Positions 1 through 45,647 of a DNA stretch of 45,647 bases are shown one piece after another. Source of the DNA: Heliophilum fasciatum. Its GTDB lineage: Bacteria > Bacillota > Desulfitobacteriia > Heliobacteriales > Heliobacteriaceae. Both the position numbers and the translations under genes were made by a program. Position 1 is the stretch's first letter. Each line of letters starts with the position of its first letter. Below the pieces are notes generated by a model. That model did not search any database, was not told the origin of the DNA, and was given only the letters and a program-made list of their open reading frames with translations. The stretch is taken from contig NZ_SLXT01000023.1 in the NCBI RefSeq assembly GCF_004341395.1, positions 1 to 45,647 on the forward strand, in the 5' to 3' direction.

Positions 1-91
1 CGCGACGGACACCCTTGCCTTAAGCTACACCTACTGCCACCTTCGGTGTTCGGGACTTGCACCCTAGAGACAGCGCCCATGCCGGGCGCAC
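1..91 (-). mobile_element. 5' end of a group IIC intron (truncated by window edge)
   Basis: On the minus strand, from position 91 down, the sequence opens with GTGCGCCCGGCATGGG and continues with AGGGTGCAAGTCCCGAAC, TAGCTTAAGGCAAGGGTGTC and CCGTCGCG. These are the hallmark start of domain I of bacterial class C group II introns; the well-studied Oceanobacillus iheyensis intron is nearly the same in these blocks. The intron starts a few bases after an intrinsic terminator, which is the usual target of class C introns. Only 91 nt are inside the window, so the reverse-transcriptase gene, domain V and the 3' end cannot be seen. The intron is a ribozyme retroelement that lies in the same orientation as the spore protein gene before it. 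Confidence 0.92.
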
Positions 92-97
92 AAATTG

Positions 98-124
98 AAA
101 AGCCGGCCTTACGGCCGGCTTTTA
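98..124 (-). terminator. Intrinsic terminator of the SASP gene; group IIC intron target
   Basis: An 8-bp perfect GC-rich stem (AGCCGGCC/GGCCGGCT, loop of 4) is followed by TTTT on the minus strand and lies 10 nt after the SASP stop codon. The intron begins 6 nt beyond the T run, so the stem-loop has probably served both as a terminator and as the recognition structure for intron insertion. Confidence 0.9.
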
Positions 125-134
125 TCGAAAACCC

Positions 135-419
135 TTAGCGTCCGGATTCATTCGTCACACCTTGGGCAGCCTCTTGACCCGCCGATTGAGCGAGTTGAGC
201 GGACGTGGCATTGTTGTTTGCCAATTGTTGTTCCGCCAGTTGAACCAGTTTCTTCGTCATGAAACCGCCGATGGAACCGACCTCACGAGTGGTCATGTTC
301 TCCCAACCTTGACTTTGCACTTTGTTGCCCAAGCCAATTTCAGCGGCAACTTCATACTTGAAGCGGTCAAGGGCGGATTGGGCACCGGGGTACACGGCAC
401 GGTTGTTGTTTCTCGGCAT
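135..419 (-). CDS. Alpha/beta-type small acid-soluble spore protein
   Basis: This 94-residue protein belongs to the alpha/beta-type SASP family, which coats forespore DNA and protects it from UV and heat, and is degraded by the GPR protease on germination. Visible family features are the N-terminal segment ALDRFKYEVAAEIGLGN (residues 16-32), which contains the region cut by GPR, and the second conserved block GSIGGFMTKKLVQLAEQQL (residues 48-66). A Gln/Ala/Asn-rich tail follows. The ATG is preceded by GGGAGGTGA. The gene is monocistronic: it has its own terminator, and a sigma-G-like -10 lies upstream. Family assignment is firm; the specific paralogue name is not determinable. Confidence 0.95.
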   Translation of the reverse strand: MPRNNNRAVYPGAQSALDRFKYEVAAEIGLGNKVQSQGWENMTTREVGSIGGFMTKKLVQLAEQQLANNNATSAQLAQSAGQEAAQGVTNESGR

Positions 420-455
420 GTTATTGTTTCACCTCCCTTCGTCGTTGTCTGGTCA

Positions 456-462
456 TAGAATG
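456..462 (-). promoter_or_regulatory. Possible sigma-G -10 element upstream of SASP
   Basis: CATTCTA on the minus strand fits the forespore sigma-G -10 pattern CATNNTA and sits about 37 nt before the SASP start codon. No convincing -35 is present at 17-18 bp, so this rests on one half-site plus the expectation that SASP genes are sigma-G dependent. Confidence 0.35.
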
Positions 463-499
463 CCTCAACCTCTATGGTTTCATATTATGAACCTTCTGG

Positions 500-1291
500 T
501 TATTCAACATAGGCTCTGGTCGTTTCTCCATCTGATGACAATAAAGCACCGAGTTCATCGTCAACACCATCAAAATCTTGATAAAACATACCGTCTTCGC
601 CTTGTTCAACAGCCATTCCATCAATATCCTCAACCGCGCCTACCGATTCTTGCGCCCGCGGTGCAATGTCGGGGTAAGCAGAAAACGTATCGACATCGCT
701 GGGTGTATCGGAACTGCCATAACGCCCAAGGATTTGCCAAGTGTCTTCACCGTCAAAGGCAACACTGTCCAGGGTCGGTTCCTCTTGCCGGGTGTCATGA
801 CGGGTAAACAAGTGGTCACCGCCATAGGCAGGGATATAAGGCGGTATGGCTTCTTCCAAAGGTCGCGTACGAATCGGATGAGTCTCTTCGTACCGTTGCT
901 GGCAGCCCATGCAATAGCGCGCTGTAGGCATGGCCAGCAACCGTTCCGTCGCAATTGCCTCGCCGCAATCGTCACAGCGGCCATAAATTCCCTCGGTGAT
1001 TTTTTTCTTGGCCCGCTCGATCGAATCTAAAGTCAAGCTGGCATAATCGCGCAAAGCCAGATCTTTCCCGCGTTCAAAAACTTCACTGGCTACATCGGCC
1101 GGATGGTTATCAAATACACTCAGTTCTTGAATCGATTCGCGCAGCGAATCGCCTAACCCATCTTCAGTGATGTCGCCCATGAGATCTTGAGCGTCTGCTT
1201 CCATCTGCTGTAATCGCTGCCAAACGGCTTCATGGCTCAAAGCCGGATCTTGTTCCGCACTACTCCATATTTTTTTTTGCTTTTTTTCCAT
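500..1291 (-). CDS. yteA: TraR/DksA-type zinc-finger protein, YteA family
   Basis: The protein has about 263 residues. It carries one CX2C...CX2C zinc finger of the DksA/TraR C4 type (Cys about 106, 109, 127 and 130, in GRCDDCGE and RYCMGCQQ), preceded by an alpha-helical region. This is the arrangement of the YteA family of sporulation-associated proteins. The C-terminal half is acidic and low in complexity (many Asp/Glu), typical of the family, and its role is unknown. I chose the ATG at 1291 because AGAGGGGA lies 7 nt upstream; a frame open further upstream lacks such a site. A DksA-like effect on RNA polymerase is possible by analogy only. The gene stands alone between small neighbours on the same strand. 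Confidence 0.85.
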   Translation of the reverse strand: MEKKQKKIWSSAEQDPALSHEAVWQRLQQMEADAQDLMGDITEDGLGDSLRESIQELSVFDNHPADVASEVFERGKDLALRDYASLTLDSIERAKKKITEGIYGRCDDCGEAIATERLLAMPTARYCMGCQQRYEETHPIRTRPLEEAIPPYIPAYGGDHLFTRHDTRQEEPTLDSVAFDGEDTWQILGRYGSSDTPSDVDTFSAYPDIAPRAQESVGAVEDIDGMAVEQGEDGMFYQDFDGVDDELGALLSSDGETTRAYVE

Positions 1292-1379
1292 CGCGCTTCC
1301 CCTCTTCATGGTTGAATTGGTATGGATGAGAAATGTGATATGCATGAGTAACGCTGTGGTTTTTTGATTTTATTGTCCG

Positions 1380-1691
1380 CTACACTCGTCCCTGCATTTG
1401 TACCAGGCGTACAATTTCCGCAATTAATCCGCCAATCAAGGGCAAATTAAGTACAACCAGTTCACGCAAAATCATCAAAATCACCGCGCCTAAGATCGTA
1501 AAGCCAATGGCCGTGCCCACGCCTCGCGCTAATCCGGCGATAAAGTTAAGAAAAAAAAGTCGTCTCGGGTTGTTGAGCATATCTACATATTCAGCAACTT
1601 TAATTTTTTCCAGCTCCACAGCGAGACTTTCCACTTTTTCCTGCAATGTCGCCAGCAACGCGATCTCTCCGGTGCGATTTTTGCTGTTCAT
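1380..1691 (-). CDS. Small membrane protein, DUF5665-like
   Basis: This 103-residue protein has a basic and helical N-terminal third (residues 1-45, possibly a short coiled coil), then a conserved-looking stretch ending in NPRRLFFLNFIAGLARGVG. Two hydrophobic segments follow, at roughly residues 48-82 and 85-98. The layout matches the DUF5665 family of Firmicute membrane proteins, which have no established function. AGGTGGGTGAGAAC before the ATG at 1691 supports this start over a GTG 12 nt upstream. It lies between the terminator of the ileS unit and the zinc-finger gene. Confidence 0.7.
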   Translation of the reverse strand: MNSKNRTGEIALLATLQEKVESLAVELEKIKVAEYVDMLNNPRRLFFLNFIAGLARGVGTAIGFTILGAVILMILRELVVLNLPLIGGLIAEIVRLVQMQGRV

Positions 1692-1730
1692 GTTCTCACC
1701 CACCTGGCGATAGTATTTGAAAAAACTAGA

Positions 1731-1765
1731 AAGAAAAACCGCACTTTGCTTGGCAAAGTGCGGTT
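1731..1765 (-). terminator. Intrinsic terminator after the UPF0210 gene
   Basis: A perfect 13-bp stem (AACCGCACTTTGC pairing with GCAAAGTGCGGTT, loop of 3) is followed by TTTCTTTC on the minus strand. It ends the ileS-ACT-UPF0210 unit. Confidence 0.92.
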
Positions 1766-1834
1766 GGTAACGCTAGGGCCTTTTTAACTTGTGTAAGGTG
1801 GGCGAATTAATGCCGGCTATTTGGTTGATGCCAG

Positions 1835-3208
1835 CTAATTATTTAGCGCTTGTAAAGGCGCCGGAATGCGCCCGCCACGGGCGATAAAGGCAGAGGAACT
1901 AAAGTTATGCACGCTCATCACCGGTGCATGCCCCAGCAAGCCGCCAAACTCCACATGATCGCCCACTTGTTTGCCTGGTACCGGAATGATCCGTACAGCC
2001 GTCGTTTTGCGGTTGATCATGCCAATGGCCGCTTCATCGGCGATGATAGCCGCAATCGTTTCGGCCGGCGTATCACCAGGTACGGCAATCATGTCAAGGC
2101 CGACAGAACACACGCAAGTCATCGCTTCCAGCTTGTCCAGGCTCAACGCGCCCACTTCCACAGCGGCAATCATGCCGGCGTCCTCACTGACAGGAATAAA
2201 AGCGCCGGAAAGGCCGCCGACGTAGGAGGACGCCATGGCGCCGCCTTTTTTAACCGCATCATTGAGCATCGCCAGCGCCGCCGTCGTACCGTGAGTACCG
2301 CAACGCTCCAGGCCCATCGCTTCCAGGATATCGGCGACGCTGTCACCGATGGCCGGCGTTGGTGCCAGCGAAAGGTCAACGATGCCAAAGGGAACGCCTA
2401 ACCGCTCGGAAGCAGCACGCCCAACCAGTTCACCCATACGGGTAATTTTAAACGCCGTCTGCTTGATGATCGAGGCCAGTTCACCAAAGTCACAGTTGGG
2501 CTTTTTGCGGATTGCATTAAGGACCACGCCCGGTCCGGACACACCGACATTGATGACACACTCGGGCTCACCGACGCCGTGAAAGGCACCGGCCATAAAG
2601 GGATTATCTTCCGGAACATTGCAAAAAACCACAAGCTTGGCACAGGCCAGGCCGTCTTGCTCTGCGCTGGCGGCGGCGGCCGCTTTGACGATATGCCCCA
2701 TTAAAGCGACGGCGTCCATGTTGATGCCGGCTTTGGTCGTAGCAATGTTAACAGAAGCACAGACGCGCTCCGTCTGACTGAGTGCCTGTGGCAATGATTC
2801 GATCAGTGCCCGGTCACCCGGTGTCATGCCTTTGTGGACGAGCGCCGAATAACCACCGATAAAGTTGATGCCCACTTCCATAGCGGCTTTATCCAGCGCA
2901 TGGGCGATCAGGGCATAATCATCGACACCACTGCTCTCCGCGACCATCGCGATCGGCGTCACGGAAATGCGTTTGTTGATGATCGGGATCCCGTACTGTT
3001 GCGCGATCATTTCCCCGGTAGGCACCAGATCTTGACCAAGGCGGGTGACTTTATCGTAGATCGCTGCTGCTGTTGCTTTGATGTCGCTGCGGCAACAATC
3101 ACGCAGGGAGATGCCCATGGTGATCGTGCGGATGTCCAGGTTTTCCATCTGGACCATGCGAATCGTTTCTAAAATTTCTGAGGTATCCACGTGATACATG
3201 TTGGCCAT
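1835..3208 (-). CDS. PFL/UPF0210 family protein
   Basis: The 457-residue length matches the UPF0210 (PFL-like, DUF711) family. The N-terminal block [19 protein letters not shown] and the glycine-rich stretches (for example [14 protein letters not shown]-like and [20 protein letters not shown]) are characteristic. The family resembles the glycyl-radical (PFL) fold in name, but its reaction is not known. The gene follows an ACT-domain gene by 54 nt, and this two-gene pair (UPF0237 then UPF0210) is conserved in many Firmicutes, which suggests that the small ACT protein senses a ligand for, or binds to, the larger one (inference). The ATG has AAAGGATGG upstream. Confidence 0.9.
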
Positions 3209-3262
3209 GGTCGCCCATCCTTTCTCACTGAACCTGTCCCGTTCTGTTGCCGGCCAACAAAA

Positions 3263-3553
3263 CTAAATCCGGTGCATGAACTTAAATACATCTTCGTGCT
3301 GGGCCATGATCTGTACGCCCAGCTCCTGACCTTTATCTGTCAAATCTTTTCGCAAGGTATCAAAACTTACCGCTGCTCCCGACATATCAACGACCATGAT
3401 CATCGTAAAGATTTGTCCTTGCATGATGGTTTGGCTGATATCCAAGATATTCGCTTCGGCTTTGGCCAAAATGGCTGTAATCGCGGCGATGATCCCAACG
3501 CGGTCCACACCAAGTACACTGACGATGATGCGATTTTCTTTTTTTTCGGTCAT
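3263..3553 (-). CDS. ACT domain protein, UPF0237 family
   Basis: This 96-residue protein is essentially one ACT domain. It begins IIVSVLGVDRVGIIAAI and has the second half ILDISQTIMQGQIFTMIMVVD, typical of the GcvR-like/UPF0237 proteins. ACT domains bind amino acids or similar small ligands. The ATG is preceded by GGAGGAGAAG. It sits 15 nt after ileS and 54 nt before the UPF0210 gene, so all three are probably co-transcribed from the T-box leader and may respond to isoleucine supply. Confidence 0.92.
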   Translation of the reverse strand: MTEKKENRIIVSVLGVDRVGIIAAITAILAKAEANILDISQTIMQGQIFTMIMVVDMSGAAVSFDTLRKDLTDKGQELGVQIMAQHEDVFKFMHRI

Positions 3554-3568
3554 GGGAACTTCTCCTCC

Positions 3569-6394
3569 CTATTGCGCGTTTCGTTGTTGTTCTGATGCTG
3601 CGTCGGACGCCCGATCAACCAGATGCTCCGTACAACGGGGACACACGGTAGGATGGTTGGGATGAGTGCCCAATTGCGTACTGTACATCCAGCAACGTTC
3701 ACACTTGATACCCGTGGCCTTGGCCACATCTACCGCCACGGCGCCGTCGCCGTAAGCGGTTGTCGGCACTTCACTGCCCGGAGCCGCCAGTTGAACAGCC
3801 GAAACGATGCAGATCGTCGTCATGTCTTGCTTCTCAAGCAAAGCATACAGATCTTCACTCGTCGTGTAGATGGTTACGCTCGCTTCTAAGGAATGACCGA
3901 TCACTTTGGCTTGCCGCGCTTGTTCTAGCGCTTTCGATACAACAGCGCGCACTTCCAGCACACGGTTCATCTCTGCTTCCAGTTCCGGGTTAATGTAGCG
4001 CTCTTCAAAAGCCGGCCAGGGCATCAACTGAACCGAGCGAGCCCGTTCTTTGGCGCCCGGTAAGAACTGCCATACTTCTTCCGCCGTAAAGGAAGCAAAG
4101 GGTGCCAGGATACGCACCAGTGCATCGGCAGCCGCATAAAGCACCGTTTGGGCCGAGCGGCGGGCCCGGGAATGGGGTGCTGACGTATAGAGGCGATCCT
4201 TAATGATATCAAGATAAAGAGCGCTCATTTCCACGGTGCAGAAGTTATGGACAGCATGATAAACCACATGGAATTCATAAGCACGGCACGCCTCAGTGAC
4301 GCGGCGAATCAGCTTATGAAGATTGTTCATCGCCCAGCGATCAAGTTCCAGTAAGTCCTGATCAGCCACCTTGTCCGTTTCAGGGTTAAAGTCATAAAGG
4401 TTACCCAGGAAATAACGGAAAGTATTGCGGATCTTGCGATAGCCGTCAGCGACCTGGCGCATGATTCCCGGCGACGCGGCCACGTCGTTGCGATAATCGA
4501 CCGAAGCGACCCACAGGCGCAAAATGTCGGCGCCCATATCTTTGATCACGGCCAGCGGATCGACGCCGTTCCCGAGGGATTTGGACATCTTGCGGCCTTG
4601 TTCATCGACGAGGAAACCATGGGTCAGTACCGCGCGATAGGGCGCTGTTCCCCGGGTGGCTACCGATGTGGACAAGGAAGAGTTGAACCAACCCCGGTGC
4701 TGGTCAGAGCCTTCAAGATAAAGGTCCGCCGGCCAGGAAAGATCGTCGCGAGTCTCCAGGACCGCCGCATGGGACGAGCCGGAGTCAAACCAAACATCCA
4801 TGATGTCTGTTTCTTTACGGAACGAGCCATGGCTACAGTGCGGGCATTGAAGGCCAGGCGGTACCAGATCGGCCGCGTCACGGTCAAACCACACATCCGA
4901 TCCCTGTTCACGGAAAAGTCCTTGGATGTGGCTGATCGTTTCGTCATTGATGATCTCTTTGCCGCATTGTTCACAATAGAAAATGGGAATCGGCACACCC
5001 CAGGTACGTTGCCGGGAAATACACCAGTCACCGCGATCGGCCACCATGTTATAGATGCGATCACGGCCCCAAGCCGGAATCCAACGCACTTGATCGATCG
5101 CTTCCAGCGCTTCCTGACGGAAACCGTCGATGGAAGCAAACCACTGCTCGGTTGCGCGGAAGAGAATCGGGCTCTTACAGCGCCAGCAGTGCGGGTAGGA
5201 GTGCACGATCTTGGTCATCTTAACGAGCAGTCCCCGTTTTTCCAGTTCGGCGATGACGGCCGGGTTGGCATCTTTCGTCGACATGCCGGCGAAGATGCCG
5301 CCTTCTTCCGTAAAGCGGCCGCGGAAATCGACCGGTGAAATGACCGGTAAGTTATAACCCCGGGCGACGATAAAGTCGTCTTCCCCGTGGCCCGGTGCCG
5401 TATGCACGCAACCGGTGCCTTGCTCTAACGTGACATGTTCACCGACGATAAGCAGCGATTCCCGCTCCACAAAGGGATGGTAGCAGGTGACACCTTCCAG
5501 TTCACGACCGGTGAATTCCTGCGCGATCATGCCGGCCGTCCGCCCCGTTTGGGCTAAAAACTGACCCAGCAGTTCTTTGGCCAAGATCAGGCGGTCACCG
5601 TTGCTTTCCACAAGCACATAGGTATACTCGGGATGAAGGGAGATAGCTACGTTGGCCGGCAACGTCCAAGGCGTCGTTGTCCAGATCACCACAAAGGTAT
5701 TGGCGCTTTCAAAGCGTCCTTGGCTATCTTTGACAGGGAATTTCACATAGATCGACGGCGATTCCTTGTCAGCATACTCCACTTCTGCTTCGGCTAAGGC
5801 TGTTTCGCAGGAGGCACACCAATAGACCGGTTTGAGGCCTTTGTAGATATAGCCTTTTTTGGCCATTTCACCAAAAACACCAATCTGCGCCGCTTCAAAA
5901 GCCGGGTCTAAGGTCACATAGGGATGATCCCAGTCGCCGCGTACACCGAGGCGCTTAAACTGTTCTCGTTGAATATTCACGTATTTCAGTGCGTAATCCC
6001 GGCAGCGTTGGCGGAACTCAACGGCCGACACTTTGTGCCGATTCAGTCCCAACGCTTTGATCGCTTGCTGCTCGATCGGCAGGCCATGGGTATCCCAGCC
6101 GGGGACATAGGGAGCATCATAGCCGTCCATACTGTGAAACTTGACGATAAAATCTTTGAGCAGCTTATTCAGCGTATGGCCCAGATGAATATCGCCGTTG
6201 GCATAAGGAGGCCCGTCATGAAGGATGAATTTGGGCTTACCGGCGTTGGCTTCGGCCACCGTGTTGTACAGATCGATCTCCTGCCAGAAGGCCAACAGTT
6301 CAGGTTCCCGTTTGGGCAATCCCGCTTTCATCGGAAAATCAGTTTGGGGCAAATTCAGCGTCTTACCATATTCGTTCGTCGATTTTTCTTTCAC
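3569..6394 (-). CDS. ileS: Isoleucyl-tRNA synthetase
   Basis: A 941-residue class I aminoacyl-tRNA synthetase that charges tRNA-Ile. The HIGH-type motif reads HLGH at about residues 70-73 (in PPYANGDIHLGHT), and the KMSKS motif is intact (GRKMSKSLGNG, about residue 600). A CP1 editing region lies between them. The C-terminus carries the zinc-binding CX2C...CX2C (KCERCWMY and VCPRCTE) of the standard bacterial IleS with a zinc tail. I chose the GTG at 6394 because GAGGTGG lies 6 nt upstream, and because the frame upstream of it runs through the T-box terminator and antiterminator. The gene follows divIVA across the 325-bp leader, the usual Firmicute order (ylmH-divIVA-ileS). Confidence 0.98.
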   Translation of the reverse strand: MKEKSTNEYGKTLNLPQTDFPMKAGLPKREPELLAFWQEIDLYNTVAEANAGKPKFILHDGPPYANGDIHLGHTLNKLLKDFIVKFHSMDGYDAPYVPGWDTHGLPIEQQAIKALGLNRHKVSAVEFRQRCRDYALKYVNIQREQFKRLGVRGDWDHPYVTLDPAFEAAQIGVFGEMAKKGYIYKGLKPVYWCASCETALAEAEVEYADKESPSIYVKFPVKDSQGRFESANTFVVIWTTTPWTLPANVAISLHPEYTYVLVESNGDRLILAKELLGQFLAQTGRTAGMIAQEFTGRELEGVTCYHPFVERESLLIVGEHVTLEQGTGCVHTAPGHGEDDFIVARGYNLPVISPVDFRGRFTEEGGIFAGMSTKDANPAVIAELEKRGLLVKMTKIVHSYPHCWRCKSPILFRATEQWFASIDGFRQEALEAIDQVRWIPAWGRDRIYNMVADRGDWCISRQRTWGVPIPIFYCEQCGKEIINDETISHIQGLFREQGSDVWFDRDAADLVPPGLQCPHCSHGSFRKETDIMDVWFDSGSSHAAVLETRDDLSWPADLYLEGSDQHRGWFNSSLSTSVATRGTAPYRAVLTHGFLVDEQGRKMSKSLGNGVDPLAVIKDMGADILRLWVASVDYRNDVAASPGIMRQVADGYRKIRNTFRYFLGNLYDFNPETDKVADQDLLELDRWAMNNLHKLIRRVTEACRAYEFHVVYHAVHNFCTVEMSALYLDIIKDRLYTSAPHSRARRSAQTVLYAAADALVRILAPFASFTAEEVWQFLPGAKERARSVQLMPWPAFEERYINPELEAEMNRVLEVRAVVSKALEQARQAKVIGHSLEASVTIYTTSEDLYALLEKQDMTTICIVSAVQLAAPGSEVPTTAYGDGAVAVDVAKATGIKCERCWMYSTQLGTHPNHPTVCPRCTEHLVDRASDAASEQQRNAQ

Positions 6395-6414
6395 TTTTTC
6401 CACCTCGTCAAAAT

Positions 6415-6668
6415 ATAAAAAACTCTCCCCCAGTAAAGGGGCGAGAGTTATTCGCGGTACCACCCAATTTTATCTTGCTTGAACCAAGACCTTGGTTTGG
6501 AGATAACGGTTGCCACCGGCCACGCCTAACTTCACTTCAGCGCGCAGTTCCCGGGTGATATGATCCATGGTCTTATCTGTCCTGGCTTCCACCCTCCCAG
6601 GTTCGCTGTCAGTAGTTTCCATGACCACTTGTCCCGTTCCATACTTTTGGACACTATTCCACCATGTT
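6415..6668 (-). promoter_or_regulatory. T-box riboswitch (isoleucine) upstream of ileS
   Basis: The minus strand carries the conserved T-box sequence TGGGTGGTACCGCG at 6453-6466. Directly after it is a terminator hairpin (AACTCTC...GAGAGTT, 6419-6449) followed by T residues. About 200 nt of structured leader lie upstream. In this class, uncharged tRNA pairs its 3' end with the T-box, favouring the antiterminator and allowing ileS transcription. ATC triplets at 6562-6564 and 6557-6559 lie in a region able to form the specifier loop and fit tRNA-Ile, but I could not fold stem I with certainty. Together with the promoter, this accounts for the whole gap between divIVA and ileS. Confidence 0.95.
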
Positions 6669-6671
6669 CGT

Positions 6672-6701
6672 ATTATAACGATTGGATGCGGACGATGTCA
6701 A
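6672..6701 (-). promoter_or_regulatory. Sigma-A promoter of the ileS T-box leader
   Basis: TTGACA (6696-6701) and TATAAT (6672-6677) on the minus strand are separated by 18 bp. Both hexamers are perfect consensus. Transcription would start near 6665, just before the T-box stem I region. Confidence 0.9.
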
Positions 6702-6719
6702 ACCATCCTTCGTTGTTGC

Positions 6720-7247
6720 TTATTCCTGCTCATCTTTGATGTTTAACAGCGGGATGCGTACATAATCAGGTTTGGGCTCATAGGTCGCTGCTACCTGAAG
6801 CTGCACATCATCATCATCAGGAATCGCTTCCAGTTGGGCGATCAACATGGCCCGGTACTGTAGGCGATACTGACGAACAGCGTTTTTCAGCCATTCATAT
6901 TGCCGTTCCAGGGTATGTTTTTTTTCTTCGGCTTCTTTTATGATCTTCTCAGCTTCCAGGCGAGCATTGCCAATACATAGATCAGCCTGTCGATCAGCCG
7001 TTTGCCGAACCTCTTCCGATGCTTTTTGGGCGAGGAGCAGTGTTTGGCTGAGGGTTTCTTCGAGCTTACGATAGCGAGTTACCTGTTCCTCTAATTGGGC
7101 AATTTTTTCTTTGGCATCTTGGCATTCTTTGAACAGGCCTTCATAAGCATAAGCAACGTCATCAAGAAAGGCGTCTACTTCTTCGATTTTATAACCCAAT
7201 GCACTTCGTTTAAATTCCTTTTGACCGATATCAATCGGTGTCAACAT
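6720..7247 (-). CDS. divIVA: DivIVA domain protein
   Basis: A protein of about 175 residues. Its N-terminal block MLTPIDIGQKEFKRSALGYK is the DivIVA lipid-binding/DUF N-domain, with EEVDAFLDDV after it. A long coiled coil (about residues 35-130, rich in Glu/Lys/Gln) follows and then a short C-terminal tail. DivIVA marks negatively curved membrane at poles and septa and recruits other division or sporulation factors. I chose the internal ATG at 7247 because family members begin MLTP; a GTG 12 nt upstream is possible. It lies 22 nt after ylmH and 25 nt before the ileS promoter region, as in other Firmicutes. Confidence 0.93.
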   Translation of the reverse strand: MLTPIDIGQKEFKRSALGYKIEEVDAFLDDVAYAYEGLFKECQDAKEKIAQLEEQVTRYRKLEETLSQTLLLAQKASEEVRQTADRQADLCIGNARLEAEKIIKEAEEKKHTLERQYEWLKNAVRQYRLQYRAMLIAQLEAIPDDDDVQLQVAATYEPKPDYVRIPLLNIKDEQE

Positions 7248-7269
7248 GGCCGATTCCACTCTCTTTCCA

Positions 7270-8061
7270 TCAGCGCTCTGACGATTGCCATAAAATTACC
7301 TGAAATCGTCCTTTTTTACTGACTCCTGCCACTTGACGAACAATCGCCCTTCCATGACCGCGCAATGATAGAATATCGCCCTCTTGCACTGCTTGCGCAA
7401 TTTCTTTGGTTTCACGACCGTTGATGCGCAATTGCCCCGCCGTAATCATCGCCGATGAACGACCACGGGACACATGCCAGATAGCTGCAATCAATGCATC
7501 AGCACGCAACGAAGCTACAGAAATTCGTTTTTCTTCGCCACCGGCCACTTGCACCGGTTGTTCACCTTCCGGTAAGCGTCGGACCTGTAAAGCGACTCGT
7601 CCCGCTTCACTCCAGTGGGCAAGAATAAAATCGGCCATTTCTTGATCCAGCGCTACTGCACACCCTGATTCCGTCAGCAAAAGATCACCAATCTTTTCCC
7701 GCCGGATCCCTAATCCCAGCAAGGAGCCCAGATAATCACGATGACCTGGCGGTGATGCATTGCCTACCGGTACTGCCTGTAGCCAGACAATATGATTGTC
7801 ACCGCTTGCTTCATCGTAGGGTAAGAAGATCAGTCGCCGGCGCTCCGCTTCCCCATGTCCCCCATCCAACCGGTACTGGATTCTCCGCTCACCCCGTAAG
7901 ATGGCTTCGGCCAACTTTTGAATATAAGGCTCCAAAAAATCAGTCACCTGGTACCTGTCACAGGCGAGGCATCGATCAGCAACATCTAAGATACGACTGA
8001 TCTTTTCTCGTTCCTCACTGGTACGCAGGTGACCTAATTGACGCTCTCTGGCTTTGCTCAT
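7270..8061 (-). CDS. ylmH: S4-domain RNA-binding protein YlmH
   Basis: The 263-residue protein has the YlmH arrangement: an N-terminal domain (about residues 15-170, with FLPYDEASGDNH and DYLGSLLGLGIRREKIGDLL) and a C-terminal S4 RNA-binding domain (about residues 183-245, including RVALQ...SASLRADALIAA-like helices, INGRETKEIAQAVQEGDILS and RGHGR). YlmH is linked to the ribosome-associated quality control and division clusters of Gram-positive bacteria. The ATG overlaps the end of yggT by 4 nt, so translation is coupled. Confidence in the family is high; its cellular job here is inferred. Confidence 0.93.
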   Translation of the reverse strand: MSKARERQLGHLRTSEEREKISRILDVADRCLACDRYQVTDFLEPYIQKLAEAILRGERRIQYRLDGGHGEAERRRLIFLPYDEASGDNHIVWLQAVPVGNASPPGHRDYLGSLLGLGIRREKIGDLLLTESGCAVALDQEMADFILAHWSEAGRVALQVRRLPEGEQPVQVAGGEEKRISVASLRADALIAAIWHVSRGRSSAMITAGQLRINGRETKEIAQAVQEGDILSLRGHGRAIVRQVAGVSKKGRFQVILWQSSER

Positions 8062-8309
8062 AGCAACTGCAGCACAACCCTTTCCACTACATAAAGCAAG
8101 AGCAATGCGACCATCGGTGAAAAATCAAAAGGCATCGAGGAAGCAGGCATCATGCGGCGAACAGGGCCAAGCAATGGCTCGGTAACCTCGTAGATAAAGC
8201 CAAAAATCGCACCATTAGGGTTATGAGGAAAATAAGAGATGAGTACCCGGGCAAAAATGAGATATTCCATGACGGTGAACACTACGCTTACGATCTGATA
8301 AAGGGACAA
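8058..8309 (-). CDS. ylmG: YggT family membrane protein (YlmG)
   Basis: An 83-residue integral membrane protein with two hydrophobic segments (about residues 5-25 and 60-82). Between them lies the YggT signature ARVLISYFPHNPNGAIFGFI, followed by EPLLGPVRRMMP. YggT/YlmG proteins are found in the ylm operons of bacteria and in plastids and affect division or membrane protein positioning, but their biochemical role is unresolved. It overlaps ylmH by 4 nt and follows proC by 33 nt in one operon. Confidence 0.93.
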   Translation of the reverse strand: MSLYQIVSVVFTVMEYLIFARVLISYFPHNPNGAIFGFIYEVTEPLLGPVRRMMPASSMPFDFSPMVALLLLYVVERVVLQLL

Positions 8310-8342
8310 CTTGATTCCCTCCGTTCCGTCTATCCACGGTTG

Positions 8343-9164
8343 CTACTTGCCGGCCAGTTCCCGTGAGCGCTTGGTCGCAGCTTGTACCGCAGCAAACAAA
8401 GCTGCACGAACACCGCCGTCTTCTAACGCTTTTACACCGGCGATCGTCGTTCCTCCGGGGGAGGTTACGCGATCCCGCTCCACGCCGGGATGGTGGCCTC
8501 GCTCAAGTAAAAGCGCTGTGGAGCCACGAAACGTTTGCAGGACAAGCCGCCGAGCCAGATCGCGCGGTAACCCTTCATGAACACCGGCATCGATCATCGC
8601 TTCGATCATCAAGTACACATAAGCGGGGCCACTGCCACTGAGCCCAGTCACTGCATCGAGATAAGCTTCACCAACTACATCAGCCGTGCCTACAGCTTCC
8701 AAAATCGCCACAGCCGTCGCCATGTGCGCCTCTGTGGCATAGGTTCCGCCGGCTAAGGCCGAAGCACCTTTGCCGATCAGCGCCGGCGTGTTCGGCATCA
8801 CCCGCACCACCGGTACACCATCGGCAAGCCATGCAGCCAACTGTTCCAGGCGAATCCCGGCAGCAATGGAAATTACTAACTTATCGGGTGTCAACCGATC
8901 CCGTAGTGCCGTTACTACGCTCGCCATTACCTGCGGTTTTACCGCGAGGATAACCACATCGCTTTGGGCACAGACTTGCTGGTTATCTTCTGTCGTGATC
9001 ACTTGTAATGATTCTCGTAAAAAATCCAGTCGTTCCTGGGAAGGATCAGAAACGGTCAGTTGCGCTGGCGGTACGACCTTCACCAAACCGCGTAACAAAG
9101 CTTCCGCCATGGCCCCGCCGCCAATGATACCAATCCGCTGGTTGCCGAGATTATTTTGATTCAA
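8343..9164 (-). CDS. proC: Pyrroline-5-carboxylate reductase
   Basis: The 273-residue enzyme reduces pyrroline-5-carboxylate to proline with NAD(P)H. The N-terminal Rossmann motif GIIGGGAMAEALLRG (about residues 12-26), the central AVKPQ (about residues 74-78) and the dimerisation-domain signature GLSGSGPAYVYLMIEAMIDA (about residues 169-188) are all present. It has a TTG start with AGGGGG 9 nt upstream. It sits inside the ylm division cluster between sepF and ylmG, a common Firmicute arrangement. The length matches the family. Confidence 0.96.
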   Translation of the reverse strand: MNQNNLGNQRIGIIGGGAMAEALLRGLVKVVPPAQLTVSDPSQERLDFLRESLQVITTEDNQQVCAQSDVVILAVKPQVMASVVTALRDRLTPDKLVISIAAGIRLEQLAAWLADGVPVVRVMPNTPALIGKGASALAGGTYATEAHMATAVAILEAVGTADVVGEAYLDAVTGLSGSGPAYVYLMIEAMIDAGVHEGLPRDLARRLVLQTFRGSTALLLERGHHPGVERDRVTSPGGTTIAGVKALEDGGVRAALFAAVQAATKRSRELAGK

Positions 9165-9177
9165 GCTGCTAAGCCCC

Positions 9178-9714
9178 CTAGCCGTTGGTCATCCAAGACA
9201 ACGTCGCACGCAGCGGCGAGTCTTCTTTTTTAATATCCCCAATAATATCAATATTGCTTGGTGCGAAGATAAAAATATTCGTACCGACTTTTTCTTGGGA
9301 TCCACCTAAGGCATAGGTCGCGCCACTGACAAAATGAATGATCCAGCGCGCCATCTCTTTGTCAATCTTCTCCAGATTCAAGACTACCTGGCGACGATCT
9401 TTGAGATGATCAACAATACCCATGGCATCTTCAAAGGCTTTCGGCACAATGACAACCACTTTATGTTCTTTTTTCTGGCGCTCAGCGCTTAAGTTAACTA
9501 CCGATGCAGCGGAACGCTCCGGATTGCGACGAGGAGGAAAAGGAATTTCTTTTTCCTCTTGCGGTGGCGGCGTTGTTTGTACGGGGATCACTGTCCTCGC
9601 TTGGTTATGTTGTTTCACCGTTGCAGCCTTTGGTGTTTCAACGGACTCCACAAACTCCTCATATTCATCGCTCATACCGATGATGTTATAGATTTTATCC
9701 ATGATTTTCGCCAT
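9178..9714 (-). CDS. sepF: Cell division protein SepF
   Basis: A 178-residue SepF homologue. The N-terminus is a short amphipathic helix (MAKIMDKIYNIIGM) expected to bind membrane. A variable linker follows (residues 16-80, rich in Pro/Arg/Gln/Glu). The conserved SepF core runs from about residue 84 (KVVVIVPKAFEDAM, then KDRRQVVLNLEKIDKEMARW and FVSGATYALGGS). SepF forms rings, binds the FtsZ tail and tethers it to the membrane. The start at 9714 has GGGAGGTACG upstream. It lies 14 nt after yggS and 13 nt before proC. Because the ftsA gene is absent beside ftsZ in this window, SepF may be the main Z-ring anchor. Confidence 0.95.
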   Translation of the reverse strand: MAKIMDKIYNIIGMSDEYEEFVESVETPKAATVKQHNQARTVIPVQTTPPPQEEKEIPFPPRRNPERSAASVVNLSAERQKKEHKVVVIVPKAFEDAMGIVDHLKDRRQVVLNLEKIDKEMARWIIHFVSGATYALGGSQEKVGTNIFIFAPSNIDIIGDIKKEDSPLRATLSWMTNG

Positions 9715-9728
9715 CCAAACGTACCTCC

Positions 9729-10418
9729 CTAATTTCGCTCACCAAAAATCTCAGACCCGATGCGCACAATGGTCGCACCCTCTTCAATCGCTACCTCAAA
9801 ATCATTGGACATACCCATTGACAAATGTTGCATTGACACGTTCGGAAAGCCTTTATTAGTTACACGATCAGCCAAACGGCGCAGATCACGGAAAACATGG
9901 CGCACCTCTTCGGGATCATCGCAGTAAGGTGCCATCGTCATCAATCCACAAACCGCAATACCTGGCATTTGCGCAAGTGTTTCGATAAATCCTAACGCTT
10001 CATGAGGTACGATGCCGTGCTTAGTTGGTTCCTCAGCTACATTTACTTCAACCAGGCAGGCAACCGCCTTTCCCCAGTGCTGTCCCCACTTGTTGATTTC
10101 CTCTGCCAACGCAAGCCGATCCAGTGAATGAATAAGGGCTGTTTTGTTCGCAATACTTTTAACTTTTCTCGATTGAAGCGTTCCAATCATGTGCCATTGG
10201 ATATGGTTCGGAAACTGTGGTATTTTCGCCGTCAGTTCTTGAACCCGGCTTTCCCCAAGCATGTCCACGCCGGCTGCGACAACCGGGGTGATGGCCTCGA
10301 CGGGAACCGTCTTGGTCACAGCCAACAATTGAACGTCCTGGGGGTTACGACCGGCACGCAATGCTGCTACCTGCATGCGTTGACGCACTTGGTTCAAACG
10401 AACAAGAATTGGGCTCAT
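9729..10418 (-). CDS. ylmE: YggS family PLP homeostasis protein (YlmE)
   Basis: The 229-residue protein is a YggS/YlmE/PLPHP-type fold-III PLP-binding protein. The PLP lysine lies in LLAVTKTVPVEAI (about Lys 36), and the C-terminal block LSMGMSNDFEVAIEEGATIVRIGS (conserved SMGMS and RIG) is intact. The family keeps free PLP levels and vitamin B6 homeostasis in check rather than catalysing a known reaction. The ATG has GAAGGGGAACG upstream. It is followed at 14 nt by sepF, as in the ylmDEFGH arrangement, although pgeF (ylmD) is located elsewhere in this window. Confidence 0.95.
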   Translation of the reverse strand: MSPILVRLNQVRQRMQVAALRAGRNPQDVQLLAVTKTVPVEAITPVVAAGVDMLGESRVQELTAKIPQFPNHIQWHMIGTLQSRKVKSIANKTALIHSLDRLALAEEINKWGQHWGKAVACLVEVNVAEEPTKHGIVPHEALGFIETLAQMPGIAVCGLMTMAPYCDDPEEVRHVFRDLRRLADRVTNKGFPNVSMQHLSMGMSNDFEVAIEEGATIVRIGSEIFGERN

Positions 10419-10451
10419 GATCGCTCGTTCCCCTTCAACTTGTAGCGTATT

Positions 10452-10485
10452 TCGCTATTCTATAGCGATTTCCTGCTTTTCTAAA
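10452..10485 (-). promoter_or_regulatory. Candidate promoter of yggS overlapped by a palindrome
   Basis: On the minus strand TTTAGA (10480-10485, 4 of 6 to the -35 consensus) and TAGAAT (10457-10462) are spaced by 17 bp. The -10 lies inside a 7-bp perfect inverted repeat, TCGCTAT...ATAGCGA (10452-10468). Such a position could be an operator. The promoter itself is only moderate. Confidence 0.45.
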
Positions 10486-10565
10486 AAATATCTTGCACAT
10501 TTTCTTTATTTAGTTTGTACAAGCTTTCTACACTTTTATTCCGTAGCTTTTTTCATGCACAAGCA

Positions 10566-11561
10566 TTATTTAATTTCTTGCCCGGGCTCTAACCAAGACG
10601 GGTTTTGTACAACCAAAGACTTTTCATCCAATGTGGCCGGATCAACGATCACTTGCTCATTGACTGTCGCCGTCACCGTGACAGGATGCCACTGGGCACG
10701 ATTTTTTTCGCTGAGCCAAACGCCTTTTTCCCCTTCGCGCTCGACGATCGCTTCCAAGGGCAACAAAATCCCTTTATGCGTTTGTTCGACATACAACAAG
10801 GATGCTTTGCGTTCTTTGATCGCATCCAGGCTAGGGTTCAGCAACTGGATTAATACCCATACGTCATCGACACCGCGCACTTGCACAACTTTACCGGAAA
10901 TATTAGGGCCTGTTGGCGACATGGCCAACGTGATGCGCATTTGCGGTACCAGTGGTTTGGGCAAATCCGTCATCACATAATGAGTTAAATAATAAGCTTT
11001 TTCAATGTTATCGATGATTTTGAAGATTGGCTGTCCACGATTGACATAATCATCATTTTGTACTTCTGTCGGCTTTTCTGTCAATGCCTTCAACTGCCCC
11101 GGATCGAGTGTATCAAGGACACGTGGCGTTAACACCGACTCTAAGCCATCCATGCGAAACTCCAGTAATCCTGCCCGTGGTGCCGGCACACTTTGGGCCC
11201 CCCCCTCATCGCCCTCGGCCGCATTGCCGGACTGGAGCCCTGCTACCGGGGCACCGAGCCGCACACGCTCGCTGTCCTTGGCAATACGTTGGAATCGTCC
11301 CGCTGCCGGCGCAGAAATGATCACTTCATCACGAATAATCCATCCCGGCAACGGTCGTGTTACCGACAGTTGCCCTAATTTTGCTGGTTGCACCTCGACA
11401 ACCGCTTTCACGAACAAATGCTGCAGCTTTTCTTTGGCCCACCATACACCAAAACCACAAAGTATAATTACCGCAATAACGAGCAAAAGGCGCAGCCAAA
11501 ATTTTCGGCGGCGCTTTTTGATTGCATCTTTACCTGGAGGAACCATTGTCAAACGGGACAT
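10566..11561 (-). CDS. HlyD-like membrane fusion/efflux adaptor protein
   Basis: A protein of about 331 residues with a basic N-terminus (IKKRRRKFWLR), one transmembrane segment at about residues 22-45 and a large extracytoplasmic part. It has the barrel-like domains of HlyD-type adaptors. A lipoyl-like half (about residues 72-130) is split by a Gly/Glu-rich insert, and a second half includes YVNRGQPIFKIIDN (about residues 172-185). The C-terminal beta-barrel region contains GILLPLEAIVEREG (about residues 262-275). Such proteins link an inner-membrane transporter to downstream parts, but no ABC or RND transporter gene is adjacent. Members of this family occur upstream of yggS-sepF in several Clostridia. 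It shares a promoter region with the ylm genes. Function beyond the family is unknown, and the exact start is uncertain. Confidence 0.75.
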   Translation of the reverse strand: MSRLTMVPPGKDAIKKRRRKFWLRLLLVIAVIILCGFGVWWAKEKLQHLFVKAVVEVQPAKLGQLSVTRPLPGWIIRDEVIISAPAAGRFQRIAKDSERVRLGAPVAGLQSGNAAEGDEGGAQSVPAPRAGLLEFRMDGLESVLTPRVLDTLDPGQLKALTEKPTEVQNDDYVNRGQPIFKIIDNIEKAYYLTHYVMTDLPKPLVPQMRITLAMSPTGPNISGKVVQVRGVDDVWVLIQLLNPSLDAIKERKASLLYVEQTHKGILLPLEAIVEREGEKGVWLSEKNRAQWHPVTVTATVNEQVIVDPATLDEKSLVVQNPSWLEPGQEIK

Positions 11562-11653
11562 CCCTTTGTAGTGCCACCCTTCTTACTTGCAGTTACGGTT
11601 ACGCAGTCCCGTGCTTTCAACCGTTATCTGCAATAAGTGCTTATGTTAGACCA

Positions 11654-11682
11654 AGTATACCATTAAAACCTGTTTCCGCCAA
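11654..11682 (-). promoter_or_regulatory. Sigma-A promoter of the hlyD-yggS-sepF operon
   Basis: TTGGCG (11677-11682) and TATACT (11654-11659) on the minus strand are spaced by exactly 17 bp. They lie just after the phoU terminator and about 95 nt before the HlyD-like start codon. The match is good though not perfect. Confidence 0.7.
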
Positions 11683-11683
11683 A

Positions 11684-11722
11684 TAAAAAACAACCCCTAT
11701 CCGGTAGGAAACCGGAAAGGGG
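11684..11722 (-). terminator. Intrinsic terminator of the pst-phoU operon
   Basis: CCCCTTTCCGG pairs with CCGGATAGGGG (one mismatch, loop of 7), followed by TTGTTTTTT on the minus strand. It separates phoU from the HlyD-like gene. Confidence 0.88.
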
Positions 11723-11751
11723 AATTTGTACCCAATAGCTTCATGTCCTGA

Positions 11752-12411
11752 TTACGGGTTGAGTTCTTTACGTTCACCGGTGACGAGATAGACGACCGTT
11801 TCAGCAATATTGGTCGCGTGATCACCAAAGCGCTCCAGGTAACGAGCGATAAAGATCAATTGTGTCGCTTGATTGATTACCGAAGGATCTTTCAACATCA
11901 ATTGCAGGAGATCATTAAAGATATGCTTGTAAAGCGCATCGACCTGATTATCGAGGTCACTCATCTTGATGGCCAGTTCAATGTCCTCTTGCAAGTATGC
12001 GTCAAGCCCCATTTTAACCATTTGCTGACATACACTGGACATGATCGGTGTATTAACCAGCGTTTTTACATAGGGTTGTTCCGCAATCCGCCGGACCGAT
12101 TTAGCTACACCGCAGGCATTATCAGCCATTCGCTCCAATTCCAGAGATATCCGCCAAGCACTGCTGATCTTGCGCAGATCTTTAGCCATCGGCTGCTGTA
12201 AAGCGATCAGCTTCATGCAGCGTTCTTCCACGTCATGCTGTAATCGATCGATGCGATCATCATTGGCAATGACCTGGCTTGCTAACTGGCGATCTTGATC
12301 AAGCAACGCCTTCGTGCTTAAGGAAATCGCCTCTTCCACATAAGATCCCATCCGGAGGAGGTCTTGTTGCAACGTCTCCAAGGCATGATGAAAATCACTG
12401 CGTACGGACAT
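11752..12411 (-). CDS. phoU: Phosphate transport system regulator PhoU
   Basis: The 219-residue protein has the two PhoU repeats of three helices each. Each has metal-binding type motifs: an E..D-rich helix near VIANDDRIDRLQHDVE (about residues 47-62) and DNQVDALYKHI in the second half. IARYLERFGDHATNIAE (about residues 185-201) is the classical PhoU signature. PhoU restrains PhoR signalling and Pst uptake when phosphate is plentiful. I chose the ATG at 12411 because AAAGGGTGG precedes it; a GTG 9 nt upstream sits on that sequence. It is the last gene of the pst operon. Confidence 0.96.
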   Translation of the reverse strand: MSVRSDFHHALETLQQDLLRMGSYVEEAISLSTKALLDQDRQLASQVIANDDRIDRLQHDVEERCMKLIALQQPMAKDLRKISSAWRISLELERMADNACGVAKSVRRIAEQPYVKTLVNTPIMSSVCQQMVKMGLDAYLQEDIELAIKMSDLDNQVDALYKHIFNDLLQLMLKDPSVINQATQLIFIARYLERFGDHATNIAETVVYLVTGERKELNP

Positions 12412-12431
12412 TTTATCCACCCTTTCTGCGC

Positions 12432-13190
12432 TTAGCCAAATCGTCCTGTAATGTAGTCTTCAGTGCGCTGATCTTTCGGGGTAGTAAAAATGACTTCCGT
12501 ATGATCAAACTCCACGAGATCACCAACTAAGAAAAAAGCTGTTTTATCAGAAATACGGGCCGCTTGTTGCATATTGTGCGTCACAATGACGATAGTATAC
12601 TGGGCTTTCAGTTCCCGGATCAGCTCTTCGATCTTTAATGTCGAAATCGGGTCCAGAGCCGACGTAGGCTCATCCATGAGCAAGACTTCCGGCTGGATCG
12701 CCAACGCGCGAGCGATACAAAGACGCTGTTGCTGGCCACCGGACAAACCAAGGGCCGGCTTATGGAGACGATCTTTGACTTCATCCCACAACGCTGCCTG
12801 TTTCAGCGACTTCTCGACGATCTCTTCAAGCTTGGTTTTGTCTTTCAAGCCATGTAATTTCGGCGCATAGGCCACGTTATCAAAGATGCTTTTGGGAAAA
12901 GGATTCGGTGCCTGAAAGACCATGCCGACTCGTTTGCGCAAGGCCACCACATCGGTTGTCGGCGCGTAGATGTCAGTGTCCTCAAACATCAATGTACCAT
13001 CGACACGACAGATGGGAATAATATCATTCATACGGTTGAGACAACGTAAGAAGGTCGACTTACCGCAACCGGACGGACCGATCAGCGCCGTTACTTCCCG
13101 GTCTCTAATCGTCATATCAATGCCATGAAGTGCGTGAAAATCACCGTAATATAAGTTCAAGTCTTCAGAAACAATTTTTGCCTTATTCAT
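12432..13190 (-). CDS. pstB: Phosphate ABC transporter ATP-binding protein PstB
   Basis: The 252-residue ATPase has the Walker A motif [16 protein letters not shown], a Q-loop within [15 protein letters not shown], the ABC signature [15 protein letters not shown] and Walker [14 protein letters not shown]. The PstB-typical residues after Walker A ([10 protein letters not shown]) and the [10 protein letters not shown] stretch near the end identify it as the phosphate importer ATPase. The ATG follows GGAGGAGCC. It lies 9 nt after pstA and 20 nt before phoU. Confidence 0.98.
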
Positions 13191-13199
13191 TGGCTCCTC

Positions 13200-14045
13200 C
13201 TATACCTTACGCATCCGGCGGAAATAGGATCGCAACACAACGGCGATCATATTCAGCCCCAGCACAATCATCAATAAGATCATTGCCGTTCCATAGGGTA
13301 TCTTGGGATCGGCATTGGGCACTTGCGTTGCAATTACGTAAAGATGATAAGGCAAGGCCATGACTTGGTCAAAAATAGTCTTCGGCAAGTGGGGCAGGAA
13401 GAAAGCAGCTGCCGTCAACAAAATCGGTGCCGTTTCACCGGCAGCCCGAGCCACGCCCAAAATCGCCCCCGTCAATATCCCGGGAAGGGCGTTGGGTAAA
13501 ACGATAAATAAAATGGTCTGAAGTTTCGTGGCGCCCAGCGCCAGGCTGGCTTCGCGATACCCGTTCGGTACCGTGCGCAGTGCTTCTTCTGAAGTGGTGA
13601 TGATGACGGGCAAGGTCATCAACGCTAACGTGAGTGAGCCCGCTAAGATGGAAACACCCATCTCCAGATAAAGCACAAAGAAACCGAGCCCAAACAAACC
13701 AAAGACAACAGAAGGAACACCGGCCAAGTTAACGACAGCCAAGCGGATCAAGCGCGTGAGCCATGATTCGCGGGCATATTCTACCAAGTAAATCGATGTC
13801 ATCACTCCGATAGGCAGTGCCAGCATGATCGTACCTGCGACGAGAATCATCGTACCAACGATGGCCGGGAAAATTCCACCTGCCGTCATCCCTTTGCGCG
13901 GTGCTTCAGAGATGAACTCCCAATTCAGTGCTGGGATTCCTTTGATGGCAATTTCACCAATGACGATCGCCAGCGCCAGTACGATCAACGCCGCCATAGC
14001 TCGCAGGACATTAAAGGCGATTTTCTCAGTTGTTTTTGGTGACAT
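13200..14045 (-). CDS. pstA: Phosphate ABC transporter permease PstA
   Basis: A permease of about 281 residues with six hydrophobic segments; it forms the phosphate channel with PstC. The cytoplasmic EAA-type loop is visible as GYREASLALGATKLQTI (about residues 182-198). The PstA-like end AILGVARAAGETAPILLTA is also present. I chose the ATG at 14045, with GAGGTTGAG upstream, rather than a TTG inside the pstC end; this leaves pstA starting 2 nt after the pstC stop. Translation is likely coupled. Confidence 0.96.
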   Translation of the reverse strand: MSPKTTEKIAFNVLRAMAALIVLALAIVIGEIAIKGIPALNWEFISEAPRKGMTAGGIFPAIVGTMILVAGTIMLALPIGVMTSIYLVEYARESWLTRLIRLAVVNLAGVPSVVFGLFGLGFFVLYLEMGVSILAGSLTLALMTLPVIITTSEEALRTVPNGYREASLALGATKLQTILFIVLPNALPGILTGAILGVARAAGETAPILLTAAAFFLPHLPKTIFDQVMALPYHLYVIATQVPNADPKIPYGTAMILLMIVLGLNMIAVVLRSYFRRMRKV

Positions 14046-14046
14046 C

Positions 14047-15006
14047 TTACTCAACCTCTTTCATACGATGACGGATAAAATCAGCGATCAGGTTGATGGC
14101 CAATGTCATGGCAAAAAGCACAGCTCCGACGATGAATAAGGCATGATAATGCTGACTGCCCCGGGCGACTTCTCCCATTTCAGCGGCGATGGTCGCAGTC
14201 ATGGTTCGTACCGGTACAAGCATGGAATCTGGCAAAAGCCCGGCATTGCCGGTAACCATCAATACGGTCATTGTTTCCCCAATGGCCCGGCCGATACCGA
14301 GCATGATCGATGCCGTGATTCCCGACAGCGCTGCCGGAACAATCACCGTAACAATCGCTTGCCAACGAGTCGACCCCATGGAAAGAGCCGCTTCCATATA
14401 ACGCCCTGGAACGGCCGAGATAGCATCCTCGGAGATCGATGCGATCGTCGGCAGCGCCATCAAGGCCAGCGTCAATGCGCCGGTCAACGCCGTTAACCCG
14501 GTAGGAATATCAAAAAGGCTTTTGATCTCCGGTGCCAACACAGCCAACCCGAAAAAACCAAGTACAACCGAGGGAATGCCGGCCAGCACTTCAATCGTTG
14601 GCTTAAGGATCTCCCGCACCGTAGGACCGGCGACCATCGACAGATAGATGGCTGCACCCACGCCAAGAGGCACGGAAATCACAATCGCCCCGGCCGTAAC
14701 GATCACTGACCCAGCAATCAATGGTAATAAACCAAAAGTCGGCGGATCCGAAATGGGATACCAGTTTTTCATTCCCAAGGTAGCCAGTGATGCATCGTTC
14801 AGCAATAACGGCACGGCTTCTTTAAATAAGAAAATAAAAATCATGAATACGGTCAGTACGCCGATAAAGGCGGAAGCAAAAAGCATGACTTCTACAAGCT
14901 TTTCGGTGATGTACCAAGCCTCACGCTTCTTGGACTCCCCTTTTTTCAATGATTCGCGGGGAATAGAAATGATGCCGTTACCCGTGTGCTCCCCAGTAGG
15001 AATCAT
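14047..15006 (-). CDS. pstC: Phosphate ABC transporter permease PstC
   Basis: The 319-residue permease has a cytoplasmic N-terminal tail of about 40 residues and six hydrophobic segments. The EAA loop reads GRYMEAALSMGSTRWQAI, and the next segment contains GIGRAIGETMTVLMVTGNA, as in PstC. The ATG follows TAAGGAGGGTTTACG, a near-perfect ribosome binding site. It is separated from pstS by 133 nt that hold a terminator-like hairpin, so it is probably expressed at lower level than pstS. Confidence 0.97.
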   Translation of the reverse strand: MIPTGEHTGNGIISIPRESLKKGESKKREAWYITEKLVEVMLFASAFIGVLTVFMIFIFLFKEAVPLLLNDASLATLGMKNWYPISDPPTFGLLPLIAGSVIVTAGAIVISVPLGVGAAIYLSMVAGPTVREILKPTIEVLAGIPSVVLGFFGLAVLAPEIKSLFDIPTGLTALTGALTLALMALPTIASISEDAISAVPGRYMEAALSMGSTRWQAIVTVIVPAALSGITASIMLGIGRAIGETMTVLMVTGNAGLLPDSMLVPVRTMTATIAAEMGEVARGSQHYHALFIVGAVLFAMTLAINLIADFIRHRMKEVE

Positions 15007-15055
15007 CGTAAACCCTCCTTAAATAACCCTGCCCAAATAGTGTTACCGGTCCTAC

Positions 15056-15089
15056 AAAAAAGGGCAGAGCGTTTGCCGACTCTGCCCTT
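15056..15089 (-). terminator. Intercistronic terminator between pstS and pstC
   Basis: AAGGGCAGAG pairs with CTCTGCCCTT (10 bp, loop of 10), followed by TTTT on the minus strand, in the gap between pstS and pstC. As it is a complete intrinsic terminator inside an operon, it probably lets most transcripts end after pstS and some read on into pstCAB-phoU. Confidence 0.88.
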
Positions 15090-15139
15090 GTGTGGGTTAT
15101 TCATCGATATACAACAATGACGGTGGCGTACTACTATGC

Positions 15140-16036
15140 CTATTTTACAGCGATGAAATCCATTTTCTTCACAATCGCCTGGCCTTCGGCGCTCAGCATG
15201 AAGTCGACAAAACTTTTGCTCAAGCCTTCCGGCTCACCAGCAGAATAAACATAGAGTGGACGCGATACGGGATAGGTTTTGTCTTTTACTGTAGCTTCTG
15301 ACGGCAACACTGCCGGCGATCCCGCATCCTTTTTCACAGCAATCACTTTGACTTTATCGGTGAGATAGCCCATGCCGACATAGCCGATCGCTTGTTTGTT
15401 CGTTTCTGCTTCTTTGGCAATGGAAGCACTGGAGGTTTGCAACAATGCATCAGCTCGATATTCCTGATTTTTCATCAGATGTTCTTTAACGAATACGTGG
15501 GTTCCCGAAGAAGCTTCCCGTGCCAGAGCGACGATTTTTTCATCGTTGCCACCGACTTCTTTCCAGTTCGATATTTTACCTGTATAGATGTTCGCCAATT
15601 GCTCGTTCGTCAGTTCGTTAACCGGATTCTCTTTGTTCACGATAAAACCGATGCCGTCCATAGCAATCGCGTATTCCTTGACATCCTTGCCTGTAGCTTC
15701 CTTGATTTTGGCCTTTTCTTCAGCTTTGATTTCACGGGAAGAGTTAGCCAGGTCACAAGTTTTGTTGGTCAGCGCAGCGATCCCTGTCCCCGAGCCACCA
15801 CCGGTTACGGCAATCGTTGCTTGGGGGTTTTTGGCCATGAAATCTTCCGCCATCGCTTGACTCAGGTTAACAATGGTATCGGACCCTTTAACTTGTAAAG
15901 AACCTTTGATTCCAGAAGTGGGCGCACCGCCGGTGTTTTCTTGTTTGGCACCACCGCCACATCCGGCCACCACTGTACCGAGCATCCCGAAAACAACAGA
16001 AACAGCCACTAACTTAGAGATCTTTTTGAAGTTCAT
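15140..16036 (-). CDS. pstS: Phosphate-binding lipoprotein PstS
   Basis: The 298-residue protein begins with a lipoprotein signal peptide: basic MNFKKISK, then a hydrophobic core and the lipobox VAGC (Cys about 26). The mature part opens with a short Gly/Ala linker and then the PstS fold. Phosphate-binding motifs visible are GSDTIVNLSQAMAEDF and GGGSGTGIAAL (about residues 80-90), and a later ASSGTHVFVKEHL (about residues 176-188). It captures phosphate outside the membrane for PstCAB. TAAGGAGGTAATT lies before the ATG. It is the first gene of the Pho-controlled operon. Confidence 0.97.
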   Translation of the reverse strand: MNFKKISKLVAVSVVFGMLGTVVAGCGGGAKQENTGGAPTSGIKGSLQVKGSDTIVNLSQAMAEDFMAKNPQATIAVTGGGSGTGIAALTNKTCDLANSSREIKAEEKAKIKEATGKDVKEYAIAMDGIGFIVNKENPVNELTNEQLANIYTGKISNWKEVGGNDEKIVALAREASSGTHVFVKEHLMKNQEYRADALLQTSSASIAKEAETNKQAIGYVGMGYLTDKVKVIAVKKDAGSPAVLPSEATVKDKTYPVSRPLYVYSAGEPEGLSKSFVDFMLSAEGQAIVKKMDFIAVK

Positions 16037-16095
16037 TGGTCTCTAATTACCTCCTTAAATTTAGCCCCTGCTCAGGTAAGCCGCTCACCAAAGAA

Positions 16096-16149
16096 AGAAT
16101 ACAAAAGAAAAATTAGGGCACAATGAATATTCCGTTAAGAAAGTGTTAA
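16096..16149 (-). promoter_or_regulatory. Pho box and promoter upstream of pstS
   Basis: Reading the minus strand there are four hexamers spaced exactly 11 bp apart: TTAACA (16144-16149), TTAACG (16133-16138), TTCATT (16122-16127) and CTAATT (16111-16116). TATTCT at 16096-16101 is a fitting -10. This is the layout of PhoP-binding direct repeats (TT(A/C/T)ACA, 4-6 bp apart). The first two repeats overlap the last codons of the GGDEF/EAL gene. Confidence 0.8.
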
Positions 16150-18453
16150 GACCTTGACTTCCTCGACGACGTATCCGGAGCCCGGCTGTTGCTTGGCTCT
16201 TTTTTTGACCCTGGCCGCCACTTCACCAATCTGTGATACATGAGCAAATCGACCGGTAACAACCGATAAAGAAATGGACATCACTGGATAACGGCAAGGG
16301 TTTCCTTGCCGATCACGACCGTCAATATATCCGGCTTGTCGGTCACGCTCCAGATATAACTCGCCAATGCGCCGGTCAAACTCACAGACAATACGATCGC
16401 ACAACTCCTGATAAGATGATGTGGTAACGATGATCCAATCATCACCGCCGATGTGGCCGACAAAATCATCAGGACAACCTTGATTCTGCACGGCCGTAGA
16501 TAGAATCTGCGCCGTCAACTTAATGGCTTGATCACCCTGTTCAAAACCGTAATAGTCATTAAAAGCCTTAAAATGATCGAGATCAGCATAGATCACGGTA
16601 AACGCCTGTCCGGCTTCACAACGCCGCTCCATATCTTCTTTAATCTGAAGGTTACCGGGCATCCCCGTTAAGGGATTGGCCCCCAGTGCCCGCTCGATCT
16701 GCAGGCCGGTCATTTGATCAAGCAACGCGCGCACTGAAACAACGCCAACGCACACCTTTTCTTCGTTCACTACGATGATATGATCATAAAGGCGCTGCAT
16801 CTGTCGGGCTGTAGCCAGATGGGCAACGCGATCAATACGCATCGCCGTGTCGACAATTAAAGGATTGCGATCCATGATTAAAGAAACGGGGCGCTGCCCA
16901 TAGAGCGCCAAGCCATATTTATTGACCATTTGCCCATAGAGCTTATCACGCATCAGCAAGCCTACCGGGCGCATCCCATCGACAATCACCAAGCTGAAAG
17001 CATTGCTGTTGGTTTGGAAAAAATCAAGTGCCTGATGGGTTGGTGCATTCTGCGCGAGCCCATGAAAGGCCTCAACCAGTTCCCCTACCGGCATCATCGT
17101 TCCCATCTCATCAGCGGGCTTCTGTTGCTTGAGTTCCCCTAAAACTCGCTGTGCTTCGCCGGTCAAAGCTTTTTTCTCAGGGCTGGGACGACCTAAAAAA
17201 TAGCCTTGGCCAATATCAACTCCTAAACGATGCAACCAGCGTAACTCCGCTTCCGTTTCAATCCCTTCGGCAATGATCTGTATACCAAGGCGCTTCGCAA
17301 AAGAAACAAAAATCTCGGCCATGGCTTGTTTGATCACCGATGTATCAATATGATGAATCAACGACATATCAATTTTTATATAATCAGGGATAATTTCGGC
17401 AATCGATTGCAAACTCGAATAGCCGGCACCCGCATCATCAACAGCTACTTGAAAACCGACGTTGCGAAACCGTTCCAACTTCTTATCAAAACTGCGAAAA
17501 TCGTCGATACTCTGACGTTCGGTAATCTCAAAGACGATCTGTCCCGGATCGCGACCAACCGAATGGACAAGCTGAAGCAGATTTTCCGGTGTAAAATCAG
17601 GATCTTGGATGACCTGGGGACTGATATTGACAAACAACCGCACGTCCTTAGGCCAATTCACAGTGCCCTGAACTGCTTTCTGGCGTAACAGACGTTCTAG
17701 CGGAAACAAAAGATTCGACTTCTCAGCCAAATCAGCGAGTCCTTGGGACCACTGCAGAGAACTTTCGCTGGGCCCACGGCTAAGCGCTTCATAACCCATG
17801 ATTTTTCCGCTTGCCATATCGACAAGCGGCTGATAGTGAATCGAGAAGCGCTCCTCTTTGATGGCTTCCCGCAACTCCCAGACTTGGCGAGTCCATTTTG
17901 CGTCCTCGTTCCCCTTTGCCATTTGACGGGCTTCTTTTAGCCCTTTATAAATTAAAGTTTCCAGGCTTAACTCCGATGATGCAAGAAGTATCGACCAGCC
18001 GCGGTGTAAATCAAGCGGTTCCTGCAACACACCCTGCAATTGACGGTTAACGCTGCTCAGCACCTGCGTGCAAAGATCTTCAGCTAAGCATTCTAAAAAA
18101 TCCAACCCTTGTAATGTCCCTACCGAAGGCAGTGAGTAATACAACACAAAATCATCGCCACCGACGTTATGAACAAACAACGTACGTCCCACACTCAGTA
18201 GGGGCCGTGCCTGCAAAATTGATCGTGTCACCGTTTTTAACACACGACGGGCAACCGGTGCCCCATAATGCTGTTCGATATGAGTCAATCCCACGATATC
18301 GAGAAAAATGATTCCAATACTTCGACGCCGTTGTAAATTCAACTCAACTTGCTCAAATACTTCACTGCCCGATGTTGTGGCCGAGTAAAACCGATGTTCA
18401 TCAGGTATTTTATGCTCCTGTAGCCAATTCATCCATGACTGTTGTGAACGCAC
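16135..18453 (-). CDS. GGDEF-EAL-CBS-GGDEF c-di-GMP protein
   Basis: A soluble 772-residue protein with four parts. The first is an N-terminal GGDEF-like domain (site GGDDF, residues 98-102). The second is an EAL domain (about residues 195-430) with an intact set of motifs: EAL at 222-224, NISP at 276-279, FEITE at 308-312, DDAGAGYSS at 339-347, KID at 360-362, AEGIET at 395-400 and GQGYFLGRP at 415-423. The third is a CBS-pair-like module (about 450-590) and the fourth a second GGDEF domain (about 590-755; site GGDDW at 669-673). Both cyclase sites have Asp for the usual Glu, so cyclase activity is doubtful, whereas phosphodiesterase activity looks possible. No membrane segments are seen. 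The GTG start at 18453 has GGAGGG upstream and overlaps the chemoreceptor gene by 44 nt. Confidence 0.93.
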
Positions 18454-19666
18454 CCTGCGGTCCCTCCTCCTCGCTGCTCATTGATGATGTCACCGCCGTG
18501 GTAGCGCTTTCGCCTGCTGTTTTCTGCGCCTGTTCAACCAAAACACGGATCGCTTGCAGTAATTCTTCCGATTCCTGAGCAATATCGTGGGCAAGACCGG
18601 TAATGCCGTTTACATGCTCTCCTGAAATCTTGATGGCACCAAATATCTGTATCCAAGCATTGTGCACCTGATCAGCAACCTTGCGAGTACTCATGCTACG
18701 GTTTTTCGCTTCTTGTGCACATCGATCGGCCTCATCGATCTTGATCAACACTTGCCGGAGTAATGATGAGATTTGACGGGCTGCCGTATTGGTCTCGTCA
18801 GCTAATTTTCTAACTTCCTCAGCGACAACAGCAAAACCACGACCATGAACGCCGGCCCTTGCTGCTTCAATCGACGCATTAAAGGCCAGCAAATTGGTTT
18901 GATCGGCTAACTGCCGAATCATCTGTGAGATCGGTTCAATTTCTTTAGATTCTTCCAATAATTGATTCATGATCTCCATCTGATGATCAACCGTTTGATC
19001 GATCGTATCAATTTCATGTAATGCTTGGTTTAAAGCAAGCCGTCCCTCATCGGTATAGCCATTCATCTGTTCAGCGTTGCGGTGTGCCTCAACCGATAGA
19101 TCGGCGATTGCTTGCGCTTGATCGGTAATGAGTGCGATCCGTTCCGATGTTTGTGTCAAGAGACTGGCCTGTCCACGGGCCACATTGACTTGATTGCAAT
19201 TCATCAATGTTAACAGCTTTTTGATCGTGATCATCCCTACACAGCGACCTTGATTCGTAATGATCACATTATCATAAAGCGTCGCTGCCTCCCGTTGCGT
19301 AGCCAGTTGACATACGTCGATCACCAGTGCTTGCTGATCGACAATAATACAATCGCTGGTCATGATCCGCCGAACCGGTCGATCATAATACACCGATACA
19401 CCATAGCGCTTACCTAAATGAGCAAAAAGTTGATCACGCATCACCAATCCCAGCGGTTTTTTTCCCCCCGAGACAATAACAACACCATTATAATTTTGAT
19501 TTTCTTCAAGAAACGCAACAACATCTCGTGTTGCCGAATTCTCACCCAGCATCGGTGCCGGTTCGGCAAAACGGCCAATCGGCATCAACGCAATCGACTC
19601 GGCTATTTTCAATTGCTCTTTCTCGCATTGCATCTTTTGTCCGTTGCGTAGCTCCTGATAGCTCAT
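18410..19666 (-). CDS. Soluble chemoreceptor (MCP) with CBS-like module
   Basis: A 418-residue methyl-accepting chemotaxis protein with no transmembrane segment. Residues about 25-165 form a CBS-pair-like module closely similar to that in the next gene product. Residues about 175-390 form the coiled-coil MCP signalling domain, whose hairpin tip reads [20 protein letters not shown] and then [17 protein letters not shown], the part that contacts CheA/CheW. Methylation-type Gln/Glu sites are likely in the flanking helices. It should therefore sense a cytoplasmic ligand. The ATG follows AAAGGAG. It is probably co-transcribed with the GGDEF/EAL gene. CBS modules often bind adenosine nucleotides; the ligand here is unknown. 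Confidence 0.93.
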
Positions 19667-19732
19667 TCTTTTCTCCTTTATATTTTGTAAATAATTTTCA
19701 TCTAAACACTATCTGTTTTTTATTAATGCCAT

Positions 19733-19786
19733 ATAAAAAAAAGGTTATGTTGCTATTAAGTTTTACTTAATAAGCAGCATAACCTT
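19733..19786 (-). terminator. Intrinsic terminator after phoR
   Basis: A long stem runs AAGGTTATGCTGCTTATTAA and pairs across a short loop with TTAATAGCAACATAACCTT (about 20 bp with bulges), followed by TTTTTTTT on the minus strand. It closes the phoP-phoR unit and separates it from the chemoreceptor gene. Confidence 0.93.
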
Positions 19787-19790
19787 AATT

Positions 19791-21182
19791 TCACTTTAAA
19801 GGTAATGTAACCCTAAAAGTACTTCCTTGTCCAAATTTTGATGTTACAAGCACATGACCACCGCATCCCTCGACCAAGTGCTTGACAATGGCTAAGCCTA
19901 GTCCGGTCCCGCCCATCTCACGGGAACGAGCCTTATCGACACGATAAAAACGTTCAAAAATACGAGGCAAACTTTCCTGAGGAATGCCGATTCCGGTGTC
20001 AATGATCTCAACGACTACACCTTCAACGGTTCGGTTGGCCGTTACACTGACTTGACCTCCGGCCAGGGTGTACTTAATCGCATTTTCCACTAAGTTAACC
20101 AACACTTGTCGCAGCGGATCCGGCCCCAGCGGTACCGGCGGCAATGCCTTTTCTACATGAAAAGTGATCGCGATATTTTTTTCGTTGGCTAAAGGCTCCA
20201 ACAATTGTTGCACTTGACGTAAGGCAGTCTCCAGCGATGACTTTTCTGCGAAAGGTTGCTCCCGCTGACTTTCAATACTCGATAGCTGTAACAAGTCTTC
20301 AATCAAACGCTGTAAGCGGCAAGTCTCTTCTTCGATAATCGATAAAAAACGGTAAGCAACTTCCGGTTGTTCCACCGCTCCGTCGCGCAACGTTTCGACA
20401 AATCCTTTAATGGAGGTTAAGGGCGTTCGCAACTCGTGCGATACATTGGCCACAAACTCTGTCCGTACTTGCTCTAACCGGCGAACTTCCGACACATCAT
20501 CAAGCACCATGACAGCTCCGCCAAAACTTTGCTGTTCACTCCAAACCGGCACAATCTGCACCCGGTAGGTTTGACTGCGATGGGGCCATAACTGCAGTTC
20601 TCGCGTATTGGCTTCTCCCGTTTTTAAAGCAGCCAGTAACATATCGTCTAGGGCACGAAGGCGTATGACTTCGACAAGTTGCTTACCCAATACGGCTTCT
20701 TCTCGGGCAAGCAGCATCTGTTCTGCCGCCCGGTTGAGCAAGATGATCCGGCCCAGATGATCGAAGCCAACTACCCCTTCAACCATCGACCCTAAGACCG
20801 TTTCAAACTTGCTTTTTTCATTGCGCAATTCCCCGATTTGACCACGCACCTGCTCCACCGTTTGGTTGATCACCTGTGCCAGCGTCGTTAATTCCGAGCT
20901 GTAGTGGACATCATACAAACGCACTGCCTGCCCTTGGGCTAACTTCTGTACAACTTCGACCATCTCATTGAGGATATTGGCAATGCGGCCGGCCCCGAGA
21001 AAAATAATCGTCGCCGAAAAACCCAGAAAAAAAACAAACACCGCATTCAATCCTACATGGGCGTCGGGATGAACATATCCCGCCCCCAGAAGATAGAGCC
21101 ACAACGTGGGTAGCAGCATCAGCACAAAGAACGCCAAGGTTAACCGCCAGCGCAAGCTACGCCAGCCCTGCCAGGCCATCAT
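19791..21182 (-). CDS. phoR: Sensor histidine kinase PhoR (PnpS-like)
   Basis: The 463-residue kinase has two transmembrane segments (about residues 12-34 and 44-64) with an external loop of only about 10 residues. A HAMP-like linker (about 65-115), a PAS domain (about 125-225) and the histidine kinase core follow. The H-box is FVANVSHELRTPL (His 249), the N-box is LVNLVENAIKYT, and the G boxes are DTGIGIPQESLPRIFERF and GGTGLGLAIVKH. A short external loop fits sensing through Pst/PhoU rather than a periplasmic ligand (inference from PhoR family behaviour). The ATG overlaps phoP's stop (ATGA), so the two are coupled. Confidence 0.93.
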   Translation of the reverse strand: MMAWQGWRSLRWRLTLAFFVLMLLPTLWLYLLGAGYVHPDAHVGLNAVFVFFLGFSATIIFLGAGRIANILNEMVEVVQKLAQGQAVRLYDVHYSSELTTLAQVINQTVEQVRGQIGELRNEKSKFETVLGSMVEGVVGFDHLGRIILLNRAAEQMLLAREEAVLGKQLVEVIRLRALDDMLLAALKTGEANTRELQLWPHRSQTYRVQIVPVWSEQQSFGGAVMVLDDVSEVRRLEQVRTEFVANVSHELRTPLTSIKGFVETLRDGAVEQPEVAYRFLSIIEEETCRLQRLIEDLLQLSSIESQREQPFAEKSSLETALRQVQQLLEPLANEKNIAITFHVEKALPPVPLGPDPLRQVLVNLVENAIKYTLAGGQVSVTANRTVEGVVVEIIDTGIGIPQESLPRIFERFYRVDKARSREMGGTGLGLAIVKHLVEGCGGHVLVTSKFGQGSTFRVTLPLK

Positions 21183-21877
21183 ACCGAGGGAGCGCGAAAT
21201 TTATAGCCGACACCGCGCACCGTATCAATGTACTGTGGATTTGCCGGATCCTGTTCAATTTTTTGGCGCAAATGCCGGATATGCACATCGACGGTGCGAC
21301 TGTCACCATAAAAATCATAGCCCCAGATCCGCTCCAACAGAAATTCCCGCGTAAATACTTTCCCCGGGCGAGCGGCCATCCACCGAAGTAACTCAAATTC
21401 CTTCGGTGTTAGATCTTGCTTACGCCCATTGACCAACACTTCATACCGCTCGGCGTCAATATGTAGCTCGCCGATTTGGATCGGCCCAGTCACTTGCGCA
21501 TCCACACGATTCACCCTGCGTAGCAGGGCCTTGACACGAGCCGTTAACTCACGGGGACTAAAGGGCTTGGTGATATAATCATCGGCCCCCATTTCCAATC
21601 CCAGTACTTTATCGACTTCTTCTCCCTTGGCCGTTAACATGACGATCGGCAAGTGGGCCGATCGCGAACGACCGCGTAATGCGCGGCAAACTTCCAACCC
21701 ATCCATTTTGGGCAACATCAAATCAAGGATGACAAGATCAGGAGGATCATCACTGATCAACTGTAGTGCCTTTTCCCCATCCATGGCGCTAATTACTTGA
21801 TGTCCCTCTTTTTCTAAATTAAAGCGCACTAATTCCAGAATATGACCATCATCTTCGATAACAGCGATCTTAGCCAC
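21179..21877 (-). CDS. phoP: Response regulator PhoP
   Basis: A regulator of about 232 residues. Its receiver domain has the phosphoacceptor Asp at about residue 52 (LVILDLMLPKMDG), acidic residues at IEDDG, the conserved Thr in MLTAKG and Lys in TKPFSP. The OmpR/PhoB-type winged-helix DNA-binding domain runs from about 130 to 228, with LTPKEFELLRWMA and SRTVDVHIRHLRQKI. Its expected targets include the Pho box before pstS. I chose the GTG at 21877 because AAGGAGGTG lies 6 nt upstream; it overlaps the pgeF end by 8 nt. Assignment to PhoP rests on the pairing with PhoR and closeness to pst genes. Confidence 0.93.
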   Translation of the reverse strand: MAKIAVIEDDGHILELVRFNLEKEGHQVISAMDGEKALQLISDDPPDLVILDLMLPKMDGLEVCRALRGRSRSAHLPIVMLTAKGEEVDKVLGLEMGADDYITKPFSPRELTARVKALLRRVNRVDAQVTGPIQIGELHIDAERYEVLVNGRKQDLTPKEFELLRWMAARPGKVFTREFLLERIWGYDFYGDSRTVDVHIRHLRQKIEQDPANPQYIDTVRGVGYKFRAPSV

Positions 21878-22685
21878 GCTTTCCACCTCCTTCTTCTTCC
21901 AACCAGATCAATGCACCATGGCGACCGGTACGACCGTCCCGTCGATAGGAAAAAAACTCCGGTGAGCAACAGGTACAACGATCGAGCATGGCGATCTGCC
22001 CTGCCGGTACACCGGCAGCTTCACACTGCAACTGCTGTGCCCGCGCCAGGTGCAACGTTCGCTTGCCTTGATGATCAACCTCATGCCCAAGAACCGCTGA
22101 TGCAAAGGGCCACCGCGCCATAAAAAGTTCAACGACCTCCGGACCGACGGGATAACAACAGGGGCCAATAACCGCCCCAATGGCGACCCAGATATCACCA
22201 GTATTACTGCCGGCAGCAACCATCTGCTGAATCACTTTTTCCGACAAGCCCTGCACGGTACCGCGCCAACCGGCGTGAGCGGCGGCTATCCGCCGTGCTC
22301 CGGCATCAAAGAAAAGCAGGATTCCACAATCAGCGCCAAAGACAGCCAGCGGTACACCGGTTTTGGCGGTGATCATTCCATCGGCTTCTCCCAAAGGCCG
22401 CTCCGGAACCGGCGTTGTCACATCCATCATTGCCGTGCCGTGAACTTGATCTACCGTCGCCCATGGTTGTTCCCCCATGCCGGCGGCCTGACTTAACTGG
22501 CGGCGATTGAAGGCAACCTTTTGCGCATCGTCACCGACATGAAACCCCAAGTTCAAACGATCATAAGGCGGTTCACTGGCGCCGCCGCTACGTGTAGTCA
22601 TGATCGCTTGACAACCGGGTGGCCAAACCGGCCGGTAAACTACCATATCCCCTAACTGCTGCCGTTGCCATTGGCCTTGTGGCAT
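21870..22685 (-). CDS. pgeF: Purine nucleoside phosphorylase / PgeF (YlmD, YfiH) family
   Basis: A protein of about 271 residues of the multicopper-oxidase-like PgeF/YfiH/YlmD family (formerly polyphenol oxidase, laccase domain). Metal-site motifs are DQVHGTAM (about residues 78-85) and ADCG...RIAAAHAGWRG (Cys about 119; His about 136). PgeF hydrolyses the wrong L-Ser-containing peptidoglycan precursor, and family members also have nucleoside phosphorylase activity. It normally lies beside ylmE-sepF (as ylmD), but here it is nested between nrdG and phoP. I chose the ATG at 22685 with AAGGGGCG upstream. It overlaps phoP by 8 nt. Confidence 0.92.
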   Translation of the reverse strand: MPQGQWQRQQLGDMVVYRPVWPPGCQAIMTTRSGGASEPPYDRLNLGFHVGDDAQKVAFNRRQLSQAAGMGEQPWATVDQVHGTAMMDVTTPVPERPLGEADGMITAKTGVPLAVFGADCGILLFFDAGARRIAAAHAGWRGTVQGLSEKVIQQMVAAGSNTGDIWVAIGAVIGPCCYPVGPEVVELFMARWPFASAVLGHEVDHQGKRTLHLARAQQLQCEAAGVPAGQIAMLDRCTCCSPEFFSYRRDGRTGRHGALIWLEEEGGGKRG

Positions 22686-22698
22686 CTTTTCACGCCCC

Positions 22699-23199
22699 TT
22701 ACACATAACCCTGCACAGTCACAACTCGCCCCTGCCGTAACGATGATGCTACATCGACGATCCGTTGATTGCGGGAACCGCGAAAAGCGATCGCCAAATC
22801 TCGCTCCTCTTCCCGGTAAGGTCCGTCAATCAGCCAGTCACAGCGCCGTAACAGCATCATGGCATCTTCTCGTAGCTGCAGTTCCTCCCAGCGATAACCA
22901 CTGTACACAACGATGTGCAGTCCCATCGCCTTCACTTCATCAGCTAACAACGCTAACGTCGCCGCTTGCTCAAAAGGCTCACCGCCGGAGAAGGTAACGC
23001 CGGAGAGATAGGAGGTGCCTTGGCGGATCATCATTAGCACTTCTTCGATGGTTACCTCCCGGCCTCCTGCCGGATCTTGCGTATCCGGATTATGACAGCC
23101 AGGACAGCTACGATAGCACCCCTGAACAAAGACAGTAAACCGTACGCCCGGCCCATCGACAATGCTTTCCGGCACCAAACCGGCGATACGTAATTTCAT
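22699..23199 (-). CDS. nrdG: Anaerobic ribonucleotide reductase activating protein
   Basis: The 166-residue radical SAM enzyme has the cluster-binding CX3CX2C motif CYRSCPGC (Cys 28, 32 and 35). The SAM-binding GGEP (VTFSGGEPFE, about residues 71-80) is intact, and the N-terminal DGPGVRFTVFVQGC is typical of NrdG. It makes the glycyl radical on NrdD. The ATG at 23199 has GAGGTGA upstream. It lies in a separate unit from nrdR-nrdD: it follows the zinc-peptidase gene across a terminator and is tightly followed by pgeF-phoP-phoR. Confidence 0.96.
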   Translation of the reverse strand: MKLRIAGLVPESIVDGPGVRFTVFVQGCYRSCPGCHNPDTQDPAGGREVTIEEVLMMIRQGTSYLSGVTFSGGEPFEQAATLALLADEVKAMGLHIVVYSGYRWEELQLREDAMMLLRRCDWLIDGPYREEERDLAIAFRGSRNQRIVDVASSLRQGRVVTVQGYV

Positions 23200-23216
23200 G
23201 ATCATCACCTCTACAG

Positions 23217-23248
23217 AAAAGGCCTCCTGCCACTGGGCAGGAGACCTT
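23217..23248 (-). terminator. Intrinsic terminator between yugP and nrdG
   Basis: AAGGTCTCCTGCC pairs with GGCAGGAGGCCTT (one mismatch, loop of 4), followed by TTTTCTG on the minus strand. The T run is short, so read-through into nrdG is likely; there is no room for another promoter between the hairpin and nrdG. Confidence 0.75.
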
Positions 23249-23255
23249 GGTAGCT

Positions 23256-23945
23256 TTATTCCTCACGGCTCGTCCCTGAGAAAATCAACACATATTTGAG
23301 CAATTCCACAACGGCCACCAGTGCCGAGGCCACATAGGTCAAAGCGGCGGCACCTAAGACTTTCTTGGTTAGCTTCAATTCATCTTTACTGACATAATTG
23401 TAGTGCTGGAGCATCTGTAACGCACGATTGGAAGCGTTGAACTCAACCGGTAAGGTAATCACTTGAAACAAAACGGCTGCACTGAAAAACAAGATACCGG
23501 CTAAGATCAAGCCACTCCAATGAAAGAAGAAACCTGCCAAAAACAAGGGCATCGCCAGCATCGAACCGGCATTGGCCACCGGAACAAAAGCATGACGCAG
23601 CGCCAGCGGCGCATAGCTTTGGGCATGCTGGATCGCGTGGCCCACTTCGTGTGACGCTACACCTAACGATGCAACGGAGTACCCATGATAAACATCCTGC
23701 GACAAACGAACAACTCTGGATCTGGGATCATAATGATCGGAAAGCTTGCCTCCGCCGCTGAGTTCAACCGGAACATGATGCAAACCGTTGGCATCCAAAA
23801 GCCCCCGCGCCACCTGGGCTCCGATGATCCCGCTTCGCGCCGGCACCTTCGCGTACTTGGTAAAGGTACGGGATACCTTGAACTGCGCGTACAGTGCGAG
23901 CAAAACAAAAGGAAGCACCAAAAAATCGAGGGGATGGAAAAACAT
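23256..23945 (-). CDS. yugP: Zinc metallopeptidase, YugP family
   Basis: The 229-residue membrane protein has an N-terminal hydrophobic segment (residues 5-24), the zinc-protease motif HEVGH at residues 99-103 (in VASHEVGHAIQHA), and two or three further hydrophobic segments after about residue 120. A third zinc ligand is expected in the later Glu/Asn-containing segment (LPVEFNASNRALQ, about 172-184). The layout is that of the YugP/neutral zinc metallopeptidase family in Firmicutes. Its substrates are unknown. It has its own strong promoter and is followed by a terminator hairpin and nrdG. Confidence 0.92.
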   Translation of the reverse strand: MFFHPLDFLVLPFVLLALYAQFKVSRTFTKYAKVPARSGIIGAQVARGLLDANGLHHVPVELSGGGKLSDHYDPRSRVVRLSQDVYHGYSVASLGVASHEVGHAIQHAQSYAPLALRHAFVPVANAGSMLAMPLFLAGFFFHWSGLILAGILFFSAAVLFQVITLPVEFNASNRALQMLQHYNYVSKDELKLTKKVLGAAALTYVASALVAVVELLKYVLIFSGTSREE

Positions 23946-23989
23946 CGATTCACCGATCCTTTCAAATATTAGGGAGAGGTTACGCCTTC

Positions 23990-24018
23990 ATTGTAGTATA
24001 GGGCTGATCGGCTGTCAA
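23990..24018 (-). promoter_or_regulatory. Sigma-A promoter of yugP
   Basis: TTGACA (24013-24018) and TACAAT (23990-23995) on the minus strand are spaced by exactly 17 bp. It lies about 45 nt before the yugP start codon and after the nrdD end. Confidence 0.85.
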
Positions 24019-24059
24019 TCATTTGTGGCAAATGCTGTCACATAGTTTTCCTATTTATT

Positions 24060-24107
24060 TAATGAAGTTTTTATTTATTAATGAAGTTCTTTCCTAATGA
24101 AGTTCTT
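24060..24107 (-). repeat. Three short repeats at the nrdD 3' end
   Basis: The 10-mer TAATGAAGTT (plus strand) occurs at 24060-24069, 24079-24088 and 24095-24104. The last two extend to a 13-nt match TAATGAAGTTCTT. The last copy contains the nrdD stop codon; the others lie just outside the gene in A/T-rich DNA. Confidence 0.8.
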
Positions 24108-26235
24108 CACACTCACGTTGGTGGCAATGGGTTGCCCGGTTGGCTTCTTCCGCTTTTTTCGCATCATTAAAGTTATCCAGCGTCGACAGGTAGCCGGTGA
24201 TGCGCCGCACCCGGGAAATGGCACCGTGACCGCAGCGGGGGCAACTCTCTTGATCGATGACCCCGTTAAAGCCGCATTGCTTACAGATATCAACGGGGAA
24301 GTTGACCGCCGCATAGCCCATATCGGCATCATACATGGCTTTGATCAACGTCTCAAAAGCCTGCATGTTGTGCTGTGGCGCTGACGGCAATTCCACGTAA
24401 GAAATATGCCCGGCATTACAGTACTTGTGATAGGGTCCTTCCAGACCGATCTTGGCAAAGGCATTGATCTGGAACTCTACCGGTACATGGAACGAGTTGG
24501 TATACCAGGGGCGATCGGTCACACCAGGAATTACCCCAAAGCGGTCGCGATCTTTCTTGGTAAATTTGCCTGAAAGCCCTTCCGCCGGTGTCGCCAGCAA
24601 CGAAAAATTGAGCCCATACTGCTGCGAAGCTTCGTCCATCCGGTCACGCATGTGACTCACGATCTTCAGGCCCAACGCCTGCGCTTCCGGCGACTGGCCG
24701 TGATGGTGCCCCGTCAGCGCCACTAAACATTCGGCCAAGCCGATAAAGCCCATCGACAGCGTGCCATGGATGATGGCCGGCTCGATTTTATCAGTCAGTT
24801 TCAACGACTCACTACCCACATAAAGACGCTGCCCCATCAGGAAGGGAAAATCACAGACCCGTAAATTCTTTTGCACGTCAAATCGCGTCAAAAGCTGCTT
24901 GATGATCAAGTCGATCGTTTCATCAAGCATCCGCCAAAAAGCATCCAAATCGCCTTGGGCACGCAAGCCGATACGCGGCAAGTTCAGCGAAGTAAAGGAA
25001 AGATTACCACGGCCATCGGTTACCTCAGCGCCGTTCACATTGCCGATCACGCGGGTCCGGCAGCCCATATAGGCCACTTCTTCGTTATCCTGTTGATAGG
25101 AGCGGTTAAAGGAAGCATCTTGAAAAGCAAAGTTGGGGAACAAGCGCTTGCAAGCCACCTGCATCGACAATTGGAACAAGTCATAGTTGGGATCACCCGG
25201 CGCATAGTTGATGCCTTTGCGAATCTTAAAGCACACATTCGGGAAAATCGGTGCCTCGCCCTTGCCTAAGCCTTTTTCATAGGCCTGTAAAAAGGTCCGC
25301 GTGATCAAGCGGCCTTCCCAGGTCGTGTCGGTACCAAAGTTAATCGAAGAAAAGGGAACCTGCGCCCCGGCACGACTGTGCATGGTGTTCAAATTATAGA
25401 TAAAGCCTTCCATGGCTTGATAGGTTTCACTCTCAACGCGCTCCCGCACCATCGCGATCAGCTTGTCCTCGGGAACGGTAATCTCAAAGCGGGCGATGGC
25501 TTTGCGCAGATCCGCTTCCTGCCGCCGGTATTCCGCTTGTACATAAGGAACCATATCACGTTCAAAGTAGGCGAAAGACTGACCGCCATGCATGTCGTTT
25601 TGATTGGACTGCAAGATGATCGCTGCCAACGCGGCAGCCGTCTTGATGCTTTTCGGCGGGCGGATATAACCGTGACCATTATCAAAGCCTTGCGCCAACA
25701 GGCGCTGCAAGGGAATTTGCAAGCACGTCAGGGTTTTGCCATACCAAGCCAAGTCATGAATATAAATATCGCCGTCACGATGCGCATTGGCTTCATCTTC
25801 CGGCAGCATGCGGTTCAAATAGTAGTTAACCGACGCTACTTCGGAGATCTGCAACACTTTCGCCGAAGGGCTGTTCGATACGTTCGCATTTTCCCGGTTG
25901 GTTTCACGTAAGATCTCACTGACAGCATCCATCAAATCAGACTGAGCATCGCGGATCCGCGTGCGTTGGTGGCGATAGAGTATGTAGGCTTTCGCTGTAC
26001 GGGCATGGCCGCTCTCAATCAGGACTTTTTCCACCGTATCTTGTACATCTTCCACCGAAAAAATATCGCCGTTATAGCGCTCTTTCAGCAACCGCAACAC
26101 ACGAAGCGTTAACTCCATGGCCATCTGGCGATCTTCACCGCCAACAGCTTTTGCGGCTTTAAAGATGGCATCGGTGATTTTGCCTTCGTGAAAAGAAGCA
26201 ATACGGCCATCACGCTTGCGAATCTGATTAAACAT
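24094..26235 (-). CDS. nrdD: Anaerobic ribonucleoside-triphosphate reductase
   Basis: A class III ribonucleotide reductase of 713 residues, which makes dNTPs without oxygen. The ATP-cone regulatory domain occupies about residues 1-95 (IRKRDGRIASFHEGKITDAI). The catalytic barrel includes a glycyl-radical loop near the end, RVRRITGYLSTL, with the radical Gly at about 681. Just before it is the zinc site CKQCGF...SCPRCGHG (four Cys). It needs NrdG for activation. The ATG follows GGAGGAAATAGG. It is co-transcribed with nrdR, 26 nt downstream of it. Confidence 0.98.
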   Translation of the reverse strand: MFNQIRKRDGRIASFHEGKITDAIFKAAKAVGGEDRQMAMELTLRVLRLLKERYNGDIFSVEDVQDTVEKVLIESGHARTAKAYILYRHQRTRIRDAQSDLMDAVSEILRETNRENANVSNSPSAKVLQISEVASVNYYLNRMLPEDEANAHRDGDIYIHDLAWYGKTLTCLQIPLQRLLAQGFDNGHGYIRPPKSIKTAAALAAIILQSNQNDMHGGQSFAYFERDMVPYVQAEYRRQEADLRKAIARFEITVPEDKLIAMVRERVESETYQAMEGFIYNLNTMHSRAGAQVPFSSINFGTDTTWEGRLITRTFLQAYEKGLGKGEAPIFPNVCFKIRKGINYAPGDPNYDLFQLSMQVACKRLFPNFAFQDASFNRSYQQDNEEVAYMGCRTRVIGNVNGAEVTDGRGNLSFTSLNLPRIGLRAQGDLDAFWRMLDETIDLIIKQLLTRFDVQKNLRVCDFPFLMGQRLYVGSESLKLTDKIEPAIIHGTLSMGFIGLAECLVALTGHHHGQSPEAQALGLKIVSHMRDRMDEASQQYGLNFSLLATPAEGLSGKFTKKDRDRFGVIPGVTDRPWYTNSFHVPVEFQINAFAKIGLEGPYHKYCNAGHISYVELPSAPQHNMQAFETLIKAMYDADMGYAAVNFPVDICKQCGFNGVIDQESCPRCGHGAISRVRRITGYLSTLDNFNDAKKAEEANRATHCHQRECEELH

Positions 26236-26260
26236 ACCTATTTCCTCCTCGAATGGGGAC

Positions 26261-26719
26261 CTAGTTTTTTCTGGCCAGCAGCCCCTCTAACTCTTCCAAA
26301 AAGCGGCCAATATCTTTAAATTGGCGGTAGACCGAAGCAAACCGCACATAAGCTACCTCGTCGACATCACGCAATCGCTCCATGACCAATTCACCGATCT
26401 GCACCGTCGGCACTTCTCGTTCACAACGATTACGCAAATCCCGCTCCAAAGCTGTCACCAAGGCTTCCAATTGTTCCAGCGGGATCGGGCGCTTTTCACA
26501 AGCTTTGACGAGACCAGACATCAGTTTATGACGATCAAAAGCTTGCAGCGTTCCATCCTTTTTACGCACAATCAGCGGTGCTTCTTCTACGCGCTCCAAT
26601 GTAGTAAAACGACGATTACAAGTGAGACACTCCCGACGCCGCCGAATCGTTCGGCCTTCCTCCGCGGCTCTTGTCTCTAACACTTTTGACTCGGGATGTC
26701 CACAGTAAAAGCACTGCAT
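26261..26719 (-). CDS. nrdR: Transcriptional repressor NrdR
   Basis: The 152-residue repressor has the NrdR zinc ribbon CX2C...CX2C (Cys 3 and 6 in MQCFYCGHPE; Cys 31 and 34 in ECLTCNRRF). An ATP-cone domain runs from about residue 50 to 138 (IVRKKDGTLQAFDRHKLMSG). NrdR senses ATP/dATP and represses ribonucleotide reductase operons. It is directly upstream of nrdD, and two NrdR-box-like sites lie in its own promoter, suggesting autoregulation. GGAGGAACG precedes the ATG. Confidence 0.97.
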   Translation of the reverse strand: MQCFYCGHPESKVLETRAAEEGRTIRRRRECLTCNRRFTTLERVEEAPLIVRKKDGTLQAFDRHKLMSGLVKACEKRPIPLEQLEALVTALERDLRNRCEREVPTVQIGELVMERLRDVDEVAYVRFASVYRQFKDIGRFLEELEGLLARKN

Positions 26720-26737
26720 TTGACGTTCCTCCGCATA

Positions 26738-26790
26738 ACCCTATATCTAGTTGCTTTGAAATTATACAACCCTAGATATTGGTCGGTCAA
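26738..26790 (-). promoter_or_regulatory. nrdR-nrdD promoter with two NrdR-box-like sites
   Basis: On the minus strand TTGACC (26785-26790) and TATAAT (26761-26766) are spaced by 18 bp. Two 16-bp NrdR-box-like sequences are present, GACCAATATCTAGGGT (26769-26784, inside the spacer) and CAACTAGATATAGGGT (26738-26753). They are 31 bp apart, about three helical turns, as in known NrdR-box pairs. They match the ACACTATATATTGTGT-type consensus at roughly 11-12 of 16 positions. Confidence 0.8.
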
Positions 26791-26920
26791 ACGCTCTTCC
26801 CCCATGTTAGGTAAACTATGCCGACATTTTAGCCTGTTTCCTGCGTTTTCGCCCCTCTTCCTGTGCCTTCTCCTGTCCGATTCGATTTTTTCAAAGGGCC
26901 ATAAAAGGGCCATAAAATAG

Positions 26921-26953
26921 CAAAGCCCCCTAACCGCTTAGCGGTTAAAGGGC
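26921..26953 (-). terminator. Terminator overlapping the ymxH stop codon
   Basis: A hairpin with GCCC...AACCGC and GCGGTT...GGGC arms (13 bp with two mismatches), whose loop is the ymxH stop codon TAA, is followed by a moderately T-rich stretch. It ends the sigG-ymxH unit before the nrdR promoter. Confidence 0.65.
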
Positions 26954-27228
26954 AGGTTTTCGCTTCCATCTTGATGGCTTGATAATTCATTATAATTATT
27001 GAGTTCGACCAAAATTACATCGACACCGATTTTCTTGATCCGGTCCCAGGGGACAATCACATCATCACCGCGCCCGAAAAGGCCCATAAACCGTCCTACG
27101 CCTGGCAGAACGATCGCACGTACTTTGCCAAGTTCCGGGTCAATATCAATGTCCTTGATCACACCGAGTCGCCGTCCATCAGTGACATTGACAATATCCC
27201 GGATGCGCAGTTCGGAAATCTTAATCAC
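26938..27228 (-). CDS. ymxH: YlmC/YmxH family PRC-barrel protein
   Basis: A 96-residue single PRC-barrel protein of the YlmC/YmxH sporulation-associated family. The core reads ISELRIRDIVNV and DGRRLGVIKDIDID (about residues 4-30), and later FGRGDDVIVPWDRIKKIG (about residues 53-70). Family function is unknown. I chose the GTG at 27228 because family members begin with (V/M)xISEL and GGAGG lies 10 nt upstream; a longer upstream frame has no family-like residues. It follows sigG by 84 nt. Confidence 0.88.
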   Translation of the reverse strand: MIKISELRIRDIVNVTDGRRLGVIKDIDIDPELGKVRAIVLPGVGRFMGLFGRGDDVIVPWDRIKKIGVDVILVELNNYNELSSHQDGSENLPFNR

Positions 27229-27312
27229 CTGCCGGCCACCTCCCTCTAATGCTACATAGTATGAAGGAGGGGTAGTAGTTGTGACTATTTCTCCAGCATT
27301 TGGCACGATTAT

Positions 27313-28086
27313 CTAGACATATTTTTTCATGTGGCCCAAAGCCGCTTTTTCGAGTCGGGAAACTTGGGCCTGGGAGATACCGATCTCCTCGGCCACTTCC
27401 ATCTGCGTCTTGCCTTCGAAAAAGCGTAAATTGAGGATCAGTTTCTCCCGGTCATTGAGTTTGCGCATCGCTTCCCGCACAGCCAGTCCTTCCAGCCACT
27501 GACCGTCTTGGTTTTTTTCATCACCGATTTGATCCATCACAAAGATCGGATCGCCGCCATCATGGTAGATCGGTTCGAACAGGGAAATCGGTTCTTGAAT
27601 CGCATCGAGGGCAAAGACAACTTCCTCACGAGAAAACCCTAAGGCTTCGGCGATTTCCGCCACGGACGGTTCCCGTGAAAGCCGGTTCACCAGTTGGTCG
27701 CGAATTTGCAATGCTTTATAAGCAATATCACGCAATGAGCGACTTACCCGGATGGGGTTATTGTCTCGTAAATAGCGGCGAATTTCGCCAATGATCATGG
27801 GCACGGCATAGGTAGAAAATTTGACATTCTGACCAAGATCGAAATTATCGATCGCTTTCATCAAGCCAATACAACCGACTTGGAACAAGTCATCGACATA
27901 TTCTCCTCGATTCGTAAAGCGTTGTATGACACTAAGTACAAGTCGCAGATTGCCGCTAATCAGCTTTTCCCGCGCTGCTGTGTCACCTGCTTGCATGGCC
28001 TGAAACAAGGTTCGCATCTCCACATTGGTAAGCACGGGCAGCTTGGCCGTATTCACCCCGCAGATCTCCACCTTGTTGACCATCAT
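27313..28086 (-). CDS. sigG: RNA polymerase sporulation sigma factor SigG
   Basis: The 257-residue forespore-specific sigma factor opens with the characteristic NKVEICGVNTAKLPVL (about residues 3-18). Region 2 includes LFQVGCIGLMKAIDNFD, region 3 has REPSVAEIAEALGFS, and region 4 has LNLRFFEGKTQMEVAEEIG and SQAQVSRLEKAAL. It directs late forespore genes such as SASPs. The ATG at 28086 has GGGAGGG at 6 nt. An upstream candidate forespore promoter is listed separately. It lies 88 nt after sigE, the order in Bacillus and Clostridia. Confidence 0.97.
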   Translation of the reverse strand: MMVNKVEICGVNTAKLPVLTNVEMRTLFQAMQAGDTAAREKLISGNLRLVLSVIQRFTNRGEYVDDLFQVGCIGLMKAIDNFDLGQNVKFSTYAVPMIIGEIRRYLRDNNPIRVSRSLRDIAYKALQIRDQLVNRLSREPSVAEIAEALGFSREEVVFALDAIQEPISLFEPIYHDGGDPIFVMDQIGDEKNQDGQWLEGLAVREAMRKLNDREKLILNLRFFEGKTQMEVAEEIGISQAQVSRLEKAALGHMKKYV

Positions 28087-28122
28087 GGGCAACCCTCCCG
28101 ACGGTGACGAAGTTACATCTTC

Positions 28123-28152
28123 TAGTATTGGCTTCGTCTTTTCGGGTTATAC
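28123..28152 (-). promoter_or_regulatory. Candidate forespore (sigma-F/G) promoter of sigG
   Basis: GTATAA (28147-28152) and AATACTA (28123-28129) on the minus strand are spaced by 17 bp. They resemble forespore sigma-F/G -35 (G(C/T)ATA) and -10 (CATACTA-like) elements, and lie in the short gap between sigE and sigG. In Bacillus, sigG is transcribed by sigma-F, so the match is meaningful, but two short motifs are weak evidence. Confidence 0.55.
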
Positions 28153-28174
28153 CGGGTTGCCGCGACATCAAATT

Positions 28175-28921
28175 TTATTCCAAACGGTGAAATTCCTTGC
28201 GCAGCCGCTTGATGATCCGCTTTTCCAGACGTGAAATGTAGGATTGCGAGATGCCCAACAAGTCGGCCACTTCTTTTTGCGTTTTTTCCTGAGCATCACG
28301 CAGTCCAAAGCGCAATTCCACGATACACCGCTCGCGGGTGGTTAATTTGCTCATCGCCGCTTGCAGCAATTTGCGGTCGACTTCTCCTTCAATGGATTTA
28401 TAAATAATATCGTTCTCCGTCCCCAGCACATCGGAGAGCAATAATTCATTGCCATCCCAGTCAATATTGAGGGGTTCATCAAAAGAGACTTCCGAGCGGG
28501 TTTTATTGTTGCGCCGTAAGTACATTAAGATTTCATTCTCAATGCAGCGTGACGCATAGGTAGCCAGCTTGATTTTCTTTAAAGGATCAAAGGTATTGAC
28601 AGCTTTGATTAAACCGATCGTACCGATCGAAACCAGATCTTCGATACCGATCCCTGTATTTTCAAATTTGCGGGCAATATATACGACTAACCGCAAGTTG
28701 CGCTCAATCAAAATGGACTTGACCGAACCGTCACCGTTTTCCAGTAAAAGCAACAGATCGCTTTCTTCGGCAACGGTCAACGGAGGCGGCAACGCTTCAC
28801 TCGATCCTACATAATGAACTTCCGAAACCAAATTCAACCGTTGAAGCCAGTATAAGATGCGGCGTTCCACTTTTTCTTTTAATCCTTTCACCGGTCCATC
28901 AGCCAAACCTAAGGATTCCAC
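28175..28921 (-). CDS. sigE: Pro-sigma-E (RNA polymerase sporulation sigma factor SigE)
   Basis: The 248-residue mother-cell sigma factor carries an N-terminal pro-sequence (about residues 1-45) and the cleavage region [15 protein letters not shown], which matches pro-SigE. Region 2 has [19 protein letters not shown] and region 4 has [20 protein letters not shown] and [11 protein letters not shown]. The pro-sequence is removed by SpoIIGA. I chose the GTG at 28921 because GGGGG sits 7 nt upstream; the ATG two codons earlier would have only 1 nt spacing. It lies 11 nt after spoIIGA. Confidence 0.96.
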
Positions 28922-28932
28922 ACCCATTCCCC

Positions 28933-29751
28933 CTACGTTTCCATTGTCCAAACAGCCGGCACCAAGGCATGATACTGCTTATTCGGATCTAAAGGCTGAT
29001 CTGTAACGCCGATCCAAGCATCAGTGCAAACTTTCCAAGGGTGTTGGGCAATTCTTACCATCGCCTGGGACGGTCGAAAGCCCGGCATCACACCCTGGCT
29101 TTGCCCCAATGAAACAAAAGGTATGTAACGCACCGGTAATGCCAGTGCCGCTTCCTCTCTTTCTGCCGGCCAACCTTCCGGTAAAAGATGAGCAATCGCC
29201 TGCCGCTCCACAACGATGACCGGGGAACGCGTTAAGGGATCCCGTAACCCATTGCCACTGTCAATTAAGGCCGGAATTTCCGTCTTACCGCTGGCCAGCA
29301 TCACCAGCAATTGTGCTTGCCAGCAGGCCCTTTCCCGCGAACCGCGCCATAGATGTAAAAAGCCAAATGCGATCAGCGCCCCAAGCAAAAGCAATAACCA
29401 AAACTGCCAGGGTGTACTTCCGGTTTCAATCGGTACAAAAGCGTACATTAATCCGCCAATTACCCAAGCACTGACATAAAAAACTCCTCCATGACGGAGG
29501 CGGTTGTGGGGAAAGGCAATCCACACGAGCACACCGCTGAGCAATAACTTATACAGCCAGGCCATCCACCAGAGGGGCTGCCACCACAAAAAGAGAAGCG
29601 ACCCTGTCGCCCCTGCTGCTGCCGCTACCATATAACGTTGATAAAGGCAGGGGCTGCGCAAGAGACTGGAGGTCAACCATAATAGAAAAAAATCGATGAT
29701 GAAATTGATTAACCAAGCTAAATCCCAGTAGACAACCCCGTGATCTTCCAT
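28933..29751 (-). CDS. spoIIGA: Sporulation sigma-E factor processing peptidase SpoIIGA
   Basis: A protein of about 272 residues. The N-terminal half has about five hydrophobic segments, starting with [19 protein letters not shown] (residues 6-24). The C-terminal half carries the aspartic-protease-like site [12 protein letters not shown] (Asp at about residue 178). SpoIIGA sits in the asymmetric septum and, on signalling by SpoIIR, cleaves pro-SigE. I chose the ATG at 29751 with GGTGGTG upstream; the earlier in-frame TTG would lie at the predicted transcription start. It is directly upstream of sigE. Confidence 0.94.
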
Positions 29752-29783
29752 CGACTTCACCACCATCATCTTGAACAAGTACC

Positions 29784-29816
29784 ATTATAGCGCAGCCCTT
29801 TTACAAATATTGTCAC
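29784..29816 (-). promoter_or_regulatory. spoIIG-like long-spacer promoter
   Basis: GTGACA (29811-29816) and TATAAT (29784-29789) on the minus strand are separated by 21 bp. The Spo0A-activated spoIIG promoter of Bacillus also has an over-long spacer (22 bp) with good hexamers. TTTGTAAAA (29799-29807) lies between them and partly resembles a Spo0A box; the reverse strand also has TTGTCACA-like bases. The Spo0A site is unproven. Confidence 0.6.
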
Positions 29817-29831
29817 ATCATGGCCGGTTTA

Positions 29832-29866
29832 AAAAATAAAATACCTGAGGATTTCCTCAGGTATTT
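29832..29866 (-). terminator. Intrinsic terminator of ftsZ
   Basis: A perfect 13-bp stem AAATACCTGAGGA/TCCTCAGGTATTT (loop of 2) is followed by TTATTTTTT on the minus strand, 17 nt after the ftsZ stop codon. It closes the dcw cluster. Confidence 0.93.
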
Positions 29867-29883
29867 CTCCAATATTCATAAGA

Positions 29884-31119
29884 TTAGCGGCGATGATTGC
29901 GAATAAAATGGGGAATATCCACATCATCATTAGCAGAATTTTGTTTGCCTGTTGCTGTCGGCTCGACAACCGTCATCGGTGGATGAACCGGTTGCGGCTG
30001 AACCGCCGGTTGCATCGTTGGCTGCATTACCGGTTGCATCGTTGGCTGCATTACCGGTTGCATCGTTGGTTGCATCACCGGCTGCATCGTTGGTTGCATC
30101 ACCGGTTGCGCCACAACACGCTCCGACGGCACGTTGACTACTCGCCCGGCAACTCCGATCGCCGGCTGTTGATCGAATCCAGTCGCAATGATCGTTACCC
30201 GTACGCTGTCTTTCATCGATTCATCAATGACAGCACCAAAGATGATGTTGGCTTCCGGATCAACGACTTCATTGAGCACTTCGGCGGCCTCATGAACTTC
30301 CAGCATCCCCAAGTTGGAACCACCGGTGATGTTCAACAAGACACCGCGAGCGCCTTCGATGGAAGTTTCCAGCAGAGGACTGGAGATCGCTTTGCGCACC
30401 GCATCAACCACACGAGTTTCACCGGAAGCTTCGCCAACACCCATTAAGGCCGAGCCCGTATCCGTCATGATCGTCTTGACGTCAGCAAAATCCAAGTTGA
30501 TCAATCCTGGGACAGCAATCAAGTCCGATATACCTTGTACACCTTGACGCAATATATCATCAGCTTGCTTAAAGGCTTCGTTCATCGGTGTATTTTTATC
30601 GACAACCTGTAAAAGCCGATCATTGGGAATAACGATCAGCGTATCCACAGCCTTGCGTAATTCCTGGATCCCTTTTTCAGCTTGCGTCGCCCGCCGCCGG
30701 CCTTCGAAGGTAAAGGGACGGGTTACCACGCCCACAGTCAAGGCGCCCAATTCCTTAGCCACCTCAGCGACGATCGGTGCTGCGCCCGTTCCTGTTCCAC
30801 CGCCCATACCGGCCGTGACAAAGACCATATCAGCACCTTTAAGCGCAGCCGTTAACTCATCGCGGCTTTCTTCCGCTGCTTTTTTGCCAACCTCAGGATT
30901 GGCACCGGCGCCTAACCCTTTGGTCAGTTTCATCCCGATCTGCATCTTTTGCTCAGCCCGGGAAAGCTGCAACGACTGTGCATCCGTATTGACGGAGATG
31001 AAATGTACACCGCGAACTCCATGGGCGATCATACGGTTAACAGCATTATTGCCGCCGCCACCGACACCTACGACTCGAATCACAGCTAATTGGTTTAATT
31101 CCGTATCCAGTTCAAACAC
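29884..31119 (-). CDS. ftsZ: Cell division protein FtsZ
   Basis: The 411-residue tubulin-like GTPase has the signature GGGTGTG at residues 106-112, the N-terminal [14 protein letters not shown] and the T7-loop region [13 protein letters not shown]. After about residue 320 an unusual linker of repeated MQPTMQPV units follows (residues about 338-370), then a Pro/Thr-rich stretch. The conserved C-terminal peptide [13 protein letters not shown] binds membrane anchors such as SepF. It has a GTG start with AAAGGAGGTCGCC upstream. It lies after ftsQ with no ftsA between, and ends at a strong terminator. Confidence 0.98.
30011..30106 (-). repeat. Four 24-bp tandem repeats in the ftsZ linker
   Basis: Four consecutive 24-bp units start at 30011, 30035, 30059 and 30083 (plus-strand form TGCATCGTTGG.TGCAT.ACCGG). 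The first two are identical, and the last two differ from them at only a few wobble-like positions. On the coding strand each encodes eight residues of the MQPTMQPV type. Confidence 0.95.
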
Positions 31120-31193
31120 AGGGCGACCTCCTTTTAACTGCCTGGGGGTTATTGTATTTTCATCGCCACATTTGAATCCTTTTGGTACCCTTG

Positions 31194-31199
31194 ATTATA
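31194..31199 (-). promoter_or_regulatory. Candidate -10 element upstream of ftsZ
   Basis: TATAAT on the minus strand lies 75 nt before the ftsZ start, in A/T-rich DNA between ftsQ and ftsZ. No clear -35 is found at 16-18 bp (best is ATCAGA), so this is tentative. The gap of 192 bp otherwise shows only a 6-bp weak stem near 31270-31292. Confidence 0.4.
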
Positions 31200-31311
31200 A
31201 CCGAAAAGAAGCGCTGTCTGATAATTTTATTTGCCTTTTTCGTTTTTTCTGAACTGTAATCCTTCCCAAAGAGTCGCCGTTAACCTGACGGCGTTTATGT
31301 ACGTGGTTTGC

Positions 31312-32031
31312 TTAAAGCTTGATAACCGGTGAGGTATGGGACGTTACATCAATATAACGAATTTTACCCAATCGTTGTTCACGCGTGAGTTCAGCGAAAA
31401 TATCAGCCAACGCATCGCCTTTGGCAGCCACTTGGTCAGGCGTGCCGAAGCGAACTTCGACTCCTTCCACAGTATATAAGGTTAAGCGGCCCCCTTCACG
31501 GACGTGCACTTCCGCAATCCGCGTCATTAACGTCGGCGCGAACTCGCGACAGAACCGTAACGCCGCCGCCATCTCATCACCGGTAAAAGCTTGTCCAGGA
31601 CCGACCTGAGAAGACACGGGAATCCCCGTCAACAACGGCAAGGGAATCCCGGTTAAGGCATTGACCGTCTGCAAAAAGGTACCCTGATGATCAACCAGAA
31701 TAAATCCCCGGGGACCGTGCACCACAGCTACCGGTTTACGTTCTTTGATCTGAAGAATTACCGTAGAGGGCCACTGCCGCTCTAAAGCAATCGCTTCGAC
31801 CTGAGGGTGAAACAAAAGCTGTTGTACCACGCGCTTTTCATCAAGACGCCAAATATTTTCACCCAATTGAATACCGGAAAGTTGCACCATCTCCGCTTCC
31901 GGCAATAATGAAGTACCTTGCACACTCACATGGGTAATTCCAAAGAAGGGGGAACGAAGAAAAAAATACGTAGCCACCAGCGCCATGGCGATAAAACTAA
32001 AAAGTAACTTGCTGGCACGCTGACGTAGCAT
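31312..32031 (-). CDS. ftsQ: Cell division protein FtsQ/DivIB
   Basis: A protein of about 239 residues. It has a short cytoplasmic N-terminus (MLRQRASK), one transmembrane segment (about residues 10-30) and an external POTRA domain (from FGITHVSVQGTSLLPEAEM to VILQIKERKPVAVVH, about residues 33-105). The C-terminal beta domain follows. FtsQ/DivIB is a bridge protein of the divisome. The ATG at 32031 has AAAGGAGAATG upstream; an ATG 6 nt earlier is less likely. It lies after murA and before ftsZ. Confidence 0.92.
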   Translation of the reverse strand: MLRQRASKLLFSFIAMALVATYFFLRSPFFGITHVSVQGTSLLPEAEMVQLSGIQLGENIWRLDEKRVVQQLLFHPQVEAIALERQWPSTVILQIKERKPVAVVHGPRGFILVDHQGTFLQTVNALTGIPLPLLTGIPVSSQVGPGQAFTGDEMAAALRFCREFAPTLMTRIAEVHVREGGRLTLYTVEGVEVRFGTPDQVAAKGDALADIFAELTREQRLGKIRYIDVTSHTSPVIKL

Positions 32032-32069
32032 AATCATTCTCCTTTTGTTGGAAAAAATGCAACAGCGTT

Positions 32070-32098
32070 ATTATAACAAAAAAGCTTGCTCCTGACCA
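32070..32098 (-). promoter_or_regulatory. Sigma-A promoter of ftsQ
   Basis: TGGTCA (32093-32098, 4 of 6) and TATAAT (32070-32075) on the minus strand are spaced by 17 bp, in the 115-bp gap between murA and ftsQ. Confidence 0.65.
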
Positions 32099-32152
32099 TC
32101 ATCGCTTTGCTCTTTTTATGATTATCCTCTTTCACCTAATGATCAATATTTT

Positions 32153-33421
32153 TTAGCCCCCTGGAATGCGTTCAATCTTGGCCCCCAGTGAAGAAAATTT
32201 TTCAACCAGCCGTTCATAACCACGATCCACATGAAAAATCTTTTCTACCGTCGTGCCGTTTTCAGCAGACAAACCAGCCAAAATCAAGGCCGCTCCTGCC
32301 CGTAAATCGGTCGCCTCCACCACAGCACCACTGAGCCGGGGCACACCTTTGACAATCGCTACCCGTCCTTCCAAACGGATATCGGCTCCCATCCGCCGCA
32401 ATTCATCAACGTGCTTGAAGCGATTCTCAAAGATCGATTCGGTAATAATACTGGTGCCTTCGCTGATCGTCATCAGAGCCATCAATTGCGGTTGCATATC
32501 CGTCGGAAAGCCAGGATAAGGCATTGTTTTCAAGTTCACCGCTTGATGGGCTTGCTGGGCAAAGACACGAATCGAGTCCCCCTCATCAATAATCCCTACA
32601 CCGACCTCACGCAATTTGGCCATGATCGGTTCCAAATGCTCAGGGATCACATTGGTCAGCCGAATATCACCACCGGTCATGGCGGCACCGATCATAAATG
32701 TTCCGGCTTCAATTCGATCAGGAATAATCGTATGCTGGCAATCATGCAGTTCGTCAACACCTTCGATGCGAATGACATCCAGCCCGGCCCCCCGTACCTT
32801 GGCCCCCATGCTGTTCAGAAAGTTTTGTAGATCCACAATCTCCGGTTCTTTGGCCGCATTGCGTATCACTGTGGTACCTTTCGCTAAACAAGCAGCCATC
32901 ATCAAATTCTCGGTAGCACCGACACTGGGAAAATCAAGGTGAATTTCTGCCCCTTGCAGTCGTGTGGCTTCCACCTGATAGTACCCAAAGCGTTCTTCAA
33001 AGACAGCACCCATTTTGCCCAGGCCTTTTACATGCAAATCCATGGGCCGGCTGCCGATGGAACATCCACCAGGATGAAAAAGACGGACCCGGCCAAAGCG
33101 CGCCAGCAAGGGGCCCAGGACCAGATTGGACGCCCGCATGCGCCGCATCAAATCGGAAGAAACTTCGGCCGTCGTCGCTTGCCCGGCATCAATCACCAGT
33201 GAATTACCCTGACTTGTCACCGTTGCACCCAGATGCCGTAACACTTCACACATAACCAGAACATCCTGCAATTGCGGGACTTCTTGGAGCTCACAGCGCC
33301 CCTTGGACATCAGCGCCGCCGCCATGATCGGCAATATGGCATTTTTGGCGCCGCTGATTGCCACCGTTCCCCGTAAGGGGGTGCCCCCCTTGATTCGAAT
33401 ACAAGACTCCGCCACCATCAC
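32153..33421 (-). CDS. murA: UDP-N-acetylglucosamine 1-carboxyvinyltransferase
   Basis: The 422-residue enzyme transfers enolpyruvate from PEP to UDP-GlcNAc, the first committed step of peptidoglycan synthesis. The catalytic Cys is at about residue 120 in FHPGGCSIGSRPMDLH, and the N-terminal AISGAKNAILPIMAA is the family block. The fosfomycin-sensitive Cys is present. The start overlaps murB's stop (GTGATG with TGA), so translation is coupled. The length fits the MurA family. The dcw position after murB is common in Firmicutes. Confidence 0.97.
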   Translation of the reverse strand: MMVAESCIRIKGGTPLRGTVAISGAKNAILPIMAAALMSKGRCELQEVPQLQDVLVMCEVLRHLGATVTSQGNSLVIDAGQATTAEVSSDLMRRMRASNLVLGPLLARFGRVRLFHPGGCSIGSRPMDLHVKGLGKMGAVFEERFGYYQVEATRLQGAEIHLDFPSVGATENLMMAACLAKGTTVIRNAAKEPEIVDLQNFLNSMGAKVRGAGLDVIRIEGVDELHDCQHTIIPDRIEAGTFMIGAAMTGGDIRLTNVIPEHLEPIMAKLREVGVGIIDEGDSIRVFAQQAHQAVNLKTMPYPGFPTDMQPQLMALMTISEGTSIITESIFENRFKHVDELRRMGADIRLEGRVAIVKGVPRLSGAVVEATDLRAGAALILAGLSAENGTTVEKIFHVDRGYERLVEKFSSLGAKIERIPGG

Positions 33422-34329
33422 TCGGCCCTCCCGGTATCACCGACGAGTTGAATCTCTGTGCATAACTCGACACCGCTTGCTGCCAGGACTCGTTGTTGGA
33501 TCAAGGCAATCAATGCCAGCACATCCGTTGCCGTAGCGCCACCGGCATTGACGATAAAATTAGCATGACGATTTGACACTTCCGCGCCGCCGATCCGGTA
33601 TCCCTTTAAACCTGCCGCTTCAATCAATCTACCTGCCGAATCGCCCGGAGGGTTCAGAAACACACTTCCCGCATTCGGCCACTCCAACGGTTGGGTTGCC
33701 CGACGCCGGGCCAATGCCTTGGCCATCGCAGCTTCCATATCGGCCACCACACCATCAGTCAGTTGCAGTTGTACTTCCGTAACAATACATCGACGCTTTT
33801 GCAAACGGGAATGGCGATAAGTAAATTGCAGTTCTTCTGCTGCTACCGTTTCTATCGCCCCGTGCTCATTGACCAGTTCCACCGCGAGCACCCGTTCACC
33901 CACTGCCGCCCCATGGGCTCCCGCGTTCATCATTACAGCTCCACCAAGGGAGGCTGGAATGCCTGCGGCAAATTCCAAACCGGCCAGCCCTTGCCAGACC
34001 GTCCAGCGTGCCAATCCCGGCAGACCAACTGCGGCCCCAGCCGTCACCTGATACCCGGAACGTTGCTTGTAGCGAAAGCCATCAGCCAGCCCGATCACAA
34101 CTCCACGAATCCCCTGATCAGCGATCAGTACATTCGATCCGGCCCCAAGCACCGTCCAAGGTACACCACAACGAAGACAGTTCTGCACGATCAGCACCAG
34201 ATCTTGACGATCAAGAGGCAGCACATAAAGATCGGCGGGCCCACCAATCCGCCAGGTTGTATGACCTGCCAGGGGTTCCTGTTCGCGCCATCGACCGCGA
34301 AAGCCCTTCAGCACCTCGGTGACCGGCAT
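33418..34329 (-). CDS. murB: UDP-N-acetylenolpyruvoylglucosamine reductase
   Basis: A reductase of about 303 residues that makes UDP-MurNAc with NADPH and FAD. FAD-binding motifs are LGAGSNVLIADQGIRG (about residues 56-71) and GIPASLGGAVMMNAGAHG (about 122-139). The C-terminal SAGRLIEAAGLKGYRIG and SNRHANFIVNAGGATA place it in the MurB type II family, with the catalytic Ser/Glu expected there. I chose the ATG at 34329 because GGAGGAATAG lies just before it; the longest frame would overlap murC by over 60 nt. The start is 2 nt after the murC stop. Confidence 0.97.
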   Translation of the reverse strand: MPVTEVLKGFRGRWREQEPLAGHTTWRIGGPADLYVLPLDRQDLVLIVQNCLRCGVPWTVLGAGSNVLIADQGIRGVVIGLADGFRYKQRSGYQVTAGAAVGLPGLARWTVWQGLAGLEFAAGIPASLGGAVMMNAGAHGAAVGERVLAVELVNEHGAIETVAAEELQFTYRHSRLQKRRCIVTEVQLQLTDGVVADMEAAMAKALARRRATQPLEWPNAGSVFLNPPGDSAGRLIEAAGLKGYRIGGAEVSNRHANFIVNAGGATATDVLALIALIQQRVLAASGVELCTEIQLVGDTGRAE

Positions 34330-34331
34330 GA

Positions 34332-35726
34332 CTATTCCTCCTTGCCGCCGCGCTCCTTCAGACAGGCCAGCAGATCCGGTCCCACCGTCCATATGTGGCC
34401 GGCTCCCATCGTCATGATCAGATCGCCAGGTTGAGCAATACCCGCCAAGTAAGCGACAATCTCTCCCTTATCAGCGATCACCGGTACCGCTTTTCCAGAA
34501 CGATTCCCGATGCCGTCAGCAATCAATGCTGCCGCTACACCAGGGATCGGCGCTTCACCGGCAGCGTAAATCTCATTAAGTACCACCAGATCAGCATCAT
34601 CAAAGGCCGCACCGAAGGGAATATATTGCGCCTGCGTCCGCGTATAACGATGGGGCTGAAACACACAAATTAATCGTTGTGGAGACAGTTGGCGCGCTGC
34701 GGCCAACGTGGCCTTAACCTCCGTCGGATGATGAGCATAATCATCAACCACCCGAACCCCTTGTTCTTCACCGATCCATTGAAAACGGCGTCCGGCACCG
34801 CGGAAAGAAGCCAGCGCACCGGCGATCAAAGCAAAATCCAGGCCAATCCGATCGGCACAGGCAATGGCGGCTAAGGCATTGCTCACATTATGCAGCCCCG
34901 GCACCGGCAGCATGATCCGGCCAAGGCAACGTTCCCGGTGATACACCTCAAAAGCGGTTCCCGTCGATGTAACCGTAAGATCGCGGCAGTGATACTCGGC
35001 CGTGGGATTTAGCCCATAGGTGATGATCGGTGATGACGATCGCCGGCAGGCCATTTCCCGCAGACGCGGATCATCGTCGCAAAGAACGAGCCAACCGTCT
35101 CTGGCCACATTATCCGTAAACTGTTCAAAAGCTGCCTCAATGGCGGCTACCGTTTGATAATGATCCAAGTGATCATCTTCAATATTAGTGATCACCGCCA
35201 TCCACGGATGAAGTTTCACAAAGGAGCCGTCACTTTCATCGGCTTCGGCAACCAAATAGTCACCTTGCCCCCACTTACCGTTACCATCAATTTCTTGCAG
35301 TTCACCGCCAACGACAATCGCCGGATCCCAGCCGCTTTGCTCAAGAATTACGCTGATCATCGCACTGGTCGTTGTTTTGCCATGGGCACCGGCTACAGCG
35401 ATGCCTTTTTTCATCGCCATCAACCGTGCTAACAAATCAGCCCGGTGCAATATTTCCAGACCTCGCTCACGAGCTGCCACCAGTTCCGGGTTATCGGCCC
35501 GAACCGCCGTAGAGACGACTACCGTAGCTACATCATCAGCCAGATTCGCTGCTTCGTGACCTTGAAACACCTGTGCCCCTAACCGTACAAGCCGACGCGT
35601 TGTTTTCGAATCGGCTAAATCAGAGCCACTGACGGGACAACCTTGTTCCAGTAGTACCTTGGCTAAACCGCTCATACCTGTTCCGCCGATACCCAGAAAA
35701 TGCACTCGATCTTTTTCAATTTTCAA
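34332..35726 (-). CDS. murC: UDP-N-acetylmuramate--L-alanine ligase
   Basis: The 464-residue ligase adds L-Ala to UDP-MurNAc. It has the N-terminal Rossmann motif HFLGIGGTGMSGLAKVL and the ATP-binding GAHGKTTTSAM (about residues 108-118). The central Mur-ligase residues AEADESDGSF and the C-terminal YAHHPTEVKATLAAA are also present. I chose the TTG at 35726: AAAGGAG lies upstream, and the protein then matches the MurC length. An earlier TTG frame lacks a ribosome binding site. It sits between murG and murB, the Bacillus-type order. Confidence 0.96.
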   Translation of the reverse strand: MKIEKDRVHFLGIGGTGMSGLAKVLLEQGCPVSGSDLADSKTTRRLVRLGAQVFQGHEAANLADDVATVVVSTAVRADNPELVAARERGLEILHRADLLARLMAMKKGIAVAGAHGKTTTSAMISVILEQSGWDPAIVVGGELQEIDGNGKWGQGDYLVAEADESDGSFVKLHPWMAVITNIEDDHLDHYQTVAAIEAAFEQFTDNVARDGWLVLCDDDPRLREMACRRSSSPIITYGLNPTAEYHCRDLTVTSTGTAFEVYHRERCLGRIMLPVPGLHNVSNALAAIACADRIGLDFALIAGALASFRGAGRRFQWIGEEQGVRVVDDYAHHPTEVKATLAAARQLSPQRLICVFQPHRYTRTQAQYIPFGAAFDDADLVVLNEIYAAGEAPIPGVAAALIADGIGNRSGKAVPVIADKGEIVAYLAGIAQPGDLIMTMGAGHIWTVGPDLLACLKERGGKEE

Positions 35727-35748
35727 TGCTGAATTCAGCTCCTTTCCC

Positions 35749-35774
35749 AAGTTGCACTGATGGCGCAACTTGTT
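35749..35774 (-). repeat. 8-bp inverted repeat in the murG-murC gap
   Basis: CAAGTTGC and GCAACTTG are perfect inverted arms separated by about 10 nt, and lie 23-48 nt upstream of the murC TTG start. There is no T run, so it is not an ordinary terminator. A leader hairpin or protein site is possible; the 125-nt gap contains nothing else clear. Confidence 0.5.
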
Positions 35775-35851
35775 CGGCTGAGAATGTTACATAGTATGCA
35801 GTTGCCCGCATCCTGCTCCTCAGCTTGTCCCCTCATGAATCCAAGAAAAGA

Positions 35852-36976
35852 TCAGCCCTTTTGCAGCAGCTGATCAATTTCATCAATGATACTCGTTAAC
35901 GCCGTTGGTTTCCCCAGCGTCAATGCCGCCTGCCCCATCGCCGTTAACGTCGCCGGTTCGCGCAAGAGTTCCAGCACCAGCGGCGTCAACGTTTCACCGG
36001 TCAATTCGCGATCGACGATCATCCGAGCCGCCCCGGCGTCGACCAAACTCCGAGCATTGGCTTCTTGATGATTTTCGGCAGCAAAGGGATAGGGAATCAA
36101 AATCGAAGGCAACCCACGTACCGTTAGCTCTGCCAAAAAAGCAGCGCCTGCCCGGCCGATGCATAGGTCGCAAGCAGCCAGCGCTTGTTCCATCCGCTCC
36201 AGGTACGGCAAGATCCGCAGGCGGCTTTCATCCATACCTACCTGCCGGTAGGCTGCTTGAACAGAGGCCAAGTGCGGTTCACCGGTCACATGCACAAGGT
36301 ACGCATCAGGCAAAGAAGCCAGTGCCTGCGCAACTACAGGCATGGCCTCATTCAGCCGCTGAGCGCCACGACTGCCGCCGACCGTCAAGATCACCTGGCC
36401 CTTTTCCGGTAACTGAAAAAAACGACGACCGGCCTGGCGTTCGGCCGTCATGATCTCCGTTCGCACCGGCAGCCCCGTCAGCACCGTCCGCCGCGCCTTC
36501 AGCCGTTTGGCCGCTTCGGCAAAAGTCAGCATGACCAGCGCAACGCGCGAAGCCAGCAGACGGTTGGTGATACCGGGATAGGCATTTTGTTCATGAATCA
36601 CCGCCGGAATGCCAAGCATCGTCGCCGCCATCACCACCGGCAGCGCGACAAAACCGCCGGTACCGATCACCAGATCGGGACGGCGGCGACGTAACAACCA
36701 CAGCGCTTCCGATAACCCCCAGGCCGTTTCGCCGAGCGCACGCACCGCTTGCCAACTGATGCGACGCTCTAAGCCGCGACAATGAATCTTCGTCAAGGGT
36801 AACCCCGCGCGGGGCACAATGGAAGTTTCCAGGCCGTGATACCCACCGACGTATTCAATCCGGCAACCAGGGTAACGCTCCGTCAAACCGCGGGCAATGG
36901 CCAGTGCGGGATAAATATGTCCACCGGTCCCTCCCCCGGTAATGACAAAGGTCTTTACCTTGGGCTGCCTCATCAT
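35852..36976 (-). CDS. murG: MurG, undecaprenyl-PP-MurNAc-pentapeptide-UDP-GlcNAc transferase
   Basis: The 374-residue glycosyltransferase makes lipid II. It has the N-terminal glycine motif VITGGGTGGHIYPALAIA (about residues 11-28), VIHEQNAYPGITNRLLA (about residues 122-138) and the C-terminal donor-site region CIGRAGAAFLAELTVRG (about residues 264-280). ILIPYPFAAENHQEANA follows. The ATG pair at 36976 has GAAGGAGGTC upstream. It lies between spoVE/ftsW and murC. Confidence 0.97.
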   Translation of the reverse strand: MMRQPKVKTFVITGGGTGGHIYPALAIARGLTERYPGCRIEYVGGYHGLETSIVPRAGLPLTKIHCRGLERRISWQAVRALGETAWGLSEALWLLRRRRPDLVIGTGGFVALPVVMAATMLGIPAVIHEQNAYPGITNRLLASRVALVMLTFAEAAKRLKARRTVLTGLPVRTEIMTAERQAGRRFFQLPEKGQVILTVGGSRGAQRLNEAMPVVAQALASLPDAYLVHVTGEPHLASVQAAYRQVGMDESRLRILPYLERMEQALAACDLCIGRAGAAFLAELTVRGLPSILIPYPFAAENHQEANARSLVDAGAARMIVDRELTGETLTPLVLELLREPATLTAMGQAALTLGKPTALTSIIDEIDQLLQKG

Positions 36977-36988
36977 CTTCGACCTCCT

Positions 36989-38089
36989 TCATCGTGGTGA
37001 ATATCGCGATACACTGAGCAGCAAACCAATTCCCGCCAGCGTAAACACCAGCGACGAACCGCCATACGATAAAAAGGGCAACGTAATCCCCGTAACCGGT
37101 AAAAGCCCCGTGACTACACCCATATTGATCACCGCTTGCAGCCCCACTTGCGCCGTTAGCCCCACCGCTAATAAACTGCCAAAGGCATCGGGACAAGTCA
37201 CACCCACACGAATACCCCGCCAGATCAACAGAAAAAACAAAGCGATCACCACGGCCGCTCCGAGCGTCCCGAATTCCTCACCTAAAATCGCAAAAATAAA
37301 ATCGGTATGATGCTCAGGAAGGTAAAAAAACTTTTGCTTGCTTTGGCCAAGTCCCGAACCAAAGAGACCCCCTCCGCCCAACGCATAGAGCGATTGCAAG
37401 AGTTGATACCCTGCACCTTGCGGATCCGCCTCGGGATCAAGAAAACCCGTAATCCGCCGCATGCGATAGGGCTCAATATAAGCAGCCAGCGCGACGAGGC
37501 CAACGCCCGCCCCGAAAAGCCACCCCATGTGCTTGGTCCGTGCACCGGCCACAAAAAGCATCAAGAACATCGTCCCACAAATCGCCAGCGCTGTGCCGAG
37601 ATCCTTTTGCACCACCAACACCAGCCCGATGAACCCCATCAACGCTAAGTACGGCCCTAACCCCTTGAACAAATCGAGCAATTGATGCTGATCACGGGAA
37701 AGTGCTTTGGCCAAAAAGAAGATCACCGCTAACTTGACCAGTTCGGAAGGTTGAAACGACGCCGGGCCAAGATTCAACCAACGCGTCGATCCCAATACCT
37801 TTTTCCCGACACCGGGAATAAACAGGGCCAACAACAAGATCAAACTGACGATCAAAAAACCATTGGCAATCGGCGACAAGCGACGATAGTCAAAACGCAT
37901 CAAGACCACAAGTACGGCAAGTCCCATGACGGCAAACATCATCTGCCGCTTGAAAAAGAAAAAAGGATCCTCATACTCATAGGAGGCACGAACCGAACTG
38001 GCACTCATCACCATGAGCAGTCCGATCATCAAAAGCAGTACGACCGCCAGTAAGATCGTCACATCGGGCGATTTACGCTTGAGACGCAT
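36989..38089 (-). CDS. spoVE: SEDS family glycosyltransferase SpoVE/FtsW
   Basis: A 366-residue polytopic membrane protein of about ten transmembrane segments, of the SEDS family (peptidoglycan glycosyltransferase). Family blocks include LNLGPASFQPSELVKLAVI, VVQKDLGTALAI, AGYQLLQSLYALGGGGLFG, TDFIFAILGEEFG and the C-terminal GVVTGLLPVTGITLPFLSYG. The gene lies between murD and murG, exactly where spoVE sits in Bacillus, and it may serve as both FtsW and SpoVE here. The start ATG at 38089 is followed by the basic MRLKRK tail and the first hydrophobic segment. Confidence 0.93.
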   Translation of the reverse strand: MRLKRKSPDVTILLAVVLLLMIGLLMVMSASSVRASYEYEDPFFFFKRQMMFAVMGLAVLVVLMRFDYRRLSPIANGFLIVSLILLLALFIPGVGKKVLGSTRWLNLGPASFQPSELVKLAVIFFLAKALSRDQHQLLDLFKGLGPYLALMGFIGLVLVVQKDLGTALAICGTMFLMLFVAGARTKHMGWLFGAGVGLVALAAYIEPYRMRRITGFLDPEADPQGAGYQLLQSLYALGGGGLFGSGLGQSKQKFFYLPEHHTDFIFAILGEEFGTLGAAVVIALFFLLIWRGIRVGVTCPDAFGSLLAVGLTAQVGLQAVINMGVVTGLLPVTGITLPFLSYGGSSLVFTLAGIGLLLSVSRYSPR

Positions 38090-38121
38090 CTGTCTACCCC
38101 CTTAAGCCCATACCGGTCAGA

Positions 38122-39495
38122 TCAATGCGCAAGTACCTTTCCTGCAGGTAAACTGCAAACCAATTGCTTGAAAACCTGACCACGTTCTTCATAATTCCGA
38201 AACATATCCATACTGGCGCAAGCAGGGCTCAATAAGACCACATCGCCCAAGGTGGCTTGGGCTTGCGCCGCCTTGACGGCCTCCGGATAGGTAGCGACCC
38301 GCGTAATCCGGTCAAAACCCGTTGCCCGTACCGCCGCTTCGATCAGATCGGCGGCCTGCCCGACCAGCACCAGCCATTTTACACGTTGGGCGACAACCTG
38401 GGCCAGATCAGCAAAATCGCTGCCTTTATTCTTGCCGCCAGCGATCAAGACAACGGGCTGCCGGTATGACTCAATCGCCTTGATCGTTGCATCGGGGTTC
38501 GTCCCTTTGGAATCATTTACATAAAGCACACCGTCAACGGTAGCCACCGGCTCCATCCGGTGTTCCACCGGTTGAAATGCTTGCATGGACCTACCGACAA
38601 CGTCCGCCGCAACACCCAAGGCCATCGAACCAGCACAAGCGGCCAGCGCATTTTCCACATTATGAGCGCCTTTGATCTGCAGTTCATCAATGGAGACCAC
38701 CGGTCGTTCGCCCTGGTCATCACGAAAAACGATCCAGCCCTCCCGTACAAAAGCGCCGACCGCTACCTCTCCCAGACGGCTAAACAAAAGCACTTTGCCA
38801 GGGCAGTCAGAGGCCAGCGACGCCACCAGCGGATCATCAGCATTAAGCACGGTTATGTCCGATGGTTGCTGACGGGCAAAAATCCGTGCTTTCATAGCCC
38901 GGTAATTTTCCATCGTTCCATGGCGATCCAGATGATCGGGCGTAATGTTCAAGATCATCGCCACCCGAGGCTGAAAGCGCTCGACCGTCTCCAGTTGAAA
39001 GGAGGAAACTTCAGCAACAACACTTTTGTATTTCCCCGGCAATTGTACTTCTTCAATCAGTGGTTGCCCAATATTGCCGCCCACCAAAGGCTGCCAGCCG
39101 GCCTCCGCCAAAATCGCTCCGACCAGCGATGTCGTCGTCGTTTTACCGTTCGTTCCCGTAATGGCGATCCACGGCTCATGGCTCAGCGAAAAGGCCAATT
39201 CCAATTCTCCCGTTACCTTAATTCCCAGTTGCGCTGCTTCCTGGGCCAGCGAACCGAGAATAGACACACCGGGACTTAAGACCACTTCGGCAAAACCCGA
39301 CCGGGCCAGTTCCGGGTATCCGCCACCGTAAAGCGTTACCCCTTTCTCCGCCAGATCAAGTGACGTTGCCCACTGTTCCAGCGGCTTTTGATCACACAAG
39401 GTCACGGCTGCGCCTTGTTCAGCCAGGGCACGAGCAGCAGCGATCCCACTTTTCCCCGCACCAACGACCAATACCTTTTGCTCTTTTCGGTTCAC
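38122..39495 (-). CDS. murD: UDP-N-acetylmuramoyl-L-alanine--D-glutamate ligase
   Basis: The 457-residue ligase adds D-Glu to UDP-MurNAc-Ala. The N-terminal Rossmann motif is VLVVGAGKSGIAAARAL and the ATP site is ITGTNGKTTTTSLVGAIL. The central NITPDHLDRHGTMENY and the C-terminal YVNDSKGTNPDATIKAI with LIAGGKNKGSDF identify MurD. It has a GTG start. It lies between mraY and spoVE, as in Bacillus and Clostridia. Confidence 0.97.
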   Translation of the reverse strand: MNRKEQKVLVVGAGKSGIAAARALAEQGAAVTLCDQKPLEQWATSLDLAEKGVTLYGGGYPELARSGFAEVVLSPGVSILGSLAQEAAQLGIKVTGELELAFSLSHEPWIAITGTNGKTTTTSLVGAILAEAGWQPLVGGNIGQPLIEEVQLPGKYKSVVAEVSSFQLETVERFQPRVAMILNITPDHLDRHGTMENYRAMKARIFARQQPSDITVLNADDPLVASLASDCPGKVLLFSRLGEVAVGAFVREGWIVFRDDQGERPVVSIDELQIKGAHNVENALAACAGSMALGVAADVVGRSMQAFQPVEHRMEPVATVDGVLYVNDSKGTNPDATIKAIESYRQPVVLIAGGKNKGSDFADLAQVVAQRVKWLVLVGQAADLIEAAVRATGFDRITRVATYPEAVKAAQAQATLGDVVLLSPACASMDMFRNYEERGQVFKQLVCSLPAGKVLAH

Positions 39496-39533
39496 CCTGC
39501 ACCATTCCCCTCAACAGCGTTTCCTTGCTACAG

Positions 39534-40499
39534 CTAAAAGCGAATTTGAAAAGCCAACATCGTACCAATGGAAGCGGCCACCAGCGATGCCGCCCAAAAA
39601 GAGTAAACCACCGTCTCCTCACGCCAACCGGACAACTCAAAGTGATGGTGCAAGGGACTCATCCGAAAAATTCGCTTGCCCGTCAGTTTAAACGAAAGCA
39701 CCTGCAGAATGACCGACAGAGTTTCCGCTACAAACACAGCACCTAACACCGGCAAAATCAATTCCGTTCGCGTCAACATGGCCAGCGTGGCCACCGCTCC
39801 GCCCAGCGCCAGAGAACCTGTATCTCCCATAAACATACGAGCAGGATGACGATTAAAGAAGAGAAATCCAATACAACCGCCGGCCAGTGCCGCCGCAAAG
39901 ACAGCGGTAGTCATGGTGTTTTCAGCTACAGCGATCACTAAAAAAGCCAGGGCTACCCAAAAGGTCATACCTGCCGCCAGTCCATCTAACCCATCAGCGA
40001 GATTCACGGCATTCGTCGTACCGACAATGACCAACATGGCCAACCCATAGTAAAGCCAACCGGCATCCCACCAAGTATTCATCAAGGGTATGTAGACCAG
40101 CGTTCCCCGATCCAAACCAACGACAATCCCATAGATCAACAACACCGCTACCACCGTCTGGGCAACGATTTTTTGCCACGCCCGCAACCCAAGAGAACGT
40201 TTGAGTACAACTTTAATAAAATCATCAAGGAACCCAATCAATCCAAAGCCCAGTGTTCCTAAAAGCAGCATCGCCATCGTGAGGGAAAATCCCTGTGCCA
40301 AAAGCGCCCCCGCCGGAATGGCCAACAAAAACAGAATTCCTCCCATCGTCGGCGTTCCGGCTTTTTGCAAATGCGCCTGTGGACCATCATCACGAATGTG
40401 TTGGCCAAATTTCAATCGCCGCAATAGCGGAATTAACCAGGGCCCAGTGATCAGTCCCAATGCACCGGCAATAATAAACGCGTAGATAATGGCTTGCAT
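39534..40499 (-). CDS. mraY: Phospho-N-acetylmuramoyl-pentapeptide transferase MraY
   Basis: The 321-residue membrane enzyme transfers phospho-MurNAc-pentapeptide to undecaprenyl phosphate, making lipid I. About ten hydrophobic segments are visible. Signature motifs are the LQKAGTPTMGG region, the catalytic DD pair in GLIGFLDDFIKV, NAVNLADGLDGLAAG, FMGDTGSLALGG and the C-terminal MSPLHHHFELSGW (the HHH motif). The ATG has GGAAGGGAAAGAG upstream. It follows murE across 133 nt with no murF between. Confidence 0.97.
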   Translation of the reverse strand: MQAIIYAFIIAGALGLITGPWLIPLLRRLKFGQHIRDDGPQAHLQKAGTPTMGGILFLLAIPAGALLAQGFSLTMAMLLLGTLGFGLIGFLDDFIKVVLKRSLGLRAWQKIVAQTVVAVLLIYGIVVGLDRGTLVYIPLMNTWWDAGWLYYGLAMLVIVGTTNAVNLADGLDGLAAGMTFWVALAFLVIAVAENTMTTAVFAAALAGGCIGFLFFNRHPARMFMGDTGSLALGGAVATLAMLTRTELILPVLGAVFVAETLSVILQVLSFKLTGKRIFRMSPLHHHFELSGWREETVVYSFWAASLVAASIGTMLAFQIRF

Positions 40500-40632
40500 C
40501 GTTACTCTTTCCCTTCCAACTTTACCCCTACTTCCCGGCCAGCAGACCGATCACCCATCACAGACCTGACTACCATATTTTGGCCAAGTGGTAATAAAAC
40601 GAGTCATTTAACCGCCAGGGATCATCGCCGGA

Positions 40633-42111
40633 TCATGGACCGTAACCGAGCTTTGCTAACTCGGATTGCGCAACTTGCCGGTCATCAAAATCATGCACTT
40701 CCCGGCCAATGATTTGATAGGTCTCATGGCCCTTGCCGGCAATCAACACCAAATCACCGGCCTGCGCTTCCTGCAGCGCCATGGCAATCGCTTGCCGTCG
40801 ATCCGGTTCCACGCGATATTGGACTCCCTCCACCGAACGAACACCGGGCAAGATATCGTCAATGATCGCCAGCGGTGCTTCCGTACGAGGATTGTCGGAA
40901 GTAACCATCGCCCAATCACTCCAGCGGGCTACCTCGCGGCCCATGAGGGGGCGTTTGGTCCGATCACGATCGCCACCGCAGCCAAAGACAGTGATGATCC
41001 GTCCGGCTGTGATGGCCCGCGCTGTTTTCAAAACATTTTCCAATCCATCGGGCGTATGGGCGTAATCAACAATCACGCTGAAGGGCTGATTTCCCCCTAC
41101 CGGTTCAAAGCGCCCCGGCACGCCCCGGACCTGCGCCAATGCCGCTACCATCGTTTCGCTGGGGACACCCGACGCCACCCCGACCGTAAATGCCGCCAAG
41201 GCATTGGCAATATTAAAGTGACCCGTCAGGGCCAACTGCAACGTTGCCGTTCCCCCCGGGTAATCGACCTGGCAAGCAGCACCCCGAGGCGTTACTTCCA
41301 CATCTCGTCCGTGAACATCGGCCGCCTGTGCACTGCCATAGGTCAATACTTGCACCGCCGAAGTATTGATGAAATACGACGCTTCCGGATCATCGGCGTT
41401 GATCACGGCAAATTTCGCATTGTTGCCGGCCGAAAGCTGTTGAAACAAGCGGCCCTTGGCCTGGCGGTAGTTTTCCAGAGTGTGATGGAAATCCAGGTGA
41501 TCCTGCGTCAAGTTCGTAAACACAGCCACATCAAAGTCGACTCCGGCAACACGACCCAATTCCAGGGCATGCGATGAGACTTCCATCACCACCGCATCAG
41601 CCCCGGCGGCGCGCATCGTTGCCAGGAGTGCTTGCAAATCTAACGATTCCGGCGTTGTATGGGCTGCCGGCCACACCTGATCGCCTAAGCGATTGCCGAT
41701 GGTGCCGATCAAGCCTACTTTTTTACCGTGACGGCGCAAAACAGCTTCGATCAAGTGGGTTGTTGTTGTTTTCCCGTTCGTACCTGTTACGCCAATCATC
41801 CAAAGATGGCGCGACGGATGACCATAGAAACAACTGGCCGCCTGCGCTAAGGCACTTCGTGCCGAATCGACGAGAATTTGCGGCACATCGAGCGGTAAGA
41901 ACCGTTCGACGACCAGTGCTGCCGCCCCCTTGGCGACAGCTTGCTGCGCAAAATTATGGCCATCAGCCTGATGACCGGGAACACAAAAAAAGAGAAAGCC
42001 CGGCGCCACCTGCCGGGAATCATAAGCCAAGCCCGCGATCTCCATCGCGGGCTGGCCATTCTGACTCCAGCTTTGCACGGGTACCTCAGCCAAGATCTCC
42101 TCAAGTTTCAA
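40633..42111 (-). CDS. murE: UDP-MurNAc-L-Ala-D-Glu--meso-diaminopimelate ligase
   Basis: The 492-residue ligase adds the third stem-peptide residue. Key motifs are the N-terminal GLAYDSRQVAPGFLFFC, the ATP site GVTGTNGKTTTTHL (residues 107-120), NLTQDHLDFHHTLENY, and DNPR at about 406-409 (in VTSDNPRTEAP). DNPR is the hallmark of meso-DAP-adding MurE rather than the lysine type. I chose the TTG at 42111 (MKLEEILAEV) because GGGAGGG lies 9 nt upstream; the longest frame would overlap spoVD by about 200 nt. It is followed, after 133 nt, by mraY. Confidence 0.96.
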   Translation of the reverse strand: MKLEEILAEVPVQSWSQNGQPAMEIAGLAYDSRQVAPGFLFFCVPGHQADGHNFAQQAVAKGAAALVVERFLPLDVPQILVDSARSALAQAASCFYGHPSRHLWMIGVTGTNGKTTTTHLIEAVLRRHGKKVGLIGTIGNRLGDQVWPAAHTTPESLDLQALLATMRAAGADAVVMEVSSHALELGRVAGVDFDVAVFTNLTQDHLDFHHTLENYRQAKGRLFQQLSAGNNAKFAVINADDPEASYFINTSAVQVLTYGSAQAADVHGRDVEVTPRGAACQVDYPGGTATLQLALTGHFNIANALAAFTVGVASGVPSETMVAALAQVRGVPGRFEPVGGNQPFSVIVDYAHTPDGLENVLKTARAITAGRIITVFGCGGDRDRTKRPLMGREVARWSDWAMVTSDNPRTEAPLAIIDDILPGVRSVEGVQYRVEPDRRQAIAMALQEAQAGDLVLIAGKGHETYQIIGREVHDFDDRQVAQSELAKLGYGP

Positions 42112-42148
42112 AACGTTTTTCCCTCCCCGAATCACTCGCAGGAAACCC

Positions 42149-44323
42149 TTACGGCCCTTCCTCAGGCAAAGGTGCAAATTCGACTTGCACAACGGTTCCG
42201 CGCGGTACGGCCTGACCGGGCTGCACACTTTGTTTGTGCGCCAACCCTGAACCCACCGGCTCAAAGGACAAACCAGCCTGAGCCAGAAGCTCTCCGGCCT
42301 GGCGAATTCCTTTGCCTCGAACGTCGGGGCAAACCGCCGACGCTCCGGCAATCACCGGTGCAGCCTTGGGATCGTCGCCTAAGTACAAAATCACGGCTGT
42401 GCTGATGGCTAACTTTTCACCAGGTTCCGGTTGCTGGCGAACGACCTTAGTTCCAAAGCCCTCTGTGGCCGCAGCTAAGCGGACGCGGCCTAATTGATCC
42501 TGCGCTTCCAGGAGCGACAAGCCGGTTACTGACGGAACGATAACTTCTTCCACCGTATCACCTGCCGCCGGTGTTTCCTGATGTTCGGCCTGCGGTTGAA
42601 TCCCTAAATGACGCAATACATCGGTCATGACTAACTTGAAAATCGGTGCAGCCACCAAACCGCCAAAATGCGGTTCTCCTTGCGGCGCATCAACGACAAC
42701 CAAACAAGCGACGACGGGATCATTGGCCGGGGCCAACCCGACAAAGGAAGCCACATATTCCCCTTCCATATAACCGCCGCCGGACTTGATCTTTTGCGCT
42801 GTACCGGTTTTGCCGCCCACCCGCTGTCCGTCAATGTAAGCATTCTTCCCGGTGCCTTTGGATACGACTGATTCTAAAATCAAATTTAAATGCTGTGCTG
42901 TTTCTTGTGAAATCACTTGACGGATAATTTCCGGCGCATAGCTTTTGAGTACCCCACCTTGCGCATCGAGTACTTTTTCCACCAACTGCGGTTTCATCAA
43001 CTTACCGCCGTTGGCCACCGCCGAGACGGCCGTGATCAATTGAATCGGTGTCACCGCATTGGCCTGCCCAATCGACATGGTCGCCAGATCGATCGGTTTT
43101 ACGTTCGCTTGGGGCACCAAAATCCCCGTCGCTTCACCATTTAGACTAATGCCGGTCGGTTGCCCAAAACCAAAAGCTTTTAAATAACGATAAAACTTTT
43201 CCGCACCAAGGTTCAACCCAATGGCGATAAATCCAGGGTTGCAGGAATTTTGGACCACTTCTTCAAAGGTCTGATCGCCATGGCCGCCATCTTTCCAGCA
43301 CCGGACCCGGCGATCGCCGACCTTGGCATAGCCGGGATCAAAAAAGCGATCACTGTTCTTGACGGTTCCTTCCTCCAGCGCTGCGGAAGCCGTCACAATC
43401 TTAAAGGTTGAACCCGGTTCATAGACATCGCTAATCGCCCGGTTACGCCGAGCAGCATCGCTAAAATTCGTGCGATCATTGGGGTCAAAAGTGGGGCGGT
43501 TCCCCAAGGCCAAAATACGGCCCGTTTTGACCTCCATGACGATAATCGTTGCACCTTTGGGTTTGCGTTCACGTTCCAGTTTATCCAATTCCCGTTCCAC
43601 GATATACTGAACGGTCTCATCGATCGTCAAAACCAAACCGCGTCCATCCGTCGGGCGAATAAAGGCATGTTCAGCTTGCGGTAACTGCCGGTTCTGCCCG
43701 TCATACTCCGAGACCAGGCGCCCCGGAATCCCCTTAAGTTGCTGATCAAAAATAAATTCTAGCCCTTCCAAACCGCGGGCATCCGTATCGGTAACGCCAA
43801 GCACGTGGGCAGCCAGCTTGCCTTTTTCATAATAACGCTTGCTTTCAGGCACATAGCTGATGCCCGGCATCTTGAGGTTTTTCTCCTGCACATAATTGCG
43901 CAGATTCGTGATTTTATCGGGGTCAACTTTACGTTTTACATAAACAAAGCTCACATTTTCCTTGGTGATCAGCCCATAAACCTTCTCCGGATCCATCTCC
44001 AAGAACTGCGCCAGCACTGCTGCCGTCTCACGTGCCCGCCCCGGTGCTTCCCGCTCCCCCCGCATCACTTCGGAAGGATTGGCAACGACCGAATCAACAC
44101 TGATCGACACCGCCAAAGAATGCATATTGCGGTCATATATCGTGCCGCGCTTTGCTTCCACCACTAACTCACGCATTCGCATATTTTCTGCCTTTGACGC
44201 ATAAAAAGCTCCATTAACCACCTGTACCCAAAGCAGTCGGAACAGCAGGATGGTCAAAAGAGCACCAAAGAGTAGAAACACTGTCGCGGAGCGCTTGCGT
44301 ACCTGAACCGGCGTGGCAAACAC
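42149..44323 (-). CDS. spoVD: Penicillin-binding protein, SpoVD/FtsI type with PASTA domains
   Basis: The 724-residue class B PBP has an N-terminal transmembrane segment (about residues 12-38) and a dimerisation/pedestal domain (to about 235). The transpeptidase domain has motifs STFK at 305-308, SCN at 360-362 and KTG at 505-507, all intact. Two C-terminal PASTA repeats (about 594-655 and 665-715, beginning IVPSVTG and VCPDVRG) follow. It crosslinks septal or cortex peptidoglycan with a SEDS partner. No second PBP lies beside it, so it may do both the PbpB and SpoVD jobs, or be the vegetative one; sequence alone does not decide. The GTG start has AAGGGGAGG upstream, and a strong promoter precedes it. 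Confidence 0.94.
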   Translation of the reverse strand: MFATPVQVRKRSATVFLLFGALLTILLFRLLWVQVVNGAFYASKAENMRMRELVVEAKRGTIYDRNMHSLAVSISVDSVVANPSEVMRGEREAPGRARETAAVLAQFLEMDPEKVYGLITKENVSFVYVKRKVDPDKITNLRNYVQEKNLKMPGISYVPESKRYYEKGKLAAHVLGVTDTDARGLEGLEFIFDQQLKGIPGRLVSEYDGQNRQLPQAEHAFIRPTDGRGLVLTIDETVQYIVERELDKLERERKPKGATIIVMEVKTGRILALGNRPTFDPNDRTNFSDAARRNRAISDVYEPGSTFKIVTASAALEEGTVKNSDRFFDPGYAKVGDRRVRCWKDGGHGDQTFEEVVQNSCNPGFIAIGLNLGAEKFYRYLKAFGFGQPTGISLNGEATGILVPQANVKPIDLATMSIGQANAVTPIQLITAVSAVANGGKLMKPQLVEKVLDAQGGVLKSYAPEIIRQVISQETAQHLNLILESVVSKGTGKNAYIDGQRVGGKTGTAQKIKSGGGYMEGEYVASFVGLAPANDPVVACLVVVDAPQGEPHFGGLVAAPIFKLVMTDVLRHLGIQPQAEHQETPAAGDTVEEVIVPSVTGLSLLEAQDQLGRVRLAAATEGFGTKVVRQQPEPGEKLAISTAVILYLGDDPKAAPVIAGASAVCPDVRGKGIRQAGELLAQAGLSFEPVGSGLAHKQSVQPGQAVPRGTVVQVEFAPLPEEGP

Positions 44324-44396
44324 GCAATCCTCCCCTTACCCCCAAAAAGTAACCCCTCTCAATTCCCCACAGGCATTACCCAGAAATCCTTCAACC

Positions 44397-44425
44397 ATTA
44401 TAGGTTTCGCTGCCAGTGATGACAA
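44397..44425 (-). promoter_or_regulatory. Sigma-A promoter of spoVD
   Basis: TTGTCA (44420-44425) and TATAAT (44397-44402) on the minus strand are spaced by 17 bp, in the 107-bp gap after ftsL. This allows spoVD-murE and downstream genes to be transcribed without the genes upstream. Confidence 0.85.
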
Positions 44426-44430
44426 GCATC

Positions 44431-44946
44431 TTACGAAGGATCTTGCTGAAACCAAGCGCCTACCTGGCTGAAAAACCGCGTCACCGAAGCGACCATGGGA
44501 TGAGCACCGACGACCGGCGGTTGGCTTTCCTCCATTACCGGTGCTGTCACCGTTGTTCCGGCCAAGGTTGGTATGGTGACCCGTGGCTGCATGGGAACCG
44601 AACGTGCCTGTTGGACATGGTGCATCCCCAAACGCGTTGTGGCAACTTGCTCAATGCGCTCTAACGATTGCAACTGGTTAATTTCCACATGCAGGTAATC
44701 AATCGCCTTTTGCTCTTTTTCTAACGATTTGCGCAGTTCCTGCACATTCTTACCTGCATGAGCCAGTGATGAGTACTGCACCGCGATCAACACACCACAA
44801 CAAAGCAAGAGCAATGCGCCGAAAGCCAGTTGACGATGGCGGCGGCGGCTGACACGCCGTCGACGAATCACATATAACTGACCTGGCTTTTTTGTATTTC
44901 CAGGCTGCACCTGATCGTGAAGTACACGAGCAGTCGCTTGATTCAA
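44431..44946 (-). CDS. ftsL: FtsL-like division protein
   Basis: A protein of about 171 residues with a cytoplasmic basic N-terminus (residues 1-38, with VIRRRRVSRRRHR), one transmembrane segment (about 40-60) and a leucine-rich coiled coil (about 65-105, VQELRKSLEKEQKAIDYL). A loosely conserved tail with prolines follows. The pattern, and the place between rsmH and the PBP gene, identify FtsL; sequence conservation in the family is poor, so the call rests on layout. It has a TTG start with GAGAGGGTG upstream. It ends 5 nt before the spoVD promoter. Confidence 0.82.
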   Translation of the reverse strand: MNQATARVLHDQVQPGNTKKPGQLYVIRRRRVSRRRHRQLAFGALLLLCCGVLIAVQYSSLAHAGKNVQELRKSLEKEQKAIDYLHVEINQLQSLERIEQVATTRLGMHHVQQARSVPMQPRVTIPTLAGTTVTAPVMEESQPPVVGAHPMVASVTRFFSQVGAWFQQDPS

Positions 44947-45018
44947 TGGTATTCACCCTCTCCGGTATCAAGAACTAGCGCCGACAAAACAAAGGAATTC
45001 TTATCGCCCACCTCGTGA

Positions 45019-45591
45019 TCACTCCGGTACGCGAAGGGCCGCCCGTAACTTAGCACTTAGCGCCCGTGGATTGGCTTCCGCTTCCTCGGCCGAACAAACA
45101 ACGGGCTTACGTGTCAAGACCTTGACCTGCGCTTTTCGACCACAACCGCAAACCGGCATGGCCGGTGGGCAAATGCATCCCTTAGCTGCATCGGCGAAAA
45201 ACTGCTTGACCATCCGATCTTCCAGCGAATGAAAACTGATGATGACAAGACGTCCCCCCGGAGCCAGCACATCGAGCGCATCAGGCAAGACCTCCTGCAG
45301 TGCGCCCAGCTCGTCATTCACAGCAATGCGCAATGCTTGAAAAGTTCGCTTGGCCGGGTGTCCGCCCTCTTGCCGTGCTCCTTGCGGAATAGCCGCACGA
45401 ATCACATCGACCAACTCATCCGTTCTTTGTAACGGTGACGCTTGGCGCCGTTGCACAATAAATTGGGCGATCCGTTTGCCCCAGCGCTCTTCACCGTATT
45501 CCCACAAGATCCGGGCAATTTCCGCTTCCGGATAGAGTCTGTCTAAAAACCTCCGCATCCCAAGGGTCGATTCATAAAACTCAGTATTCAA
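45019..45591 (-). pseudogene. rsmH: rsmH (mraW), 5' truncated
   Basis: The 190-residue open frame matches the C-terminal part of RsmH, the 16S rRNA N4-cytosine (C1402) methyltransferase. Visible are EIARILWEYGEERWGKRIA, GGHPAKRTFQALRIAVNDEL, VISFHSLEDRMVKQFF and the C-terminal NPRALSAKLRAALRV. Intact RsmH has about 310 residues. Its N-terminal SAM-binding part (GxGGHS and the DGILLDLG block) is absent here, and the sequence upstream does not encode it in any frame within the window. The gene is probably broken by a rearrangement or insertion near 45540-45590, unless the missing part is a sequence error. A second copy elsewhere is possible. Confidence 0.75.
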
Positions 45592-45647
45592 TGGTATTTT
45601 GTGCCATTTAAAGGTATTTTGGCTTCGCTTGTCGAATCAAATGAAGA
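45588..45647 (-). other. Possible 3' end of a CDS from an inserted element
   Basis: From the window edge, one minus-strand frame is open for 19 codons and ends in TGA at 45588-45590, giving a tail like SSFDSTSEAKIPLNG. It abuts the truncated rsmH. It does not resemble RsmH or MraZ. It could be the end of a transposase or other inserted gene, but it is too short to identify. Confidence 0.3.

Follow-up and report, generated by a model that had tools for sequence, protein, structure and literature searches.

The new finding is a family of soluble CBS-domain chemoreceptors that is embedded in the pho/pst locus and, in heliobacteria, is paired with a c-di-GMP enzyme bearing the same sensor. The pair is one case of a wider rule: this CBS module is joined to several kinds of output, at or close to the pho/pst locus. 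In heliobacteria the two proteins seem reasonably likely to be PhoP-regulated sensors of intracellular phosphate or energy status, which would form a two-gene output arm of the Pho response and feed both chemotaxis and c-di-GMP. The pair was identified in Heliophilum fasciatum, in a window of 45,647 nucleotides (the whole stretch of DNA analysed; contig NZ_SLXT01000023.1), where the following elements lie on the minus strand in the order listed.

21179..21886, minus strand: phoP, response regulator (ORF list and locus comparison among heliobacteria)
19791..21182, minus strand: phoR, sensor kinase (a neighbour kept in 7/7 heliobacterial loci compared)
19735..19786, minus strand: intrinsic terminator in the phoR/MCP gap, AAGGTTATG...CATAACCTT plus a T run (read directly; unlisted by the pattern scan)
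18410..19666, minus strand: soluble CBS-MCP chemoreceptor, 418 aa (ORF, Pfam and hydropathy)
16135..18453, minus strand: GGDEF-EAL-CBS-GGDEF protein, 772 aa, GTG start (ORF and Pfam)
15140..16036, minus strand: pstS (named from sequence and locus order)
14047..15006, minus strand: pstC (named from locus order)
13200..14054, minus strand: pstA (named from locus order)
12432..13190, minus strand: pstB (named from locus order and similarity)
11752..12420, minus strand: phoU (named from locus order and similarity)

The sequence-only reading had described the chemoreceptor (MCP) and GGDEF/EAL genes as two ORFs overlapping by 44 nt and located between phoPR and pst. The gene order bears out the location, and the ORF coordinates and the overlap are as described, provided that the GTG start of the EAL gene is used. 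A strong Shine-Dalgarno-like stretch lies within the MCP gene, ~8 nt before this GTG.

18461..18470, minus strand: Shine-Dalgarno-like stretch GGAGGAGGGA

Because the terminator separates phoR from the MCP gene, the MCP and EAL genes probably form a transcription unit of their own, separate from phoPR. No riboswitch or other RNA turned up when the window was searched against Rfam.

Pfam assigns EAL, GGDEF and CBS to one protein and MCPsignal and CBS to the other, all above the curated cut-offs. The domains are arranged as follows.

19172..19609, minus strand: CBS pair (Bateman) module of the MCP, residues ~20-165 (Pfam, BLASTP, AlphaFold2, Foldseek, VIA)
18512..19171, minus strand: MCP signalling coiled-coil hairpin, residues ~166-385, with canonical tip (Pfam and full-length model)
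17890..18393, minus strand: N-terminal GGDEF-like domain of the EAL protein, degenerate motif GGDDF (Pfam and sequence)
17173..17877, minus strand: EAL domain, motif residues EAL, N, E, DD, K, E and Q present (Pfam and motif scan)
16684..17118, minus strand: CBS pair module of the EAL protein, residues ~446-590 (Pfam, BLASTP)
16138..16668, minus strand: C-terminal GGDEF-like domain, motif GGDDW, without an RxxD I-site at the usual place (Pfam and sequence)

The MCP scores 118.5 bits for MCPsignal against a cut-off of 34.6, and the conserved hairpin tip is present in its sequence. It contains no transmembrane-grade hydrophobic segment (the maximum 19-residue Kyte-Doolittle mean is 1.27) and no extracytoplasmic ligand-binding domain, having a CBS pair in a soluble protein instead. 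By its sequence it is classed as a soluble, presumably cytoplasmic chemoreceptor. The full-length model is poor (pLDDT 66, four sequences) and was used for the helix pattern only; in it a single helix runs from the last CBS helix into the coiled coil (148-270) and returns at 276-383. The last CBS helix of the modelled piece (residues 140-163) points to this coiled coil.

In the second protein, the EAL domain scores 200 bits, with motifs beginning at 221, 273, 308, 338, 359, 394 and 415. With the substrate and metal residues judged against the known EAL motifs, the domain is predicted to be an active c-di-GMP phosphodiesterase. Neither GGDEF-like domain (GGDDF, GGDDW) matches the GG(D/E)EF motif of diguanylate cyclases. 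The EAL protein of H. chlorum (L039:9878-11683) is only 601 aa long and lacks the C-terminal GGDEF-like domain, which its sister species retains.

The proposal that the two sensory modules are homologous CBS pairs, originally made from the sequence alone, stands. When aligned with BLASTP over 162 residues they show 35% identity and 58% positives (E = 1e-27), a sequence likeness confirmed to be far beyond chance. For both proteins Pfam picks up the second CBS repeat alone (34.5 and 28.4 bits, cut-off 24), and the predicted fold of the MCP module contains two beta-alpha-beta-beta-alpha repeats, amounting to a full CBS pair (AlphaFold2, pLDDT 82, pTM 0.73). Comparison of this module with CBS-pair structures gives a Foldseek E of 1e-10 and VIA Z scores of up to 15.9, the closest solved folds being AcuB with AMP/ADP/Ap4A, followed by DarB and CbpB with c-di-AMP, and by AMPK with AMP.

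These nearest folds would suit ordinary adenosine-nucleotide sensors (AMP/ADP/ATP or c-di-AMP) of general energy or c-di-AMP state, for which placement in the pho/pst locus merely gives the right promoter. Such sensors would also fit the canonical second-repeat T-x-x-D, retained in the four CBS-MCP modules that the tree includes from a distant Bacillota family (f25). However, the Asp of the ribose motif G-h-h-T/S-x-x-D is missing from both repeats in 13/13 heliobacterial modules and is also absent in 70/75 other EAL modules, and in nearly all modules Met, Gln or other residues replace the Thr/Ser of the first repeat. This account is unlikely, though it deserves some weight, and the adenosine nucleotide that the sequence-only reading had put forward as ligand is weakened, keeping the AMP/ADP/Ap4A-binding folds in its favour and losing the ribose Asp. 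Over 107 modules, conservation is instead concentrated at Arg125 (106/107), Tyr131 (96/107) and Asp132 (99/107, MCP numbering). Since the Arg and the Tyr-Asp are near-invariant while the ribose Asp is absent from the heliobacterial copies, the modules may well hold a conserved site that differs from the classical CBS ribose site and perhaps binds phosphate.

Nine Heliobacteriaceae genomes were surveyed for the MCP and EAL genes. Five have the two adjacent (Heliophilum fasciatum, G002, G005, G006 and G007), one has the MCP without the EAL gene (G001), two have the EAL gene without the MCP (G004 and G008), and one less complete genome has neither. The adjacency is conserved and the 44-nt overlap is particular to Heliophilum fasciatum, because the four other pairs overlap by 22 or 4 nt or, in two genomes, leave 7-nt gaps. 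The MCP gene has an internal deletion in G004 and G008, two Heliomicrobium-like genomes. Some 35 N-terminal residues, still MCP-like, and a C-terminal scrap survive there in a leader ORF of ~100 aa (L042:6736-7050; L043 near 10500-10800), which precedes an intact EAL gene and in L042 is overlapped by the start of that gene. With both genes in five genomes, one partner in others and MCP remnants in two, the pair is probably ancestral in Heliobacteriaceae yet separable. The two outputs are not obligately coupled, since heliobacteria can lose either partner. Linkage of the pair in relatives is supported, adjacency being kept in all five genomes with both genes; the strict pair was found only in Heliobacteriaceae, and there in 5/9.

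In all seven heliobacterial relatives with either gene, the gene is located in the pho/pst locus, and the MCP lies between phoPR and pst in every case. CheA-type kinases are present in 9/9 genomes of the family, together with 9-73 MCPsignal matches per genome, so a chemotaxis system is present for the MCP to plug into. The presence of these kinases throughout also led to rejection of the idea that MCP loss tracks a loss of chemotaxis.

Outside the Heliobacteriaceae, the module is common on EAL-GGDEF proteins across Bacillota. Linkage was scored where pstB, phoU, or pstS plus pstC/A lay nearby within the DNA read, and 40 EAL loci without the module, drawn from a subset of the same genomes, served as controls. 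By this measure pst/phoU is nearby in 32/80 module loci and 1/40 module-free EAL loci (p=3e-6) or, within matched genomes, in 10/20 and 1/40 (p=2e-5), related genomes being non-independent observations in these statistics. A single inherited arrangement is insufficient as an explanation, because the pst-linked loci span many families with differing gene orders. The phosphate half of an earlier hint at a phosphate or energy link has thereby become far stronger than suspected, both from the matched comparison and from the pho/pst placement in heliobacteria and f25. The signal may nevertheless be broader than phosphate, as 60% of the module loci outside Heliobacteriaceae have no pst gene nearby in the DNA read.

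The f25 genomes, mostly of 5-8 Mb, show the order phoR-phoP-CBS-MCP-pstB-phoU. A full-length soluble CBS-MCP homologue is present in 117/150 of them; 92 of the 117 lie no more than 5 kb from pstB, a number that rises to 105 at 8 kb, and six of these genomes have no listed pstB on the contig. The CBS-MCP is also present in two further families of f25's class. No EAL gene was found beside the f25 CBS-MCP in the loci read.

This last observation bears on a structural explanation, in which the CBS pairs are mainly dimerisation surfaces and MCP-EAL hetero-oligomers bring a c-di-GMP phosphodiesterase to the chemoreceptor array without requiring a small-molecule ligand. CBS pairs dimerise, the genes are adjacent and overlapping with homologous modules, and elsewhere an ordinary MCP is often found within 3 kb of the EAL-CBS gene (33/89 loci compared with 4/40 controls, p=0.0015). 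However, each gene survives without the other in Heliobacteriaceae, the f25 CBS-MCP has no adjoining EAL gene in the loci read, and the near-invariant Arg and Tyr-Asp resemble a ligand site more than a plain interface. Such hetero-oligomers therefore appear improbable.

Module trees place the heliobacterial MCPs in one group and the f25 MCPs in another. When the tree is constrained to join the MCP and EAL modules of heliobacteria, its fit is no worse than that of the free tree (AU 0.82), and the module sequences are compatible with a local duplication between the two heliobacterial genes. A single clade of all CBS-MCPs is unrejected (AU 0.37), though the tree separates the heliobacterial and f25 MCPs; one fusion or two would both fit. 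The joined tree would equally suit a neutral domain duplication, by which the MCP took its module from the neighbouring EAL gene, the two proteins do unrelated jobs and the pho/pst neighbourhood is incidental. With a soluble MCP carrying the same module in the pho/pst locus of the distant f25, and with pst linkage statistics that exceed chance, neutrality is very unlikely.

The module was also observed in other settings. In relatives of the same class (L102, L105, L170, L173 and similar) an ordinary MCP that lacks CBS comes after the GGDEF-EAL-CBS-GGDEF gene, in many cases near phoP-pst. In many f25 genomes a second frame, of ~500-580 aa, also bears the module and lies ~6-15 kb from the CBS-MCP (e.g. 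G493:C3:50337 and 58719), and two f25 genomes contain stand-alone CBS modules of 140-170 aa without an output domain and away from pst (L167:9608 and L168:9385). A third output occurs in the genome of Heliophilum fasciatum itself, outside the window, where the module forms the N-terminus of a CheA-like histidine kinase (L044:3062-5086, contig C1 near 118618). This kinase adjoins a CheY-like receiver, and its Hpt-like and HATPase-like parts were judged by eye from the sequence. The module is likewise found on CheA-like kinases in L045, L046, L086, L092, L101 and L109. A contig search with the MCP alone gave no match, one with the module alignment retrieved three loci from heliobacteria, plus two EAL or GGDEF proteins of more distant origin, and a module search of viral contigs found none.

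Upstream regions were scanned for four TT[ACT]ACA hexamers at 11-base spacing, the PhoP-box pattern known from Bacillus subtilis. Two such repeats were located in the window.

19721..19759, minus strand: PhoP-box-like repeat upstream of the MCP gene (weak, overlapping with the terminator; better defined in heliobacterial relatives)
16111..16149, minus strand: PhoP-box-like repeat TTAACA-N5-TTAACG-N5-TTCATT-N5-CTAATT before pstS (box scan)

Scores against this consensus are 18-20 before 6/7 heliobacterial MCP genes (one a stub), 16-20 before pstS genes and <=16 in all 72 other intergenic upstream regions, with an AT content of 64% in the test regions and 52% in the controls. A simpler 150-gene control yielded only two others that scored as high, both second pstS copies. 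The repeat is kept before the MCP remnant in the one Heliomicrobium-like genome scored. A strong PhoP-box-like repeat also accompanies the second pstS copy that Heliorestis genomes carry (L038:10928-11530, L041:5079-5957). Because of the difference in AT content, and because the repeat before the window's MCP gene overlaps the terminator, the repeats before heliobacterial MCP genes are suggestive only as a regulatory signal.

In the favoured reading, that of a two-gene output arm of the Pho response, phosphate limitation would cause PhoP to turn on the CBS-MCP, by way of which the GGDEF-EAL-CBS-GGDEF protein would be turned on as well. The CBS pair in each protein would then bind a metabolite (most likely a small molecule that bears phosphate) reporting phosphate or energy state. 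Binding to the MCP would alter the CBS pair and hence the helix running into the chemotaxis coiled coil, modulating CheA, and binding to the EAL protein would alter c-di-GMP breakdown, the flanking GGDDF and GGDDW domains being regulatory parts and not cyclases. PhoP control, the ligand, the direction of effect and the use of the same ligand by both modules are elements that we infer, as is a role of both proteins in steering lifestyle. Cell phosphate or energy status may in this way steer swimming and lifestyle switching.

A bolder proposal, offered tentatively and with somewhat less than even confidence, is that the pho/pst-locus CBS-MCPs are an undescribed class of cytoplasmic chemoreceptor with which Bacillota steer by internal phosphate or energy status and not by external phosphate. 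In heliobacteria, a c-di-GMP phosphodiesterase with this sensor would let one internal signal set both swimming and c-di-GMP. No description of a CBS-domain chemoreceptor was found in the open-access literature, an absence that is weak evidence. A family of soluble receptors placed among the pho and pst genes, both in phototrophic heliobacteria and in the majority of a large and distant Bacillota family, would connect phosphate status with motility from inside the cell. It makes the connection of phosphate starvation with chemotaxis and c-di-GMP directly testable, and it gives the widespread but unassigned EAL-CBS-GGDEF proteins a functional context.

The MCP module has the full CBS-pair fold in common with nucleotide sensors such as AcuB, DarB/CbpB, CcpN and AMPK gamma. 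Unlike these, modules of the window type are fused to chemotaxis, c-di-GMP or kinase outputs, and those of heliobacteria lack the canonical ribose-binding Asp. Among c-di-GMP proteins, Bordetella DdpB (BB2957) has two CBS domains that separate EAL from GGDEF; it shows a degenerate GGDDF and ESL in place of the EAL motif, and has no reported activity (PMC12805831). The EAL protein of the window shares this architecture of EAL, two CBS and GGDEF, and a degenerate GGDDF, but its N-terminus bears a further GGDEF-like domain, its EAL motif is intact, and it is encoded in the pho/pst locus beside a CBS-MCP. To our knowledge, phosphate taxis as known from Pseudomonas CtpH/CtpL relies on extracytoplasmic sensing. 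In Pseudomonas aeruginosa, CtpH binds phosphate and CtpL binds PstS via extracytoplasmic ligand-binding domains (PMC4926252). Those MCPs likewise link swimming to phosphate supply, in one case by way of the Pst system (PstS), whereas the MCP of the window is soluble and would read cytoplasmic state via its CBS pair. With PhoR/PhoU/PstSCAB signalling, the MCP-EAL pair has its locus, and probably its regulator, in common; it would add motility and c-di-GMP outputs that lie outside the described Pho signalling complex.
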